Positions 1 to 64,000 of a stretch of DNA of 64,000 nucleotides are shown piece after piece. A model generated the notes under the pieces. That model saw only the letters and a list, made by a program, of their open reading frames with translations. It did not search any database and was not told where the DNA came from. Within the stretch, counting starts at the first letter, position 1, and every line of letters starts with the position of its first letter. Source of the DNA: an uncultured Bacteroidales bacterium. GTDB taxonomy: Bacteria > Bacteroidota > Bacteroidia > Bacteroidales > Paludibacteraceae. The stretch is from the NCBI GenBank assembly GCA_902778935.1, contig CACYZT010000003.1, positions 62,001-126,000 on the forward strand, given 5' to 3'. The position numbers and the translations under genes are program-made.

Positions 1-414
1 GACCAAAGTCGGTTCATGGAAGACCATATACGGGCGTTTGCGCATGTATGTATTTTTGGCACTATCGCACGCGTAATGGGCGGTTTTGTTAGCATCCTTG
101 AGCAGTTTCCACAGTTCGGGCGTGTTGGCCTTGGATATCTCGATGCCCACTATCGGCGAGAAGATAACCGCCATTCGGTCGATGCTATACTCGGCATCCA
201 GACGCGCTTTCTCTCCTCTGGGCGTCGGACGCATCCGTTTGCCCCACTGGTACTGCGCCGTGTCGTAAGCGTAGCGCATCTCGTTGGTTTGCGGCGGTCC
301 GGGCAAGTAGTGGAGCGCGTTGGGCATTTCCGGCGATGTGAAATACGGATGTGCCTTCGCCATCAATCCAAGCGACAGCACCAAAAACGGAAGGATAAGA
401 CAGATTTTTTTCAT
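1..414 (-). CDS. Class A acid phosphatase (PAP2 superfamily), 3' part cut by the window edge
   Basis: The visible 138 codons start with a signal peptide (MKKICLILPFLVLSLGLMAKA), so the product is periplasmic or outer-membrane associated. Near residues 120-130 the sequence KNTYMRKRP fits the KX6RP phosphate-binding motif of PAP2 phosphatases. The preceding stretch (residues ~85-120) resembles the PhoN/PhoC class A non-specific acid phosphatases. The later PSGH and SRX5HX3D motifs would lie beyond position 1 and cannot be checked. The start at 414 is chosen because it follows a good Bacteroidetes promoter and opens directly into the signal peptide. The expected role is releasing phosphate from organic monoesters. 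Family assignment is fairly sure; substrate is unknown. Confidence 0.8.
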   Translation of the reverse strand, partial: MKKICLILPFLVLSLGLMAKAHPYFTSPEMPNALHYLPGPPQTNEMRYAYDTAQYQWGKRMRPTPRGEKARLDAEYSIDRMAVIFSPIVGIEISKANTPELWKLLKDANKTAHYACDSAKNTYMRKRPYMVFHEPTLV

Positions 415-997
415 ATAAACAAGTGTTTTTAGTCAAATTCGGGTGCAAAGGTACAACTTTTTTGCGACATACGCAAGAGTGTACGCATTTTTTGTCGGTC
501 GAAACGGGTTCGAAAGTGACTCCTTGCGAGGCTTGATAAGCGGCTCTAAGTGCGCTATATATGGTAGTATAGACGAAGGAGAAAAAATGCGGATATTGTT
601 TCTTGTCCGGTTCGGGGTTAATGAGCTGTGCCAAGAACCGAGTACGCCACTCTAAGGAGGCAGACGAGTGATCGCTCTCAATGTCGTGGGCTTGTCGCTG
701 AGCAAGTTTGATAAGTTCGCGGTTGGCTTGACAAGCGTCGGACCAATGGGTGGGGAAATGGTAAGTGTAGAGTTCGTGCAATCCCAGATGATGTCTGGAA
801 GGGCGCACGACGATGCGTGCGCGGCGTTTCTGACCGGACTTGACGGTGTCTAAGGCACCACGGATAGAGGTAATGAACGAGCATGTGGTAAAATACTTCG
901 TACCTCGTGCCGGTCGAAGAGCTGCGGGACGGCGAACCGTTTCGCCCAAATAGGCGTTAATAGCCGCCAAAATGATAGATTTTTGATGTTTTGCCAT
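185..997 (-). CDS. Unrecognised basic ORF whose 3' part runs into the phosphatase gene
   Basis: The open frame begins MAKHQKSIILAAINAYLGE and is rich in Arg, Lys and His through about residue 165, with no signal peptide or membrane segment. From residue ~175 it reads through the phosphatase promoter and then, out of frame, through the phosphatase gene. That tail is almost certainly not meaningful, so only about 480-997 is supported. Either the true stop has been lost or the gene is decayed. A consensus promoter at 1131-1161 reads into it. I do not recognise the family. The basic, soluble character would fit nucleic-acid binding, but that is a guess. A short repeat shared with a gene near 35.9 kb lies in its leader (1048-1073). 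Confidence 0.35.
   Translation of the reverse strand: MAKHQKSIILAAINAYLGETVRRPAALRPARGTKYFTTCSFITSIRGALDTVKSGQKRRARIVVRPSRHHLGLHELYTYHFPTHWSDACQANRELIKLAQRQAHDIESDHSSASLEWRTRFLAQLINPEPDKKQYPHFFSFVYTTIYSALRAAYQASQGVTFEPVSTDKKCVHSCVCRKKVVPLHPNLTKNTCLYEKNLSYPSVFGAVAWIDGEGTSVFHIAGNAQRAPLLARTAANQRDALRLRHGAVPVGQTDASDAQRRESASGCRV
446..476 (-). promoter_or_regulatory. Bacteroidetes-type promoter for the acid phosphatase
   Basis: Read on the minus strand, TACCTTTG (446-453) is a consensus -7 box. TTG at 474-476 lies 20 nt upstream, as expected for the primary sigma factor of Bacteroidetes. The start codon at 414 is about 30 nt downstream. Confidence 0.8.
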
Positions 998-1130
998 AAG
1001 TGAGTAAGTATTTGATTATTAGTTGATTACAAAAGGATTCATAGTTATAAAGTCTAGGATTGGTTCGAAACGCCTCTGAAAAGCCCCTTTTCCAGGTGTT
1101 GTTTCGATTATTTTTCGTTCAAATCGAGTG

Positions 1131-1161
1131 CAAAGATACAAAAAATTTTTGATATATGCAA
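1131..1161 (-). promoter_or_regulatory. Bacteroidetes-type promoter upstream of the 185-997 ORF
   Basis: On the minus strand TATCTTTG (1131-1138) is the -7 box and TTG (1159-1161) the -33 box, spaced by 20 nt. The start codon at 997 is about 130 nt downstream, leaving an unusually long leader. Confidence 0.7.
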
Positions 1162-1182
1162 ATTTTTTGGCAGTAATAGTAC

Positions 1183-1386
1183 TTATTTATTGCATTTTTG
1201 AGAAAAAAGCAGTTTATACAACTCGCTTCCTCTGTCCCATAGTCCGAGTAAGAGGCCTAAAATTCCGATGGCGACACCAATATTGCAAGCCCAACAGCCG
1301 CAATACAAAACTTTCATCATACAGAGGTATGAAAAAGAGAAAACTAATACAAGCAGTAGTTTGAGTGCCCAAATAACGTATTTCAT
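1183..1386 (-). CDS. Small membrane protein coupled to the SUMF1-domain gene
   Basis: This 67-residue protein starts MKYVIWALKLLLVLVFSFSYL and has two hydrophobic segments (about residues 4-22 and 33-50). They are separated by a Cys-rich turn containing CGCWAC, and a short basic tail follows. It overlaps the stop of the upstream SUMF1-domain gene by four bases (ATGA), a usual sign of translational coupling, which is the main reason for accepting so small a gene. I do not recognise the family. The four cysteines near the first turn could be a metal or disulphide site, but nothing else supports that. Confidence 0.55.
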   Translation of the reverse strand: MKYVIWALKLLLVLVFSFSYLCMMKVLYCGCWACNIGVAIGILGLLLGLWDRGSELYKLLFSQKCNK

Positions 1387-2732
1387 TGTTTTGATATATA
1401 TGTGACTAACCTGAGTGGACGGGATTCATCGTCTGCTTTTTTGAATTGTAATAACACGGGATCATCCGGTTTGGGCAGTTTCACTCCTACTAATTCCGTC
1501 CAAGGAGACAGTTTGTTAGCCGCCTTTCTTTTTCGCTGAATTTGATGAACACTCTGTTTCTTATGCCGGTGATTTACATCCGACCGGAATGGCTCAATAA
1601 TTCCTTGCTGCTCCGCGGCAACTATCTGTTCTGATGATGCGACATAGATAGCAACATTGGACAAACGGCTGCAATATTCGGCAAAGCGCACACGTTCCGC
1701 CTTGCTCATTCCGAGGGCGACATTTTGAATCTTATCCGGTGCATCTTTTAGCATGATTTTTCGCCATAGATTACATGGTATTTCCTCCGAAATATAATAG
1801 GGTTGTTCAGCCGGCACAAAGACGAATCGAATTTTCTTGCCCTTGATACGAACGGAGCGGGTCAAAGGAGGTTCTTCCTGCGGAACTTGCATCATAGGAT
1901 CATCAGGTAATGTAAATGCCACACGAAATCCGATATATTCGGTTGATGTTTCGGGCAAAAACCAGCGGCGTACGGAGAGATGGCTGTTAGCGATACACTC
2001 ATCGTAACTGCCTCCTCGCACGACACGATAGGAGCCTGTGTCTGCGCCGCATGGATTGGGGCGAGTACTTAACTGATAGGCGCCATATAGATCTTGACAC
2101 CATTCGGACACATTTCCGGTCATGTCGTACAAGCCTAATTCATTGGGATGCTTGCGTCCGACCGGATGTTTCCAGTTTCCGGAAGAGGAATAAGTCCACC
2201 CTATACTATCCGCTATGTTTCCTCCCGCAAAACGGAAAGACTGACTTTTGTTTCCGCCTCGCGCCGCGTATTCCCATTCCGCTTCCGAAGGGAGACGAAA
2301 CGGAAGGCCCGTAATACTGTCCAAACGACGCACAAATTCCTGGCAGTCATACCATGAGACATAAGAAATCGGAATCGTCGGATAGCCCTTTGGGCTGATT
2401 ATTTCGCGCTCGGGCATGACTGCACGCCATAATTCGACCGTGACTTCGGTGGTGGCTATATAATAAGGTGAGAGGAAAACAAGGTGAGCCGGTTTGTCCG
2501 TATAAATCTCCGGATCGTATTGGTCTCCTGTTGCTCCCATCAAAAACGAACCGCCCTCCACCCGCTGCATCGTGAGAGGCAAATCTTTACCGTCCGAGCT
2601 GTCTTTTCCAGCTATATGGATTTTTATATCTATCCGTTGTAACGAGTCTGGTACAACGGGTTTATGCCGCCGTGCAAAAGACGGCAGGACCACGAAGAGA
2701 AACGCCAATATTATGACAAATCGTACATGCAC
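1383..2732 (-). CDS. Exported SUMF1/FGE-sulfatase-domain protein
   Basis: The 449-residue product has a signal peptide (MHVRFVIILAFLFVVLPSFA) and a SUMF1-type domain over about residues 55-275. Family landmarks include GGSFLMG, the TTEVTVELW segment, LPSEAEWEYAARGG, GLYDMTGNVSEWCQD, RVVRGGSY and YIGFRVAF. The last ~170 residues match nothing I recognise. The paired catalytic cysteines of true formylglycine-generating enzymes are not seen at the usual place: RGGSYDEC is followed by IANSHLSVRR. A binding or scaffold role, as in many Bacteroidetes SUMF1 proteins, is therefore more likely than sulfatase activation. Its stop overlaps the start of a small membrane protein, suggesting a two-gene operon. 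Confidence 0.85.
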   Translation of the reverse strand: MHVRFVIILAFLFVVLPSFARRHKPVVPDSLQRIDIKIHIAGKDSSDGKDLPLTMQRVEGGSFLMGATGDQYDPEIYTDKPAHLVFLSPYYIATTEVTVELWRAVMPEREIISPKGYPTIPISYVSWYDCQEFVRRLDSITGLPFRLPSEAEWEYAARGGNKSQSFRFAGGNIADSIGWTYSSSGNWKHPVGRKHPNELGLYDMTGNVSEWCQDLYGAYQLSTRPNPCGADTGSYRVVRGGSYDECIANSHLSVRRWFLPETSTEYIGFRVAFTLPDDPMMQVPQEEPPLTRSVRIKGKKIRFVFVPAEQPYYISEEIPCNLWRKIMLKDAPDKIQNVALGMSKAERVRFAEYCSRLSNVAIYVASSEQIVAAEQQGIIEPFRSDVNHRHKKQSVHQIQRKRKAANKLSPWTELVGVKLPKPDDPVLLQFKKADDESRPLRLVTYISKQ

Positions 2733-2821
2733 AAAGCGGATGTAACAAAATCTATGCCAAAGGGCATAAACAAAGACAAGAGGGGAAATTATCGTTTTTT
2801 TTGCAAAAAAATGCGCAATTA

Positions 2822-2853
2822 TTTGCGTATGTCAGAAAAAAGCAGTACCTTTG
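2822..2853 (+). promoter_or_regulatory. Promoter of tRNA-Ser
   Basis: TTTG (2822-2825) and TACCTTTG (2846-2853) form a Bacteroidetes -33/-7 pair with 20 nt between. The tRNA begins 17 nt after the -7 box. Confidence 0.85.
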
Positions 2854-2869
2854 CACGCTTTTTCGAATA

Positions 2870-2958
2870 GGAGAGTTGTCTGAGTGGTCGAAAGAGCCGC
2901 ACTCGAAATGCGGTATACGCATTACGTCGTATCGGGGGTTCGAATCCCTCACTCTCCG
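2870..2958 (+). tRNA. tRNA-Ser (anticodon CGA)
   Basis: The acceptor stem GGAGAGT pairs with ACTCTCC, with discriminator base G at 2958. The anticodon loop reads CTCGAAA, giving anticodon CGA for serine codon UCG. A long variable arm follows the anticodon stem, typical of a class II tRNA, and the T arm contains GGTTCGAATCC. CCA is not fully encoded (GCA then G follow). It has its own promoter and a hairpin terminator, so it is a single-gene unit. Confidence 0.95.
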
Positions 2959-2963
2959 CAGGG

Positions 2964-3006
2964 TAAATGAAAAGGATGTCCATTGACGGGCATCCTTCTT
3001 CATTTA
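2964..3006 (+). terminator. Hairpin terminator after tRNA-Ser
   Basis: TAAATGAAAAGGATG pairs with CATCCTTCTTCATTTA across a 12-nt loop, with one bulged C. The stem begins 6 nt after the tRNA. No strong T-run follows, but the stem is long and the position is right. Confidence 0.65.
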
Positions 3007-3237
3007 TTTGGATAGTGGGGGCCTTCTCAACCCCCGATCGGGAGTTCTCCGCCGCTACGCTCTGTCGATTATTACTCATCTGCGTTATGCTACATTCCAT
3101 AATCGTCTTTGCCGCTTATGGGTAGCATTTACGCATATTTCGTAATTTTCGAATCCCAGGATGCCGCCGGCAGGCATTAGGGTTTTCGAGGTGGGATTGC
3201 CATAGGCAATGTCGGTGTCCTCGAATCCATCAGATAC

Positions 3238-4362
3238 TTATTTTGCCAAGTAACTGAGCAATAATACTGCGAGTATGACTAAGATTATTGTCAAAACATT
3301 TGTTTTCTCCGATGGGTCTGGTTTGATCAATGACGGCTGTTTTGCTATGCCGTTCTTGTGCGCATAGAAATAATTGATACTATCCCTAACTTTGTTCATC
3401 GGGAATACAGACAAATCTATTTGATATATTGAATTTTCAATCTCTTTCTCAGTTATATCAGTATCTGCTAATTCCGCAAAATCTACCATGTCGTCAGGGA
3501 TTTTAGTGTCCTTTTTAAAGAATGTAACTAAATATCCATCAGTTTGTGCCCGCTTGATTTGCTCCCATGAGATATGTATCTCCTTAAAATCCATCTTGAG
3601 ATTCAGCCGTTCGGTATTTGCAGCATATCCACGAATCCCTTTTTCGTCTACGACCAAGTAACTTCGTAATAGTTTACAACTATTTACAAATGCAAGGATA
3701 AATAATACTGAAAGGCCTCCAAAGAAGATTAAAATAAAAAGTAATATTCCGATAGAGGGCGTGCTAATAAATGTTTTGTATAATATTATACCAAACATCG
3801 AAATAATGGCAAGGCAAATTATCGGTATAAAATAGTTTTTTGGTTGCTTGACCGCTTCAAACCGCACTCCTTCTGCGTCAAATATACCCGGGTCATAGTT
3901 AGAATAAATCGCTTTACGCCCTTGTTTGTGTTTTTTATTACGAGTTAGTAACAGAGGAATAATAGTCGGCAAAGCCATAATTGCCACTACGATGATGATA
4001 CATATTAGGATACCCAATAACATATTCCCTCCGGTAACCTTCCTTACCCATCTCCCCAATTTGCCTGGTGCGCTTTTGCGGGGTTTTGCTGGCTGCTGAG
4101 CATGTGTTTTTTCAAAGTCTTTTGTTCGGATAACTATTACACCATAGGCAGCGCGTTCTCCATATAGGTCTGTTGCTTCTTTCTCATTTAAAATGGTAAC
4201 CGAGGCAATATCTTTAGAATCAGGAGTTTCCCCGCCAATTATGCCGTCAACAATGTATAACGGAGCCTGAACATCGTTGTTATTTATAGACAATTTATTC
4301 CCTGCCGTGGTAAAAGGAATGAAGAATAGTAGTAATATTAGGAGAATATGTATCTTACGCAT
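3238..4362 (-). CDS. Membrane protein with an isolated TonB-plug-like segment
   Basis: The 374-residue protein starts with a signal peptide (residues 1-20). Residues 35-81 resemble the end of a SusC-type TonB plug: PLYIVDG, then DIASVTIL, then LYGERAAYGVIVIRTK. No 22-strand barrel follows. Instead there are a basic linker, a membrane segment (about 113-139), two more around 178-225, a soluble region and a C-terminal membrane segment (about 355-372). The plug segment therefore seems reused as a periplasmic module of an inner-membrane protein; what it binds is unknown. It lies 48 nt beyond the yitT genes on the same strand and may share their transcript. Confidence 0.7.
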   Translation of the reverse strand: MRKIHILLILLLFFIPFTTAGNKLSINNNDVQAPLYIVDGIIGGETPDSKDIASVTILNEKEATDLYGERAAYGVIVIRTKDFEKTHAQQPAKPRKSAPGKLGRWVRKVTGGNMLLGILICIIIVVAIMALPTIIPLLLTRNKKHKQGRKAIYSNYDPGIFDAEGVRFEAVKQPKNYFIPIICLAIISMFGIILYKTFISTPSIGILLFILIFFGGLSVLFILAFVNSCKLLRSYLVVDEKGIRGYAANTERLNLKMDFKEIHISWEQIKRAQTDGYLVTFFKKDTKIPDDMVDFAELADTDITEKEIENSIYQIDLSVFPMNKVRDSINYFYAHKNGIAKQPSLIKPDPSEKTNVLTIILVILAVLLLSYLAK

Positions 4363-4410
4363 ATAATAGCGATTTAATTAGCGTTTGAATATTCCAAGGT
4401 CGAATCGCTT

Positions 4411-5397
4411 TTATTTTGTTTTAATTTTGTCAAATCCGGCGCCAAAGACACCTTTTACATCCGCAATAGAAACAAAGGCATTGGGGTCCAGTTCATTCAC
4501 AATCTGCAGTACGAGCGAGGTCTCGGGTTTGCGCACTAAGACAGAGATAACTTTGACCGGTTTTTGGGAATACCAGCCTGTTCCGTCGAGCACCGTGACA
4601 CCTCGGTTAACGGTAGAATTGATAGCAGAGGCAATCTCAGCATAACGGACAGAATAAATCATGAGATGCACCGAACGATGAATACGGGACATAATCCAGT
4701 CCACCGCCAGCGTATAGGAAATGGTCATCGCCACACCATAAAGGACACGCCTGATCTGCAGGTCGGTGGTGTTCACTCCCTCTTCGATCATCGATGCCGG
4801 AAGCGGCAGGAAGAACGCCGAGGCGATAATCAACACATCGCAAGCCAGCATGATATTTCCGAGCGAAATATTCCTATAGTGGTTGATGATCATCGCGACG
4901 ATATCCGTGCCTCCCGATGAGCCGTTCACCGCCAACACGCAGCCCAGACTGAGACCGAAGACGAAACCGCCGATGATGGCACCAACCCAGGGGTCGGAGA
5001 TGATGGGTTCCGGCAAAATAGGAATCACACGATACCAGAAAGTGATAGCCGCGACACCTATCATCGTCCGGATACAAAAGCGCCATCCGACCGTAAATCC
5101 CGCTATAATAAGCAGAATAGTATTAAAGACAAATGTCGTCAGCCAGACAGGAATAGCCCCGCCGTACTCAGGAAAAAGCGACGGGAACCACCCTCCGGTC
5201 ATGTAATAGATGGCGGAACAGATACCCGTCAGACCTCCTCCGACGAAGGCGTGCGGCAGGAGTACCCAGTTGACCATCAACGCCATAGGAGCAATACCGA
5301 TGACGATTATGATATATTCCAGCACCGTGCGCGCCGTAAGAGACTGCGTAGCGTTATGAGGATTGACTAATTGACTATATCTCGGAAGAGGTCCCAT
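4411..5397 (-). CDS. YitT family membrane protein
   Basis: The 328-residue protein has five to six hydrophobic segments in the first two thirds. It shows YitT (DUF161) signatures such as PHAFVGGGLTGI, FTVGWRF and NGSSGGTDIVAMI. A C-terminal DUF2179 domain ends with DPNAFVSIADVKGVFGAGF. YitT proteins are inner-membrane proteins of unknown transport function; DUF2179 is thought to be a ligand-binding module. It sits 29 nt downstream of a paralogue (5427-6355) that has lost its frame, so it may be the only working copy. The start at 5397 gives a cytoplasmic N-terminus of about 25 residues before the first membrane segment. Confidence 0.85.
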   Translation of the reverse strand: MGPLPRYSQLVNPHNATQSLTARTVLEYIIIVIGIAPMALMVNWVLLPHAFVGGGLTGICSAIYYMTGGWFPSLFPEYGGAIPVWLTTFVFNTILLIIAGFTVGWRFCIRTMIGVAAITFWYRVIPILPEPIISDPWVGAIIGGFVFGLSLGCVLAVNGSSGGTDIVAMIINHYRNISLGNIMLACDVLIIASAFFLPLPASMIEEGVNTTDLQIRRVLYGVAMTISYTLAVDWIMSRIHRSVHLMIYSVRYAEIASAINSTVNRGVTVLDGTGWYSQKPVKVISVLVRKPETSLVLQIVNELDPNAFVSIADVKGVFGAGFDKIKTK

Positions 5398-5426
5398 ATT
5401 TTATACCGTTTGAGAGGGGACAAAAA

Positions 5427-6355
5427 TCATTTACCGTTAGCCATAGGGTCAAATCCTTGTCCGAAGACGCCTCGTACCTGGCTCTGGCTGACAAAAGCAT
5501 TAGGGTCTATAGATCGGACGAGTCGGAAGATTGTAGCGGACTCGTATGAGCGCGCGATGGTCGTGACGACCTTCATGGGCTTTTTGTTAAAGCCGCCTTC
5601 CGCCTCGAGGAATGTGCATCCGCGGTGTGCCTGCGTGATGATCGCCTCCGCTATCTCGTCCGCCTTAGTGGAGAAAATCATGAACTGTACAGACTGCCTC
5701 ATCCGGTTCATTACCCAGTCCACAGCCGTCGAGCTCATGAACGTATAGGTCAGACCGAAGAGGATTTTCTCTATCGCGCCTTGTGTGCCTGCCGCCTGAA
5801 TAGTAGGCAGGAAGAACGCCGAGGATATCACCATCATATCCGCCATGAGCAACACTCTGCCTATCGGCAGATGATGGTACTTATTGACAATCATCGCAAC
5901 GATATCCGTACCTCCGGTAGAACCGTTGTTGAGGAAGCATATCCCTAAGAAACAGCCAGTGAACAGACCTCCTATCACCACCGCCATGAACGAATCCGTG
6001 AGCAGCGGCACCGGAGCGATAGGGATCACTTTGAGCCAGATCGTGAGCCACAGTACGCCCCAGATGGTGCGTAATGCGTACCGCCAGCCTACCGTAACTG
6101 CCGCATGAGGGCGGAGCTGAGCCATATCGGCACGTACGTATTCGTCGCAAAATAGATGATCTCGCACAGACCCGTTACGCCGCCTCCTACGATCGCATGC
6201 GGCACCAGCAGCTGGTTGACCGTCAGGGCGTAAGGAATCGTGCTGAGGACGATCATGAACAACTCCTTGACCATGATCCATGGCAACGTGCGACGGTACT
6301 GTTTCAGGTGCTCACGGAGGTTAGGCCTTTGTTTTTTATTCTCTTCCACAGACAT
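5427..6355 (-). pseudogene. Second yitT gene, broken by a frameshift/deletion near 6100
   Basis: Translation from 6355 gives MSVEENKKQRP and a normal YitT N-terminus through PHAIVGGGVTGLCEIIYF and YVPIWLSSAL, then leaves the frame. The rest of the family sequence (VTVGWRYALRTIWG to the DUF2179 end DPNAFVSQSQVRGVFGQGF) continues in another frame to 5427. Next to the intact paralogue (4411-5397), the stretch between PIWL and TVGW is shorter by about 22 nt, which accounts for the frame change. Either the gene is inactivated or the assembly is wrong here. It starts 7 nt after the gcvP stop, so it would be translated from the gcvP transcript. Confidence 0.8.
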
Positions 6356-6362
6356 TCCTTTT

Positions 6363-9176
6363 TCAGAATTTGGCGACAAGGTTACGGTCGCCGAAACCAT
6401 TATCCACACGTCCAACAGGGCACCAGAACTTGGTCTGCGCCACCCACTCTGTCGGATATGCCGCTTGTTTACGGGAGTACGGGTGCGTCCATTCGTCAGC
6501 CACCACTTCATACTCCGGATGAGGTGCGTTAAGGAGCACATTATCCGTCTTGTCCGCCTTGCCGGACTCGATATCGGCTATCTCCTGACGAATCTGCAAG
6601 AGCACATCGCAGAAACGGTCAATCTCCCGCAAGGACTCACTCTCTGTCGGCTCGACCATCAGGGTTCCGTGCACAGGGAAAGAGAGCGTGGGTGCATGGT
6701 AACCATAGTCCATCAGACGCTTGGCGATATCCGCCTCGGTAATACCTATCGCATGGAACTGACGGCAGTCAAGAATAAGTTCGTGCCCTACTCTGCCCGT
6801 GGCACCCGTATAGACGATACCATAGGCATCTTTGAGGCGTTTCGCCATATAGTTCGCAGAGAGGATAGCCGCTGCCGTAGCATGACGCAATCCTTCCGCT
6901 CCCATCATTGCGATATAACCCCACGAGATAAGCGCCATGTTCGCGTTGCCGTAGAGCGCCGACGAGACGCGGTTGGCATCCTCGGAAGGCAGACAGTCCG
7001 CCATGAGTTCGTTGCAGCAAACAGCCCCCGCACCGGGACCACCACCGCCGTGAGGCGAAGCGAAGGACTTATGCAAGTTAAGATGGCACACATCCGCGCC
7101 AATATAAGCCGGGTTGGTCCAGCCAATCTGGGCATTCATGTTCGCGCCATCCATATAGACATAACCGCCATTGACATGGATGATATCAATCATCTCACGT
7201 ATAGCCTGCTCGAAGATACCATGCGTGGAAGGATACGTAATCATACAACCGGCGAGCACGTCTTTATTCTCCTCGGCTTTGGCTTTCCAGTCCGCGAGGT
7301 CTGTGTTACCCAGTTCATCGCATTTTACCACACAAGGCATGAATCCAGCCTGTACACACGAAGCGGGATTGGTACCGTGCGCCGACGCTGGTATGAGAAG
7401 GACGCGGCGTTGGCTCTGGCCTTGGCGCTTGAGGTGCTCACGAATGACGACGAGTCCGGTATATTCGCCTGCGGCACCGGAAGTCGGTTGTAGCGTACAA
7501 GCATCGAAGCCTGTGATGGCACACAACTGCTCCTGGAGTTGCTCCATAATCGTTGCATACCCCGCTACCTGCTCCGCCGGCGCAAGGGGATGAACCGCCA
7601 ACGCAGCACCGTAAGTGACAGGAATCATCGCAGCGGCAGGATTGAGCTTCATCGTACACGAGCCTAAAGGAATCATCGAAGTCGCAAGACTGATATCCTT
7701 GCGGTCAAGCCGCTTGAGGTAACGCATCAGTTCGGTCTCCGTATGATAGAGTTTGAAGACGGGTGCCTGGAGGTAATCGAGTTCGCGAACTCGGCTCTCT
7801 TCAATCGCCCAAAGGCCTTCAAACGCTTCTTCGGACTCTTCATATTGCGCCATATTATCCGATGCTTCTGCGAAAAGCTCAATCAGATCGTTCATATCAT
7901 CGATATCGATGGTCTCATCCACAGACAGGCCTACCCACCCTTCGGGTGCATAATAGAGATTGATGCCCAGTTCTTCGGCTTTGACTTTAACTTTGGCTTT
8001 GGTGTCGTCATCCATGCTGATTTTGAGGGTATCGAAGAACTCCGCGTTCTCCTGGTTGTAGCCATAGGCCTGCAGCATCTCGCTCAGATAAACGGCTTTG
8101 CCGTGGATTCCTTCAGCGATAGAGCGGATACCTTCAGCCCCATGGTAAACACCATACATACCAGCCATCATTGCGGAGAGTGCTTCGGCGGTACAGATAT
8201 TCGAAGTCGCTTTCTCGCGTTTGATATGCTGCTCGCGTGTCTGCAAAGCAAGGCGATAAGCGGGGTGTTCGTATTTATCTTTGCTCAATCCGATAATTCG
8301 TCCGGGCATGTCCCGCTTGTACTCGTCACGGGTAGCCATATATCCGGCAGTCGGTCCACCAAAGCCCATCGGCAGACCGAAACGCTGCGCCGTACCGCAC
8401 ATGATATCCGCGGCAAGAGGTTTGAGCAGCGCCAGAGCCATCAAATCAGCTACTACCGTCACTTTCAGTCCGGCAGCGTGGCAGTCCTCGATGAAGGACT
8501 CGTAGTCCTCTATCGCGCCATCGGCGTTCGGCCACTGAACGAGCGCACCGAAAAACTCATCGTTAGGCTCAAAATCAGCGTACGAACCGGTTACTATCTC
8601 GATATCCTGTCCTGCAGCCCGAGTGCGCAAAACAGACAAGGTATTCGGCCAAATTTTCTCATCCACGAAGACCTTACGCACATTTGCTTTGACCTGTTCG
8701 CGTGAACGCAGGTTGCGCATCATCGTCACCGCCTCGGCAGCCGATGTAGCCTCATCGAGCAGCGAGCAGTTAGCCAAAGGCAGACCGGTGAGATCGCTAA
8801 TCATCGTCTGGAAGACAAAGAGCGCCTCCAGACGTCCCTGGCTTACCTCCGCCTGGTAAGGCGTATAAGAAGTGTACCAAACAGGGTTCTCCAGCATGTT
8901 ACGACGAATGACGGCCGGCGTGATGGTGCCATACCATCCTCGACCGATATACGAACGGACGGGATCGTTGTTCATCAGCAGCGTTTCCGCAATCTCAAGA
9001 TGCGCCTGCTCCGTCACCGGTTCGTCCAACTCGACAGGCTCAGGCAGCAGAATATCTGCCGGCATAGTCTCACGAACCAAGGCCTCCATCGACTCTGCGC
9101 CGATAGTGTCTAACATGTGTTTTTCGTCTTCCAGGGTGAGTCCGATATGTCGCGACTCAAGATAGTTTTCTTTCAT
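6363..9176 (-). CDS. gcvP: Glycine dehydrogenase (decarboxylating), P protein of the glycine cleavage system
   Basis: The 937-residue single-chain P protein has both the N-terminal (P1-like) and C-terminal (P2-like) halves and is of normal length. It decarboxylates glycine with pyridoxal phosphate and passes the aminomethyl group to the lipoylated H protein. The PLP lysine is expected at K703 in HLNLHKSF, followed by the glycine-rich loop SPHGGGGPG. N-terminal landmarks include SYIGRGWYGTITPAVIRRN and PYQAEVSQGRLEAL. It has its own promoter (9216-9246) with a leader of only ~35 nt, too short for a glycine riboswitch. The T, H and L proteins are not in this window. Confidence 0.97.
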   Translation of the reverse strand: MKENYLESRHIGLTLEDEKHMLDTIGAESMEALVRETMPADILLPEPVELDEPVTEQAHLEIAETLLMNNDPVRSYIGRGWYGTITPAVIRRNMLENPVWYTSYTPYQAEVSQGRLEALFVFQTMISDLTGLPLANCSLLDEATSAAEAVTMMRNLRSREQVKANVRKVFVDEKIWPNTLSVLRTRAAGQDIEIVTGSYADFEPNDEFFGALVQWPNADGAIEDYESFIEDCHAAGLKVTVVADLMALALLKPLAADIMCGTAQRFGLPMGFGGPTAGYMATRDEYKRDMPGRIIGLSKDKYEHPAYRLALQTREQHIKREKATSNICTAEALSAMMAGMYGVYHGAEGIRSIAEGIHGKAVYLSEMLQAYGYNQENAEFFDTLKISMDDDTKAKVKVKAEELGINLYYAPEGWVGLSVDETIDIDDMNDLIELFAEASDNMAQYEESEEAFEGLWAIEESRVRELDYLQAPVFKLYHTETELMRYLKRLDRKDISLATSMIPLGSCTMKLNPAAAMIPVTYGAALAVHPLAPAEQVAGYATIMEQLQEQLCAITGFDACTLQPTSGAAGEYTGLVVIREHLKRQGQSQRRVLLIPASAHGTNPASCVQAGFMPCVVKCDELGNTDLADWKAKAEENKDVLAGCMITYPSTHGIFEQAIREMIDIIHVNGGYVYMDGANMNAQIGWTNPAYIGADVCHLNLHKSFASPHGGGGPGAGAVCCNELMADCLPSEDANRVSSALYGNANMALISWGYIAMMGAEGLRHATAAAILSANYMAKRLKDAYGIVYTGATGRVGHELILDCRQFHAIGITEADIAKRLMDYGYHAPTLSFPVHGTLMVEPTESESLREIDRFCDVLLQIRQEIADIESGKADKTDNVLLNAPHPEYEVVADEWTHPYSRKQAAYPTEWVAQTKFWCPVGRVDNGFGDRNLVAKF

Positions 9177-9215
9177 ATAGGTGTGTTAATTTTTCTCTTG
9201 AATTAAAAGCGAGTG

Positions 9216-9246
9216 CAAAGTTACAGCTTTTTTTGCATTTATGCAA
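9216..9246 (-). promoter_or_regulatory. gcvP promoter
   Basis: On the minus strand TAACTTTG (9216-9223) is the -7 box and TTG (9244-9246) the -33 box, 20 nt apart. Confidence 0.8.
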
Positions 9247-9277
9247 GATTTTTTGAAAAAAAATATGCATAGCCCCT

Positions 9278-10135
9278 TTATATCACATCGATAAAATATT
9301 TCTGTTTGCGATTGAAGAGCGTGATACCCGACAAAAGAAGGACCACCATACACCCCACGCTGTAAGCAAGGGCCGTCCAACTGAATTCGCCGGCACCGAA
9401 GGCTCCGACTTTGAAGGTCTCAATGAGGGATGTCAAAGGATTGAAGGTCATCACTCTGTGCAACGTAGGGTTCGTTACATAACTGAGCGGGTAAACAATC
9501 GGCGTGGCAAACATCCAAAGCGAAACAAAAACAGGGAAGAAATTGGTCAAATCCTTGTATTTGGTCGTGAGCGAGGAGATAATCAGTCCAAGTCCCAAAG
9601 CAATGCCTTGCAAGGTCATCAGCACGACCGGAAAAAGCAAAAGATACCATGTAGGACGCAGATGAACGCCTTTGCAGACATAGAGGATATACACCAAGAC
9701 AAACAAACTCAATTGCAGCGAGAATCGGAACAGACGCGAGATAACAACAGACACGGGTGAAGCCAGCCGCGGAAAATAGACCTTGCCATACAAGTTGGCA
9801 TTCTTCGCAAAAGTATTCGACACATCCGTCAAGCAAGCGGAGAAATACTCCCAAAGGCATATACCGCTCAGATAGAACACCGGTTCGGGTATATTATCCG
9901 TCGGTATTCCGGCTATGCGGCTGAAGACAATCAGATACATCACCACCGAAAAGAGCGGCGAGATGAAATACCAGCCCATACCGAAAATGGTCTGCTTGAA
10001 CTGCACCGTTATATCCCGCTTGATGAACAACCAAACGAGGTATCGTTTCTCCCACAACTCTCGCAGGCCCAATCCTTTAGCATAACTATCCGGACTGATT
10101 TCCGTGGTCCAATATGTGCTTTCCTCTTTTTGCAT
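9278..10135 (-). CDS. ABC-2 type polysaccharide export permease (Wzm-like), copy A
   Basis: The 285-residue inner-membrane protein has six membrane segments and Wzm landmarks: an amphipathic N-terminus with YWTTEI, the WLFIKRDITVQFKQTIFG segment, and NPLTSLIETFK before the last pair of helices. Wzm proteins form the channel of ABC exporters for O-antigen, capsule or teichoic-acid chains, powered by a Wzt ATPase. It lies 6 nt downstream of a paralogue of the same length. No Wzt gene is present on either side: gcvP follows and an MMPL exporter precedes. It is the last gene of the minus-strand run that begins at yceD. The substrate cannot be told. Confidence 0.88.
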   Translation of the reverse strand: MQKEESTYWTTEISPDSYAKGLGLRELWEKRYLVWLFIKRDITVQFKQTIFGMGWYFISPLFSVVMYLIVFSRIAGIPTDNIPEPVFYLSGICLWEYFSACLTDVSNTFAKNANLYGKVYFPRLASPVSVVISRLFRFSLQLSLFVLVYILYVCKGVHLRPTWYLLLFPVVLMTLQGIALGLGLIISSLTTKYKDLTNFFPVFVSLWMFATPIVYPLSYVTNPTLHRVMTFNPLTSLIETFKVGAFGAGEFSWTALAYSVGCMVVLLLSGITLFNRKQKYFIDVI

Positions 10136-10141
10136 CCTCTT

Positions 10142-10999
10142 TCAGACGGTGTCCATGAATGATTTTTGCACTTTATTGAATAACGCCAGTCCCACGAGGA
10201 GCAAGATGAATGTGCAGAGAGCACTATACCCCAGCCACGCCCAGGAGAACTGACCTTGGCCGAGGATAGAGAACTTAATCGCTTCCATCACCGGCGTTAC
10301 GGGATTGAGCGACATAGCGAGGTGCAATTTGGGGTTCGTGACCATACTGAGCGGATAAATAACCGGCGTGACGTACACCCAAAGGGAGATGATTTTTGCC
10401 AACATGATTTGCAAGTCACGGTATTTGGTGGTCATGGATGAGAAAATCATTCCAAATCCCACCGCCATCAATGCCAGCAGCACGACCAGAAATGGGAATA
10501 AGACGATTTGCCAATGAATCTGCAGATTAGCGCCCGTACAGGCATAGTACACATAAAAGACCGCAAAAACAGCCAACTGGATAGCAAACGAAAGCAGATT
10601 CGTCGTCACTGCTACCAAAGGCATGATGATACGCGGGAAATAGACCTTTCCGAAAATGTCTGCATTCGTCACAAACGAGTTGGACGTGGCGTTAAGACAG
10701 GAGGCAAAATAACTCCAAACGGCGATGCCCAGCAGATAGAAAAGAACAGCCGGCACTCCGTCCGTAGGTATATTGGCTATGCCTCCGAAAACGGCGACAT
10801 AGACGAACACGGAGAGTACCGGCGTAATGATGAACCAAAGCGGTCCGAGAATGGTTTGTTTGTATGCTGTGCGGAAATTGCGCTGCACAAAGAGCACAAA
10901 CATATCGCGATATCGCCACACTTCGCGCCAATCGATAGCCAATAGGCTATCTTTTGACGTAATCTCAGTAGTCCAATAGGAATTATTGGGCTGCTTCAT
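10142..10999 (-). CDS. ABC-2 type polysaccharide export permease (Wzm-like), copy B
   Basis: I chose the start at 10999 (MKQPNNSYWTTEI) over an in-frame ATG at 11068. It gives 285 residues, exactly the length of the paralogue at 9278-10135, and aligns the shared YWTTEI N-terminus. The six membrane segments and NPVTPVMEAIK are conserved between the two copies, which look like an old tandem duplication. The start lies inside the 3' end of the MMPL gene (17-nt overlap), indicating coupled translation. Two permeases could form a heterodimeric channel or serve two glycans; both would need an ATPase encoded elsewhere. Confidence 0.88.
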   Translation of the reverse strand: MKQPNNSYWTTEITSKDSLLAIDWREVWRYRDMFVLFVQRNFRTAYKQTILGPLWFIITPVLSVFVYVAVFGGIANIPTDGVPAVLFYLLGIAVWSYFASCLNATSNSFVTNADIFGKVYFPRIIMPLVAVTTNLLSFAIQLAVFAVFYVYYACTGANLQIHWQIVLFPFLVVLLALMAVGFGMIFSSMTTKYRDLQIMLAKIISLWVYVTPVIYPLSMVTNPKLHLAMSLNPVTPVMEAIKFSILGQGQFSWAWLGYSALCTFILLLVGLALFNKVQKSFMDTV

Positions 11000-13900
11000 C
11001 TCCGGTGAATCGGTTTTTCTTGCCATACACCACCCAACGGTCAAGCGCGACGAGGATAGCCGGAACAACCGTTAGCGTCAGTACAATCGCCATGAAAGCA
11101 CCCACAGCCAGACAACCAACGATATTAGAAATCATCAAATCATCCACGAACAGCGCCATCACACCCGGTCCGATAACCATGATAAGACCGGAAGTGAGAA
11201 TTGTTCGGATAGAGCCTCTATAAGCCGCGCAAACGGCATCTACGGGCAACATCGTCTTGCGATTCTCGCGGTAATAGTTCGCAAAGAGAATACCATAGTC
11301 GATGGTTGCTCCCATGAGAATAGCCTGCACAATGAGGTAAGCGAGGTAAAGCATCTGGCCCGTTACCCATCCGGATACCACCACATTCACATAAACCGCC
11401 GACATCACCGTTACCACCAAAATCGTAGGCACGATAACCGAACGGAAAGTGAGCGCTACAATAAGGAATATAGAGAGGATGGTCAGCAACGTAACCACAT
11501 TCATCTCATGGTCAAAGCCACCCCGCATCTCGGCATACATTACCGACTCGCCCACATAATAATGTTCATGCTCTATACGTGCGTCCGCAAGGGCGGTAAG
11601 CGTATCTACGAAAGCGTAGGTCTCAGGAGACTCTTTAGGCAAAGAGGAGAATACGACCAAAAGCGAGTGGTTATCCTTGCGCAGCATACCCAATCCTTCT
11701 TTCATCTGCGCCTTGATGTTCGTTGCCTGAGCGCGAATAGAATCCGGCAGGATATCCGCCAAGCGCTCATCATAGACAAGCGTATCGCACAAATAAATCA
11801 ACAGAGGTTCAAAGCCCATTCGCATGGAATCACAATCACTATGCACAGCGCCGTAGTAGTCGTAGAGCAGCGACATCTGCGCCGGCGTGACGGGTTCTGC
11901 CTTCACATCCGACAATTTCATCAATCGCGCCAGCTTGGCTGCCATCTGATCAGCCGTATAGGTCTTGCCTCCAAACACGAGCTCGGTAAACAACTCCGCC
12001 TGCAAATCTGCCCTACTCGGTCCTTTGCGTTTCGGAGCGACGGCAACCTCCTCTTTTTTCGTGGGCATCGCAGCACGCGTAGTGTCCGTACTATGGAGTG
12101 AGCGCTGCATATCCGCTATCTCGCGCACGATGGCCTCCGCATCAATCTCCGAAGGCGGTGTGGCGGCTTTCTGCGGTTCTGCTTTCGGAGGCCGTGCGAT
12201 GGCTATCAGTTCGTCTTCCGTCAAATCGTCCACGCCAAAGGCGCGAAGTAAGATATTGAGATCAGAAGGCGTAAGCGAAGCATTCTTGTCCGCCAAGTCC
12301 ATGAGGTACGTACGTTGCGAGAGCAGCGTACGCTGTTCCTCGGAGATCATACCCGCCAATCCCGGTCGCTTGAAAAGGTCATCGACCAACAAGTGGACAT
12401 ACTGCAGAGGGCTCAGTTTCTTCGTGTGCCCGGGTGCGTAGCCATACACGAGTTGCGTCTGGATAGGCGTCGAACCGATAAAGACGGACATCTCCCTTAC
12501 GGACATCGGTAAGCGGATAGCCAAAGTATCCGTCAGCTTGCGCATCTCAACCGTGACAGCCGAAGTGCGGGTAGTATTCAGTCGCTCGATAAACGGCACC
12601 AAGGCAATCATATTGAAGTCCATCTGCGGAACGGTCAAGGTATCCTCATTGATGGAGATTGGTTCCTGCTGAACGGTCAGCGGAGCGATGGTCTCACGCA
12701 CAGGGATAATCGTATCCTCGAGTTTTTCCGGTTCTACGGGCTTTTTCGTCTCCTTCGGAGCGACCGGAGAAGTCGGTTCTTCTTTAGCCGGTGTGACGTC
12801 TAACATCGACTGCAAGTCCGCTATTTGCTTCTTCATATCCTCATCGAGATAGGAAGAGAAGAGCGGATTGGAAGCAACGTGGGTGTGCAGGAATCGTGCC
12901 ATGTCCGGGAAAGCCAGTTTCTGCTCCACGGAATCCTTGGACTCCATGTAATAGAGCAGCTGAACCATCTCGGGGTTAATCATATCGAGCGCCTCCGGCG
13001 GTACTTCGGTTCCCTCCGGCATAAAACTCTTGAAATCCATGAGCAAAGAGCGTACATGCGCCGCCATCTCTACCGGCGTCAACCGGCGGGACATCAACGT
13101 GGGATACGATATAACCGACTCAATGCCCGGTTGCGCCAAGAGTTTGTCCACAAGCCCGTAAATCGAGTCCTCATCCTGCGTATCATACACCAGTACGAAC
13201 GGATTAGGCGATGGGAAAAACCCTTCTATCTTCGACTCCGCCGAGGCAGAGAAGAAAATGGTCGTTTGACGGCTGAGATACCATGAGCCGAAGAACAATA
13301 TAACCGCTCCTACAGCCATCGGCAGTTTATGCCGCGCCACGAATCGCGCCATGCCATCCGTAGGCGGCACATACGCCTTTTTCGCCGAACGATTGATCAC
13401 TCGACGGAAAAGCAACATGAGCGCCGGCATGGCGGAGAAGGTACAGATAAGCGAACAAACAACACCCTTCGCAAGCACAATGCCCATATCCGCTCCTATC
13501 TTGAGGCGCATGAAACAAAGCATCAACAGACCTACTACAGTCGTCAGAGCCGACGAGAGAATAGAAGGTGCGGCGCGTTTGATAGCGTTATTAGCAGCAA
13601 TGACGGCAGTGCGTCTATCCGTATGTTCATCCTGTTCCTGCCTATACCGATTGAGAAGCACGATACAATAATCCAGCGACAGGACGGCCTGCAAAATCGA
13701 ACCGATAAAATTCGTGGTGATAGATACCGAAGGCAGCAAGGCGTTCGTACCCATATTGAGTACTATCGCCAGGCCCGCGGTAAGCAAGATGACTACGGGT
13801 TCGAACCAAGATTGCGCCATCACAAACAACACCAGCATAATCATCACACCGGCGATGATTATAACCGATATAGGCGGTGTAGCGCCATCCTGGCTGGTTT

Positions 13901-14300
13901 CCACTACGCAGTTACCTCCGAAACGAGTGCTGATCTGCTTGCCCAAGGCCTTCTGGTCCACCGATTTCGGCACATCAAGGTCGAAGACGGTATGCGTACT
14001 ATCGGTACTATAACGATAGGAGACGCCATGGACATCGGGATATCCCTGCAAAAGCGTACGGATACCCGGCACTTCGTTCGGACGCAGACCTTCGAACATC
14101 ACATGCACATCGGTGCCGGACATCTGCGCCATCGAACCGAACTCGGAGTTCATAATCTCCAAGCCGCTTTTCATCTGTGAGTCGTCAGGCAGGTACTTGG
14201 TCATGTCGGCATTGACATTCACACGGAACATCATTATGCCGCTCACGACAGCCAAGGCGACTGTCAGCGCAAATAATATGTAATGGAAACTGCGTTTCAA
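10983..14300 (-). CDS. MMPL/RND-family exporter
   Basis: This 1105-residue protein has the two-fold MMPL layout. There is a first membrane helix (residues ~5-26), a periplasmic loop beginning NVNADMTKYLPDDS, and a bundle of helices (~145-305) containing LSLDYCIVLLNRYRQE. A very long second loop (~350-910) contains two Pro/Glu/Lys-rich linkers, and a second bundle (~920-1085) contains ATIDYGILFANYYRENRK. The loop is longer than usual for the family. MMPL proteins move lipids or hydrophobic molecules using the proton gradient. It lies 15 nt after the pseudouridine synthase gene and overlaps the permease gene downstream, so it is mid-operon. A role with the Wzm permeases in envelope glycan or lipid export is inference. 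Confidence 0.88.
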   Translation of the reverse strand: MKRSFHYILFALTVALAVVSGIMMFRVNVNADMTKYLPDDSQMKSGLEIMNSEFGSMAQMSGTDVHVMFEGLRPNEVPGIRTLLQGYPDVHGVSYRYSTDSTHTVFDLDVPKSVDQKALGKQISTRFGGNCVVETSQDGATPPISVIIIAGVMIMLVLFVMAQSWFEPVVILLTAGLAIVLNMGTNALLPSVSITTNFIGSILQAVLSLDYCIVLLNRYRQEQDEHTDRRTAVIAANNAIKRAAPSILSSALTTVVGLLMLCFMRLKIGADMGIVLAKGVVCSLICTFSAMPALMLLFRRVINRSAKKAYVPPTDGMARFVARHKLPMAVGAVILFFGSWYLSRQTTIFFSASAESKIEGFFPSPNPFVLVYDTQDEDSIYGLVDKLLAQPGIESVISYPTLMSRRLTPVEMAAHVRSLLMDFKSFMPEGTEVPPEALDMINPEMVQLLYYMESKDSVEQKLAFPDMARFLHTHVASNPLFSSYLDEDMKKQIADLQSMLDVTPAKEEPTSPVAPKETKKPVEPEKLEDTIIPVRETIAPLTVQQEPISINEDTLTVPQMDFNMIALVPFIERLNTTRTSAVTVEMRKLTDTLAIRLPMSVREMSVFIGSTPIQTQLVYGYAPGHTKKLSPLQYVHLLVDDLFKRPGLAGMISEEQRTLLSQRTYLMDLADKNASLTPSDLNILLRAFGVDDLTEDELIAIARPPKAEPQKAATPPSEIDAEAIVREIADMQRSLHSTDTTRAAMPTKKEEVAVAPKRKGPSRADLQAELFTELVFGGKTYTADQMAAKLARLMKLSDVKAEPVTPAQMSLLYDYYGAVHSDCDSMRMGFEPLLIYLCDTLVYDERLADILPDSIRAQATNIKAQMKEGLGMLRKDNHSLLVVFSSLPKESPETYAFVDTLTALADARIEHEHYYVGESVMYAEMRGGFDHEMNVVTLLTILSIFLIVALTFRSVIVPTILVVTVMSAVYVNVVVSGWVTGQMLYLAYLIVQAILMGATIDYGILFANYYRENRKTMLPVDAVCAAYRGSIRTILTSGLIMVIGPGVMALFVDDLMISNIVGCLAVGAFMAIVLTLTVVPAILVALDRWVVYGKKNRFTGDEAAQ

Positions 14301-14315
14301 TTGACGATTGGACGA

Positions 14316-15338
14316 TTATGCAAAGGCTCCCATGTGGAGCATGTTTACTTCTTTGGGTGTAAGGAAACGCCATTTGCCGCGGCCTACATTCTTCTTGGTC
14401 AAGCCGGCAAACGATACGCGGTCCAGGTTAACAACCTTATACCCTACTTTCTCGAAAATACGGCGAACGACGCGGTTCTGACCGGAGTGAATCTCCAAGC
14501 CGATATGACGTCTGTCCTCCTTCGGGAACTCGAGTGCGTCAGGGATAATACGCTCATCGTCGAGCACAACGCCGGCACGGATGATAGCTTCGTCCACCTC
14601 ATCCAGGTCACGGTCGAGCGTAACGGCGTAAATCTTCTTCTTGTTAAATTTCGGGTGCGTCAACTTAGCTGCGAGATCACCATCATTCGTGAGCAGCAAC
14701 ACACCGGTTGTATTACGATCGAGACGACCAACTGGATAGATACGTTCCGGACAAGCGTTACGAACGATATCAATCACCGTGTGACGCTCTTGCGGATCGT
14801 CGGTAGTAGTAACCGTATTTTTCGGCTTGTTGAGCAGAATATACACTTTTCGTTCACGACGAACAGGCTGGTCATGGAAGCGAATATCATCCGTCGGAAG
14901 CACCTTAGCTCCCAGATTATCAACCACTTCGCCATTTACCGTAATAACACCTGCCTGGATAAAATCATCAGCCTCACGACGGGAACAGATTCCGGCGTTA
15001 GCGAGGAATTTGTTCAGACGAACAGGCTTCGTCGGGTCTTCATACTGCTCACGATAGACTTGCTGCTTGTGAGCGGAGTAAAGGTTCTGATTACGTTTAG
15101 GTTTATGTCCCATCGGACGTTGCGGACGGGTTTCGCCATCACGCGAAAAACGAGGACGGCTTTCTCCGTCGCGGGTAAAATGCGGACGGGACTCTCCGTC
15201 GCGGGTAAAATGCGGACGAGCGGAATGCTCAGCGCCGTCACGCGTAAAACGAGGACGACCTACATGTTCTGCGCCCTCACGTTGGAACCGCGCTCTGGGG
15301 CGACGTGCTCCTTCATTGTTGGAATTGTTGTCAAACAT
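14316..15338 (-). CDS. RsuA/RluB-family rRNA pseudouridine synthase with an Arg-rich repeat N-terminus
   Basis: Of the 340 residues, the last ~235 form a standard enzyme. An S4 RNA-binding domain (VRLNKFLANAGICSRREAD) is followed by the catalytic domain with PVGRLDRNTTGVLLLTNDG, whose Asp is the catalytic residue, and GQNRVVRRIFEKVGY. It should convert a uridine of 23S or 16S rRNA to pseudouridine; RluB-like is the best guess. The first ~75 residues contain four copies of RP(H/R)F(T/S)RDG, a low-complexity basic tail typical of Bacteroidetes members and presumably RNA-binding. It follows rpmF in the operon after a 154-nt gap containing heptamer repeats. Confidence 0.9.
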   Translation of the reverse strand: MFDNNSNNEGARRPRARFQREGAEHVGRPRFTRDGAEHSARPHFTRDGESRPHFTRDGESRPRFSRDGETRPQRPMGHKPKRNQNLYSAHKQQVYREQYEDPTKPVRLNKFLANAGICSRREADDFIQAGVITVNGEVVDNLGAKVLPTDDIRFHDQPVRRERKVYILLNKPKNTVTTTDDPQERHTVIDIVRNACPERIYPVGRLDRNTTGVLLLTNDGDLAAKLTHPKFNKKKIYAVTLDRDLDEVDEAIIRAGVVLDDERIIPDALEFPKEDRRHIGLEIHSGQNRVVRRIFEKVGYKVVNLDRVSFAGLTKKNVGRGKWRFLTPKEVNMLHMGAFA

Positions 15339-15346
15339 AAAATAAT

Positions 15347-15377
15347 TTACGATTTAACGATTTACGATTTTTTGATT
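15347..15377. repeat. Short tandem repeat, unit TTACGAT with one-base variants
   Basis: Three to four units of TTACGAT/TTAACGAT lie just upstream of the pseudouridine synthase start. A related unit (GACGATTT) occurs at the start of rlmB (62351-62385). Confidence 0.6.
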
Positions 15378-15462
15378 GTTTCCACTGTGACTCTCACGAG
15401 CCATCTTACGTGCGTCGCGCACGCGATAAATAAATAAGGTGAAAGGCCAAAGGTATAAACCT

Positions 15463-15492
15463 TCAGCCCTCAGCCTTAGCCATCAGCCTTTG
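15463..15492. repeat. Heptamer repeat, unit TCAGCCT with variants
   Basis: Four degenerate copies (TCAGCCC, TCAGCCT, TAGCCA, TCAGCCT) immediately follow the rpmF stop codon. Confidence 0.55.
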
Positions 15493-15675
15493 TTAGGCCT
15501 CCGCTTTCTCGATTGCCAATTTACCACGGTAATAGCCACAACTCGGGCAAACAGTGTGGTAGATGTGAAGAGCGCCACAGTTCGGGCATGTAGCCAATGT
15601 AGGAGCCTTCACTACGTCATGGGTACGACGCTTCGCTTGGCGGGTGTGTGATTGTCTTCTTTTTGGATGTGCCAT
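15493..15675 (-). CDS. rpmF: Large ribosomal subunit protein bL32
   Basis: The 60-residue protein begins MAHPKRRQSHTRQAKRRTHD and carries the zinc-binding pattern CPNCG...CPSCGYY (CXXC-X9-CXXC). It is a standard bL32 of the Cys4 type. I chose the start at 15675 because it gives the conserved N-terminus; an ATG eight codons upstream lies inside a hairpin. It follows yceD in the same operon, the usual arrangement in bacteria. A perfect 9-bp hairpin ends only two bases before the start codon, which may affect translation. Confidence 0.97.
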   Translation of the reverse strand: MAHPKRRQSHTRQAKRRTHDVVKAPTLATCPNCGALHIYHTVCPSCGYYRGKLAIEKAEA

Positions 15676-15677
15676 AA

Positions 15678-15699
15678 TTGTTCGGCGATTGCCGAACAA
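15678..15699 (-). promoter_or_regulatory. Perfect hairpin directly in front of the rpmF start codon
   Basis: On the minus strand TTGTTCGGC and GCCGAACAA form a 9-bp stem closing a 4-nt loop. The 3' side ends two bases before the ATG of rpmF, so the stem covers the place where a ribosome binding site would sit. This could be a translational operator for L32 autoregulation or an initiation-shaping hairpin. The fold is seen in the sequence; the regulatory role is inferred. Confidence 0.5.
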
Positions 15700-15830
15700 G
15701 ATCGTCCTTCGGACTGAAAGACCGCTTTGGTGAAAGACCGTTCATTTCATTCACTGAAAGACCGCTCTTCGAGCTGAAAGACTTTCTTGTTCAGACCTCC
15801 TCGCCGTAGGGAGGTTCTAATTATTAAACT
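15700..15830 (-). repeat. Repeat- and hairpin-rich spacer between yceD and rpmF
   Basis: In mRNA sense this spacer holds four copies of GTCTTTCA, at roughly 20-25-nt intervals and mostly preceded by CG. Small hairpins lie beside them (CTC-GAA-GAG and GTCC-GAA-GGAC), and ACCTCC...GGAGGT forms another near the yceD stop. No reading frame is evident. It may be a processing or regulatory region for the ribosomal protein gene, or simply a tandem duplication. Confidence 0.5.
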
Positions 15831-15835
15831 ATATT

Positions 15836-16306
15836 TTATTCTATCTCATCGGGTTCCGGTTCGTCACAAAGGTGATTATGGAGGAGAAGTTCCATTTGCT
15901 TATTGCACTCACCCTCTTGGTGACTGTGAACGAGCGGAATATTGACACTTACTATTTCATAGGCGAGCCAAGAGAGGTCAAGGGAAGTCCCCTTTCCGTC
16001 TATGGTTTTCCCCGTTTCATCGGAGACAACCTCATCTTCGGAGAAGATCTCTTGCTCGTCGTCTATTTCAAGGGGCATCGGGTCGAGACACCTATCACAC
16101 ACAACAAAGACAGTTCCATGAACCGCAATGCTGAGCTGATAGTCCTCCTCCCGGAGATTAAGCGTCACTGTGGCAGAAACATTTCCATGGAGAATTTCGG
16201 TCTTCTCAAGAGAAGCGAAAAATTCGTCATCTAACTGAATACCAAACGAATGCGAGCCAATCGGCAGTCGTTGTAAATCGATGATAATATGTTTCTGCTC
16301 GCTCAT
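15836..16306 (-). CDS. YceD/DUF177 family protein
   Basis: The 156-residue acidic protein contains the family core CDRCLDPMPLEIDDEQEIFSE and an early LRREDYQ-like strand (LREEDYQL). DUF177 proteins lie next to rpmF across bacteria and are linked to 23S rRNA accumulation. The start at 16306 (MSEQKHII) is preferred because the in-frame ATG at 16354 falls inside the promoter and could not be transcribed. The leader would then be only about 10 nt. A segment of this gene (15991-16034) has a decayed copy at 23257-23299. Confidence 0.88.
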   Translation of the reverse strand: MSEQKHIIIDLQRLPIGSHSFGIQLDDEFFASLEKTEILHGNVSATVTLNLREEDYQLSIAVHGTVFVVCDRCLDPMPLEIDDEQEIFSEDEVVSDETGKTIDGKGTSLDLSWLAYEIVSVNIPLVHSHQEGECNKQMELLLHNHLCDEPEPDEIE

Positions 16307-16323
16307 AGGCGCAAAATCGAGTG

Positions 16324-16354
16324 CAAAGGTACTGCTTTTTTTTGAATTATGCAA
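16324..16354 (-). promoter_or_regulatory. Promoter of the yceD-rpmF operon
   Basis: TACCTTTG (16324-16331) and TTG (16352-16354), 20 nt apart, on the minus strand. A perfect 14-bp palindrome, GTGAGAATTCTCAC (16372-16385), lies just upstream of the -33 box and could be a regulator site. Confidence 0.85.
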
Positions 16355-16698
16355 ATTTTTTTTGCTTTTTTGTGAGAATTCTCACATTTCTCACATTTCT
16401 CATGTCCTGAGAACGTTCTTAGAAAGTTCATACAAAAGCCATTTTCAAGGCAAAAAAAACATATTTTTTAAGCCACATCACCACATCTCGTATATTCCTG
16501 TATATCAGCCTATTACAAGTGTGATTAAAAACATAAAGTCTAGGACACTCTAACGCAGCCTCACTTCCGCCTCTTACTTCCCCCCTTACTTAGTACCGAG
16601 AATGGTTATAAAATCGTTAATCAATAGTTAATGAATTACTAAAGATTTGAGAATAGACAAGAGAAAAAGAGAATTGGTGAATCAAGAAAAAATGCACC

Positions 16699-16746
16699 GG
16701 CGATAGTGGCGATATTGGCGATATCGCCAGTTTCGCCACTATCGCC
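16699..16746. repeat. 48-nt imperfect palindrome built from GGCGATA units
   Basis: The arms GGCGATAGTGGCGA and TCGCCACTATCGCC are perfect complements. The centre GGCGATATCGCC is itself a palindrome, and only the two 4-nt connectors between arms and centre fail to pair fully. It may fold as a cruciform or serve as a protein site. No T-run follows, so a terminator role is doubtful. Confidence 0.7.
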
Positions 16747-16873
16747 ATGCAAAAAATTATGTAATAGAATAATACAACAGGCTGTATAAGTGAAGCATGT
16801 ACCCAAAATGCTTGAATTTTAGGCAAAATTGGTACATGCTAAAGAACGAAGAGAAGAGAGAAGAGAAAAGAAA

Positions 16874-16902
16874 AACCGTCACGTTTTATGGACGTGACGG
16901 TT
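16874..16902 (-). terminator. Rho-independent terminator for the 17223-19539 operon
   Basis: AACCGTCACGT and ACGTGACGGTT form an 11-bp perfect stem around a 7-nt loop. On the minus strand it is followed by a T-rich run (TTTTTTCTTTTC), the expected layout for transcripts coming from the right. Confidence 0.75.
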
Positions 16903-16905
16903 GAG

Positions 16906-16994
16906 ACGGGATAAAATCCCTGAAAAGAAACGAAGTCAAAGACGGGATAGTATCCCTGAAAATAAACATAATCAAAGGCCGGATGATATCCGGC
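16906..16994. repeat. Tandem 36-bp repeats, each with a short palindrome
   Basis: Units start at 16906, 16942 and 16978. The first two are full 36-mers with the palindromes GGGATAAAATCCC and GGGATAGTATCCC, followed by CTGAAAA and TCAAAG blocks. The third is degenerate but carries a longer palindrome, GCCGGATGATATCCGGC. Palindrome arms are conserved by compensatory change, hinting at selection for structure. There are too few units, and no cas genes, for a CRISPR call. Confidence 0.6.
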
Positions 16995-17008
16995 ACAAAG
17001 GACGAAAT

Positions 17009-17101
17009 TTATTTTACCTCTTGGCCTTGCAAGGTATAAACCTTCTCCTCGCGGAGGATAAATAGCAAAAGAGAAGGACAGAAAGAAAACTGCCGGCTCA
17101 T
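17009..17101 (-). pseudogene. Orphan C-terminal tail of a secreted protein (gene remnant)
   Basis: The minus strand encodes LFILREEKVYTLQGQEVK followed by a stop at 17009-17011. This closely matches the tail of the pectate lyase-like protein in this window (LFIQRGEKVYTIQG at its C-terminus) and is a common ending of secreted Bacteroidales proteins. Upstream the frame opens only 30 codons back (ATG at 17101) and the sequence no longer resembles such a protein. It is best read as the last piece of a deleted gene. A 30-residue functional peptide cannot be excluded. Confidence 0.6.
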
Positions 17102-17222
17102 CACGAGTCAGCAGTCATATGAAATTACTTAATATATACCTTTGATATTGCAATTTCGTGCTTGATGCCGATTGTCGCAGACGGGATTCTAGTTGACTTC
17201 TATGTCCATCAAGCAAATCATA

Positions 17223-17939
17223 TTAGAATAATTTTATTCTTTCTTGTTTGGAGTTGATAAAGAAGAACTCTCCATCCTTCTTTGCGGAAATGAGGTCGAG
17301 GCCTTCGTTGTATGCAGGATGGAGATACTCATATTCAAACGGGATAAGAGTGTTGCCTTCTATGTCAACGATACCGGCATTACCATCTTTGCGGGCTATT
17401 AAATAGTTACTGCGCCACCATAACCATTCAAATCTCCCGAACGGAATAACCCAATTGCCTTTTAGGTCGATTACTCCGTATTGCTTGTCTCTTTCTACAA
17501 TGAATAAATCATCCCCTCCAGTTGAAACCCAATCGAACTGAGCTGGGATGATGATATTGCCTTCTAAGTCTTTCACTCCCCATTTCTTCGGACCTTCTGC
17601 ATAGGCAAGGAACTTGTCGGTCAATTTACGCATTGACCGCACATGAGACTCATGATCTTTCGGACGTTCACTCATCTGAGGTTCGTCAATATACTTTTGC
17701 TGAGCGACATCGAAATAAACAAATCCCTTGACTCCACGTTTCATACTTAAAAATACTGAGTCGTGGTCGCGTAGTTCAAGAGGTGGAAGCAAAAGATTGT
17801 CATACCACACTACTTCGCCTTTTCGGTTGATTAAGCCGTGGTAAATGCCGTCTGTACCTTTTGTTTTGATGTTGGCATATTCACCGTCAAAGCCCATAAT
17901 GGTTTTTAGACCGGGTAATTCACGTACGTTCATAATCAT
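17223..17939 (-). CDS. WG-repeat protein
   Basis: The 238-residue soluble protein has at least three WG-type repeats in its second half: KWGVKDLEGNIIIPAQFDWV, QYGVIDLKGNWVIPFGRFEW and NAGIVDIEGNTLIPFEYEYL. A weaker one sits near the N-terminus (GLINRKGEVVW). WG repeats form beta-rich scaffolds and are found in many effector, stress and unknown proteins; no catalytic motif is seen. It is the last gene of a four-gene operon (7-nt gap after the previous gene) that shares its promoter/operator design with the WYL operon upstream, followed by a terminator at 16874-16902. Start at 17939 (MIMNV) or 17933 is equally possible. Confidence 0.8.
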   Translation of the reverse strand: MIMNVRELPGLKTIMGFDGEYANIKTKGTDGIYHGLINRKGEVVWYDNLLLPPLELRDHDSVFLSMKRGVKGFVYFDVAQQKYIDEPQMSERPKDHESHVRSMRKLTDKFLAYAEGPKKWGVKDLEGNIIIPAQFDWVSTGGDDLFIVERDKQYGVIDLKGNWVIPFGRFEWLWWRSNYLIARKDGNAGIVDIEGNTLIPFEYEYLHPAYNEGLDLISAKKDGEFFFINSKQERIKLF

Positions 17940-17946
17940 TGTTGAT

Positions 17947-18546
17947 TTATATCACTTTGTACAAGAAAGTATCATTATTAGTAATAAAAAAATCCCAGTT
18001 GAACTCACGGACATAGATAAAATCTGTCAGCGCAAAATTCATGTCCTCAAACAACTCGTGGAAGGCCATTGTTAAGTGCAAATCTTTAGTGAGTTCAGGG
18101 TCAAAATGTTCATTCCAATTAGGGCAGACATCCATCCCCAAAAATTCCTCAAAAGTTTCATAACATCCTTGATTAAAATGAACTTTTGAAGCTCCCGAGC
18201 CATTATATAATGGATTACCCTCATTGCAAAGGGCTTCCCATAACTCTTCCCGATGATCCGCTTGGTATGGATGCCATTTCGGATAGTCATAACAGAGATA
18301 GCATTTTGCTTCTAAATCAATGTTAGGTTGTATAGCGGACACTTGCCGATACAAACTAATGGCTTTGTCGTACATCACTTTCAAAGCATCGCGGAAAGCG
18401 TCATTGAAAGCGATTATGTCCGGGAGCAATTCTTTCTGATGCAACATAGCCTGTTCGTTAAGCATTTCCTTACGCACCTTACACAGGCATTGCACTTGAG
18501 AGTAAGCCTTCCGATGGTAACTATACAAGATTTCCCGCTCAATCAT
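17947..18546 (-). CDS. Unrecognised soluble protein of the island
   Basis: I take the start at 18546 (MIEREILYSYHRKAY), overlapping the upstream gene by 8 nt; an in-frame ATG at 18576 would overlap by 38. The 199-residue product is alpha-helical at its N-terminus (residues ~1-65, with several Lys/Glu/Gln). The middle contains AKCYLCYDYPKWHP and the C-terminus is acidic and aromatic-rich. There is no signal peptide, membrane segment or motif I recognise. The context points to a role with the neighbouring WG-repeat protein and under WYL control. Confidence 0.75.
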   Translation of the reverse strand: MIEREILYSYHRKAYSQVQCLCKVRKEMLNEQAMLHQKELLPDIIAFNDAFRDALKVMYDKAISLYRQVSAIQPNIDLEAKCYLCYDYPKWHPYQADHREELWEALCNEGNPLYNGSGASKVHFNQGCYETFEEFLGMDVCPNWNEHFDPELTKDLHLTMAFHELFEDMNFALTDFIYVREFNWDFFITNNDTFLYKVI

Positions 18547-19111
18547 TTGAAGATTGTGATTGTTGTAATAGATCATATACTTTGTTGTTTATCTCTTTAA
18601 TAGCCTGCACATAATAGTCTGAAGGGCTGGTGCAAATCTTGTAGTACTCATCATCGCTAATAATATGCTTATTACGCGCCTCTAGCAGTTCATAATAATT
18701 CCAATGCGGCATTGAGCCAAAAGGAAGACATATCATCACCTCTTTGCAGAACAAATCAACCAGATCTGCAATATACAAGTTCCTCATTAGGTCAGCACTA
18801 TCGAAGGATCTTTCAGAGAGACCAACACCCGTCCTCAAAAACTTTATATATCTTCTGAAGGCGGCATAAATGGGCTCTAAATATCCGGGTTCAGGTGTCT
18901 TGTTAGCGATATATTCCATGACATGCTTTTTCAGATCAAAGCCACGCTCAACGGCATAACGCAAGTCCGACACCTTAACGTATGTCTCAAGCCGGTCTTC
19001 AAAATCGGTTTCCCATATGCCTAGTTCAAAATAGAACTTGTCACTTGGTCGGGTAAAGTAAGTACTTCCTTCTGGAAGATACTTGTCAACAGCAACACAA
19101 AATGGTTCCAT
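18539..19111 (-). CDS. Unrecognised soluble protein of the island
   Basis: The 190-residue, mostly helical protein begins MEPFCVAVDKYLPEG and has no signal peptide or membrane helix. Aromatic residues are frequent (for example PHWNYYELLEARNKH and SPSDYYVQAIKEINN). I recognise no family. It begins 5 nt after the stop of the preceding gene and overlaps the next one, so it is co-translated. A conserved partner function with the other island proteins is inferred only from this coupling. Confidence 0.75.
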   Translation of the reverse strand: MEPFCVAVDKYLPEGSTYFTRPSDKFYFELGIWETDFEDRLETYVKVSDLRYAVERGFDLKKHVMEYIANKTPEPGYLEPIYAAFRRYIKFLRTGVGLSERSFDSADLMRNLYIADLVDLFCKEVMICLPFGSMPHWNYYELLEARNKHIISDDEYYKICTSPSDYYVQAIKEINNKVYDLLQQSQSSND

Positions 19112-19116
19112 AGCTA

Positions 19117-19539
19117 TTATAACAAACCAGCCTCTTTAAGTTTTGATTTTTCTTCATCGGTTAAAGGTCGCCTGCCTTCTAACTCTCCATTCATGTCAAA
19201 CTGGAGCAAGTCATTACCGATATGAGTAACAAAATTGTCCTCCCATACCGATATAACATCCCCAACTTCTTCGTGGGTTTTCTCTGCGGTCTTTTGTCCT
19301 GCCTCGTTAAAGAACAAATACTTGTCTCCATAAAGAACTACAAAGAAATGCTCGCACACATATGTTTTTGTTGGAACTTTCTTTGATACGAACCCATCCT
19401 CGATATTTATACGAAGATGAGTCTTTTGAGTTGACACTTGTACATCAGCATAAACCAAGTAGCACTTTTGTCTTTGGGGAGAACTTGGCATGTATATTCT
19501 AATCTCAGAGAATACAACTTTTGCTTTCTTGATAGCCAT
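19117..19539 (-). CDS. First gene of the second island operon, small beta-rich protein
   Basis: The 140-residue product (MAIKKAKVVFSEIRIYMPSS...) is rich in short strands. It contains two degenerate repeats resembling WG/propeller blades: GDKYLFFNEAGQKTAEK and NDLLQFDMNGELEGRRPLT. It could be related to the WG-repeat protein at the end of the same operon, but the similarity is weak. Its promoter at 19593-19632 is nearly identical to that of the WYL regulator gene. The leader of about 55 nt has no obvious structure. Confidence 0.75.
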   Translation of the reverse strand: MAIKKAKVVFSEIRIYMPSSPQRQKCYLVYADVQVSTQKTHLRINIEDGFVSKKVPTKTYVCEHFFVVLYGDKYLFFNEAGQKTAEKTHEEVGDVISVWEDNFVTHIGNDLLQFDMNGELEGRRPLTDEEKSKLKEAGLL

Positions 19540-19592
19540 AATTTGTGTTTTTTAATTATTAAACAATACAGCGCGACTCGATTTTCGAATCA

Positions 19593-19632
19593 CGCTGCAA
19601 AATTACTACTTTATACTTTCATAAAATGAAAG
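19593..19632 (-). promoter_or_regulatory. Promoter with WYL-type operator, second island operon
   Basis: On the minus strand TAATTTTG (19598-19605) is the -7 box. The inverted repeat CTTTCA-N5-TGAAAG (19616-19632) begins 10 nt upstream and occupies the -33 region, where no TTG is found at the usual distance. The 40-nt block matches 23075-23114 at 35 positions, including identical spacing of operator and -7 box. A regulator bound here would block or replace -33 contacts. Confidence 0.8.
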
Positions 19633-19651
19633 AAAGCAGAAAAAGTGAAAA

Positions 19652-20167
19652 TTATTTTATTTTGTCATGGCAAAAGTCCTTTTTACCGCACTTTTTGCAA
19701 TGAGTTCCCTCCCATATCGAATCGAAGTGGCTCATTGCTGAATCAATAAATCCCGGTTCATCGGTCAACATGCCGGCTTCGAAATTTCGGTTGGCTGTTG
19801 ACTTCATGCCCATACCTGCGCCAGTCATGTTCGCAGAACCAATATAAACAAGGTTGCTATCCATGACAATTATCTTCATGTGAACGCGCGGACATAAGCG
19901 TCGTTCCATGCCTCCCCAAAGGGCGGGATATTTGTCAAAGTCTTCACGGAAAGCCGTGCCCGGTTCTTTGGCATGAATCAGACGGACCTCTACGCCTTTC
20001 TTCACAAGGTCATTGAGAATTTGAAGAAGTGGGACAACAGTGCTATCTTTCTTCTCTACGTAGAGATCCTTCAAGTCAGCAGTGGCAATCCAAAGGAGCC
20101 GCTTCACTTTAGGAAACTGTGCGATAACCTTGGAATAATGTTCGGTATCTGCGATGTACAGGGTCAT
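19652..20167 (-). CDS. Phospholipase D-like (HKD) nuclease family protein
   Basis: The 171-residue protein has a single HKD-type motif: H96-M-K98 in RVHMKIIVMD, then GSANMTGAG and E130 in NRNFEAG. One-motif PLD proteins such as Nuc and BfiI act as dimers and cut DNA or phosphodiesters. Residues 156-167 (HCKKCGKKDFCH) form a Cys/His cluster that could bind zinc. It overlaps the DnaQ-like gene by four bases (ATGA) and is the last gene of the WYL operon. The next promoter lies only ~20 nt further on. A nuclease is likely; the substrate is unknown. Confidence 0.85.
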   Translation of the reverse strand: MTLYIADTEHYSKVIAQFPKVKRLLWIATADLKDLYVEKKDSTVVPLLQILNDLVKKGVEVRLIHAKEPGTAFREDFDKYPALWGGMERRLCPRVHMKIIVMDSNLVYIGSANMTGAGMGMKSTANRNFEAGMLTDEPGFIDSAMSHFDSIWEGTHCKKCGKKDFCHDKIK

Positions 20168-20679
20168 AATATCTGTTGTGCTATTACTGCGCAGGCTTCT
20201 GCATCAGCAAGCGCATGGTGATGGTTCTGGAGGTCATATCCACAATAACCGGCTATGATATTTAAATTATGATGTCCTTCCGGCCATAGTTGGCGCGACT
20301 TAAGCAACGTACATTCAAACTCATAGTCCGGATAAACAATGTCATAAGCCGCGAATACAGCCTTTAGACAGGTTTCGTCAAAGGCTTTATTATGCGCTAC
20401 GAAGGGAACTTCGCCATCCTCTATATATGGGAAATATTCATGTATCTTACGCTGTGCTTCAACCCATACATCAGGGAAATCTGGAGCGTCATTAGTGTCC
20501 AAGCAGCATAGTCCGTTCACAAAGCTACATTTCTCGTTATAGTAATTAGGAATCGGATGAATGAGCGAGTAGTAATTATCCACTATCTCGCCATTTTTAA
20601 CAATGACAATACCAACCGAACAAACACTTGACTGCTCGAAGTTGGCTGTCTCAAAATCTATAGCTACGAAATTTTGCAT
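20164..20679 (-). CDS. DnaQ-like 3'-5' exonuclease
   Basis: The 171-residue single-domain protein shows the DEDDh pattern: D8 and E10 in AIDFET, D101 in HNKAFDETCL, and H154 with D159 near the end (HHHALADAEA). This is the exonuclease fold of the DNA polymerase III epsilon subunit and RNase T; such stand-alone copies trim DNA or RNA 3' ends. It overlaps the PD-(D/E)XK gene by 16 nt and the PLD gene by 4 nt, so three nuclease-like proteins are made from one transcript. All catalytic residues appear intact. A housekeeping role cannot be excluded, but the setting favours defence or damage response. Confidence 0.9.
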   Translation of the reverse strand: MQNFVAIDFETANFEQSSVCSVGIVIVKNGEIVDNYYSLIHPIPNYYNEKCSFVNGLCCLDTNDAPDFPDVWVEAQRKIHEYFPYIEDGEVPFVAHNKAFDETCLKAVFAAYDIVYPDYEFECTLLKSRQLWPEGHHNLNIIAGYCGYDLQNHHHALADAEACAVIAQQIL

Positions 20680-21857
20680 ACGACATCTAGGATTTCTTTA
20701 AGAATTGAGTATAACCCGTCATAGTCATCCAACCCAAAACTCCAATACAACGGATTATCATTGTTATCTTTGTACCACACTCCTCGCACTCCTCCTAATT
20801 CAGAAACGAGATTCGGGGAATCACAATCAACACTACAAATCAGTTCTCCGGGAGCATCTGATTTCCAATTGTGCATAATTTGGATGGAACGTACTCCATT
20901 TTGGCATATATCCGCGGTACTTGTCCAATACCCATCAAGTTTGCCTTCTTGGGAAATGTCATCTTTTGCAACAGAAGGGAAATGATGATGTATCAATTCG
21001 AAGAATCTGTCTCTTTGATAAATCTTTATAAGAGAGGAAATTTTCTCGGAGCACTTCGGATACTTTTCAACCTCAATTTTTTTGAGAACTCCTACTTTGT
21101 CTGCAATACTCGTTTTTCCATTAGCATTTAGCACCCCTTCAACTTCTTTTTGAAATTTCTCATCCACCGCCGTTTGATGACATATAATATCTATCTCATT
21201 AATGGACTGCTCGATAATACTTCTAAGAGGATTCGATTCGTCGCATTCTGCCTTACATTCCTGTAACCAGTTCTTAATATCATCAATATAAGATATGCAA
21301 AAGAAGTCTTCGTCCATTCGCAATTTTCCCTCTTTGCCTATCGTTTTATCATCTCCTTTTATCGATTTTTCATCTGGATTGCTTTTAAGAAGGGTTAAAT
21401 AAAAGATACGCGAGTCATCAAACTTTTCTTTTCCTGTATTTGCATATCTATAATAACGATATAGTTGTTTTTTTTGATCGTCTGCATCGATTTTGTTTTC
21501 GATAATTATTGCCTTATTGACACCGGGGTCGTGAACTATGATATCTATTCGACCACCCTTTTCATATTTTTCGTCAATATGACCTATTACTCTTTCGACA
21601 ATATTTTCTTGTGCTGCTTTAACATAATCCTCTGGCAAATGCACATGTTTCAAGAACAAACGTAAAAATATATCTCCGAAGCCATGATTTCCTTGCGGAT
21701 TAAGTAAATAAGCAATCCAAGCCGACCATGCCAGTTCACTACGCTGGATACGAAATGCTTCAAAGACATTAAAAGAGTCTGGTGCATTATTATCTTCTTG
21801 ATAAGTCAATTCTAATTTTCTAAATAACTCATCAAGTTCATTCATTATCTTCTCCAT
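20664..21857 (-). CDS. PD-(D/E)XK nuclease superfamily protein
   Basis: The 397-residue protein carries a PD-(D/E)XK core with D105 in GGRIDIIV and E120-N-K122 in AIIIENKI, followed by QLYRYYRY, where Q131 fits the auxiliary Gln. An upstream SAWIAYLLNP segment and the overall layout resemble the PDDEXK_4 group, often met in defence islands. The C-terminal ~200 residues (from about 200) show no known domain and may recognise a target or partner. Start at 21857 or at the second Met (21845). It follows the small helical gene by 5 nt. This is probably the largest effector of the WYL operon. Confidence 0.85.
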   Translation of the reverse strand: MEKIMNELDELFRKLELTYQEDNNAPDSFNVFEAFRIQRSELAWSAWIAYLLNPQGNHGFGDIFLRLFLKHVHLPEDYVKAAQENIVERVIGHIDEKYEKGGRIDIIVHDPGVNKAIIIENKIDADDQKKQLYRYYRYANTGKEKFDDSRIFYLTLLKSNPDEKSIKGDDKTIGKEGKLRMDEDFFCISYIDDIKNWLQECKAECDESNPLRSIIEQSINEIDIICHQTAVDEKFQKEVEGVLNANGKTSIADKVGVLKKIEVEKYPKCSEKISSLIKIYQRDRFFELIHHHFPSVAKDDISQEGKLDGYWTSTADICQNGVRSIQIMHNWKSDAPGELICSVDCDSPNLVSELGGVRGVWYKDNNDNPLYWSFGLDDYDGLYSILKEILDVVCKIS

Positions 21858-21862
21858 ATTAC

Positions 21863-22144
21863 TTAATTATTTACAGGGTTAAACATATCCAACTGACGGC
21901 TTGCGTGCCATTCTTCGACACGTTCCTGTCTTTCATTTTCGTGCGCTTCACACCAACGGGCATAGAATTGGTTATAAAACCAATAACCTTTGCGAAGGTC
22001 GGTATCTATCTTATCCAAGGCGCGACGAACCGACAGCAAGTCCTTGCTAAATGAGCGTAGCTCTTTTTCGGTCGGGTCGCTCGTCTGGTAGCTTTTCATT
22101 CGTTGCAAAATATCCGCAACTTTGTTTTCAATTGTTGCTTCCAT
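21863..22144 (-). CDS. Small helical protein between the WYL regulator and the nuclease
   Basis: I take the start at 22144 (MEATIENKVADILQ), whose ATG overlaps the TGA of the WYL gene by one base (TGATG), the classic layout for coupled translation. The 93-residue product is charged and almost entirely helical, with a likely coiled coil over residues ~25-60, and ends in DMFNPVNN. There is no known domain. It could be an adaptor or inhibitor of the following nuclease; that is inference from position only. Confidence 0.75.
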   Translation of the reverse strand: MEATIENKVADILQRMKSYQTSDPTEKELRSFSKDLLSVRRALDKIDTDLRKGYWFYNQFYARWCEAHENERQERVEEWHASRQLDMFNPVNN

Positions 22145-23055
22145 CAGTCTTGATATTTTGAAAGTTGATACTCTAGATCTTTGCGGAACTCGTCCCGCAA
22201 CCATTGAGGTTTTAAGACCTCTAAAACCTTGCCATGCTTGCGTAATTCCTGCTTGAACTCAAACGCCGGTACAAGGTTATATCTGAAGATAGAGAATTGC
22301 TCTTGGCGTTCAATCTCCGTTTGTGAAGGGTGCAAGGGCAATGAGCGCAAAAAATTAGCTTGGTATGCCTCTATCTTTATTTCAACCTCTTGCAGCTCAT
22401 CTTCCATGCCGCTCACTCCATACACATTGCGGAAATAGAATTCGGCATCAAAATCCTTCGGCAGCTGATATTTCTGCGTGGTAGGCTCCAGAGCGTGAAT
22501 ACGGTCGAGCGAATAAATGAGCGTCTTATCTCTCCCGACGGAATGCGCCAACATATACCAGCGCTGTTTGAACATCTTCAGGCAATAAGGCTCTACCATA
22601 AACGTGGACGGCTCTGTTTTAGCGTAGCCTTGGTAAGTCATTTCCAAGACGCAGCTATCGCGCATAGCTTCTACAACCGTCGTGAGGAACTTCTCGCCGG
22701 AAGGAACATGTTCATACAAAATGCGATGACGCAGTTCCTTACTATCTTTGATAAGCGAGTTCATTGCAAAGAGTTGGAACATGCGATTACGCCAATCGTC
22801 GCTATGCAAGTTGTTTCCATCCTCAATGTAGTACTCGCCGCGCGTATTGCATTGGATAGTGACGTCGAAAAGCAGTTCCACATTATTGCGCCAGCGGTGG
22901 AAGGTACATTCCGGAATAGAATCCGTTTTGTAATCATTCACGGACGCACGCGCCCATTTATCATCTATAGCGGCGCGGGTGATTGGTCCGCGTGCGATAG
23001 TGTTTACAAGCCATATGTAACACTCAAAAAGATACGAAGTTGATGATTTGTTCAT
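22144..23055 (-). CDS. WYL-domain transcriptional regulator
   Basis: The 303-residue protein has an N-terminal winged-helix region (about 1-85) and a WYL domain around residues 125-205 (TYQGYAKTEPSTFMVEPYCLKMFKQRWYMLAHS, then IYSLDRIHAL in two blocks). A C-terminal WCX-like extension ends LEYQLSKYQD. WYL regulators include PafBC and the defence repressors BrxR and CapW, which bind inverted repeats and respond to nucleic-acid or nucleotide signals. The start at 23055 fits the promoter at 23075-23114; the longer frame would begin inside the -7 box. The 17-bp inverted repeat in its own promoter suggests autoregulation. Confidence 0.9.
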   Translation of the reverse strand: MNKSSTSYLFECYIWLVNTIARGPITRAAIDDKWARASVNDYKTDSIPECTFHRWRNNVELLFDVTIQCNTRGEYYIEDGNNLHSDDWRNRMFQLFAMNSLIKDSKELRHRILYEHVPSGEKFLTTVVEAMRDSCVLEMTYQGYAKTEPSTFMVEPYCLKMFKQRWYMLAHSVGRDKTLIYSLDRIHALEPTTQKYQLPKDFDAEFYFRNVYGVSGMEDELQEVEIKIEAYQANFLRSLPLHPSQTEIERQEQFSIFRYNLVPAFEFKQELRKHGKVLEVLKPQWLRDEFRKDLEYQLSKYQD

Positions 23056-23074
23056 AATGCGAATTTTCGTTTGA

Positions 23075-23114
23075 CGCTGCAAAAGTACTACATTATTCTT
23101 TCACAAGATGAAAG
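23075..23114 (-). promoter_or_regulatory. Promoter with WYL-type operator, regulator/nuclease operon
   Basis: TACTTTTG (23080-23087) is the -7 box on the minus strand. CTTTCA-N5-TGAAAG (23098-23114) starts 10 nt upstream over the -33 region. Apart from five substitutions the 40-nt block equals the promoter at 19593-19632, and the first transcribed bases (GCAGCGT) are also identical. The four half-sites are unchanged while the 5-nt centre differs, as expected for a dimer-binding site. Confidence 0.8.
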
Positions 23115-23256
23115 TCGCCACAAAATTACACAAAAAAAATGACATACACAAATTTGTACGTCATTTCTTTTGTATTTTTAGTATATTTAGGCTTATTACG
23201 CTTCTTTTGGCGCTCCCTTGCGCCATGTATGTCTATGTATTATTTATTTTGCCCTT

Positions 23257-23299
23257 TTTCCGTCTATGTTTTCCCCGATTAGCGGGGACAACCTCATGC
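23257..23299. repeat. Decayed copy of an internal yceD segment
   Basis: Blocks of 12 (TTTCCGTCTATG), 9 (TTTTCCCCG) and 11 (GACAACCTCAT) bases match 15991-16034 inside yceD in the same order and orientation. The blocks are separated by small gaps and substitutions, and here the frame is broken. The copy also contains TCCCCG-N5-CGGGGA (23272-23288), a small hairpin that might act as the pheS terminator. Confidence 0.55.
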
Positions 23300-23334
23300 T
23301 GCAGAGTTCAGCGTGCCCAAACGGAGTTATGGTT

Positions 23335-24375
23335 TTAGCAGCTCTCGAATTGCTTAAGGAAGCGGACGTCGTTTTCGGAGAAGAGACGAAGGTCCTTGAC
23401 GCGGTATTTGAGGTTCGTGATACGCTCTACACCCATTCCGAAGGCATAACCGCTATATTCCTTACTGTCAATGCCGCAGGCCTCCAGCACATTCGGATCC
23501 ACCATGCCGCATCCGAGGATTTCCACCCATCCTGTTCCTTTGCAGAACGAGCAACCGGTTCCGCCGCAGATATTACAACTGATATCCATCTCGGCACTCG
23601 GTTCCGTGAACGGGAAATAAGACGGACGCAGACGAATCTTCGTATCCGCGCCGAACATCTCCTTACTGAAATAAAGCAACGCTTCGCGCAAGTCAGCAAA
23701 GCTGACATTCTTGTCGATATAAAGACCTTCCACCTGATGGAAGAAACAATGCGCACGGGCAGAAATAGCCTCATTGCGGTACACACGTCCCGGGCAAAGG
23801 ACGCGAATAGGCGGTTTCTGGCTCGTCATGACGCGCGTCTGGACAGAAGAGGTGTGCGAACGAAGCAACACATCCGTCGGTTTCTGCACGCCTATCTCTT
23901 TTTCTATAAAGAACGTGTCCTGCATGTCGCGCGCAGGATGCTCGGGCGCAAAATTCAACATGCCATACACATGCTTGTCATCCTCCACTTCCGGTCCTTG
24001 CGCGATAGTAAAACCAATACGGGAGAAGATGTCCTCTATCTCCTCGCGCACAAGCGACAAAGGATGACGCGTACCCAATTCAATCGGATCAGGCGTGCGC
24101 GTCAAGTCCAAACGGTCTGTCTCTGCCTTTTTCTCCTCAAACTGCTCACGCAAGCAATTAATCCGTCCTTCCGTCTCCTGGCGTAACTGATTCAACAACT
24201 GTCCTAACTCCCTTTTCTGATCGTTCGGCACATCGCGAAACTCATTGAAAAGCGCGGTAATCTCACCTTTCTTACTAAGATATTTGATACGCAGCGCCTC
24301 GAGCTCCTCCGCATTAGCAGCTTGCAAGCCGGGCACCTGTTTCAGCAATTCTTGAATATGTTCTTTTAATGCCAT
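23335..24375 (-). CDS. pheS: Phenylalanine-tRNA ligase alpha subunit
   Basis: The 346-residue protein has the N-terminal coiled-coil tRNA-binding arm (residues ~1-90) and the class II catalytic core. Landmarks are HPLSLV, the motif 2 region CPGRVYRNEAISARAHCFFHQVEG, RPSYFPFTEPSAEM and the motif 3 region GYAFGMGVERI. A Cys-rich insertion (CNICGGTGCSFC) near residue 275 is usual in Bacteroidetes PheS and may bind zinc. It attaches phenylalanine to tRNA together with PheT, which is not in this window. It is transcribed alone from the promoter at 24402-24432, divergent from the MBL hydrolase gene. Confidence 0.97.
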   Translation of the reverse strand: MALKEHIQELLKQVPGLQAANAEELEALRIKYLSKKGEITALFNEFRDVPNDQKRELGQLLNQLRQETEGRINCLREQFEEKKAETDRLDLTRTPDPIELGTRHPLSLVREEIEDIFSRIGFTIAQGPEVEDDKHVYGMLNFAPEHPARDMQDTFFIEKEIGVQKPTDVLLRSHTSSVQTRVMTSQKPPIRVLCPGRVYRNEAISARAHCFFHQVEGLYIDKNVSFADLREALLYFSKEMFGADTKIRLRPSYFPFTEPSAEMDISCNICGGTGCSFCKGTGWVEILGCGMVDPNVLEACGIDSKEYSGYAFGMGVERITNLKYRVKDLRLFSENDVRFLKQFESC

Positions 24376-24401
24376 AATTCGGTTAAATTACAAATTTGCT
24401 G

Positions 24402-24432
24402 CAAATTTACTGCTTTTTTTTGATATACGCAA
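24402..24432 (-). promoter_or_regulatory. pheS promoter
   Basis: TAAATTTG (24402-24409) and TTG (24430-24432) on the minus strand, 20 nt apart; back-to-back with the plus-strand promoter at 24450-24480. Confidence 0.75.
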
Positions 24433-24449
24433 ATAAAAGAAGCAAAAAT

Positions 24450-24480
24450 TTGCACAGGTCATTTTTTTTTCGTACCTTTG
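24450..24480 (+). promoter_or_regulatory. Promoter of the MBL-fold hydrolase gene
   Basis: TTG (24450-24452) and TACCTTTG (24473-24480), 20 nt apart. The start codon follows 14 nt after the -7 box, so the leader is very short. Confidence 0.8.
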
Positions 24481-24494
24481 CAGTCGATTTGAGT

Positions 24495-25577
24495 ATGAAA
24501 AAGAGTATAAAAATGGTATTGTTTCTTCTTCTGGTGCTTTTCGGAGTAAGCTTGGCTATGCTCTTCCACCCTGCATTCGGACTATGGCGACATCGTTCGA
24601 CAGAGCGTATTCAGGCATCGCCTAACTACCGCGACGGGATGTTCCAAAACCAAGAACCGACCATCCAATTCACGGGTTCGGTTAATGACCGAGACAAGAA
24701 GAAAAACGCCTTAGGGACCTTATGGCGATTTATGACTAACAAGGACCCTTTACGGGTACCGCAAGAGCCATTACCTTCGGTCAAGACGGACATAAAGAGT
24801 TTGCCAACAGATAGCGATTGGCTTGTTTGGTTCGGACATTCCTCGTATCTGTTTTGCCTAAAAGGCAAGCTTGTTCTCGTAGATCCGATTTTTCAGCCCA
24901 AATGGCCATCATCGTTGATGTTGAAGGCGTTTCCAGGCACAGCCATCTACCAACCGGACGACATGCCGGATATCGATGTGCTGGTTGTAACGCACGAACA
25001 CTGGGACCACATGGATTACGCTGCGCTGAAGGCGCTCCGCGAGCGTGTCCAGACTGTGGTCTGCCCTCTCGGTATAGCCGACTATCTGCGTTTCTGGGGT
25101 TATAGCGACGAGCAAATAACTGAAATGGATTGGTACGAGAGTCAGTCAGTTCGCTGCGGGATGAAAATCACCTGCTTGCCGACGCGTCATTTCTCCAACA
25201 GGCTGTTAGGCAAACGCAATCAGACCTTGTGGGCTTCGTTCATGGTTGAAGCCGCGGAGCGCAAAGTATATATCGGCGGCGACGGAGGTTATGACAAGCG
25301 TTTCAAAGAAATCCGCGAGCATTTCGGTTCGGTCGATTTAGCCTTCCTGGAGAATGGTCAGTACAACTCGAATTGGCGATATATTCATACCATGCCGGAA
25401 GACCTTGAGAAAGCCATCCTTGACCTGCAAGCCAAGCATGTTTTCACCGTCCATCATGACAAGTTTGCGCTTTCCGTTCATCCGTGGAACGAGCCGGACA
25501 GTATAGCCCAAGAGATTGCCGCCAAACAGCACATTTCTCTTTTGGATGCTCCAATAGGAGCAGTCGTGAATTTTTGA
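24495..25577 (+). CDS. MBL-fold metallohydrolase, NAPE-PLD/UlaG-like
   Basis: The start at 24495 (MKKSIKMVLFLLLVLF) gives 360 residues with an N-terminal membrane anchor or uncleaved signal (about 6-26). Earlier in-frame ATGs lie in the promoter. The metal-binding motif HEHWDH (H167, H169, D171, H172) is complete, with a further His in PTRHFSNR, an Asp in GGDGGYD and a final HHD. The sequence resembles the NAPE-hydrolysing phospholipase D branch of the superfamily, so a phospholipid or lactone substrate in the periplasm is plausible. It is followed after 41 nt by a flavoprotein gene and may share its transcript. Confidence 0.88.
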   Translation: MKKSIKMVLFLLLVLFGVSLAMLFHPAFGLWRHRSTERIQASPNYRDGMFQNQEPTIQFTGSVNDRDKKKNALGTLWRFMTNKDPLRVPQEPLPSVKTDIKSLPTDSDWLVWFGHSSYLFCLKGKLVLVDPIFQPKWPSSLMLKAFPGTAIYQPDDMPDIDVLVVTHEHWDHMDYAALKALRERVQTVVCPLGIADYLRFWGYSDEQITEMDWYESQSVRCGMKITCLPTRHFSNRLLGKRNQTLWASFMVEAAERKVYIGGDGGYDKRFKEIREHFGSVDLAFLENGQYNSNWRYIHTMPEDLEKAILDLQAKHVFTVHHDKFALSVHPWNEPDSIAQEIAAKQHISLLDAPIGAVVNF

Positions 25578-25618
25578 CAAACCATAACCCATAAAAACAA
25601 TATTCAATTCTTACCCCA

Positions 25619-26242
25619 ATGAAAGTATTACTTATTAATGGTTCTCCGCGCAAGAACGGCAACACTTTTACCGCACTTAGCGAAATATCAAACACCTTAA
25701 AAACCGAAGGTATCGAGTCGGAGATTGTATGGATAGGCAACAAGCCCGTTCGCGGATGTATCGCTTGCGGGACCTGCAAAACCAAAGGTAACGGACGTTG
25801 TATTTTCGACGATGACGTTTGCAATTCCATTTCCGCCAAATTCGCCGAATCGGACGGATTTGTCTTTGGTTCACCGGTCTATTATGGCCAGCCGAATGGT
25901 GCTCTTCTCTCCATCATGCAGCGTGCGTTCTTCTCCAACGGCGCTCAGTTGCAAAACAAACCTGCAGCCGTGGTGACTATCTGCCGCCGAGGAGGCGCGA
26001 CTGCGGCATTCGAAGCACTCCAAATGCCCTTACAAATGATGAATATGCCGTTGGCAACATCGCAGTACTGGAACATCGCTTACGGCCGCGAGGAAGGCCA
26101 AACGGCTCAAGACACAGAGGGCATGCAGACGATGCGCACTCTTGCACACAACCTTGCTTGGATGATTCGCGGTCTGCGAGGCGAAAACGCACCTTCTTTG
26201 CCCGAACGCGAACCATGGCAACCGATGCATTTTATTCGATAG
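25619..26242 (+). CDS. Flavodoxin-family NAD(P)H-dependent FMN reductase
   Basis: The 207-residue protein begins MKVLLINGSPRKNGNTF, the FMN phosphate-binding loop of the NADPH-dependent FMN reductase/flavodoxin fold. It has CIACGTCKTKGNGRC near residue 50, as in iron-sulfur-flavoprotein relatives, and GSPVYYGQPNGALLSIMQR near residue 85. It likely reduces quinones, azo or other small acceptors; the true substrate is unknown. A terminator hairpin follows at 26263-26296. Confidence 0.88.
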   Translation: MKVLLINGSPRKNGNTFTALSEISNTLKTEGIESEIVWIGNKPVRGCIACGTCKTKGNGRCIFDDDVCNSISAKFAESDGFVFGSPVYYGQPNGALLSIMQRAFFSNGAQLQNKPAAVVTICRRGGATAAFEALQMPLQMMNMPLATSQYWNIAYGREEGQTAQDTEGMQTMRTLAHNLAWMIRGLRGENAPSLPEREPWQPMHFIR

Positions 26243-26262
26243 TTATCAGGTATTAACCTAAT

Positions 26263-26296
26263 GGAGACGACACCATCAAGTGCCGCCTCTTTTTTT
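26263..26296 (+). terminator. Rho-independent terminator after the flavoprotein gene
   Basis: GAGACGACAC pairs with GTGCCGCCTC (two A-C mismatches) around a 6-nt loop, followed by a run of seven T. Confidence 0.75.
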
Positions 26297-26333
26297 GTTC
26301 TTTGGCATAAAAATAACGAAATGTGCATAAATA

Positions 26334-26365
26334 TTTGCACAATTCATTTTTTTTTTGTACCTTTG
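26334..26365 (+). promoter_or_regulatory. Promoter of the esterase lipoprotein gene
   Basis: TTTG (26334-26337) and TACCTTTG (26358-26365), 20 nt apart. Confidence 0.85.
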
Positions 26366-26386
26366 CACGATTTTTATGTAATAAAG

Positions 26387-27145
26387 ATGAAAAAGAGTTT
26401 TATTTTCGCAGTTATTATTGGTATCGCGGGCATGCTAAGCGCGTGCAGCACGAGTGTGCAAAAGGCGCAGAAAGAAGTGATAGCAGGGACTGTGAGTCCC
26501 GACACGATTAACGGTATTCCCTGTCGCGTGTATGTGCCTTGCGATTATTGCCAACGAACAGACGAGATATTCCCTGTGCTGTATCTGCAGCACGGTATGT
26601 GGGGCAACGAGCACGACTGGACAGAGAAAGGCCGGTTAGTAGCTATCATGGACTCCCTACTCCGTCTTGGTTCCGTTCGCGAGATGGTGGTTATTATGCC
26701 GGACAACTGTCCGAGCAGACCTACAGCCGAGGAAGAGCGGAGCAACGCTATGTCCGGTTTCTGGGAGGAACAGTTCCCTACCTTCATGGCTCAATCCGAA
26801 AGCCGTTACCGTATTTCTTCGAAGCCGGAGATGCGTGCGGTAGCCGGTTTGTCCATGGGCGGATACCATACCATGCGCGTTTCGTCCGTTCTGGACGGGC
26901 AGTTCGCATATGTGGGTTTATTCTCGCCGGCGACAATCCGAAATTTGTCCGCACCGAGTTCGGCTCGCGTACTATGGTTGGCCATCGGCACCGAGGATTT
27001 TCTATACAACGACGTCCAGACCTATCGCCACCTGCTCGAGCAGCAACACATCGAATACACCTATTTCGAGAGTACCGGTGGTCACGAATGGCCGAATTGG
27101 CAAGAATACCTCGTGCGCTTCTTGCCCAAACTGTTTAAAGATTGA
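26387..27145 (+). CDS. Lipoprotein alpha/beta-hydrolase (putative esterase family)
   Basis: Starting at 26387, just after the promoter, the 252-residue protein has a lipoprotein signal peptide (LSAC, modified Cys at residue 20). An esterase-D-type fold follows, with the nucleophile elbow GLSMGG (S156), an acid at about D204 (GTED) and the histidine H233 (GGHEW). This group includes feruloyl/acetyl-xylan esterases and S-formylglutathione hydrolases; a lipid-anchored member probably acts on polysaccharide esters or related compounds in the periplasm or on the surface. Bactofilin follows after 21 nt. Confidence 0.9.
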   Translation: MKKSFIFAVIIGIAGMLSACSTSVQKAQKEVIAGTVSPDTINGIPCRVYVPCDYCQRTDEIFPVLYLQHGMWGNEHDWTEKGRLVAIMDSLLRLGSVREMVVIMPDNCPSRPTAEEERSNAMSGFWEEQFPTFMAQSESRYRISSKPEMRAVAGLSMGGYHTMRVSSVLDGQFAYVGLFSPATIRNLSAPSSARVLWLAIGTEDFLYNDVQTYRHLLEQQHIEYTYFESTGGHEWPNWQEYLVRFLPKLFKD

Positions 27146-27166
27146 AAATTGTAAAATTGAGATATT

Positions 27167-27529
27167 ATGGCAAATGAGAAACAACAAAGCGGTATGATGT
27201 TCAACGCACTTACCGCAGGAAGTAAAATCGTAGGTAACATCACAGCAGATAGCGATTTCCGTATCGATGGTCTGATTGAAGGAGAAATCAATTGTACCGG
27301 CAAGATTGTAATCGGCGAAGCCGGTCGTGTCAAAGGTACGATTATGTGTCAGAACGCAGAGATATTAGGTCTGATGGACGGCAAGATCAGTTGCAGCCAA
27401 CAGTTGTCTCTCCGTGCAAGCGGAAAGATTCAAGGTGACGTACATACCAAGACGCTCATCGTAGAACCGGGTGCTCAGTTCAACGGTACATGCTCAATGG
27501 GAAACGACAAAGTTGCTCCCGTTAAATAG
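27167..27529 (+). CDS. Bactofilin
   Basis: The 120-residue protein is a polymer-forming bactofilin: repeated short strands make a beta-helix (ADSDFRIDGLIEGEINCTGK, VIGEAGRVKGTI, LSLRASGKIQGDV, LIVEPGAQFNGTC), flanked by short disordered ends. Bactofilins form nucleotide-free filaments at the inner face of the membrane and often recruit cell-wall enzymes. It lies between a lipoprotein esterase and DUF1015 and is probably transcribed from 26334-26365. Confidence 0.93.
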   Translation: MANEKQQSGMMFNALTAGSKIVGNITADSDFRIDGLIEGEINCTGKIVIGEAGRVKGTIMCQNAEILGLMDGKISCSQQLSLRASGKIQGDVHTKTLIVEPGAQFNGTCSMGNDKVAPVK

Positions 27530-27581
27530 TTAAAGGGTTAAAATGGTTTTGATTGTCTCAAAACGTTAAATTGTTAGTATC

Positions 27582-28820
27582 ATGAAGATTAAACCGTTTC
27601 GAGGAATTCGCCCGCCCAAAGAGTTGGTGGAACACGTAAGCAGTCGTCCGTACGACGTGCTCAACTCAGACGAGGCCAGACAGGAAGCAGCGGGCAACGA
27701 GATGAGCCTTTACCACATCATCAAACCGGAGATTAACTTCGCTCCCGGCACCGACGAGCATGACCCGCGTGTCTATCCCGAGGCCAAACAACAATACCAG
27801 CGCTTCAAACTCAAAGGCTGGCTCGTTCAAGACCCCGGAGAGCGTTACTATGTGTATGCACAGACGATGAACGGTCGCACCCAGTACGGCCTTGTGGTCG
27901 GAGCATGGGTAGATGATTATCTCGAGGGACGAATCAAGAAACACGAACTGACGAGGCGAGACAAGGAAGAAGACCGCATGAAGCATGTACGCGTGCTCAA
28001 CGCAAATATGGAGCCGGTATTCTTTGCTTATCCGCATAGAGATGACTTGGATGCCATCGTTGCCAACGTATGTCAGGGCAAGCCGGAGTATGACTTTGTG
28101 GCCGCTCCGGAAGGATTCCGCCATACGTTCTGGGTGATTGACGACAAAGCGACGATTGAGAAAATAACATCCATCTTCGCCGAGATACCCGCTATGTACA
28201 TCGCTGACGGGCACCATCGTTCTGCGGCTGCAGCCGGCGTAGGAGCGGAATTAAAGGCGAAAGGACTAAAGGCGAATGGCGAATGGGAGTATTTCCTCGC
28301 AGTGTGCTTCCCCGACAATCAGCTGAATATCATTGACTACAACCGCGTAGTAAGAGATTTGAACGGGCTGAGCGAGGCTCAGTTCCTCGATGCGCTGAAA
28401 GCGGACTTTGAGGTTGAGGACAAGGGAACAGATATCTACAAGCCGAACCAACTGCATAATTTCAGTCTGTACCTCGGCGGACATTGGTATTCGCTGACAG
28501 CCAAAACCGGTCGTTACGACGATGCAGACCCTATAGGTGTGCTCGATGTGACCATCTCGAGTAACCTCATCCTGGACAAGATTCTTGGCATCAAAGACCT
28601 TCGTTCGGACAAGCGAATCGATTTCGTGGGCGGTATCCGTGGACTCGGCGAACTGAAACGCCGTGTAGATAGCGGAGAGATGAAAATGGCGTTGGCACTC
28701 TACCCCGTGACCATGAAACAAATCATCGACATCGCTGACTCCGGCAATATTATGCCTCCCAAGACCACTTGGTTCGAACCCAAACTGAGAAGTGGATTAG
28801 TGATACATGAATTAGAATAA
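27582..28820 (+). CDS. DUF1015 family protein
   Basis: The 412-residue cytosolic protein matches DUF1015 from its first residues (KPFRGIRPP, RPYDVLNSDEAR) through IADGHHRSAAA near residue 205, the strongest family signature, to the C-terminus. The function is not established; the conserved HHR suggests an enzyme. Around residues 225-235 (AKGLKANGEW) the DNA carries a degenerate repeat (TAAAGGCGAA, TAAAGGCGAAT), one of several short tandem repeats inside genes in this window. Confidence 0.93.
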   Translation: MKIKPFRGIRPPKELVEHVSSRPYDVLNSDEARQEAAGNEMSLYHIIKPEINFAPGTDEHDPRVYPEAKQQYQRFKLKGWLVQDPGERYYVYAQTMNGRTQYGLVVGAWVDDYLEGRIKKHELTRRDKEEDRMKHVRVLNANMEPVFFAYPHRDDLDAIVANVCQGKPEYDFVAAPEGFRHTFWVIDDKATIEKITSIFAEIPAMYIADGHHRSAAAAGVGAELKAKGLKANGEWEYFLAVCFPDNQLNIIDYNRVVRDLNGLSEAQFLDALKADFEVEDKGTDIYKPNQLHNFSLYLGGHWYSLTAKTGRYDDADPIGVLDVTISSNLILDKILGIKDLRSDKRIDFVGGIRGLGELKRRVDSGEMKMALALYPVTMKQIIDIADSGNIMPPKTTWFEPKLRSGLVIHELE

Positions 28821-28858
28821 GGACCGCTACGCTAAAGGAATAAGGACAAAAGACTTAA

Positions 28859-30922
28859 ATGAAACGGTCGAGTGTTTTTATATTGATTACGTTGTTGCTA
28901 TTCAGCAGCTGCGGGATACAGAAACGGGTGAAGAAGGCGGACAAGAAGTTCGCTATCGGTGAGTACTACATCGCGGCGGATATGTATAAGTCGTGCTATG
29001 GGCGTCTGAACAGCAAGAAAGACCGGGAGTTGAAAGGTTATGTCGCTTACAAACAAGGCGAGTGCTACCGGTTGATTAACAATCCGCGTGCAGCCAATTG
29101 TTATCAGAGTGCGTTGCGATGCAAGTACCATCTGCAGGACTCCACTATTTTCTTGCATTGCGGATTAGTCTTACAGTACCAAGGCAAATACAAGGATGCC
29201 GCCAAGAGTTATTCGCTTTACCTCGAATCCCACCCCGACAACTATGTAGCTCAAGCCAACCGCTATGCATGCAACAAGATTGACGAATGGCGAAAAGAAA
29301 CCAGCAGATACAAAGTTTCAGAGGCGAAGGAGTTCAACCAAAAGCGCACATCCAACTTCGCACCCATGTTTATCGGCGACAATTCAGATGCCATCATGTT
29401 CACTTCGAACCGACAGGAGAAAAGCAAAACAGGTTCAAAGAAATTGAAACGACCGAGTAACGTAACCGGCCAACAGTTATTCCAGCTCTATCAGACCCGA
29501 AAGAATGCTGCCGGCGAATGGGAAGACATCGAACTGGCAGAAGGTCTGTACGATGAGCCGGAGAATGAACAAAAGAATGACACAGCCGGTGGAGGCGGCA
29601 AACAAGCTGCGATAGCCGAGATGGGTGTTTGTTCGTTCACGCCTGACGGCCGAACGATGTATTTCACCTACTCCAAGCCTATTAACGGCAAAGACCTCGG
29701 CGCAAAGATTTATCGCAGCGACCGTGCGAGTGGCGAATGGGGAGAACCGCAAGAAGTGAAAATATTTGCGGATAGTTCTATCACCATCGGCCACCCGGCT
29801 CTCAACGTTACCGGCGACACACTTTATTTCGCGTGCGACGACCCGCGAGGCGAAGGAGGTAAAGATATATGGTGTGCAGAGTTGGACGGAAACGAATGGG
29901 TTAATCCTCAGCCGTTAGGCAAAGGAATCAACACAGCTGCCGACGAGATGTATCCGTATGTTCATGCAGACGGAACGCTGTATTTTGCATCCAATGGTCA
30001 TCCGGGTTACGGCGGTCTGGATATCTACAAAGCCGAACGGGACACGAACTTCACTGACACCATCGTTTGGGTGCTCTATAACATGGGTGCGCCTTTCAAT
30101 GGCATAGGTGATGACTTCGGTATTACCTTCGCCGGTAACAGTCAAGACGGTTTCTTCAGTTCCAACAAAGGAGACAAGAAGGGCTATGACAAAATATACC
30201 GTTTCTGGTTGCCGGAGATGGAGTTCATTGCCGAAGGTGTGGTCAATGATGAGCAAGGTAACCCTATATCGGACGCCAAACTGCGAATCGTCGGTTCGGA
30301 CGGAACGAACAGCAAGATTAACGCCCGTCACGACGGAACCTACAAAATCAAGCTGAAGAAAGATGTCAAATACGTTATGTTGGCCACCGCACGCGGTTAT
30401 CTCAACGCCAAAGAGCAATGGAACACGCTGGGATTGAAAGACAGCAAAACGTACGAAATGAATTTTGCTCTCAATCCTATCAGCAGGCCGGTTAAAATGG
30501 AGAACATCTTCTATGAGTTTGCCCGTTGGGAGATTACGAAAGCATCAGAAGAGGAATTGAACCGCCTCGTCAAACTGCTGAACGATAACCCGAACATCAC
30601 TATCGAGCTATCTGCGCACACCGACCTTGTGGGTAATGAAGAATACAACCTCGACCTGTCGCAGAAACGCGCACAGAGTTGTTGTGATTACCTCATCAAA
30701 CAAGGTATAGAGCGCGAACGTCTTACTCCAGTCGGTTATGGCAAGACCAAACCCGTCATCTGCGACAAGGCGCTCAACAAGCAGTACCCGTGGATTCCTG
30801 TTGACCAAGCGCTGGACGAGACATTCATCCTGGCTTTGCCGACAGACAAGCAAGAGATATGCAACCAAATCAACCGTAGAACAGAATTCAAGGTCCTAAA
30901 AACGACCTATAAACTATACTAA
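28859..30922 (+). CDS. porE: PorE-like type IX secretion lipoprotein (TPR, beta-propeller, CRD, OmpA domains)
   Basis: The 687-residue protein has a lipoprotein signal (SSC, Cys18), TPR-like helices (~25-150), PD40/WD40-like propeller blades (~160-450; for example [14 protein letters not shown] and [24 protein letters not shown]), a carboxypeptidase-regulatory-like domain (~460-535) and an OmpA peptidoglycan-binding domain (~555-687, [23 protein letters not shown]). This order is that of PorE of Porphyromonas, which ties the type IX secretion machinery to peptidoglycan. The symbol rests on domain order, not on neighbours. thyA starts one base after its stop. Confidence 0.82.
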
Positions 30923-30923
30923 C

Positions 30924-31718
30924 ATGAAACAATATTTGGATTTATGTCAACGCGTGCTCAATGAAGGCACCATCAAACATGATCGCACCGGCACAGGCAC
31001 TATATCCGTGTTCGGGCATCAGATGCGGTTTAGCATGGCGGATGGTTTTCCGCTTCTTACCACCAAGAAACTGCATCTCAAATCGATTATCTATGAGTTG
31101 CTATGGTTCCTGAATGGCGACACAAACGTCAAGTACCTGCAAGACCATGGTGTACGGATATGGAATGAGTGGGCAGACGAGAATGGCGAGTTAGGTCCTG
31201 TCTATGGTCATCAGTGGCGTTCATGGCCGGACTACAACGGCGGCACAATAGACCAAATCGCCAATATCGTTGAGACCATCAAGCATAATCCTGACAGCCG
31301 TCGTATGATGGTCTGCGCGTGGAATGTAGCGGAAGTGGACAAAATGGCGCTACCGCCTTGTCATTGTCTGTTCCAGTTTTATGTAGCGGACGGCAAACTG
31401 AGTCTTCAACTCTACCAACGCAGTGCGGATATATTCCTCGGTGTACCGTTCAATATTGCTTCGTATGCTCTACTGCTGCAAATGATGGCGCAGGTGACGG
31501 GGCTGCAATGCGGCGATTTTGTCCATACATTAGGTGACGCGCATATCTATTTGAACCACTTGGAGCAAGTGAAGTTACAATTGACTCGTGAGCCTCGTGC
31601 TTTACCGAAAATGAATATTAACCCCGAGGTGAAAGACCTATTCCACTTCCAATACGAAGATTTCCAACTGGAAGGCTACGACCCACACCCTCACATTGCA
31701 GGAGTGGTGGCTGTGTAA
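30924..31718 (+). CDS. thyA: Thymidylate synthase
   Basis: The 264-residue enzyme is full length, with YGHQWRSWP, the active-site Cys in [10 protein letters not shown] and the ending [12 protein letters not shown]. It methylates dUMP to dTMP using methylenetetrahydrofolate. folA follows after 22 nt, so the pair that makes and recycles the folate product is together. Confidence 0.98.
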
Positions 31719-31740
31719 TCAAAAGCAAAAATATTCAATT

Positions 31741-32229
31741 ATGATTTCAATTATAGTAGCAGTAGCTGAGAATTACGCCATAGGCAAAAAAGGTGACTTG
31801 CTGTGTCACATGCCTGCGGACCTGAAACATTTCAAAGAGATAACCAGTGGCAAAACTGTGCTAATGGGAGAACGAACCTTCTTCTCGCTGCCCAAGCATC
31901 CGCTGCCGAACCGACGTAATATCGTTCTAACCGATGTGGCCGGTAAGACATTTGAGGGAGCAGAAGCCGTCTATTCTATCGATGAACTGGTCGCTAAAGT
32001 GCCTGCGAACGAAGAAGCATTCGTCATCGGAGGAGGTATGGTCTATCGTCAGATGATGCCATTGGCAGACAAACTGTATATCACGCATATTCACCATTCG
32101 TGGGAAGATGCAGATACATTCTTCCCCGAGATAGACGCAGCTGTGTGGAAACAACTGAGCGCAGAAAGACACAGCGCAGATGACAAAAACCCATTTGATT
32201 ACACATTCGCAGAGTATGGCAGACGATAA
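31741..32229 (+). CDS. folA: Dihydrofolate reductase
   Basis: Starting at 31741 (MISIIVAVAENYAIGKKG), the 162-residue protein has the DHFR core: the Asp in MPADLKHFKEIT, VLMGERTFFSLP, IGGGMVYRQMMP and the C-terminal strand. It regenerates tetrahydrofolate from the dihydrofolate made by ThyA just upstream. Its 3' end overlaps the ettA start by 14 nt. Confidence 0.97.
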   Translation: MISIIVAVAENYAIGKKGDLLCHMPADLKHFKEITSGKTVLMGERTFFSLPKHPLPNRRNIVLTDVAGKTFEGAEAVYSIDELVAKVPANEEAFVIGGGMVYRQMMPLADKLYITHIHHSWEDADTFFPEIDAAVWKQLSAERHSADDKNPFDYTFAEYGRR

Positions 32230-33892
32230 AAAGATTATTTTCTCGATGGTTGGTCTGAACAAGACCTTCCCTCCGCAAAAACAGGTATTGAAAAACATCT
32301 ACCTCAGTTTCTTCTATGGTGCCAAGATCGGCATCATCGGTCTTAACGGCGCCGGTAAATCGACACTGCTAAAGATTATCGCAGGTATTGAGAAAGACTA
32401 CCAAGGCGAAGTGGTCTGGTCACCGGGATACAGTGTTGGTTATCTGGAGCAAGATCCGAAACTGGATGCCACCAAAACCGTACGTGAGGTTGTACAAGAA
32501 GGCGTACAACCTATCATGGACATGCTCAAAGAGTATGATGACATCAATATGGCGTTTGCGGAGCCCCATGCGGATTTCGACAAACTCTTGGCGCGTCAGG
32601 CAGAGCTGCAGGACAAGCTCGATGCTGCGGATGCCTGGAACATCGACCAGAAGTTAGACAGAGCCATGGATGCACTTCGATGTCCTCCGGATGACGCCAC
32701 TGTGACCACTCTCTCGGGAGGAGAACGCCGTCGTGTGGCTTTATGCCGTTTGTTGCTTCAACAACCCGATGTGCTACTGCTCGATGAGCCTACGAACCAT
32801 TTGGATGCAGAGTCGATCGACTGGCTTGAGCAACATTTGCAGCAATATGCAGGCACTGTGATTTGTATCACGCACGACCGTTATTTCCTTGATAATGTGG
32901 CAGGCTGGATTCTCGAGTTAGACCGCGGAGAAGGTATTCCGTGGAAAGGCAATTACTCATCGTGGCTTGAGCAGAAGACCAACCGAATGGCTCAGGAAGA
33001 GAAACAAGCATCCAAACGTCGCAAGACACTCGAGCGCGAGTTGGAATGGATTCGCATGGCACCGAAAGCACGGCACGCGAAGCAGAAAGCACGTCTGGAG
33101 TCTTACGACCGAATGTTAAATGAAGAACAGAAAGAACGCGAGGAGAAATTAGAGATTTTCATCCCGAACGGTCCGCGGTTAGGAAATAAAGTTATCAATG
33201 CCGAAGGTGTGGCCAAGTCGTTTGGCGACCATCTGCTATTCGAAGACCTTAATTTCATGCTACCACCGAATGGTATCGTGGGCGTCATCGGACCTAACGG
33301 AGCCGGCAAGACTACCCTTTTCCGCATGATTATCGGCTCCGAGAAAGCCGACAAAGGTACGTTTAGCGTAGGCGAGACCGTCAAGATAGGCTATGTGGAC
33401 CAACAGCACGCAGATATAGATCCGAACAAGTCTGTATTCGAGACCATCAGTGGAGGAACAGAGTTCATTCGTGTTGCCGGTAGAGAAATCAACGCTCGTG
33501 CCTATTTGAGCCGCTTCAACTTCACAGGAGCTGACCAAGAGAAGAAATGCGGTGTGCTTTCCGGTGGAGAACGAAACCGTTTGCACTTGGCTCTTACACT
33601 CAAGAGCGAGGCCAATGTACTGCTGCTCGATGAGCCGACCAACGATATTGATGTTAACACATTGCGTGCGCTGGAAGAAGGTCTGGAGAATTTCGCAGGC
33701 TGCGCCGTAGTTATTTCGCATGACCGCTGGTTCCTCAATCGTATCTGCACGCACATTCTCGCCTATGAAGGCGACGGAAAAGTGTTCTGGTTCGAGGGCA
33801 GTTATTCCGAATACGAAGAGAACAAGAAGATGCGACTCGGCGAAGAAGCGTGTGAACCCAAACGCGTGAAATATAGAGGATTAGGTGCTTAG
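32216..33892 (+). CDS. ettA: ABC-F protein EttA (energy-dependent translational throttle)
   Basis: The 558-residue cytosolic protein has two ABC domains. The first has GLNGAGKSTLL, LSGGERRRVAL and LLLDEPTNHLD; the second has GPNGAGKTTLF, LSGGERNRLHL and LLLDEPTNDID. A charged linker with ARHAKQKARLESYDRM lies between. There are no membrane segments. EttA binds the ribosomal E site and gates the first elongation steps according to the ATP/ADP ratio. The start at 32216 (MADDKKIIF) lies inside folA. Confidence 0.94.
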   Translation: MADDKKIIFSMVGLNKTFPPQKQVLKNIYLSFFYGAKIGIIGLNGAGKSTLLKIIAGIEKDYQGEVVWSPGYSVGYLEQDPKLDATKTVREVVQEGVQPIMDMLKEYDDINMAFAEPHADFDKLLARQAELQDKLDAADAWNIDQKLDRAMDALRCPPDDATVTTLSGGERRRVALCRLLLQQPDVLLLDEPTNHLDAESIDWLEQHLQQYAGTVICITHDRYFLDNVAGWILELDRGEGIPWKGNYSSWLEQKTNRMAQEEKQASKRRKTLERELEWIRMAPKARHAKQKARLESYDRMLNEEQKEREEKLEIFIPNGPRLGNKVINAEGVAKSFGDHLLFEDLNFMLPPNGIVGVIGPNGAGKTTLFRMIIGSEKADKGTFSVGETVKIGYVDQQHADIDPNKSVFETISGGTEFIRVAGREINARAYLSRFNFTGADQEKKCGVLSGGERNRLHLALTLKSEANVLLLDEPTNDIDVNTLRALEEGLENFAGCAVVISHDRWFLNRICTHILAYEGDGKVFWFEGSYSEYEENKKMRLGEEACEPKRVKYRGLGA

Positions 33893-34763
33893 ACGCGTAA
33901 CGACATATATTCGTAAACACGGATTGCTGGACAAGCAAAAACCGGTGTTGGTAGCAGTAAGCGGCGGAGCAGACAGCATCGCTCTGTTAGATGTTTTGTT
34001 GCGCGCCGGATATATATGTGTTGCGGCGCATTGTAACTTCCATTTGCGTGGAGAGGAGAGTAACCGTGACGAAGCGTTTGTACGGACATTTTGCGAGGGA
34101 AGGAATGTGCCGCTGGAGGTGAAAGAATTTGACACTCTCGCGTACGCGCAAGCTCACGCTATAAGTATGGAGATGGCCGCACGAGAGTTACGATACGCAT
34201 GGTTCGAAGAAATAGCCCAGGAGAAAGATTGTCAAGCCGTTGCTGTGGCTCATCATCAGAATGACCAGGCAGAGACATTGCTTCTCAATCTCAGACGCGG
34301 CTCAGGCTTACGTGGTTTGGCAGGAATGCGACCTAAAAGCATGAATCCGATGGCGCCTGACGGTCTTCCTATTGTCCGCCCGTTACTCTGCACAACACGC
34401 GATTATATTGAGCACTATTTGCGCGACAAACGGCATCTCAATTGGGTGACGGACAGCACAAACAGCGACCTCTCCATCATTCGAAATGCCATCCGTGAAC
34501 AGCTCACTCATTACAGCAAGGCAGAGATAGAGCACATTGCACAAACGGCAGAATTTATGCAAGGTTATGTGGATATAATCGAAGGCAAAAACACACGCGA
34601 AGCGGGACTTGCGAGACTTTACGAGGAACTTCGCAGTTATAACTTCGCGGAAATAGATAAAATTTACGATGCGTTGCAACGCGGTGAAGGCGGCAAAATC
34701 TTCACCTCCAAAACGCATCAGGCAACCATTAAACACGGCAAACTATGCGTCACTTCGGCATAA
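33885..34763 (+). CDS. tilS: tRNA(Ile)-lysidine synthase, short form
   Basis: The N-terminal PP-loop domain is complete (AVSGGADSIALLD, AAHCNFHLRGEESNRDE, AVAHHQNDQAETLLLNL, WVTDSTNSD). It converts the wobble C of tRNA-Ile(CAU) to lysidine. At 292 residues it is much shorter than the usual ~430, ending soon after the middle domain and seemingly lacking the TilS C-terminal domain. The stop overlaps aroE by 19 nt, so the shortening may be established rather than a sequencing error. It overlaps ettA by 8 nt. Confidence 0.92.
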   Translation: MLRRVTTYIRKHGLLDKQKPVLVAVSGGADSIALLDVLLRAGYICVAAHCNFHLRGEESNRDEAFVRTFCEGRNVPLEVKEFDTLAYAQAHAISMEMAARELRYAWFEEIAQEKDCQAVAVAHHQNDQAETLLLNLRRGSGLRGLAGMRPKSMNPMAPDGLPIVRPLLCTTRDYIEHYLRDKRHLNWVTDSTNSDLSIIRNAIREQLTHYSKAEIEHIAQTAEFMQGYVDIIEGKNTREAGLARLYEELRSYNFAEIDKIYDALQRGEGGKIFTSKTHQATIKHGKLCVTSA

Positions 34764-35479
34764 TAGGTTATCCTTTAGTTCAGTCATTCTCCGCGAAGTA
34801 TTTCAACGAGAAGTTCGCCCGCGAAGGCATCCATGCAGAGTACTCATTGTATCCGATAGACAATAGACAATGGACAATGGACAATGGACGAAAAGTGCGC
34901 GAGTTAATCGACTCACTCGATGGCATGAATGTGACGATTCCATACAAGCAGACCGTGATTCCATTTCTGGAGCGTTTGGACGAAACGGCACAAGCCATCG
35001 GAGCGGTTAATGTCATTCACAAGCATGTGGGTTACAATACCGATTGTCTCGGTTTTATCGATTCCATAAGTCCATTACTACGCGCTTATGACCAAAAGGC
35101 ACTTGTCCTCGGAACCGGTGGCGCATCCAAAGCAGTATGTTACGGTTTGCGCAAGTTAGGAATCATCCCTACTCTCGTCAGCCGTACGCCCAAAGACGGT
35201 CAACTGAGTTATTCCGATTTGACAGCAAACGTCATGTCAGAACACACCATCATCGTCAATTGTACGCCGCTGGGTATGTTTCCCGACATAGACACTTGTC
35301 CAGCTATTCCCTACGAGGAAATAACGGCACGACATTTGTTGTTTGACTGCGTCTATAACCCCGAAGAAACGCTTTTTCTTCGCAAAGGAAAGGCACAAGG
35401 CGCAAGTATCAAAAACGGCATGGAGATGCTTTATGGTCAAGCCAAAGCGGCATGGAGAATTTGGTCAAACGGACATTAA
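34745..35479 (+). CDS. aroE: Shikimate dehydrogenase
   Basis: The 244-residue enzyme shows GYPLVQSFSAKYFNEKF (substrate-binding Ser pair), NVTIPYKQTV with the catalytic Lys, NTDCLGF with the catalytic Asp, the NADP loop GTGGASKAV and NGMEMLYGQA. It reduces 3-dehydroshikimate in aromatic amino acid synthesis. Around residues 38-47 the peptide DNRQWTMDNG is encoded by a five-unit heptamer repeat (34855-34890), apparently an inserted surface loop; the frame is intact. Confidence 0.95.
   Translation: MRHFGIIGYPLVQSFSAKYFNEKFAREGIHAEYSLYPIDNRQWTMDNGRKVRELIDSLDGMNVTIPYKQTVIPFLERLDETAQAIGAVNVIHKHVGYNTDCLGFIDSISPLLRAYDQKALVLGTGGASKAVCYGLRKLGIIPTLVSRTPKDGQLSYSDLTANVMSEHTIIVNCTPLGMFPDIDTCPAIPYEEITARHLLFDCVYNPEETLFLRKGKAQGASIKNGMEMLYGQAKAAWRIWSNGH
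34855..34890. repeat. Heptamer repeat inside aroE, unit ATRGACA
   Basis: Five tandem copies (ATAGACA twice, then ATGGACA) form a 35-nt run within the aroE frame and encode DNRQWTMDNG-like residues. Confidence 0.8.
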
Positions 35480-35506
35480 TAATAGAACATTGAAGATAGA
35501 AAAGAT

Positions 35507-36592
35507 ATGAAACGTATTTTTATTTTGCTCATAGGAGCTATTTTATCCATCAGCGCAAGTTTTGCGCAAGTACTGGAACAAGGAGAAGCCGCATTGGTGT
35601 ACTATTCGCCGAAGACTTCTGTAGTACTGGATTTCACCTACACCGTAGAGACCCAGATTCGCGGTCAGTTTGCCCACTACGCCGAGGAACTGTTAGGCGC
35701 CACGGATGTAGTGAACACCAACAGCACAAGTTACACACTCAAAGATGTGCATATCGGCACATCCACCTCTGCCGACCAAACGCGTCCACACAAAATAACA
35801 GCAGACGGCGGTATTCCGATGTTGCTGACCATCAATGACAAAGGTCTGTTGAAGGGCTACAATATAGATGCGCAGGAAGATAAACCTGCTAAGAACTTCG
35901 GTAAAAGTACGGAAAGCCCTCGGGTAAAGTCTAGGATTAGTTCGAAACGCATCGCTCCTTACTCCGAGGAAGTAGTGAAAGCGGGCTCTCCTATGGCGCA
36001 GGCCAAAGAGGCAGCGAAGCAGATTTTCCATATTCGGGAGACGCGTATGTATCTGCTGAGCGGTGAAGTGGAGCGCGCACCGGCGGATGGTAAGTCCATG
36101 GAACTCGTGCTCAAAGAACTGGACGAGCAGGAGAAAGTGCTGACGGAGCTGTTTATCGGTCAGAAGACTACCAAAACCGAGCATAAGAAGATTACGATTT
36201 CGTCCATCGGCAAAAACAGCTTCCAAGACCGACAGATTCAGAAGGAGTTTGTTTATTTCTCGGAGGAGAACGGATTTACGAACAAAGAGAATGTCGATGC
36301 GGACTCCATCACCGTGTGGATAGGACGCCACAAGACGACCTACAAGCCGCAGGAGACCGAGGAGAAGAAGCCGAACAAGAAAGGCAATGAGCTGTCGCAA
36401 ATATCTTACAACTTGCCGGGTAGCGCAGTCATTCGCGTGCTGTACAAGGGTCGTCTGCTGGGCGAACGCACGATTGATGTGGCACAATTAGGCGTAGATG
36501 TACCGCTTCCGAAAAACCTATTCACAAACGGAGATCTGCCCAAGATTGTATTTAACGAGAAAACAGGAAACATCATATCCATTTCGAAATGA
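35507..36592 (+). CDS. DUF4831 family exported protein
   Basis: The 361-residue protein has a signal peptide (MKRIFILLIGAILSISASFA) and the DUF4831 pattern, including IRETRMYLLSGEVERAPADG and the GLLGERTIDVAQLG-like C-terminus (GRLLGERTIDVAQ). It is a Bacteroidetes-specific periplasmic or outer-membrane-facing protein of unknown role. It overlaps the next gene by four bases. A 26-nt segment (35925-35950, encoding KSRISSKR) recurs in the intergenic region near 1 kb with one mismatch. Confidence 0.88.
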   Translation: MKRIFILLIGAILSISASFAQVLEQGEAALVYYSPKTSVVLDFTYTVETQIRGQFAHYAEELLGATDVVNTNSTSYTLKDVHIGTSTSADQTRPHKITADGGIPMLLTINDKGLLKGYNIDAQEDKPAKNFGKSTESPRVKSRISSKRIAPYSEEVVKAGSPMAQAKEAAKQIFHIRETRMYLLSGEVERAPADGKSMELVLKELDEQEKVLTELFIGQKTTKTEHKKITISSIGKNSFQDRQIQKEFVYFSEENGFTNKENVDADSITVWIGRHKTTYKPQETEEKKPNKKGNELSQISYNLPGSAVIRVLYKGRLLGERTIDVAQLGVDVPLPKNLFTNGDLPKIVFNEKTGNIISISK

Positions 36593-37491
36593 GAAAGTTA
36601 TTTTTAACATTGGCTTTGGCGTTGGCTGTTGGGATGTGCGCACAGGAGATTAACTGCACAGTAACCGTCAACTCGGACCAGATAGAGGGCTCGAACAAGC
36701 AAATATTCGAAACACTGCGTCTGGCGGTTGAGGAATATATGAACCAGAACAGATGGACCAACATGACCTATGCACAGCAGGAGAAAATCGAGTGCAGTAT
36801 GCTCATTCTGGTCAAGAAATTGGAGAACAACCTCTTCACATGCGAGATGACGCTGCAAAGCCGTCGTCCCGTTTATGGCACTACCTACTCTACGCCTTTG
36901 CTGAACTTCAAGGACAATGCGTTCAATTTCACCTATCAGGAGTTCGATCGCATCGAATGGCAGCAGAACCAGTTCACGACCAACCTGACGGCGATGTTAG
37001 CGTACTATTGCTATCTCATCATCGGCCATGACCAAGATAGTTTCCAGCGCTTAGGCGGAACACCATTCTTCCAGATGTGCGAGGAGATTGTGAATACCTG
37101 CCAAAGTGCAAGCATGGATAACATAGAGCAGAAAGGCTGGTTGGCATTTGAGAGCAACAGAAGCCGTTACTCGCTGATTAACAACCTGTTAGACGAAGCG
37201 TTCAAGAAATATCGCAACTATTATTACGAGTATCACCGTCTTGGTTTGGATGAGATGAGCAGTAATGTGACGAACGGCCGCGCACGCATCGCTGAAGGTC
37301 TTCCCGTGCTCAAAGAAGCCTATCGCGCACGCCCTGCAACCTATGTCATCAATACTTTCCTTGACGCCAAAGCGGACGAGTTGGTGGATATTTTCCGTCA
37401 GGGAACGGACAAAGAGAAGAAAGATGTCTATGATTTGCTGACAGACATAGACCCCACGCGACAGACGACATATGATCGGATGAATGAGTGA
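36589..37491 (+). CDS. DUF4835 family exported protein (possibly PorD-like)
   Basis: The 300-residue protein starts with a signal peptide (MRKLFLTLALALAVGMCAQ) and matches DUF4835, with EINCTVTVNSDQI, VYGTTYSTPLLNF and GWLAFESNRSRYSLINNLLDE. It lies immediately before recN, an arrangement I remember from other Bacteroidetes. I also recall the family being labelled PorD in type IX secretion annotations, but I cannot verify that here. Around its stop the DNA is an octamer repeat, unit GTGAAWGA (37483-37510). Confidence 0.85.
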   Translation: MRKLFLTLALALAVGMCAQEINCTVTVNSDQIEGSNKQIFETLRLAVEEYMNQNRWTNMTYAQQEKIECSMLILVKKLENNLFTCEMTLQSRRPVYGTTYSTPLLNFKDNAFNFTYQEFDRIEWQQNQFTTNLTAMLAYYCYLIIGHDQDSFQRLGGTPFFQMCEEIVNTCQSASMDNIEQKGWLAFESNRSRYSLINNLLDEAFKKYRNYYYEYHRLGLDEMSSNVTNGRARIAEGLPVLKEAYRARPATYVINTFLDAKADELVDIFRQGTDKEKKDVYDLLTDIDPTRQTTYDRMNE

Positions 37492-37510
37492 AAGAGTGAA
37501 TGAGTGAAAG

Positions 37511-39088
37511 ATGTTAAAGCATTTACACATACAAAACTACGCGCTGATAAGCCATCTGGACATTGATTTCGATGCCGGTTTTTCTGTACTGACGGGTGAA
37601 ACCGGAGCCGGCAAAAGTATCATCCTTGGTGCGTTGGCATTGGTGCTCGGTGCGCGCGCTGACAGCAAAGCCATCACAGACGGCGAGGACAAATGTATCA
37701 TCGAAGCGGAATTTGATGAAGGCATCATCCGCCGCGAGTTGTACGCCAACGGCAAGAGTCGTTCGTTCGTAGATGACAGTGTCGTGACGCTGCAAGAACT
37801 CAAAACGCTTGCCACCAAACTGATTGACATCCATTCCCAGCACGCTAACCTGCTGATTGAGAATGCTGATTTTCAGTTGGAAGTAGTGGATGCCGTAGTG
37901 AACAAGCCTACCCTGCTGAACGATTATTCGGCTCAGTATGAGCGATATACGACAGCCGTGGAGAATTTGCGCACCTTGCAATCACTTGCCAAGAAAAGTC
38001 AGCAAGATGCGGAATACATCCAGTACCGATTCAAGCTCCTGGATGAAGCCGGTTTGCAATCAAGCGAATTGGAAGAATTGGAACAAGAGCAGTACCGATT
38101 GAGTCACGCAGAAGATATCCGCTCTGCCTTGGAAACAGCCATAGAGGCATTGAGCGGCGAGCAAGGCAGCGCTATCGAAGCCTTACGTGCTTGTCATCTG
38201 GAAGACACTGCGACGAACTTACAGGAACGTATTGACAGTGCGCGTTTGGAGCTTCAGGACATAGCCCATGAAGCGGAACGGGCATTGAGCCATGTGGAGC
38301 TTGATCCGCAACGTCTGGAATGGGTTGAAGAGCGAATGGATACGCTCAACGGCTTGCTCCATAAATTCAGCGCAGAGAACATCGATGAACTGATTGCGCA
38401 ACGCGATGAGTTGGCCGCTCAAGTGAACCGACTTGACTCGTTCGATTACGATATCGAGCAAGCCCGAAAAGCTGTGGAAACAGAGAAAACCAAACTGAGC
38501 GCCATGGCAAAAGAATTGACAGCAAACCGCAAATCCGTCGTGCCGCAGATATGCTCAACCCTCGTAGATGGTCTCAAACGACTCGGCGTAGCGCACGCGA
38601 AAGTGGAGATTCCTGTTTTGCCGACGGAGGACTTCACACCAAATGGTTGCGACGAAGTGCAAATTCTCTTTGCCGCTAACCTTAACCAAAGTCTGCGCAA
38701 CGTCAGCGAAGTAGCTTCCGGCGGAGAGATAAGCAGGTTGATGCTATGCGTGAAAGCTCTGATTGCCAGCACGAAAGGTTTGCCGACGATTATTTTCGAT
38801 GAGATAGACACCGGTGTGAGCGGCGACATCGCCACGCAAATGGCTTCTATCATGAAAGAGATGGCAACCCACCGACAAATCATCGCCATTACCCATCTGC
38901 CGCAAATCGCTGCGTTGGGTACCCATCACTACAAGGTATATAAAGCCGACACCGCAACTCGAACGGAAACACATATCAGTCGGCTGAACGACGAAGAACG
39001 AATCACAGAGATTGCCTCTATGCTGAGCGGAAAGAACACCACAGAAGCGTCCCTCAAAACAGCCAAAGAACTACTATGTTACCATTAG
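37511..39088 (+). CDS. recN: DNA repair protein RecN
   Basis: The 525-residue SMC-like ATPase has the N-terminal Walker A (GETGAGKSIILGAL), long coiled-coil arms (~150-360) and the C-terminal signature and Walker B (VASGGEISRLMLCVKAL, IIFDEIDTGVSG). It helps hold and repair double-strand breaks. Length is slightly below the usual ~550. It overlaps rarA by 13 nt, so two recombination proteins are translationally linked. Confidence 0.95.
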   Translation: MLKHLHIQNYALISHLDIDFDAGFSVLTGETGAGKSIILGALALVLGARADSKAITDGEDKCIIEAEFDEGIIRRELYANGKSRSFVDDSVVTLQELKTLATKLIDIHSQHANLLIENADFQLEVVDAVVNKPTLLNDYSAQYERYTTAVENLRTLQSLAKKSQQDAEYIQYRFKLLDEAGLQSSELEELEQEQYRLSHAEDIRSALETAIEALSGEQGSAIEALRACHLEDTATNLQERIDSARLELQDIAHEAERALSHVELDPQRLEWVEERMDTLNGLLHKFSAENIDELIAQRDELAAQVNRLDSFDYDIEQARKAVETEKTKLSAMAKELTANRKSVVPQICSTLVDGLKRLGVAHAKVEIPVLPTEDFTPNGCDEVQILFAANLNQSLRNVSEVASGGEISRLMLCVKALIASTKGLPTIIFDEIDTGVSGDIATQMASIMKEMATHRQIIAITHLPQIAALGTHHYKVYKADTATRTETHISRLNDEERITEIASMLSGKNTTEASLKTAKELLCYH

Positions 39089-40296
39089 CCGAACGAATGC
39101 GTCCAAAAACGCTGGACGAATACATAGGCCAGAAACATCTGGTGGGCGAAGGAGCTATCCTGCGCACAATGATTGAGAGCGGGAACATCGCCAGTTTCAT
39201 TCTTTGGGGTGCTCCGGGAGTCGGTAAAACAACGCTGGCACGTATCATTGCGCACCAGTTGCAAAGACCGTTCTACACGCTCAGCGCAGTGACGAGCGGC
39301 GTGAAGGAAGTGCGTGACGTGATTGACAAAGCCAAACGAAACGCGTCTCTCAACAGCGGTCTTTTTGCGCCTACGGATGGACGCAGTCCTATTCTGTTCA
39401 TCGATGAGATTCACCGGTTCAGCAAATCACAACAGGACAGTCTGCTCGGCGCCGTAGAAGAAGGCACGATCACGCTTATTGGTGCGACCACCGAGAACCC
39501 TTCGTTCGAAGTCATCACTCCGCTGCTGAGCCGTTGTCAGGTCTATGTGCTGCAACCGCTCAGCAAGGATGATTTGCTGGAACTGCTTCACCGCACGCTG
39601 ACGCAAGATGATTATATTCGTTCGCTCAACCTGCAGGTCAAGGATACCGAAGCCTTGCTGCGCTACAGCGGCGGCGACGCCCGCAAACTGCTCAATATCA
39701 TAGAGTTGGTTAGCAACAGCGGCGCACGCGTCATAGACAACGAGACCGTGACCAAGCAACTCCAGCAGAACCCCGTAGCGTACGACAAGGACGGAGAAAT
39801 GCACTATGACATCATTTCCGCGTTCATCAAATCCGTACGCGGCAGCGACCCGCAGGCGGCGATCTATTGGTTGGCGCGGATGATAGAAGGTGGCGAAGAC
39901 CCGAAGTTTATTGCACGGCGCTTATGTATCCTCGCAAGCGAAGACATCGGTCTGGCGAACCCGAATGCGATGTTGCTTGCCAACACGTGCTTTGATGTCG
40001 TGAACAAAATCGGATGGCCGGAAGGACGAATACCGTTAGCGGAGACCACAATTTATCTGGCGACCTGCAAGAAAGATAACTCTGCATACCTGGCGATAGA
40101 CAGTGCATTGGCGAAAGTGAGGGAAACTGGTAATCTGCCTGTACCGCTCCACCTGCGCAATGCGCCTACAAGTCTGATGAAAGAACTTGGTTACTCGGAC
40201 GGATACAAATATCCGCATGATTATCCGGGGCATTGGACGGAGCAGCAGTACCTACCGGACGAATTGGTGGGCACGAAGTTTTGGAAGAAAGACTGA
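39076..40296 (+). CDS. rarA: Replication-associated recombination protein A (MgsA/RarA)
   Basis: The 406-residue AAA+ ATPase has RMRPKTLDEYIGQKHLVGEG, Walker A GAPGVGKTTLA, Walker B ILFIDEIHRF, sensor GATTENPSFEV and the C-terminal tetramerisation region (RRLCILASEDIGLANPNA). It acts at stalled replication forks. Its TGA overlaps the ATG of hemW by one base. Confidence 0.96.
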   Translation: MLPLAERMRPKTLDEYIGQKHLVGEGAILRTMIESGNIASFILWGAPGVGKTTLARIIAHQLQRPFYTLSAVTSGVKEVRDVIDKAKRNASLNSGLFAPTDGRSPILFIDEIHRFSKSQQDSLLGAVEEGTITLIGATTENPSFEVITPLLSRCQVYVLQPLSKDDLLELLHRTLTQDDYIRSLNLQVKDTEALLRYSGGDARKLLNIIELVSNSGARVIDNETVTKQLQQNPVAYDKDGEMHYDIISAFIKSVRGSDPQAAIYWLARMIEGGEDPKFIARRLCILASEDIGLANPNAMLLANTCFDVVNKIGWPEGRIPLAETTIYLATCKKDNSAYLAIDSALAKVRETGNLPVPLHLRNAPTSLMKELGYSDGYKYPHDYPGHWTEQQYLPDELVGTKFWKKD

Positions 40297-41381
40297 TGGC
40301 AGGGGTATATGTACATATTCCGTTTTGCAAAAAACGCTGTTTGTATTGCGATTTTTTCTCCACCACCCTGCTGTCACGGAGAAAAGAATATATGGACGCG
40401 TTGCTCAAAGAGATAGAAACGCGCAGGAATGAGGCAAGCGAGCCCATTCGCACCATTTACATAGGAGGCGGGACACCCAGTACGCTTGAGCCAACCGACA
40501 TACAGGCGATTCTTCGTACTATCGGCATCGGGCAAGCACAAGAGGTAAGCATGGAAATGAACCCCGGCGATATGAACGAGCAGTACCTGCATCGAATCAA
40601 GCAGGCTGGTGTCAACAGACTGTCTATAGGGATTCAGAGTTTTCAGGACTCTCTGCTGCAAGTCCTGGGGCGCCGCCACACTGCCAAGCAGGCTATAGAT
40701 GCAGTACATCTGGCGCAACAAGCGGGGTTCGACAATATTTCTATCGATTTGATGTACGCGCTGCCCGGTCAAACACTTGAGCTATGGCAGTCCGACATCG
40801 AGATAGCTTTACAGTTAGGTATTCAGCATATCTCCACCTACGGACTGATGTACGAAGAAGGCACTGCGCTGACCAAGATGGTAGAAACAGGCGAGATTGA
40901 AGCGATAGATGAAGACACGGAGAATGCGATGTATGACTACCTTTGCCAACGACTCAAAGAAGCAGGTTTTGAGCACTACGAAGTGAGCAATTTCGCGCTG
41001 CCCGGCTACGAGTCTAAACATAACAGCAGTTACTGGGACGGCACGCAGTACATAGGTGTCGGAGCCGGTGCTCATAGTTATATTGACCATGTACGGAGTT
41101 GGAACCCGAGCGATTTAGAGACGTACATAATCGGCATCAACGAAGGCACGCTGGTTCGGGAAAGCGAAACATTGACTGACAATGACCTCTACAACGAGCG
41201 CATTATGTTGGGACTAAGGACTTGTCGAGGCATTACCGAGTCAATACCGAGTCATTCTCGGTCCAATATCGATAGATTAATCGCAGAAAAACTGCTAAAA
41301 CGAACAGACGACGGCCGTATTGTGGCAACACAAAAAGGGCTACATATATTAAACAGGATAATTGAAGATTTGATGATATGA
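40296..41381 (+). CDS. hemW: HemW-type radical SAM heme chaperone
   Basis: The start at 40296 overlaps the rarA stop (TGATG) and gives MAGVYVHIPFCKKRCLYCDF with the radical-SAM CX3CX2C cluster. GGGTPSTL, NPGD and GIQSF-type motifs follow, giving 361 residues. HemW proteins (formerly called coproporphyrinogen dehydrogenase-like) deliver heme. Residues ~314-325 (ITESIPSHSRSN) are encoded by an 11-bp tandem repeat, so the C-terminal domain contains a repeat-derived loop. Confidence 0.94.
   Translation: MAGVYVHIPFCKKRCLYCDFFSTTLLSRRKEYMDALLKEIETRRNEASEPIRTIYIGGGTPSTLEPTDIQAILRTIGIGQAQEVSMEMNPGDMNEQYLHRIKQAGVNRLSIGIQSFQDSLLQVLGRRHTAKQAIDAVHLAQQAGFDNISIDLMYALPGQTLELWQSDIEIALQLGIQHISTYGLMYEEGTALTKMVETGEIEAIDEDTENAMYDYLCQRLKEAGFEHYEVSNFALPGYESKHNSSYWDGTQYIGVGAGAHSYIDHVRSWNPSDLETYIIGINEGTLVRESETLTDNDLYNERIMLGLRTCRGITESIPSHSRSNIDRLIAEKLLKRTDDGRIVATQKGLHILNRIIEDLMI
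41235..41277. repeat. 11-bp tandem repeat inside hemW
   Basis: Units ACCGAGTCAAT, ACCGAGTCATT and CTCGGTCCAAT, with a weak fourth, are exactly 11 bp apart. The same unit in inverse orientation occurs at 53063-53113. Confidence 0.7.
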
Positions 41382-43648
41382 AAACGAAGAGTTGGTACAA
41401 ACCGTTTTTACTGTGGTTTTGGGGTCTCTTTTTCGGAGGCTTGTTAGTGGCGTTTCTTGTCATTTGGTTGATAACCAAAGGCGCGTTGGGTTATTTACCG
41501 CCTTTGGAAGAGTTGCAGAACCCGAAAAACACTTATGCGAGCGAGGTCATCTCTGCGGATATGCAGTCCCTCGGACGCTACTATCGGTATGAGAACCGAA
41601 TTGGCGTTCAGTACACCGACCTTGCACCCGATTTGATAAATGCACTCATCGCTACCGAGGATGCCCGTTTCTACAAACATACGGGAGTGGACTTCAAGTC
41701 GATGTTCCGCGCTATTCTCAAACTCGGTCGTGCCGGTGGTGGTTCGACTCTCACCCAGCAGTTGGCAAAGCAGTTGTGGTCTCCGCGCGCGAACAATATC
41801 TTCGAGCGCGCCATGCAGAAACCTATCGAATGGGTAATTGCCACCAAGCTTGAAAGGCTCTATTCGAAGGATGAGATTTTGCTCATGTACCTCAACCAAT
41901 TCGATTTTCTCTACAATGCCGTAGGTATTCAGTCCGCTTCGCAGGTTTACTTCTCAACCACGCCGACTGACCTCAAACTGGAAGAGGCAGCTATGCTGGT
42001 AGGCATGTGTAAGAACCCTTCGCTCTATAATCCTGTTCGTCATCCCGAGCGTGCTACAGGTCGTCGTAACGTCGTGCTAAGTCAGATGGAGAAATACGGT
42101 TACATCGATGAAGCAACGCGCGATTCCGTTTCCGCCTTGCCGCTGGAGCTCCATTACAGTTCTGTGGACCATAAGCAAGGTATGGCTCCTTATCTGCGTG
42201 AGTATCTGCGCGTTATGATAACGGCCAAAGAGCCTAAAGAGAGCGATTATTCGGAGTGGAACCAGCAGCAGTACAAACTCGATTTATGGCAGTGGGAGAA
42301 TAACCCATTGTACGGTTTCTGCGAGAAGAACCGCAAACCGGATGGCAGCAAGTACGACATCTACCAGGACGGCCTGAAGATCTATACCACCATCGATTCG
42401 CGAATGCAGCGTTACGCGGAAGAGGCTGTCAGCGAACACATGCAAGCACAACAGAAATCGTTCTTCAAAGAACTGAAGAAGAAAAAGAACGCTCCGTTCT
42501 CGCGTTCGCTTACCCAAGCGGAGATAGACGGCATCATGAACCGCTCGATGCGCCAAACGGACCGTTACCGCGCGATGAAACGTGCCGGTGCATGTCAGGA
42601 CTCCATCAAAGCTGCCTTCATGACTCCGCGTGAGATGCAAGTATTCACCTACGACCGAGGCATGGTGGATACGGTCATGAGTCCGTTCGACTCCATCAAA
42701 TGGCAAAAGAGTTACCTGCGCTGCGGATTCATGTCTATCGATCCGCATACAGGACATGTCAAAGCCTATGTCGGAGGACCGAATTTCGCACAATTCCAGT
42801 ACGATATGGTCACCAAAGGTCGTCGTCAGGTAGGTTCAACGGTTAAGCCCTATCTATATACGCTTGCGATGGACGAAGGTATGTGGCCGTGCGAAAAAGT
42901 GGTCAATGAACCCATTACGTTGCTCGATGCCAACGGACACGAGTGGTCGCCCCGCGACACGCACGACAAGTACAAAGGGGACACTGTTTCGCTCACATGG
43001 GGCTTGATGAACTCCTCTAACTGGATTTCTGCGTATTTGATGTCCCTTTTCACACCGGAACAACTCGTCAAGATGATGCAGTCTTTCGGTATTCAGGGCC
43101 AACTCGACCCCGTTATTTCGCTCTGTCTGGGACCTTGTGAAGTGAGCGTGGAAGAAATGGTGGACGCCTATACCACATTTGCCAACAAAGGTATTCGTAC
43201 CGAACCGCTATATGTAACCCGCATAGAGGATAACAAAGGTAACGTCATCGGTTCTTTCTCGCCGCGTACGCATGAGATTATCAGCGAAACAACGGCATAC
43301 AAAATGATTCACATGTTGCGTGCGGTGCTTGACCACGGAACGGGTGTTCGCGTGCGCTTCAAGTACGGTATTACGGCTCCAATGGGCGGCAAAACAGGTA
43401 CAACCAATAACAACTCCGATGGTTGGTTCATGTGTTTCACTCCTTCGCTGGTTTGCGGAACATGGGTTGGCGGAGAAGACCGTGGCATACATTTTGATAA
43501 TATGGCAGAAGGTCAGGGTGCATCGATGGCTCTTCCTATCTGCGCAATATATATGCAAAAGATTTTGGCTGATCAGGAATTGGGTTATAGTCCGACCGAG
43601 CAGTTTGACGTACCCGCATGGTTTGATCCGAATGAAGGCTGTCAGTAA
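41378..43648 (+). CDS. Class A penicillin-binding protein (PBP1A-like)
   Basis: The 756-residue protein has one N-terminal membrane helix (~10-33). A GT51 glycosyltransferase domain carries the catalytic Glu in ATEDARFYKH (E94), plus GGSTLTQQLAKQL and KDEILLMYLN. The transpeptidase domain has GSTVKP (SXXK), SSN and KTGTT. It polymerises and cross-links peptidoglycan. It overlaps hemW by 4 nt and the TPR gene by 17 nt. Linked expression with the four exported proteins downstream suggests an envelope module. Confidence 0.95.
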   Translation: MKTKSWYKPFLLWFWGLFFGGLLVAFLVIWLITKGALGYLPPLEELQNPKNTYASEVISADMQSLGRYYRYENRIGVQYTDLAPDLINALIATEDARFYKHTGVDFKSMFRAILKLGRAGGGSTLTQQLAKQLWSPRANNIFERAMQKPIEWVIATKLERLYSKDEILLMYLNQFDFLYNAVGIQSASQVYFSTTPTDLKLEEAAMLVGMCKNPSLYNPVRHPERATGRRNVVLSQMEKYGYIDEATRDSVSALPLELHYSSVDHKQGMAPYLREYLRVMITAKEPKESDYSEWNQQQYKLDLWQWENNPLYGFCEKNRKPDGSKYDIYQDGLKIYTTIDSRMQRYAEEAVSEHMQAQQKSFFKELKKKKNAPFSRSLTQAEIDGIMNRSMRQTDRYRAMKRAGACQDSIKAAFMTPREMQVFTYDRGMVDTVMSPFDSIKWQKSYLRCGFMSIDPHTGHVKAYVGGPNFAQFQYDMVTKGRRQVGSTVKPYLYTLAMDEGMWPCEKVVNEPITLLDANGHEWSPRDTHDKYKGDTVSLTWGLMNSSNWISAYLMSLFTPEQLVKMMQSFGIQGQLDPVISLCLGPCEVSVEEMVDAYTTFANKGIRTEPLYVTRIEDNKGNVIGSFSPRTHEIISETTAYKMIHMLRAVLDHGTGVRVRFKYGITAPMGGKTGTTNNNSDGWFMCFTPSLVCGTWVGGEDRGIHFDNMAEGQGASMALPICAIYMQKILADQELGYSPTEQFDVPAWFDPNEGCQ

Positions 43649-45635
43649 ATACATATTCGTCTTTTGTCTTTTGTCCTTTGTCCTTTGTCCGGCTAAGGCA
43701 CAACTGAACACCGACCGCATCACAGCGATCGGCAGGAACGCCTTGTATTTTGAGGACTATGTGCTGTCTATTCAGTACTTCAATCAGGTTATTCATCTCA
43801 AGCCTTACCTGGCCGAACCCTATTTCTACCGTGCTATTGCCAAGATTCAGTTGGAAGACTACCAAGGCGCACTCCGTGACTGCAATTCAGCCATAGACCG
43901 AAATCCGTTCTCACCCGGCTATTACTATGCCCGCGGATATGTCTATCGTCAGTTGAACCGCTTGGAGGATGCTGAAACAGATTATACGGAGGCTCTGCAT
44001 TTCTCGCCTGAGAATCGCACCTATATGTTATTACGCGCAGACACACGCGCGCAAATGAAGCACTACGATGAGGCACTGGAAGATATCGAAGCCATGCTTC
44101 GCCGTGAACCGCAGTCTGCGAGCGTGTGGAGCGAGAAAGGTATTATCTCCATTAGCAAAAAAGATACGCTCACTGCCCTTGACGCCTTCGAGCAAGCAGC
44201 CAAGTACGACAAGACCAACCCTGCTGTTTGGTCCATGCTCGGCGTAACAAATCTGATGTTGGAGCGTGAGGATGATGCCTATGTACAACTCACGCAAGCT
44301 ATCAATCTCGGTTCCAAATGGGCGGGAGATTATATCAACCGAGGTGTCATTCATTACCACCGCCATAACTATCGCGGAGCGCTGAGCGACTACGACCAGG
44401 CTGTCAAACTATCGCCTCGCGATGCGGATTGCTACTACAACAGAGGTGTCATGAGGCAAGAAGTAGGCGACTACAACAACGCCCTTGAGGACTTCAATAC
44501 CGCTATTTCATTGGCTCCTGAACGCACAGAAATGCGCTACCAGCGCGGATTGGTAGAGATGCAACTCAAGCAGTGGAAAGCAGTGGTCACGGATATGAAT
44601 GCGCTGATTGAGCGATATCCGTATTTCCTGCCGAGCTATTACTTGGCAGCGCAGGCGAAAGCACAGCAAGGGAACCAGGCAGAGGCGTATAAATACCGCA
44701 AAAAAGCGCAGGATTTAGAGGAACGCAAAGAGGCTATTCAGGCGCAACAAGCGGCTCAACCCAATACGGACCTGATGATTGCGGAAGCCCAACCGCAGAA
44801 GAAAGACCACCGCAAAGAATTCTCCACCTCCACGGCGCAGAACCAGCCGGAATTGCCGGAAGAGGAACAGAAATACGACTCACAAACACGTGGAAGCGTT
44901 CAGAAACACCACCAGGACGTAGTAAACGAACCCAATGTCGTGCTTAGTTATTATACCCAGGACCTCAGTCTGCGACGCACGAACTACTATCATCCGTTGG
45001 TGGACAAAATCAACAAGAGTGAGATTCTACCAGCGGCTATGCGCTTCACCAGCCAAGAGATTGCGCTGACGGCAGAAATGGTGGATTTCCATTTCGCAGA
45101 GATAACACGTTTGTCTCGAACCATTGACAATACACCGAGCGCAGAGCTGATTTTTGCGCGTGCGATAGAGTTTGCTATCGTTCAGGACTATGCCAGTGCC
45201 ATTGACGATTGTACCCGCGCCATAACCATGGTCGATAGCCACTCGCCGCTTGCTATTATCATCACTTTCTGCCGTGCCAACTGGCGTTACCGGCTTCTGG
45301 AGTACCAGCGTGCAACAGGTGAACAGGAAGCGACCGCAAACATGGACTTTGATATCATGCTACGCGACTATGACCAGGTGTTGCGACTGCAGCCAGACTT
45401 CACCTTTGCGCTGTATAACAAAGCCAATATCCTCTGCGCGCAACACGAGTATAAAGATGCCATCAACTATTATACGCAGGCCATCAGTATTGACAACGAC
45501 TTCGCGGAAGCCTATTTCAACCGTGGTTTGACGTACATCTTCACCGGCGAGAACGAGAAAGGTCTGTCTGACCTGTCCAAGGCAGGCGAACTCGGTATGT
45601 ACCAAGCATACAATATGATAACGAGATTCAAATGA
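43632..45635 (+). CDS. Exported TPR protein
   Basis: Starting at 43632 inside the PBP gene, the 667-residue protein has a signal peptide (SKYIFVFCLLSFVLCPAKA). About ten TPR units follow in two blocks (~30-350 and ~490-660), separated by a Gln/Glu-rich linker. Examples are YYYARGYVYRQLNRLEDAETDY and DCYYNRGVMRQEVGDYNNAL. TPR arrays are protein-binding scaffolds. The signal-peptide core is encoded by a heptamer repeat shared with the next two genes. The stop overlaps the next start (ATGA). Confidence 0.9.
   Translation: MKAVSKYIFVFCLLSFVLCPAKAQLNTDRITAIGRNALYFEDYVLSIQYFNQVIHLKPYLAEPYFYRAIAKIQLEDYQGALRDCNSAIDRNPFSPGYYYARGYVYRQLNRLEDAETDYTEALHFSPENRTYMLLRADTRAQMKHYDEALEDIEAMLRREPQSASVWSEKGIISISKKDTLTALDAFEQAAKYDKTNPAVWSMLGVTNLMLEREDDAYVQLTQAINLGSKWAGDYINRGVIHYHRHNYRGALSDYDQAVKLSPRDADCYYNRGVMRQEVGDYNNALEDFNTAISLAPERTEMRYQRGLVEMQLKQWKAVVTDMNALIERYPYFLPSYYLAAQAKAQQGNQAEAYKYRKKAQDLEERKEAIQAQQAAQPNTDLMIAEAQPQKKDHRKEFSTSTAQNQPELPEEEQKYDSQTRGSVQKHHQDVVNEPNVVLSYYTQDLSLRRTNYYHPLVDKINKSEILPAAMRFTSQEIALTAEMVDFHFAEITRLSRTIDNTPSAELIFARAIEFAIVQDYASAIDDCTRAITMVDSHSPLAIIITFCRANWRYRLLEYQRATGEQEATANMDFDIMLRDYDQVLRLQPDFTFALYNKANILCAQHEYKDAINYYTQAISIDNDFAEAYFNRGLTYIFTGENEKGLSDLSKAGELGMYQAYNMITRFK
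43659..43690. repeat. Heptamer repeat forming a signal-peptide core
   Basis: Tandem (CTTTTGT/CCTTTGT) units encode VFCLLSFVLCP of the TPR protein. The same unit recurs at 45677-45718 and 46587-46619 in the following two genes. Confidence 0.8.
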
Positions 45636-46552
45636 TAAATGACAAATCACAAATGAGAAATTACAAATACATATTCGTCCTTTGTCTTTTGTCCTTTAGT
45701 GCAACGGTCTTTTGTCCCTTACACGCTCAACTTCTCTGGGAAATCAGCGGCAACGGAGCCAAGAAAAAGTCCTTTGTGCTGGCAACCAACCGCTTCGTAG
45801 AGATGCAATTCCTGGACACTATTCCGAATGTCTTTAAGTGCTTCAGCAGCTGCAATAAAGTGGTGACGGAATTCGCCATGCAGGACTACGAAGCACTCGC
45901 TGCTTTACGCCAAGCGGCGGTTCTTCCAGACTCTGTAAAATTGACAAATTTCTACAGCGAAAGCGAGTATTCGTATATCGACAATGCTCTTCGCGTGTAT
46001 TTGGGTATGGGATTAGAACAGTTGTGCAGAATGAAACCGGCGTACCTGACAGAGATGTTACGTAACGAATTGATGAAACAATGGTTGCAGTACGATGAGC
46101 AGAAATCGATGGAGTCGTTCTTCGAATCCGTGGCTGCGGAGAGGGACATACCCGTTATCGGCTTGGACGATATCGGCGAGACGATGTATATGCTTTTTGA
46201 CCGCGAACCGTTCCATTGGCAATGCAAGGAGTTGCTCAAAGTGATAGAGTATCCCGAGAACGAAGTGCGACAGGAGCGCACACTCAAAGCGATGTACCTC
46301 AATGGCAGACTAAGCGACATGGCATACCAGATGGAAGCACCGGACAATACGACCTCTATCTCCTTCTCGGACTATCAGGTCTATTGTCAGCGCAACAAAC
46401 AGTGGACGAAACGGCTCAAACCCTACCTCACCGAAGGCGGTGCATTCATTACGCTCAATGCCATCTACCTGGGCGGAGAGAAAGGATTGCTTGAGCAGCT
46501 CCGTGCTGCCGGTTACCGTGTTCGGCCTTATAACAGACGATTTTCGAAATGA
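45632..46552 (+). CDS. TraB/GumN-like exported protein
   Basis: The 306-residue protein has a signal peptide (YIFVLCLLSFSATVFCPLHA) and a layout like TraB/GumN proteins (LLWEISGNGAKKKSFVLATNRF at the N-terminus, RDIPVIGLDDIGETM in the middle, a final strand with AAGYRVRPY). The usual GTxH metal motif reads ATNR here, so catalysis as in the TIKI peptidases is doubtful. Start at 45632 (ATGA overlap) or 45653 (MRNYKYIF). It lies between a TPR protein and an amidase-like protein. Confidence 0.78.
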   Translation: MINDKSQMRNYKYIFVLCLLSFSATVFCPLHAQLLWEISGNGAKKKSFVLATNRFVEMQFLDTIPNVFKCFSSCNKVVTEFAMQDYEALAALRQAAVLPDSVKLTNFYSESEYSYIDNALRVYLGMGLEQLCRMKPAYLTEMLRNELMKQWLQYDEQKSMESFFESVAAERDIPVIGLDDIGETMYMLFDREPFHWQCKELLKVIEYPENEVRQERTLKAMYLNGRLSDMAYQMEAPDNTTSISFSDYQVYCQRNKQWTKRLKPYLTEGGAFITLNAIYLGGEKGLLEQLRAAGYRVRPYNRRFSK

Positions 46553-48783
46553 AAAATAAAATAATGAGATATTACAAATACCTATTTGTCCTTTGTCTTT
46601 TGTCCTTTGCCCTTTGTCCGGCTCACGCTGCTATCAGCATGCAGGAACTGAGCGACTCACTGATGAGCTATACCGGTTTCTCACGGGTGTGGGCTACGCC
46701 GGTGAAAGTAAAGAACATGCGCGTCAACGGCAATGATGTAACCTTGAAAACCAATGGTACCCTGCGTGACTTTCGCTGGACGCCGGAACAGTTGATGGAG
46801 CTCAAACGCAAAGTGAGCCTATGGACACTCGGGCACGAAAAAGGCAAAATTGCTATTTTCAGCAACGGAACCGATATAGAAACACTCGTCACTGCCTGCG
46901 CCAAAGGTATCTCTTCCGGCAATAAGCAGAAAGACCTGACGGACCGCAATATCGTCGTCTATCCAAGTCATGGCATGTATTACAACCGCGACCGCGACGA
47001 ATGGATTTGGCAACGCGCCACACTCTGGACAACGGTGGAGGACCTCTATTCGCAGGAATACGTGCGGCTTCTCAAGCACATGCTGGAGAACGCAGGTGCC
47101 AATGTGCTTATGCCGCGTGCGGGACTGGATAATCATGAAACGGGTATGTCCGGTATGCCGCTGTGGGCAGAAGGGGCGCGGTACTGGCTGATGAACCAGA
47201 AAGCCGACTCCTCTCTGTGGAATTTATACGACGGTAATGAGTACAAAGACGACATGAAATGTCGTGCCATGTGGGTAAATGCCCAGCCGAATATTGACCT
47301 GTGCCTTGCCTTTCATACGGACGGTAACGACAGCGGCAATGACAGTACGGTCATCGGCACGCTCGTCATCTATACCGCTAAAGACGATGACGGCAACACT
47401 GTTCTGCGTGACGGTCGTGACCGCGAGAAGACCAACCGTAACCTCGGTGACTGGATACAGACGCAAGTGACACAAGACTTGCGGCATATAGCGCCCGGAT
47501 GGACGAGACGACAACTCAAAGAGGCTAATTACTGCGAGAGCCGTGTGCCGGTTGTGCCGAATATCATCCTTGAACTGCTGAGCCATAAGAACATGGCGGA
47601 TATGCGATATGGACTCAACCCCGCTTTCCGTTTTGCCGCAGCGCGCGCCGTGTACAAAGGTATCCTGCGCTATCTCAACGGCACCTCAACGGTCGTTCAG
47701 CCTTTGCCGGTAAAAGACCTGGCGATAAACGCGGACGGACTTCTGCGCTGGCAGCCCGCTTTGGACTCTATCGAACCATCGGCCGTGCCGTCTTATTATA
47801 TGGTTTATGTGCAGGCCAATGACGGCGAATGGGATGTGCAGCAGGTCGAGAAAGCCACGCAATGCCAACTGAAACTGCAACGCGGTGTGCAGTATAGTTT
47901 TTATGTGGTGGCAGGCAATGACGGAGGTCTGAGTATGCCCAGTCCGATTATCAGTGCCTATTTGGCTGAAGAAGAGTCGCCGCGTGTGCTCATCGTGGAC
48001 GGTTTTAATGAAGTGTACGGACCGGAATGGTTTGCGGACAGCACCTATGCCGGTATTGTGCCGGGCAGTTATGCCTGCGAGGATGGTTTCAGTTGCGCCT
48101 ATATCGGCTCTCAGTGGGATTATAGCAGAGCCAGCCTTTGGCTCGATGACGATAACTGCGGTTGGGGTTCGTGCTATCGTGACCATGCCGGACAACTGAC
48201 CATTGGCAACACCCATGACTACGCCGTTCTGCATGGCCGTATGCTCAGTCGGATGAAAATCAGTTATGTCAGTTGTACTGCCGGCATGTTGCCAGACATG
48301 CGTAATGAGGATGCGCCTGAATTTGATTTCTCGCTTATTGATTTCATTTGCGGACGTAACAAACAGCCTCTGAGTACAACAGCGCAGAGCATGCTGGAGG
48401 TTTATCTGAGCGATGCCGGTAAACTGCTCTTGAGCACGGACCATTTCAGCGCGATTGAGCCCTCGTTTGCCAAGCAGTACTTGCATGCCTCCTACCATGC
48501 CGCGAAAGCCACGCATAGCGGAAAAGTAACCCTTACCCACTCCTCCCGTCGGCCATATACCATTCTCCTGGAGCCGAACGCCGAACAATTGTTTACCTGC
48601 ACACCTGAAGCGCTCAAACCGGCAGACAATGAGGCAGTTAAGATGGCTACATACGAAGATATGCGCTGCACGGCCGGCGTAGGAAAGGCACATCAAACGC
48701 TCGTCTTTGGCTTCCCGCTCGAGACTTGTATGGATTTTGACAAGTTCTACAGACATTCGATTGAATGGCTACTCAAAGAATGA
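46549..48783 (+). CDS. N-acetylmuramoyl-L-alanine amidase-like exported protein
   Basis: The 744-residue protein has a signal peptide (KYLFVLCLLSFALCPAHA). An amidase_3-like region spans ~120-375 (VVYPSHGMYYN, LLKHMLENAGANVLMPR, NIDLCLAFHTDGN, VVPNIILELLSHKNMADM). A fibronectin-type segment follows (~385-465), and the C-terminal domain (~470-744) is of unknown role. Bacteroides homologues are often labelled xanthan lyase. The expected His and Glu zinc ligands appear present (H in PSHG, E in RAGLDNHET, H in FHTDG). Linked to a PBP gene, it probably acts on peptidoglycan. Confidence 0.75.
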   Translation: MKNKIMRYYKYLFVLCLLSFALCPAHAAISMQELSDSLMSYTGFSRVWATPVKVKNMRVNGNDVTLKTNGTLRDFRWTPEQLMELKRKVSLWTLGHEKGKIAIFSNGTDIETLVTACAKGISSGNKQKDLTDRNIVVYPSHGMYYNRDRDEWIWQRATLWTTVEDLYSQEYVRLLKHMLENAGANVLMPRAGLDNHETGMSGMPLWAEGARYWLMNQKADSSLWNLYDGNEYKDDMKCRAMWVNAQPNIDLCLAFHTDGNDSGNDSTVIGTLVIYTAKDDDGNTVLRDGRDREKTNRNLGDWIQTQVTQDLRHIAPGWTRRQLKEANYCESRVPVVPNIILELLSHKNMADMRYGLNPAFRFAAARAVYKGILRYLNGTSTVVQPLPVKDLAINADGLLRWQPALDSIEPSAVPSYYMVYVQANDGEWDVQQVEKATQCQLKLQRGVQYSFYVVAGNDGGLSMPSPIISAYLAEEESPRVLIVDGFNEVYGPEWFADSTYAGIVPGSYACEDGFSCAYIGSQWDYSRASLWLDDDNCGWGSCYRDHAGQLTIGNTHDYAVLHGRMLSRMKISYVSCTAGMLPDMRNEDAPEFDFSLIDFICGRNKQPLSTTAQSMLEVYLSDAGKLLLSTDHFSAIEPSFAKQYLHASYHAAKATHSGKVTLTHSSRRPYTILLEPNAEQLFTCTPEALKPADNEAVKMATYEDMRCTAGVGKAHQTLVFGFPLETCMDFDKFYRHSIEWLLKE

Positions 48784-49997
48784 TGCATAGATTACGCTAC
48801 ATAGTACTATGTCTGCTGTCGCTCACGGCGTTTACGGCGGTGCAGGCAAAAGAAGCAAGCAACGGATTGAAATTCTTCTATCGCGTGGGCAAATGGGTAG
48901 ATAAATTCTGCCTGCAGGGACTGGACACGAACTACATCACCCTACCCGAGCACAGCTGGAGAGTGAGTTTCAACACCGGCTCGGTGGGTATTCACTCCGA
49001 CTATGCCTCCTACAGCGAAGAAATCGACGCTTATTTCCTGCTGCATTTACGCACGACGCCCAGTATGGAACTCGGTTTCAATGCCGGTTTCCGTGGCTTC
49101 GGTTTCGGCTATTCGTGGGACGTACTCAATGCGTATGCATCGAACATGAACTTCTCGTTAGGCGGTAAAAGCATCGGACTGGAGTTCATGCGGCATGTAA
49201 GCACGAACCTCAAAGGCACGGTCAGTTTAAGCAATTTCCCGGAAATTCCTGCGCCTATTGACCAAGGGTATTTCTGGATAACGAACATCAATCTCTCGGC
49301 TTGGTACGCGCTCAACTCGAAGCACTACAGCCACAATGCAGCCATCAAGCAGTCGTATATTCAGAAAAAGACGGCGGGTTCGCTGCTGGTTTCCTTGTCG
49401 TATATGAATACCGACCTGTCGATGCACGACACCACCGTCTATGACGGTGTACCGGGAATATCTCTGTTCTTAGACCAAGTAACACACGTGGTGACGCACC
49501 AAGTGTCCGTCGGCCTTGGTTACGGCATCAACTACACGCCCAACAACGGCAAGGTGCTGATTCACGCGGCGGCGTTCGCCCAACTGGTCTGCTATTCGAT
49601 TAACCAAGTGTCGTTCGCCGTGGCGGATTCGATTCAGTTACCCGGCAAACCGTATTATAACATCAAACCCCAAACACCGGTTCATGTGACAGGTACGGTG
49701 CGGGCTGCTGTCAGTTGGGAAATTAACGAATGGGTACATCTCTCTGCGTGGGCTCAATTTAACAACATCCGTTTTACGTCACACGAGAAAGAAATGACAA
49801 GACTGATGATGAGTAACTGGAACTGGCAGGCACACCTCACCGTCGGCGTGCGTTTCGGCGCAGGCAAGAAACGCGTGCATGAAGCCCTTGCCAACGACCC
49901 GCTACCGGAGAAAATGACCATCGAGCTGCCGAAACCCAGGAAACCAACACCGCAGTGGATTACCGATTATTTCTATTCGTCCCATTTTGGACAATAA
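48783..49997 (+). CDS. DUF4421 family outer-membrane protein
   Basis: The ~404-residue protein begins MHRLRYIVLCLLSLTAFTAVQA, a signal peptide. It continues as alternating aromatic beta strands (GFNAGFRGFGFGYSWD, SVGLGYGINYTP) ending in a barrel-like strand (LTVGVRFGAG), fitting DUF4421. The start is ambiguous among 48765, 48780 and 48783; 48783 overlaps the preceding TGA. The function is unknown; an outer-membrane beta-barrel is inferred from strand pattern. Confidence 0.83.
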   Translation: MHRLRYIVLCLLSLTAFTAVQAKEASNGLKFFYRVGKWVDKFCLQGLDTNYITLPEHSWRVSFNTGSVGIHSDYASYSEEIDAYFLLHLRTTPSMELGFNAGFRGFGFGYSWDVLNAYASNMNFSLGGKSIGLEFMRHVSTNLKGTVSLSNFPEIPAPIDQGYFWITNINLSAWYALNSKHYSHNAAIKQSYIQKKTAGSLLVSLSYMNTDLSMHDTTVYDGVPGISLFLDQVTHVVTHQVSVGLGYGINYTPNNGKVLIHAAAFAQLVCYSINQVSFAVADSIQLPGKPYYNIKPQTPVHVTGTVRAAVSWEINEWVHLSAWAQFNNIRFTSHEKEMTRLMMSNWNWQAHLTVGVRFGAGKKRVHEALANDPLPEKMTIELPKPRKPTPQWITDYFYSSHFGQ

Positions 49998-50001
49998 ACC
50001 T

Positions 50002-51453
50002 ATGAGCAAAAAGAAGAATTTACCGATTATTGATAATGTAGAGATTACCGGCGTTGCCGCCGAAGGAAAAGCCCTCGTACGACTCGATGGCATCGTCTGC
50101 TTTGTACCTAACTGCGTGCCCGGCGATATCGTGGACCTGCAGGTAACGAAGAAAAAGCACTCTTTCATGGAGGCCAAAGTGCTACGTCTGGTCAAGCCGA
50201 GCCCCGTTCGTTGTGAGGCGCGCTGTAAGCATTTCGGCGTCTGCGGAGGCTGCAAATGGCAAATCCTGCCCTACGAGGAACAACTCAAATACAAGCAACA
50301 GCAGATTGTGGATAACCTTACCCGCATCGGAAAGATTGAATTGCCGGAGATCAGTCCCATCCTTGGTTCGAAGCATATCTACGAGTACCGCAACAAACTC
50401 GAGTTCACGTGTGCGGACCGCAAGTGGTTGCCATGGGAAACGATTGAAGCGGCAGGCGGCTTGGACAAGATTGACAGCTCCTACGGGCTTGGGTTCCACA
50501 TCCCTAATTGCTTTGACAAAGTACTGGATATCGAGCAATGTTTTTTGATGCCGGACATCAACAATCGCATTCGAAATGGCGTGCGTACCTATGCCCGCGA
50601 GCACGGACTTACGTTCTATAACGAACACACGCACACGGGACTGCTGCGAACGCTCATCTTGCGCAATAACCACAAGGGCGAACTGATGCTCATCGTCACT
50701 TTCGGCGAAGAGCTAAAGGCTAACGGCCAATGGCTAATGGCTAAAGGCTTGTTGGATTACCTCCACACCGAGTTTCCGGAGATTGTCTCCCTGCTCTATG
50801 TAGAGAACCTCAAGTTCAACGACACCATTGGCGATTTGGACGTGCAGGTCTATTTCGGAGCGGACCATATCTACGAAGAGATGGAAGGTCTGCGATTCAA
50901 GGTAGGCGCTAAATCGTTCTACCAGACGAACACCGAGCAGGCGTATGAATTGTACAAAGTAGCGCGCCATTTCGCCTTCGATGAAATAGCTAATGACCAA
51001 AGCCAACGCCCATTAGTCTATGACCTCTACACAGGCACCGGTACGATAGCCAATTTCGTGGCGCGGCAAGCACGGCAAGTCATAGGTATCGAGTATGTAC
51101 CAGAAGCCATCGAGGATGCCAAAGCCAACGCTCAAGCCAACGGCCTTACCAACACGCTCTTCTTTGCCGGAGACATGAAAGATATCCTCAATGATGATTT
51201 CGTGGCGCAGTACGGCCGTCCGGATGTCATCATTACCGACCCGCCCCGTGCAGGAATGCACGAAGATGTGGTCAACGTCATTCTAAACGCCGAACCCAAA
51301 CGTATCGTCTATGTCAGTTGTAACCCTGCTACGCAGGCGAGAGACCTGGCGCTACTCGATAAGAAATATCGCGTGACGGCGGTTCAACCCGTGGATATGT
51401 TCCCGCACACGCAACATGTGGAAAATGTCGTCAGACTGGACTTAAAGGCATAA
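50002..51453 (+). CDS. rlmD: 23S rRNA (uracil-C5)-methyltransferase, RlmD-like
   Basis: Starting at 50002 (MSKKKNLP), the 483-residue protein has a TRAM domain (~10-70) and an iron-sulfur site (CEARCKHFGVCGGCKW). The SAM-binding domain has DLYTGTGTIANF, ITDPPRAGM and the catalytic Cys in YVSCNPATQARDL. It would methylate U1939 or a related 23S rRNA uridine. Residues ~239-250 (LKANGQWLMAKG) are encoded by a heptamer repeat (50712-50746). Confidence 0.92.
   Translation: MSKKKNLPIIDNVEITGVAAEGKALVRLDGIVCFVPNCVPGDIVDLQVTKKKHSFMEAKVLRLVKPSPVRCEARCKHFGVCGGCKWQILPYEEQLKYKQQQIVDNLTRIGKIELPEISPILGSKHIYEYRNKLEFTCADRKWLPWETIEAAGGLDKIDSSYGLGFHIPNCFDKVLDIEQCFLMPDINNRIRNGVRTYAREHGLTFYNEHTHTGLLRTLILRNNHKGELMLIVTFGEELKANGQWLMAKGLLDYLHTEFPEIVSLLYVENLKFNDTIGDLDVQVYFGADHIYEEMEGLRFKVGAKSFYQTNTEQAYELYKVARHFAFDEIANDQSQRPLVYDLYTGTGTIANFVARQARQVIGIEYVPEAIEDAKANAQANGLTNTLFFAGDMKDILNDDFVAQYGRPDVIITDPPRAGMHEDVVNVILNAEPKRIVYVSCNPATQARDLALLDKKYRVTAVQPVDMFPHTQHVENVVRLDLKA
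50712..50746. repeat. Heptamer repeat inside rlmD, unit GCTAANG
   Basis: Five tandem copies (GCTAAAG, GCTAACG, GCCAATG, GCTAATG, GCTAAAG) lie in frame within the coding sequence. Confidence 0.8.
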
Positions 51454-51458
51454 AAAAA

Positions 51459-51558
51459 GGCAGGCTAACTACATCGCACCGCTACAACCTCCTACCCTTG
51501 CTCCGGTCAAGGCCTGGGGGAGTTCAGAGGGAGCTGGTCGTATAGCACCTGCCTAAAT
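51459..51558 (-). ncRNA. ffs: Small signal recognition particle RNA (4.5S-like)
   Basis: On the minus strand GGCAGG...CCTGCC closes a ~95-nt RNA. It contains CAGG and GGAGCA facing each other around the apical loop (the symmetric internal loop that binds Ffh), AGCAAGGGTAGGAGG, and a 3' end GGTGCGATGTAGTTAGCC like other bacterial small SRP RNAs. A strong promoter precedes it (51565-51595). A run of seven T follows (51452-51458), lying over the rlmD stop, so the two genes converge. The apical loop TTGACC between CC and GG differs from the usual GGAA tetraloop. Confidence 0.75.
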
Positions 51559-51564
51559 CGGGGA

Positions 51565-51595
51565 CAAAGGTACTGCTTTTTTTTGAATTGACCAA
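51565..51595 (-). promoter_or_regulatory. SRP RNA promoter
   Basis: TACCTTTG (51565-51572) and TTG (51593-51595), 20 nt apart, minus strand. Confidence 0.85.
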
Positions 51596-51634
51596 ATATT
51601 TTAGGCAAAAAGTGTCTTAAAACATCAAAATTTC

Positions 51635-53041
51635 ATGCTGGAGGACTTCATCGTAGCGCGAATTAAGGCTGAATTGCCCTTTGAACCCAACGAGGAGAAA
51701 GAGGGTTTGTTTCGTGCGTTGGGGGCGTTTCTGGTGTCGCGGGACGCACAAAAAGCCTTCATTCTGAAGGGCTATGCAGGAACCGGCAAAACGAGTGTCA
51801 TCAGTGCGCTCGTCAGGGCGATGCAAGCACTCAAACAGCCCTGTGTCTTACTCGCTCCTACAGGCAGAGCAGCCAAAGTTCTGAGTCGTTATTCGGGAGA
51901 ACAGGCCTACACGATTCATAAGAAGATTTACCGCCAGAACCAACTGGGCATGGAGGCTTTCTCGCTTTGCGACAACTTGCACCGCAACACCTTGTTTATC
52001 GTTGATGAGGCTTCGATGTTAAGCGGCAACCGCGATAACACGACCTTCGGTAGCGGCTGTCTGCTGGACGACCTGGTGAAGTATGTGTATAGCGGTTCTA
52101 ACTGCAGCCTGCTTTTGCTGGGCGATGATGCCCAATTGCCGCCCGTTGGCAGTCTGAGCAGCCCTGCTCTGGACGAGGCGTTCATGGCGAGTTATGGTTT
52201 GCATGTATCCGGTTTCGGACTACAGGAAGTAGCCCGACAGGCCCTCGATAGCGGCATCCTCTCCGAAGCCACAAGGCTCCGGCAGGAAATTCAAAATTCA
52301 AAATTCAAAATTCAAAATTTATCGATTCAGCCAAACGGACGCGATATAATTAAAGTTCCCGGAGAAGAAGTCATCGACACCTTGGAACAAAGCTGGCGGA
52401 CGGTCGGAGCGGAAGAGACGCTTATTATTGCGCGGAGCAATAAGATGACGAACCTCTATAACCAAGGCGTGCGCGCACGTATCTTATGGAAAGAGGATGA
52501 CTTGTCCAACGGCGACCGGCTGATGGTCAGCAAAAACAACTATTTCTGGGCGGAGGAATACAAAGACCTTGAGTTTCTCGCCAACGGCGACATGCTGGAG
52601 ATCACGCGTCTGACCAACCGCCATGAGATGTACGGTTTCCATTTCGCCAAGGCCGCTCTCCGCTCAGTCGATTACAACTGGGAGATAGAAGCGCTTGTAT
52701 GGCTAGATACGCTTACCACAGACAGCCCCGAAGCCAATTATGCGCTCCAGAAAGAGCTCTTCGCACGCATCGCGGAGGATTTTCCGGAGATAAAAAACAA
52801 GAAAGAACTCGTCAAGCGCATCTATGAGTCGCCGTATTACAACGCCCTGCAGGTCCGCTTCGCCTACTGCGTCACATGCCATAAGGCGCAAGGCGGCCAG
52901 TGGAAACATGTCTATATCGACACCGCAGGCATCGGAGAGGACGAGCAACGGATGGCTGATGAATCCGAACGCCGAGAATACCTCCGCTGGCTCTACACTG
53001 CCCTCACCCGCTCTACCGAAAAGATTTATCTATTGAGGTAA
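51635..53041 (+). CDS. RecD-like SF1 DNA helicase / AAA ATPase
   Basis: The 468-residue protein has Walker A GYAGTGKT (46-53), LLAPTGRAAKVL, Walker B FIVDEASML (~119), GDDAQLPPVG, and a C-terminal UvrD_C_2 region with CHKAQGGQW and LYTALTRSTEKIYLL. It resembles the ATPase core of RecD/RecD2 and Dda without their accessory domains. Residues ~218-230 (QNSKFKIQN) come from a (TTCAAAA)n heptamer repeat lying between two helicase motifs. The frame is open. No neighbour suggests a partner. Confidence 0.9.
   Translation: MLEDFIVARIKAELPFEPNEEKEGLFRALGAFLVSRDAQKAFILKGYAGTGKTSVISALVRAMQALKQPCVLLAPTGRAAKVLSRYSGEQAYTIHKKIYRQNQLGMEAFSLCDNLHRNTLFIVDEASMLSGNRDNTTFGSGCLLDDLVKYVYSGSNCSLLLLGDDAQLPPVGSLSSPALDEAFMASYGLHVSGFGLQEVARQALDSGILSEATRLRQEIQNSKFKIQNLSIQPNGRDIIKVPGEEVIDTLEQSWRTVGAEETLIIARSNKMTNLYNQGVRARILWKEDDLSNGDRLMVSKNNYFWAEEYKDLEFLANGDMLEITRLTNRHEMYGFHFAKAALRSVDYNWEIEALVWLDTLTTDSPEANYALQKELFARIAEDFPEIKNKKELVKRIYESPYYNALQVRFAYCVTCHKAQGGQWKHVYIDTAGIGEDEQRMADESERREYLRWLYTALTRSTEKIYLLR
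52287..52320. repeat. Heptamer repeat inside the helicase gene, unit TTCAAAA
   Basis: Four tandem copies in frame encode QNSKFKIQN. The same unit on the opposite strand sits inside the dsbD-like gene (63660-63691). Confidence 0.85.
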
Positions 53042-53062
53042 ATGCACGATTTTCTATGTTAT

Positions 53063-53113
53063 CTCTCGAGAATGACTCGAGAATGGACCGAGATTGATTC
53101 GAGAACGACTCGG
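53063..53113. repeat. 11-bp phased tandem repeat, intergenic
   Basis: Five CGAG/CGG cores are spaced exactly 11 bp (53067, 53078, 53089, 53100, 53111), consensus CTCGAGAATGA. The reverse complement matches the units in hemW (41235-41277). It lies just after the helicase stop and before the lipoprotein promoter. Confidence 0.75.
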
Positions 53114-53231
53114 TGAAGTTGCGAAAAATAGGTACAATATTGAACATTCGTCGGGACGGACAAGACAGGACTGGACAAAGAAGAAATTATCATTAAAAAA
53201 TAAAAAAAACAGAGAAAAATTGCATACACTA

Positions 53232-53262
53232 TTGTGTATGTCAATTATTTTTAGTAACTTTG
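53232..53262 (+). promoter_or_regulatory. Promoter of the lipoprotein/OmpA operon
   Basis: TTG (53232-53234) and TAACTTTG (53255-53262), 20 nt apart, giving a ~50-nt leader. Confidence 0.8.
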
Positions 53263-53317
53263 CGCAAAATTTGTACAAACAAACTTTTATTAATAACAAA
53301 CAATTATCTGTAACACA

Positions 53318-55207
53318 ATGAAAAAAAGTTATTTACATGCTTTTTCTGTGCTTACTTTAGCAGTGGCTTTGTTGTCCGGCTGCCGTTCGGAGGTTCAGCT
53401 TGACAACGTGGACACCACTATCGAGGCGCAGATGCAGTTGGCGCTACCGATAGGTAGTATCAACGCCAAGGTAAGTGATTTTCTTGGGACGAGCGATTCG
53501 GCGGAGTTCTACATCGACACCATCGGTGGCGAGAACGTAGTGACTTACCATCGTAGCATGACCTATGAGAAGGAGCTGAGTGAATTTGACATCAAGTCAA
53601 AGATTGGTAGTAAGACCTACTACGTCAACATCTACGACATGATTAAGGACGCTACGTGTGACGATGGTCAGGGACACACCGCTCCGCTGATTGATGCAAG
53701 TGGCAACATCAATGTGCCGGCTGGATTCACTTACAGCGACACGCTGGATTTCGCAGTGCCGTTGATTATCGATGATGTAAACAAAGAGGGCACAGAGCTG
53801 CGTGTCGATAGTGCGCGCTTTACCCATGCTGACTTCTTTGTTAAGGTTACCCGTAGCAATTTCCAGGACCTCAACTGGGCTTGGATTGACACCGTTAAGG
53901 TGGACTTGACCGACCAAATCAAGTACAAACCGAGCCGAATGATGACGGTTTACAAACGTGGTGACAATGCTACGTGGGGTGCTAAGCTGAATGCTAAGTT
54001 GAACGAAGTTCTGCTGGACATGATGAAGGACCACAGTTATCCTCCTACATCCGGCAAAGTGTACAACAACATCCCGTTCCACGTATATGTCATCTACACC
54101 ATCCCCGGTGGTACGGTAGCACATGTGGCAAACAACTCCGGTCTGGATTGCGAGTTCGGTACCGACTCTCTGGACGTAAAGGCTGTTTGGGGCTGGTTCT
54201 CCAATGGTCTCGAGCCTTATTCCCAGGACATCAAGATCAGCTATGATCCGTTCACATTCCTTAATGGAGCTCGCCTGCCGCTGGCTAATCCGCGCATCGA
54301 TGCACAATTGAGGACGAAGATTGCCGGTAACCTCTTGCTTGAGGCTGAGATTTACACGACGGACAGCGCGGGTGCTAAGCATCACGCTTCCTGGAATGGC
54401 CACGAGACGATGCACAAATACTTCACAGAGGCTGACGGATGTATCAATCCTATTACCAGCCCTCTCACGGACGAATCGCATATCTCTCTGCATCTTGACG
54501 GTTCCGATGCAAACGGTAACATCGACAATCTGTTGACCGAGATGCCCCGTGCTATTCACTACAGCATTGCAGCCGGCTTCGACAAGCAGACCACGCCGCA
54601 AGTACGTGTTGCCGGTGATGCATATCTTAGAGCAGAGGCTATCGCCAAAGTGCCTATCGAGTTCCATAAGGATCTTAAGATTGACTACACCGACACGATC
54701 AAAGGCATCAAACTGGATAGAGCCAGCATCGATTCGCTTTTGGACAAAGTGGAATGGCTTGACACCCTCAAGACCTCCAATGTACATGTGTTTGTAAAGG
54801 TTACCAACGGCATTCCTTTGGATATCATGGGTACTTTCTACTGCCTTGACAAAGACGGAAACGAGATTATGGACCCGGAGAACCCGTCCAAACGCTGGAC
54901 CATCTTCGATGGAGATACGCTCCGCTTGGCAGGTGCTGCCTACGACAACGCAGGTACTATCATCCCGAAGGAGAGCATCACGGGTAGCGCTCTCACGCGT
55001 GCAAAGATTGACTTGTTCCCGAAGATTTCGCAGATTGTGTACTATGCGTACGTAACGGATGACGCTGTGAAGGCTTCGCCTTATAACAAGGGTGCTAAGA
55101 TTACCGGTGCTAACAATGTGAAAGTAGCTCTCGGTCTGACCGCAGACCTCGACGCTATTCTCAACCTGAACAACATCGGTAAGGATAACAAAAACGGCAA
55201 CAAATAA
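53318..55207 (+). CDS. Exported lipoprotein of unknown function
   Basis: The 629-residue protein has a lipoprotein signal (MKKSYLHAFSVLTLAVALLSGC, Cys22). A long beta-rich body follows, with many Asp/Thr-rich strands and two similar halves of the type LDIKIDYTDTI/KISYDPFTF; I recognise no named domain. It is separated by 15 nt from the OmpA-family gene and shares its promoter, so the two are probably an outer-membrane pair. Codon use looks strongly biased, suggesting high expression. Confidence 0.85.
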   Translation: MKKSYLHAFSVLTLAVALLSGCRSEVQLDNVDTTIEAQMQLALPIGSINAKVSDFLGTSDSAEFYIDTIGGENVVTYHRSMTYEKELSEFDIKSKIGSKTYYVNIYDMIKDATCDDGQGHTAPLIDASGNINVPAGFTYSDTLDFAVPLIIDDVNKEGTELRVDSARFTHADFFVKVTRSNFQDLNWAWIDTVKVDLTDQIKYKPSRMMTVYKRGDNATWGAKLNAKLNEVLLDMMKDHSYPPTSGKVYNNIPFHVYVIYTIPGGTVAHVANNSGLDCEFGTDSLDVKAVWGWFSNGLEPYSQDIKISYDPFTFLNGARLPLANPRIDAQLRTKIAGNLLLEAEIYTTDSAGAKHHASWNGHETMHKYFTEADGCINPITSPLTDESHISLHLDGSDANGNIDNLLTEMPRAIHYSIAAGFDKQTTPQVRVAGDAYLRAEAIAKVPIEFHKDLKIDYTDTIKGIKLDRASIDSLLDKVEWLDTLKTSNVHVFVKVTNGIPLDIMGTFYCLDKDGNEIMDPENPSKRWTIFDGDTLRLAGAAYDNAGTIIPKESITGSALTRAKIDLFPKISQIVYYAYVTDDAVKASPYNKGAKITGANNVKVALGLTADLDAILNLNNIGKDNKNGNK

Positions 55208-55222
55208 TAGGAGGGCAGAACA

Positions 55223-57835
55223 ATGAAAACAAATCGTAAATTTTTCCTTGCAGCCCTGCTGATTGCTGCATGTTCGATGAGCGTTCGCGCACAACAGGTA
55301 AATACCTTGTATTTCTTGGAGAACGCGCCTATGCGTCATACCATCAACCCTGCCTTCCAACCGGTTAGCAAGGGTTATGTGAACTTCTCTCCGCTCGGAT
55401 GGTCCGTATTCAGCGTAGGTAACAACTCGCTCACGCTCAACGACCTCATCTATGTGGATCCGACAACGGGTAAGACCATCACGGCGCTCCACCCGAGTCA
55501 AGACAGAACGGCATTCCTCAAAGCGCTGCGCTCCATGACCGATGTCAACGGTAGCGCTACTCTCGGTATCGTCAACGTTGGTGTTCGCATCAAAGATGCC
55601 GGATTCCTCACAATCGGTTATAACTTCCGCGTGGAGGCTGACGTGACCGCTCCGAAACACATGTTCGAGTATATTGCGCACGGACAGTTGAACGGCAATT
55701 CGATGGCGTACAACCTCAACCGTCTTGGCGGTGCCGGAACGGTTTATTCCGAGATCTACGGCGGTTATAGCCATAAGATTAACGACCAGTGGACCGTCGG
55801 TGGAAAACTGAAAATTCTGCTCGGTCATGCTCACGCAGGTTTGCAGGGCAAGTCTCTTTCTCTGGAAGGCGATCCTACCCAACTCCATCTCTATGGCGAC
55901 CTCGATGCTAACATTGCCGGCCAGTTCAACTTCAACAACATGCCTCCTACGGACAATGTGACAGTAAAGCAGTATGTAGATGACTGGCGCAACGGCGGAC
56001 GTAAGGTTGAGGACTTCGTCAACTACAAAGATGTAGCAGGTCTGCTCGTTCCGTCCGGTGGCGGTCTTGGTATCGACCTCGGTATGACATACAAGCCGGC
56101 TGACTTCGTGCAGATTAGTGCGGCTATCACCGACCTCGGCTTCATCTATTGGAGCAAGTCGCGTAAACTCGGTCTGCAACTCGATACCATCATTGACGGT
56201 GCAGGTAACTTCCAATACGCTGACTTCCAGGATGCTAACGGTACATTCCAGACTCAAGCGCTGCTCGACTCCGCTTCGAAGAATATCGTCAACATCATCG
56301 AGAGCGCTCGCATGACGCCAGCTTCTATCGGTTTTGCCAAGATGACGCGTGCTCGCTTGAATGTAGGTGTGGACTTCAATTTCTGGGACAACCGCGTTGG
56401 TGTAGGTGTTGTTTCGGCAACGAACCTCTACAACGCTCGCCTTTACGAGGAATTGACCATCGGTGCGGCTTTCCGTCCGGTGAACTGGTTCAACATAGCT
56501 GTCAGCTACTCCTTGCTGCAGAACGGTAAGTTCAGCAACATCGGTGCCGGTTTGAGTTTCATGCCGTACGACGGTGTGAACATGACTCTCTCGATGGATT
56601 ATATCCCGACGAGCTATGCGAACATCCCGAACAGCCAGAACAAATCGCTTTACTACATCCCTGAGAAGGCTAAGACCGTTAACGTCGCTCTCGGCTTCTC
56701 CATCGTATGGGGTACAAACCGCAAAGATAGCGATAAGGACGGCGTATGGGATAAGATTGATATGTGTCCGAATACTCCGCGTGGCGTAGAGGTGGACAGC
56801 GTTGGTTGTCCGCTCGACGAGGACCACGATGGTGTGCCTGATTACCTTGACCACTGTCTCGGTACGCCCGCAGCGGCTATCGGTTATGTGGATTCGCTCG
56901 GTTGTATGCTCGATACCGATGGCGATGGTGTAGAAGACTACCGCGACCAGTGTCCGGGTACGCCTGAAGCAGCATGGGGTATGGTGGATAGCGTTGGTTG
57001 TCCGCTCGATACCGATGGTGATGGTGTAGCTGATTACCTCGACGAGTGCCCGGGTACACCGGAAGCTGCTCATGGTAAAGTGGACGCTAAGGGTTGTCCG
57101 CTCGACAGCGATGGTGATGGTGTTCCTGATTATCTCGACGAGTGTCCGGGTACGCCGGCAGAGGCTTACGGCCAGATCGACGAGAAGGGATGTCCGTTCG
57201 ATGCCGATGGCGATGGTGTTCCTGACTACAAGGATGAGTGTCCGGGTACGCCGGAAGCTGCTTGGGGTAAGGTAGATGCACGTGGTTGCGCGCTTGATAG
57301 CGATAACGACGGTGTACCTGACTACCTCGACGAGTGTCCGCAAGTTGCAGGTCTGAAGGAGAACAAGGGTTGTCCTGAGGTTAAACGCGAAATCCGCAAC
57401 CTCCTCAAGAAGGCTATGCAAGGTATCGAGTTCGAGACCGGTAAGGCTAACATCAAGAAGAAATCTTACCCGCTCTTGAACCAGATTGCTAATGTCTTCA
57501 TCGAGAATAAGGATTACATCGTTGAAGTTCAAGGTCACACGGATAACACCGGTTCGTACGAACTCAATAAGGAATTGTCTGACAAGCGTGCTAACGCCGT
57601 TCGTGACTACCTCATTGCACAAGGTGTTGACTTCCAGCGTCTGACTGCTGTCGGATATGGTCCTGATGTACCTATCGCTGACAACAAGACCAAAGCAGGC
57701 CGTGCAAAGAACCGTCGTGTTGAGTTCAAGATTACATTCGAAGAAGTCAGCTACGAGACCGTTCTTGACCACGCAGATCCGAAACCGGCAGAGACTCCTG
57801 CTGCCCCCGCGGATAGTACTACGGTAGCTCAATAA
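55223..57835 (+). CDS. DUF5723/OmpA-family outer-membrane protein with thrombospondin-3 repeats
   Basis: The 870-residue protein has a signal peptide, a DUF5723-type beta-barrel (~25-500), seven TSP3-type calcium-binding repeats of ~32 residues (~505-720, pattern DxDGDGVxDYxDxCPGTPEAA) and an OmpA peptidoglycan-binding domain (~735-840, VQGHTDNTGSYELNKELSDKRA). A Pro/Ala-rich tail ends it. It should link the outer membrane to peptidoglycan. The 96-nt repeat units are similar enough in DNA to permit slippage or recombination. Confidence 0.92.
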   Translation: MKTNRKFFLAALLIAACSMSVRAQQVNTLYFLENAPMRHTINPAFQPVSKGYVNFSPLGWSVFSVGNNSLTLNDLIYVDPTTGKTITALHPSQDRTAFLKALRSMTDVNGSATLGIVNVGVRIKDAGFLTIGYNFRVEADVTAPKHMFEYIAHGQLNGNSMAYNLNRLGGAGTVYSEIYGGYSHKINDQWTVGGKLKILLGHAHAGLQGKSLSLEGDPTQLHLYGDLDANIAGQFNFNNMPPTDNVTVKQYVDDWRNGGRKVEDFVNYKDVAGLLVPSGGGLGIDLGMTYKPADFVQISAAITDLGFIYWSKSRKLGLQLDTIIDGAGNFQYADFQDANGTFQTQALLDSASKNIVNIIESARMTPASIGFAKMTRARLNVGVDFNFWDNRVGVGVVSATNLYNARLYEELTIGAAFRPVNWFNIAVSYSLLQNGKFSNIGAGLSFMPYDGVNMTLSMDYIPTSYANIPNSQNKSLYYIPEKAKTVNVALGFSIVWGTNRKDSDKDGVWDKIDMCPNTPRGVEVDSVGCPLDEDHDGVPDYLDHCLGTPAAAIGYVDSLGCMLDTDGDGVEDYRDQCPGTPEAAWGMVDSVGCPLDTDGDGVADYLDECPGTPEAAHGKVDAKGCPLDSDGDGVPDYLDECPGTPAEAYGQIDEKGCPFDADGDGVPDYKDECPGTPEAAWGKVDARGCALDSDNDGVPDYLDECPQVAGLKENKGCPEVKREIRNLLKKAMQGIEFETGKANIKKKSYPLLNQIANVFIENKDYIVEVQGHTDNTGSYELNKELSDKRANAVRDYLIAQGVDFQRLTAVGYGPDVPIADNKTKAGRAKNRRVEFKITFEEVSYETVLDHADPKPAETPAAPADSTTVAQ

Positions 57836-57845
57836 GCTACTCCTG

Positions 57846-57871
57846 GATGGCGGCTTTGACCGGCCGCCATC
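57846..57871 (+). terminator. Hairpin terminator after the OmpA-family gene
   Basis: GATGGCGGC and GCCGCCATC form a perfect 9-bp stem around an 8-nt loop, 10 nt after the stop. The following sequence is only moderately T-rich. Confidence 0.75.
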
Positions 57872-57906
57872 TAACTCATTTTATTAACAACTAAAAACAT
57901 TACTAT

Positions 57907-58626
57907 ATGGGACGCGCATTTGAATATCGCAAAGCTACCAAACTCAAAAGATGGGGACACATGTCCCGCACATTTACAAAATTAGGCAAGGAAATAACCA
58001 TCGCTGCCCGTGAGGGTGGACCGGACCCCGACTCCAACCCGCGTCTGCGTACGCTTATTCAGCAGTGTAAACGCGAGAACATGCCGAAGGATAACATCGA
58101 CCGCGCTATCAAAAAGGCAACCGATAAGTCATCCGAGGGCTATAAGGAAATCAATTACGAAGGATACGGACCACATGGCGTAGCTATTTTCGTAGAAACG
58201 GCAACCGACAACCACATGCGTACTGTTGCCAACATCCGCTCCTACTTCACCAAGTTCGGCGGTACTCTCGGTACGCAGGGTTCGCTGCAATTCCTCTTCG
58301 ACCGCAAGGCATGCTTCACTGTCACGATGAAAGACGGCATTGACCTCGATGAACTGGAACTCGAACTCATCGACTTCGGTGTTGAAGAACTCGGAGTGGA
58401 CGAGGAAGAAAACACCATCGTCATCTACTCCGATTTCAACGAGGCAATCAACATGCAAAAGTACCTCGAAGACAACGGATTCGAGATTCAGTCCATGGAG
58501 TTCGTTCGTATCCCGAATGACACAAAAGAACTGACCGACGAGCAGCGCGAGTCTGTACAGAAACTCATCGACAAAATCGAAGAGGACGAAGACGTACAGA
58601 ACGTATTCACCAATATGGCTGAATAA
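57907..58626 (+). CDS. YebC/PmpR family protein
   Basis: The 239-residue protein has the family N-terminus (GRAFEYRKATKLKRWGHMSR, KLGKEITIAAREGGPDPDSNPRL, ENMPKDNIDRAIKK) and the YEGYGPHGVAIFVE core. YebC-like proteins were described as DNA-binding regulators, and more recent work links them to relief of ribosome stalling. It follows the OmpA terminator and lies 48 nt before rsmG. Confidence 0.95.
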   Translation: MGRAFEYRKATKLKRWGHMSRTFTKLGKEITIAAREGGPDPDSNPRLRTLIQQCKRENMPKDNIDRAIKKATDKSSEGYKEINYEGYGPHGVAIFVETATDNHMRTVANIRSYFTKFGGTLGTQGSLQFLFDRKACFTVTMKDGIDLDELELELIDFGVEELGVDEEENTIVIYSDFNEAINMQKYLEDNGFEIQSMEFVRIPNDTKELTDEQRESVQKLIDKIEEDEDVQNVFTNMAE

Positions 58627-58674
58627 ACGCGAAGCTATTAACGTGCGAAGCACTATCAACGCGAAGCTATAAAC

Positions 58675-59292
58675 ATGAATATAATCTCTGATTATTTCAA
58701 ACTAACAGAACGTCAGGCTGAGCAGTTTGCTCAGCTTGACGCGCTTTATCGCGACTGGAACAGTAAGATTAATGTCATTTCCCGCAAGGATATCGACAAT
58801 CTCTACGAGCACCATGTGCTCCACTCGCTGGCTATCGCCAAACTGCTTCCTTTTCAGCCAAACTCATCCATTCTCGATGTAGGCACAGGAGGCGGTTTTC
58901 CGGGTATTCCGTTAGCTATTCTGTTCCCTGAGTGTCAGTTCATGCTCATTGACTCCATCGGAAAGAAAATCAAAGTGGCATCAGAGGTGGCACAGGCGCT
59001 TGGCTTAACGAACGTCGTGTGCAAGCAGGAACGCGCAGAGGAAGAGAAGCAGAAATTCGACTTCGTCGTTTCCCGTGCCGTGATGCCCCTACCCGACCTG
59101 GTTAAATTAGTACGTAAGAATATCTCCTCCAAGCAACGCAATGCCGTTCCGAACGGGCTGGTGGTACTCAAAGGCGGAGACCTGAAAGACGAGCTTGCTC
59201 CGTTTATAAAAACCGCAGAGGTTACCCCCTGCAGTCAATGGTTCAAAGGCGAGTGGTTCGAGACCAAACAGGTCATCTACATGCCTCTCTAA
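58675..59292 (+). CDS. rsmG: 16S rRNA (guanine527-N7)-methyltransferase
   Basis: The 205-residue protein is a complete GidB/RsmG: NVISRKDIDNLYEHHVLHSL, the SAM loop ILDVGTGGGFPGIPLAI, LIDSIGKKIK and VVSRAVMPLPDLV. It makes m7G527 of 16S rRNA. Transcription converges with the pectate lyase-like gene; about 20 nt separate the stops. Confidence 0.96.
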   Translation: MNIISDYFKLTERQAEQFAQLDALYRDWNSKINVISRKDIDNLYEHHVLHSLAIAKLLPFQPNSSILDVGTGGGFPGIPLAILFPECQFMLIDSIGKKIKVASEVAQALGLTNVVCKQERAEEEKQKFDFVVSRAVMPLPDLVKLVRKNISSKQRNAVPNGLVVLKGGDLKDELAPFIKTAEVTPCSQWFKGEWFETKQVIYMPL

Positions 59293-59311
59293 ACGGTCGG
59301 TTCGTAATACG

Positions 59312-60982
59312 TCAAGGAACCAACATTCCTTGTATCGTATAGACCTTCTCTCCGCGTTGGATAAACAATTGTCCGTCGCGGAGTATTTTTTGAGTTCTCA
59401 AATCTTCCAATTTCAAATCTTCAAATCCTTCTTCAGAAGGCCTATATCCGTCGTCCATCGGCGTCTTGTGCGTCATGGCGTAATCAAGGTACATCTCCAG
59501 CATCGTGTAGCCGCTCGCGTGGCGCACATTGTTATCCGCCACATTCGGGTCACAGCCATTTGCTCTCTCCCACTCGTCCGGCATACCGTCTTGGTCTGTA
59601 TCCGTCAATGCCGCTACCACCGGATAATCATAAAATCCCTCTGCATCATCTTCGGTATCAATGATACCTTTCTTGCCTGTCTTGGAACCGGTATAACTGT
59701 ACGTGCCGTTGCGCGTATCGCTTGTCAAACGCAGCCCGATATGGTCACGCGGGAAGCAACCGGCTGTGTCCAGAACGGTCTCGAAGGCTTGTTCCGAGTT
59801 CTCATAGTTCTCTGCTGCATAAGCGTACATATCAAAATCATAGCGGCCATAGATGGAGTCTTCCGTCCATCTCCACCAAGGCGTCTTCGGACGAATGAGT
59901 GTGTCCACGCGCAGAGTATCTGTGTTGTCATATGGAGCCTTTCCCACTACGCCTTTCCAGTTGTCCTCTGTCACCTCCGGTGCGCCATCGAATATATTGC
60001 CGTTTACATACCACTGGCTCGGTCCCCAACTCGTAGCGCCCGAACGAGCTTTCTCCACGGATACAAAATACTTCTTATTCGTTGTATTCGGACCAGCTTT
60101 ATAGTAATTGCTGATAAAATTGCACTCATGCGCCGAGTTCAGACCGTTGAAGCTGTCAATCTTGGCAGTGTTCTCTCCTCCGTAACAGCCGTTACTGCCG
60201 CCTTCGAAATTATAAACCACATTGTTGATATAGTCCAGATAAACAACGAAATCATTGCTCTGCGCGCCGTTAAAGCGGCATGAACGCTTGTTGTTGTTCA
60301 CCAGCAAGTTATGATGGTAGGAAGCCGGCGAACCGCCCCACTGACAACCATAACCACGTGCACCTTTCGGGTGACCGGAGTTGTTCAATCCTTCATGCAC
60401 GATACAATATTGCACCGTGATAAAATGGCTGTCGTAGGTATTCATATTCTCCTCCGTGGACCAGCCGAACTCACAGTGATCAATGATATAATTGCTGCAA
60501 TTCTCTGCGCCGAACGCATTCTGAGTGATAATATTTCCGTTCACATCGTTACGGCCGATACGGAAACGGATGTTTCGGATGATGAAGTTCTCCGAGCCAC
60601 CGCAGTTGACTTTGTTATGTGTAATGACAATACCCACGCCCGGAGCTGTTTGTCCGGCGATGGTGTAGTTCTTGCGGTTGATACGCAGGTCTTTGACTAG
60701 ACGAATCTCGCCCGTAACGGCAAAGCACACCGTCAGCGGTTCATTCGGATATTGCTTTACCGCCCAACGCAACGAGCCTTCGGTCTCGCCGTTAGCATCG
60801 TCCGCCAGTGTGGTTACATAAACGACCTGACCGCCGCGACCGCCGGAGGTGTATTTACCGAAACCTTCTGCGCCGGGGAATGCCAAGAGGGTGTCCGGCA
60901 AAATGGCTGCGTAGCTGATTACTGAACAGAGGCAGCCAATTGCTGCCACAAAGAATCGTCTGGAATAGGAGCTGTTATACAT
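59312..60982 (-). CDS. Secreted pectate lyase-like beta-helix protein
   Basis: The 556-residue protein has a signal peptide (~1-25). A right-handed beta-helix domain follows, with AFPGAEGFGKYTSGGRGGQ, SLRWAVKQYPNEP, NYIIDHCEFGW and HHNLLVNNNKRSCRF, as in PL1-type pectate lyases. A Ca-type DTDQDGMPDEWE segment (~465) and the tail LFIQRGEKVYTIQG are also present. The tail is a frequent C-terminal ending of secreted Bacteroidales proteins. It should act on pectin. The start at 60982 overlaps the RluA-type gene by 64 nt, unusually long; no later ATG keeps the signal peptide. Confidence 0.88.
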   Translation of the reverse strand: MYNSSYSRRFFVAAIGCLCSVISYAAILPDTLLAFPGAEGFGKYTSGGRGGQVVYVTTLADDANGETEGSLRWAVKQYPNEPLTVCFAVTGEIRLVKDLRINRKNYTIAGQTAPGVGIVITHNKVNCGGSENFIIRNIRFRIGRNDVNGNIITQNAFGAENCSNYIIDHCEFGWSTEENMNTYDSHFITVQYCIVHEGLNNSGHPKGARGYGCQWGGSPASYHHNLLVNNNKRSCRFNGAQSNDFVVYLDYINNVVYNFEGGSNGCYGGENTAKIDSFNGLNSAHECNFISNYYKAGPNTTNKKYFVSVEKARSGATSWGPSQWYVNGNIFDGAPEVTEDNWKGVVGKAPYDNTDTLRVDTLIRPKTPWWRWTEDSIYGRYDFDMYAYAAENYENSEQAFETVLDTAGCFPRDHIGLRLTSDTRNGTYSYTGSKTGKKGIIDTEDDAEGFYDYPVVAALTDTDQDGMPDEWERANGCDPNVADNNVRHASGYTMLEMYLDYAMTHKTPMDDGYRPSEEGFEDLKLEDLRTQKILRDGQLFIQRGEKVYTIQGMLVP

Positions 60983-61599
60983 ATCTCTTGTTTACTTACA
61001 GGGTGAATAAATTCAATCTTTCGTGCATGCAGGCTGATACCTCCGTCAGGGTTGGAACGCTTGGCTCCGTATTTCAAATCGCCTTTAATCGGACATCCTA
61101 TAGCCGCCAACTGGCAGCGTATCTGATGATGCCGTCCCGTTTCGAGGTTTACCTCCAGAAGCGTGTAGTGTTCGCCCTTAACGAGTGTTTTATAACTCAG
61201 GATAGCTTGCTTGGCGTCTTTGGCACTTGGCTTCGCCAGATAAGTCTTGTTATGCTCTTCGCTACGAATCAGCCAGTGTTCGAGACGCGCTTCAGGCTTG
61301 TCTGGCGAACCTTGGACAATCGCCCAATAGGTCTTTTTTATCTGGTTATGTGTCTGGAACATAGCGTTGAGCCGCGTCAGAGCCTTGCTTGTTCGGGCAA
61401 AGAGCACTACCCCGCTCGTCGGTCTGTCCAAACGATGCGTCACACCGAGAAAGACCTCGCCGGGCTTGTGGTACTTCTCCTTGATATAGGCCTTGACCAT
61501 TTCACTCAGCGGCGTGTCGCCCGTCTTGTCGCCCTGCACAATCTCATTGCAGGTCTTGTTGACGGCAATAATATGGTTGTCCTCGTATAAAACGGTCAT
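60919..61599 (-). CDS. RluA-family pseudouridine synthase
   Basis: The 226-residue protein lacks an S4 domain and consists of the catalytic fold: VTHRLDRPTSGVVLFART with the catalytic Asp, and TGRHHQIRCQLAAIGCPIKGD. It is likely an RluA/RluC/TruC-type enzyme modifying rRNA or tRNA; the target cannot be assigned. Its start overlaps the rlmB stop by four bases (ATGA), so two RNA-modification genes are coupled. Confidence 0.93.
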   Translation of the reverse strand: MTVLYEDNHIIAVNKTCNEIVQGDKTGDTPLSEMVKAYIKEKYHKPGEVFLGVTHRLDRPTSGVVLFARTSKALTRLNAMFQTHNQIKKTYWAIVQGSPDKPEARLEHWLIRSEEHNKTYLAKPSAKDAKQAILSYKTLVKGEHYTLLEVNLETGRHHQIRCQLAAIGCPIKGDLKYGAKRSNPDGGISLHARKIEFIHPVSKQEICITAPIPDDSLWQQLAASVQ

Positions 61600-62393
61600 A
61601 ATCCGCGCTGTCTTACTGCTTCATAGATAAACACACCCGCTGCAACGCTCACGTTAAGGCTCTCAATAACACCCGTCATCGGCAAACGTACTTGGTCGGT
61701 ACATAGTTTGAGGTTCTCCTCGTAGATACCTTTCTCTTCGCTGCCCATAACGATACAGGTCGGAACGGTCATATCGACTTCGGTATAGTTACGCTCGGTA
61801 TGTTCGGTGGCTGCGACGATGCGCAGACCGCTGTCACGCAGATATGTCAGCGCGTTCTGAAGGTTCTCCACCTTGCAGATAGGCAAACTATGCAACGCAC
61901 CTGCGGACGCTTTGACGGCATCGCCGTTGATAGCCGCACTTCCGCGCGTACCTATAATAAGTGCGTGTACACCTGCGCACACACATGTACGTGCGATGGC
62001 ACCGAAATTCCGCACATCCGTCACGCCGTCCAGCATCATCAGCAGCGGCGTCTTGCCTTCATCGTACAAACTCTGCACTAAACTGTCCAACGGAGTGAAC
62101 TCTATCGGACTGAGAAATGCAATCACGCCCTGGTGATTCTTGTCCGTAAACTGGTTCAGTTTCTCCAGCGGCACACGTTGGACCTGTGTTCCCGTTCCTT
62201 CCAGTTTGATGAGTAACTCACGGCCGATAGCCGAACTCATGTCGCGGCGTACCAGCACTTTATCGAGCACCTTGCCGGCATCGATGGCTTCCATCACCGC
62301 CCGTACACCAAAGATCATCTCCTTCTCAGGTGGACGTTTGGTCTCATAAGATTGACGATTTGACGATTGACGATTTGACGATTTGTTAAACAT
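61596..62393 (-). CDS. rlmB: 23S rRNA (guanosine2251-2'-O)-methyltransferase, RlmB-like
   Basis: The 265-residue SPOUT methyltransferase has an N-terminal substrate-binding domain (EKEMIFGVRAVMEAI) and the knot motifs DVRNFGAIARTC, IVMGSEEKGI and PMTGVIESLNVSVAAGVF. The first ~17 residues (NKSSNRQSSNRQS) come from a 7/8-mer repeat and are not part of the fold. The true start could be an internal codon nearer GVRAVMEAI, such as the ATG in PEKEMIFG, giving a normal length of ~240. Confidence 0.92.
   Translation of the reverse strand: MFNKSSNRQSSNRQSYETKRPPEKEMIFGVRAVMEAIDAGKVLDKVLVRRDMSSAIGRELLIKLEGTGTQVQRVPLEKLNQFTDKNHQGVIAFLSPIEFTPLDSLVQSLYDEGKTPLLMMLDGVTDVRNFGAIARTCVCAGVHALIIGTRGSAAINGDAVKASAGALHSLPICKVENLQNALTYLRDSGLRIVAATEHTERNYTEVDMTVPTCIVMGSEEKGIYEENLKLCTDQVRLPMTGVIESLNVSVAAGVFIYEAVRQRGL
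62351..62385. repeat. Short tandem repeat at the rlmB start, unit GACGATTT/GACGATT
   Basis: Four alternating 7- and 8-bp units encode the NRQSSNRQS N-terminus. A related unit lies at 15347-15377. Confidence 0.8.
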
Positions 62394-62396
62394 AGC

Positions 62397-64000
62397 TTAA
62401 TATTGTAACCAATTGATAAATTCTTCCGGGTCGGTGGTAAAGGCCATCGGCGTTGCGACTTGGTGACCATAAGGGTCTAACTGAACATAGAAAGGCTGAG
62501 CGTTGGAGCTGAATTTCTCTCGCTGATGTTGCGAGTTCTCGTCGCCTTCACTCATGCCGTCTCCGTCGCGGTCCTGTTTGTCATCCACAAAGAGCTCGAT
62601 GAACACATAGTTCTGCAAGCGCGCCTTAACGCTGTCGTTATCCAGCACAAACGCCTCCATCTTACGGCAATTCACACAACCGTAGCCGGTGAAATCGATG
62701 ATAACAGGCTTGCCCGTCTGACGAGCGTACGCAAGGCCTTCCTCTAAGTCGTTGAATACTTCGCGTCCTTCTATCTCCATAGGCGGCGCAAAAGCAGAGA
62801 TGGCTTTCACAGGCGCACCCCATAAACCGGGTATCAGATAGACCGCAAACGCCAGAGATGGTATAATCACTATCGCGCGAATGAGCTTGCGTGTCGCGGA
62901 GACGCTCTTGAAATTCCATAGCAAATAGACACCTATACCTGCGAAGCAAACAATCCAGATAGCTATGAACAACCAGCGAGGCAAAATGCCCCATCCGTAA
63001 GCCATGTCTGCCACAGAGAGGAACTTGAGCGAAAGAGCCAGTTCCAGAAAAGCCAATACGACCTTAAAACTTGTCATCCAGTCACCGGACTTCGGCATCT
63101 GTTTCATCCATTGCGGGAACATCGCAAAGAGCGAGAAAGGCAAAGCCAGAGCTATCGCAAAACCCAACATTCCTATCGCCGGTGCAAGCAGAGACTTGCC
63201 TGCTGCCTCAACAAGCAGCGTGCCGATAATCGGTCCCGTGCAAGAGAAACTAACAATAACCAGCGTAAACGCCATTAGCAGAATACTGAGGAAACCGCCT
63301 GTACTCCTTGCCTTACTATCTAAAGCCGTGGACCAACTGTCGGGCAAAGTAATCTCAAACAATCCAAAGAACGAGAGTGCAAAAATCACCAAGATCAGGA
63401 AGAACACGATATTCACTATGGCGTTGGTACTCAGGTCGTTAAGCGCCGATGCGCCGAAGAGTAGCGTCACTAACAGGCCAAGCCCGACATAGAGCACGAT
63501 GATGCTCAGACCATATAATACTGCATCTCTGCGGCCGCCGCCTTTCTTGAGGAAGAAACTAACCGTCATCGGTATTATCGGCCACACGCACGGCGTGAAG
63601 ATAGCCAATAATCCTCCCAACAATCCCAACAAGAAGATCAACCACAGCGAACGGTCGCCATTTTGAATTTTTAATTTTGAATTTTGAATTTGCTCATCGC
63701 CGCTTGCGGCATGAGCAGCATATTCCCACACTTCCGGCGCAGTACACATCTTGTCGTCGCAGGCATTGAAGCGAATCGGTGAAAGGTCAGTTTTGGCGAT
63801 TGTCACGACAAAAGAGTCGGTAAACTCCTCGTCGAACTCTCGTTCTCCAAAATCGATGATGGTCATGTGCCATCCTTTTTCGATGGTTGCCTTTAACTGC
63901 ACGCTGTCACCTATTTCCTCGCCCGTCCATTTAACAGGTTGTACCATCTGCGCCATCGCAAACAGCGGCAAAAATGTCAATAATATACTTACGATTCTTT
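62397..64000 (-). CDS. DsbD-like thiol:disulfide interchange protein, 5' end cut by the window
   Basis: The frame stays open to position 64000 and reads RIVSILLTFLPLFAMAQ, a signal peptide, so only the first codon or two are missing. The N-terminal domain (~20-115) has CDDKMC. Six to eight membrane segments follow, with TPCVWPIIPMTVSFFLKKG, FSCTGPIIGT and KSGDWM, the DsbD/CcdA-type core with its two membrane cysteines. A C-terminal thioredoxin domain has YGCVNCRKME (CXXC). It passes electrons from the cytosol to periplasmic thiols. Near residue 105 QNSKLKIQN is encoded by a (TTCAAAA)n repeat. Confidence 0.93.
   Translation of the reverse strand, partial: RIVSILLTFLPLFAMAQMVQPVKWTGEEIGDSVQLKATIEKGWHMTIIDFGEREFDEEFTDSFVVTIAKTDLSPIRFNACDDKMCTAPEVWEYAAHAASGDEQIQNSKLKIQNGDRSLWLIFLLGLLGGLLAIFTPCVWPIIPMTVSFFLKKGGGRRDAVLYGLSIIVLYVGLGLLVTLLFGASALNDLSTNAIVNIVFFLILVIFALSFFGLFEITLPDSWSTALDSKARSTGGFLSILLMAFTLVIVSFSCTGPIIGTLLVEAAGKSLLAPAIGMLGFAIALALPFSLFAMFPQWMKQMPKSGDWMTSFKVVLAFLELALSLKFLSVADMAYGWGILPRWLFIAIWIVCFAGIGVYLLWNFKSVSATRKLIRAIVIIPSLAFAVYLIPGLWGAPVKAISAFAPPMEIEGREVFNDLEEGLAYARQTGKPVIIDFTGYGCVNCRKMEAFVLDNDSVKARLQNYVFIELFVDDKQDRDGDGMSEGDENSQHQREKFSSNAQPFYVQLDPYGHQVATPMAFTTDPEEFINWLQY
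63660..63691. repeat. Heptamer repeat inside the dsbD-like gene, unit TTTTGAA
   Basis: Four tandem units, the reverse complement of the TTCAAAA repeat in the helicase gene. In frame they encode QNSKLKIQN. Confidence 0.85.

Follow-up and report, generated by a model that had tools for sequence, protein, structure and literature searches.

The closest described systems are the BREX, CBASS and other defence loci controlled by the WYL regulators BrxR and CapW, which bind palindromes in defence promoters, as described in sections of PMC9122588 and PMC9122601. According to a part of the latter paper, BrxR has a second operator set, R-BOX2, and 338 of the 347 homologues surveyed came from Proteobacteria; its main text contains no word starting with 'bacteroid' (PMC9122601). 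A different type of phage defence is represented by Brig1, an antiviral DNA glycosylase reported in a section of PMC11078745 to excise alpha-glucosyl-hmC.

The locus studied here is an island of about 7 kb in a window of 64,000 nucleotides (the whole stretch of DNA analysed) from a gut bacterium and is flanked by pheS and DUF177. All its genes are on the minus strand. The first block comprises five genes: the WYL-WCX regulator P0001 (303 aa, 22144..23055), the 93-aa helical protein P0002 (21863..22144), the PDDEXK_4 nuclease P0003 (20664..21857), the DnaQ-like DEDDh exonuclease P0004 (20164..20679) and the single-HKD PLD-type nuclease P0005, with cysteines at its C-terminus (19652..20167). The tight coupling of these genes proposed in the initial annotation was confirmed, the distances from P0001 to P0005 being -1, +5, -16 and -4 nt. 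The operon boundary of that annotation was drawn too small, because a second block of four genes (17223-19539) had been missed: P0006 (140 aa, 19117..19539), P0007 (190 aa, 18539..19111), P0008 (209 aa, 17947..18576) and P0009, a WG-repeat protein by Pfam (17223..17939). This block starts 112 nt past the PLD gene, and a terminator-like stem found by consensus scan only lies 3' of the last gene (16874..16902, minus strand). In 6 of 29 relative loci pheS and DUF177 are found within about 300 nt of each other and the island is absent. No Rfam match was obtained over 16300-23400, and integration at a tRNA was rejected, the only one being a tRNA-Ser distant from the island (2870-2959).

The regulator P0001 is identified by the WYL (4e-15) and WCX (1.9e-7) families of Pfam, and its residues W166 and Y167 are invariant in 42 of 42 homologues. 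An N-terminal winged helix-turn-helix was sought in residues 1-120, where no Pfam match was found. A palindromic operator, CTTTCAT-N3-TGAAAG, is located 5' of the WYL gene (23098..23114, minus strand) and adjoins on the upstream side a TAnnTTTG motif, which we take to be the -7 element of Bacteroidetes promoters. A near-identical copy precedes the P0006-P0009 block (19616..19632, minus strand), so that the palindrome spans both the regulator's own promoter and that of the second block. In the host genome five operator-promoters were identified, all at three WYL loci of the P0001 family, with none for the reversed-pattern control; three of the six WYL-family matches of this genome lack the exact operator. 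Across the genus the strict pattern gave 54 sites in 33 of 178 genomes (control 0), whereas a WYL match is present in 133 of the 178. Of these sites, 28 precede a WYL start by at most 400 nt, a further 15 follow a same-strand WYL gene within 5.5 kb, another 4 precede a WYL gene by 0.4-2.6 kb and 7 have no listed WYL gene nearby. The WYL protein very probably binds the palindromes of the island. Its assignment to the BrxR/CapW family was not supported, the homologues covered by the BrxR survey being mostly proteobacterial according to the part of the paper cited above.

A conserved hairpin is the second element shared by these loci, where it opens the transcript at many of the non-WYL promoters. 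In the window it occupies the 5' end of the predicted second transcript (19567..19599, minus strand), and in the genus it was identified in 69 copies from 46 of 178 genomes, with zero in the control. The variable loop length and a G.U pair retained in 10 of 11 sequences speak against a role as DNA operator. Covariation is weak: a single pair is altered on both sides, in 2 sequences, a count equalled by 29 of 500 shuffles, while 244 of 500 equalled the number of pairs.

The three nucleases of the first block retain the residues that we take, from the respective folds, to be catalytic, in agreement with the initial annotation. P0003 matches PDDEXK_4 (1.7e-33, residues 29-215) and its D105, E120 and K122 are shared by all 9 PDDEXK sequences compared. 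P0004 matches Rv2179c-like (2.1e-13) and RNase_T (9.9e-11); of the 24 rows of its alignment, 22 have D8 and E10, the remaining two being gapped there, and all 24 have D101, H154 and D159. P0005 matches PLDc_2 (1.8e-14) with H96, K98, D103, S111 and N113 invariant in 25 of 25 sequences. The PDDEXK profile of P0003 gave nothing convincing against the PDB sequences. A structure search with Foldseek pointed to a weak resemblance to the 'double wing' of T4 MotA, with no PDB E-value at or below 0.001 and all top eight PDB rows belonging to this one protein; the match, for which Foldseek gave no aligned range, would correspond to the C-terminal half. The MotA double wing reads base-modified DNA. For P0002 no Pfam match above the cut-off was found.

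The proteins of the second block are less easily placed. P0006, P0007 and P0008 have no Pfam match, and P0007 and P0008 gave nothing convincing against the PDB sequences. P0007 is 61-77% identical over nine relatives, with no match on plasmids, and a relative of P0008 sits in the WYL locus of a Prevotella plasmid. P0007 and P0008 were compared as possible relatives of each other and this was rejected. The block bears on an abortive-infection or toxin-type reading of the locus, by which a derepressed nuclease would hit host nucleic acid and P0006-P0009 would act as immunity or control proteins. Tight WYL repression would suit a dangerous effector, following the logic described for CapW (part of PMC9122588), and the block does have its own operator and leader hairpin; however, Pfam and PADLOC gave no known antitoxin or immunity family for any of the four proteins, and we consider this reading unlikely.

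The gene content of related loci is variable. Among the 24 closest WYL loci a UDG-fold relative was identified in 14, a GmrSD relative in 3, PDDEXK_4 in 3 (window included) and none of these in 4. The cargoes were assigned by family matches (GmrSD_N at 3e-33 and 1e-17, PDDEXK_4 at 2.1e-15) and, for the cargo model c5, by PDB matches, all 50 listed being UDG-superfamily structures. Three other cargoes were compared with the c5 profile: c10 and c11 were negative (probability 0.2 and 6.2), and for c21 the value of 65.7 is suggestive only, with no PDB sequence match, and no UDG fold is claimed. A plasmid of the cultured Prevotella sp. E2-28 carries, one after another, a WYL gene, an exonuclease gene and two DUF262 genes. 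The three nucleases had been proposed as one module, which was not sustained: among the 23 other closest loci, L145 alone combines the WYL gene with PDDEXK_4, DnaQ and PLD, and in most of the 23 the WYL chassis carries other enzymes. Nor was a constant housekeeping setting seen, as the homologous loci examined vary. The conserved part is a chassis of WYL regulator and operator, and the cargo is exchangeable and mostly DNA-attacking.

The host genome itself contains a second copy of this chassis on another contig, with the WYL protein 93% identical, P0002 84% and P0006-P0009 66-78%, and with unrelated cargo in between; this recurrence of the regulator, P0002 and the second block points to more than a chance arrangement. 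A chance neighbourhood, in which mobile nuclease genes came to lie beside a frequent WYL gene without acting together, would agree with the wide distribution of DnaQ and PLD on their own: both are also found with no WYL gene nearby, and PDDEXK_4 occurs in other settings too. It is highly improbable given that the reading frames overlap, that the operators are shared and that DnaQ has a directional bias, a listed same-strand WYL gene being upstream within 6 kb in 28 of 74 near-full-length DnaQ genes and on the downstream side in 1.

The same variability bears on a WYL-controlled DNA-damage cassette, whose glycosylase, exonuclease and nucleases would repair or process the damaged DNA of the host. 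The WYL proteins PafBC and DriD respond to DNA damage, as far as the partial sources tell, and repair roles are also known for the UDG, DnaQ and PLD folds. Against this, cargo is swapped between near-identical chassis, GmrSD is a restriction family, the island is missing from the pheS site of the six relatives, and WYL matches range from 0 to 9 per genome among the 178 of the genus, a better fit to defence than to housekeeping repair. Such a cassette is, in our estimate, quite unlikely.

The statement that the locus corresponds to no named system stands in part. No named multi-gene system was identified in PADLOC-DB for the nine island proteins, and in the literature found neither this gene set nor a WYL locus with swappable nuclease cargo is described. 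The PDDEXK protein, however, is already a PADLOC candidate, PDC-S26 (1.9e-64, residues 13-251 against 11-239 of the 389 profile positions); PDC-S48 (4.5e-19) was a further candidate matched among the nine proteins. When 48 of the 61 cargo proteins were scanned against 48 of the 93 flanking ones, PADLOC models showed no enrichment in the cargo, the flanks giving as many matches.

An anti-phage role of the locus is probable, and on balance we slightly favour a self-contained, WYL-repressed restriction locus made of a chassis with exchangeable cargo. Its architecture, operators, cargo exchange and hairpin are seen directly in the sequences, and its mode of action is inferred. A WYL dimer on the palindrome overlapping both promoters would repress the second block as well as the nuclease genes and the gene of the regulator itself. 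By analogy with other WYL proteins, infection or DNA damage may generate a ligand, for example single-stranded DNA, releasing the regulator. The PDDEXK protein would then cut invading DNA, its C-terminal domain picking the target; degradation or processing of the ends would fall to the DnaQ exonuclease and the PLD nuclease. In the relatives, UDG-fold glycosylases or GmrSD enzymes replace the PDDEXK nuclease on the same chassis. Common to GmrSD, the UDG-superfamily defence protein Brig1 and the double wing of MotA is that they act on, or tolerate, phage DNA with modified bases; the cargoes may therefore be alternative attacks on modified phage genomes. Modified DNA as the target is possible, although we lean against it. 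More tentative still is the proposal of a Bacteroidales immune platform, in which a chassis of regulator, operator and leader hairpin is reloaded with enzymes against base-modified phage DNA (UDG-fold, GmrSD, or PD-(D/E)XK with a MotA-like wing reading the modification) and chassis sharing one operator fire together as a repertoire.

If true, the switch would be what bacteria have in common and the weapon under its control what they exchange, one operator governing several copies in the same genome. Operator and leader hairpin would then be a computable marker by which gut Bacteroidales could be searched for defence genes whose function is unknown. The ligand sensed by defence WYL regulators could also be tested in one more phylum, and a nuclease carrying a MotA-like domain would give bacteria a new means of reading base modification in phage DNA.

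Compared with known systems, the likenesses are partial. DrmC of DISARM is the nearest model of P0005 among single-HKD proteins, at 41.2 bits against a cut-off of 133; P0003 and P0005 both hit DrmC weakly, and no further Drm match or other DISARM protein was found among the nine. The likeness of P0003 to the C-terminal double wing of T4 MotA is structural and weak, with no sequence match, and concerns part of a nuclease, not a phage activator. PDC-S26 is a single-gene phage defence candidate, whereas P0003, which matches mainly the N-terminal part of its profile, belongs to a regulated multi-gene island. With type IV restriction of the GmrSD/BrxU kind the locus shares GmrSD relatives as alternative cargo; the nuclease domain in the window is PDDEXK_4, not GmrSD, and the candidate for modified-base recognition is the weak MotA-like match. 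Brig1 shares the UDG-superfamily fold with the commonest alternative cargo, a likeness at the level of fold; unlike Brig1 this cargo is WYL-regulated, and it is absent from the window itself. The island would work like defence controlled by BrxR or CapW, by analogy: common to both are the WYL and WCX domains, the promoter palindromes and a second operator set like R-BOX2, as far as described in parts of PMC9122601 and PMC9122588. Unlike them, the proteins are from Bacteroidales, the island palindrome precedes the -7 element, the PADLOC matches of the nine proteins include no core gene of BREX or CBASS (PglZ and others; CD-NTase), and one near-identical clade of regulators serves several unrelated cargoes.

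The initial annotation had described a WYL-regulated operon of five minus-strand genes at 19652-23055, coding for a WYL regulator (P0001), a 93-residue helical protein (P0002), a PD-(D/E)XK nuclease (P0003), a DnaQ-like exonuclease (P0004) and a PLD nuclease (P0005). The genes lie where they had been placed, with gaps between neighbours of -1, +5, -16 and -4 nt, and their Pfam families are WYL with WCX, PDDEXK_4, RNase_T/Rv2179c-like and PLDc_2. The presumed catalytic residues are kept: D105, E120 and K122 in all nine PDDEXK sequences; D8 and E10 in 22 of 24 DnaQ rows (the other two being gapped) and D101, H154 and D159 in all 24; and H96, K98, D103, S111 and N113 in 25 of 25 PLD sequences. 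The five-gene extent proved too small, since a second minus-strand block, comprising P0006, P0007, P0008 and the WG-repeat protein P0009 (17223-19539), starts 112 nt beyond the PLD gene. A terminator-like stem was identified on the same strand at 16874-16902. The island formed by both blocks, of about 7 kb, separates pheS from a DUF177 gene. In six of 29 relative loci (L160, L161, L164, L172, L173 and L174) the interval from pheS to the DUF177 gene behind it is no more than about 300 nt; for the other 23, the flank examined, partial for some, gave no match to DUF177.

The starts of both blocks share the palindrome CTTTCAT-N3-TGAAAG, located directly before a TAnnTTTG element. The composite operator pattern (palindrome plus -7 element) gave 38 matches in 482,676 bases, comprising the WYL loci and the window, versus none in 1.8 Mb of Markov-simulated sequence. 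In the host genome (2.18 Mb) it occurs five times, and the reversed pattern not once: two sites belong to the island of the window, two to another island, located on contig C13, and a single one precedes a third WYL gene on contig C19. Since six WYL protein matches were identified in this genome and operators at three WYL loci, three WYL matches lack this exact operator. Across 178 genomes of the genus, 54 sites were identified in 33 genomes (control, 0). Relative to the 150 WYL places listed, 28 of these sites precede the start of a WYL gene by up to 400 nt, four precede one by 0.4-2.6 kb, and 15 are downstream of a same-strand WYL gene at up to 5.5 kb; seven have no listed WYL gene nearby, the WYL places numbering more than 150.

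Transcripts from regulon sites other than WYL starts begin with a conserved hairpin, CAGCGTGA..TCRCGCTG, whose copy in the window (19567-19599, minus strand) forms the 5' end of the second-block transcript. Fold energies are -14 to -20.5 kcal/mol at most sites, and -11.3 in locus L139, where the hairpin exceeds the 45 nt folded. WYL-start sites lack this leader, two of them (L195 and L200) having a different strong stem. Among the examined sites with no listed WYL gene nearby it was identified in L116, L188, L189, L190, L192 and L193, and is absent in L191. Searching the genus for the hairpin pattern turned up 69 copies, spread over 46 of the 178 genomes (control, 0), the three host copies all lying inside the two islands. 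With 79 of those 150 WYL places used for comparison, 58 of the 69 copies lie 72-7170 nt downstream of a same-strand WYL gene and none near an opposite-strand one. The Prevotella, Segatella, L034 and L035 loci showed no copy of the hairpin. Covariation support is weak; our guess is a message stabiliser or control element.

The C13 island is formed by WYL (93%) and P0002 (84%), then other cargo of 290 and 221 aa, then relatives of P0006-P0009. Its flanks (L030 5029-5916 and 12155-13985) carry, by eye, what we take to be a DinD/BRO-like gene and restriction-modification genes. The cargo, that is the exchangeable genes behind the WYL gene and operator, was surveyed in 24 loci, these being the 25 WYL places that ranked highest minus one near-duplicate contig. 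A relative of the 290-aa protein (cluster c5) is present in 14 loci, a PDDEXK_4 nuclease in three (the window, L049 and L145) and a GmrSD relative in three (L146, L147 and L152), four (L134b, L149, L150 and L151) having none of these; DnaQ was identified in seven and PLD in four of the 24. Classes come from Pfam on cluster representatives (GmrSD_N, 3e-33 and 1e-17; PDDEXK_4, 2.1e-15), remaining members being assigned by clustering. Cluster c5, its first member plus 14 relatives, is the cargo met most often after the closest WYL genes. This first member, a UDG-fold protein (L030 7264-8133, contig C13), has no Pfam match above the cut-off, and Pfam UDG matches three of the 15 members (best E 0.001). 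For the c5 model (pLDDT 82.5), all 50 PDB rows among the matches listed are UDG-superfamily structures, the lowest E being 6.7e-4 and TM-scores on the target reaching 0.49.

In locus L134 (genome G350, contig C5, 59145-71009) three WYL genes of the P0001 family fall inside 12 kb; DnaQ, UDG-fold, c12 and c10 cargoes occupy the spaces between these genes and the stretch that follows. Cluster c12 is a 325-357-aa family recurring in WYL loci (L146 10961-12028, L149 3538-4512 and relatives), twice directly behind a P0002 relative; it had no Pfam or PADLOC match.

DnaQ lies within 6 kb downstream of 28 of the 150 listed WYL places, and within 150 nt of 18. Among 74 near-full-length DnaQ places (fragments and weak longer-frame rows excluded, two pieces of one G301 gene merged), WYL is upstream in 28 and on the downstream side in one. 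DnaQ and PLD genes also live alone. Six DnaQ loci (L126-L131) have neighbours other than WYL, and among 17 PLD loci elsewhere in the order, two (L034 and L035) have WYL in the stretch examined. N- or C-terminal DnaQ pieces of 20-45 residues are the sole copy in many genomes; they may be remnants left when cargo was exchanged, or genes cut off where a contig stops.

Beyond the genus, L035 presents WYL, DnaQ, two GmrSD relatives, PLD and a P0006-like gene, in this order. A Prevotella sp. E2-28 plasmid carries, in order, WYL, a 3'-5' exonuclease and two DUF262 genes, with a P0008 relative further along, and in a Segatella hominis plasmid WYL adjoins a PD-(D/E)XK gene on the opposite strand, with PLD and exonuclease within 10 kb. 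WYL followed by DnaQ was also identified on two unverified human-gut 'Bacteriophage sp.' scaffolds (MT837679 and MT837932; L248 and L249), which may be bacterial DNA.

The P0003 model (pLDDT 76.5) had no PDB match with E of 0.001 or lower. T4 MotA chains fill its first eight PDB rows, with E 0.016-0.072 and probability 0.87-1.00; TM on target is 0.46-0.61 where the target is the isolated domain and 0.34 where it is 6k4y. Against the viral structure library, a phage PD-(D/E)XK protein ranks first (E 1.1e-8), MotA-named proteins ranking 8, 17 and 38 (E 0.029-0.21). Given the match size and the Pfam nuclease at 29-215, the MotA-like match probably lies in the C-terminal half, the Foldseek output carrying no aligned range. 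One study reportedly shows recognition of modified DNA in the context of MotA.

Judged by its classes, the cargo is predicted to attack DNA. GmrSD enzymes are known in connection with modified DNA, and Brig1, a UDG-superfamily member, excises alpha-glucosyl-hmC (PMC11078745). A bold reading based on these two is that the cargo may comprise several ways of attacking phage DNA that is modified; this is weakened by the poor MotA match and by a flat PADLOC contrast between cargo and flanks.

Literature searches, not extending to full texts, returned no description of the gene set or of the chassis of WYL gene and operator. Defence WYL regulators repress by binding palindromes in their promoters (PMC9122588, PMC9122601). 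By analogy, the WYL protein would repress both blocks until an infection signal. One likeness to those regulators is that here too palindromes are located at the promoters of a WYL-led island.
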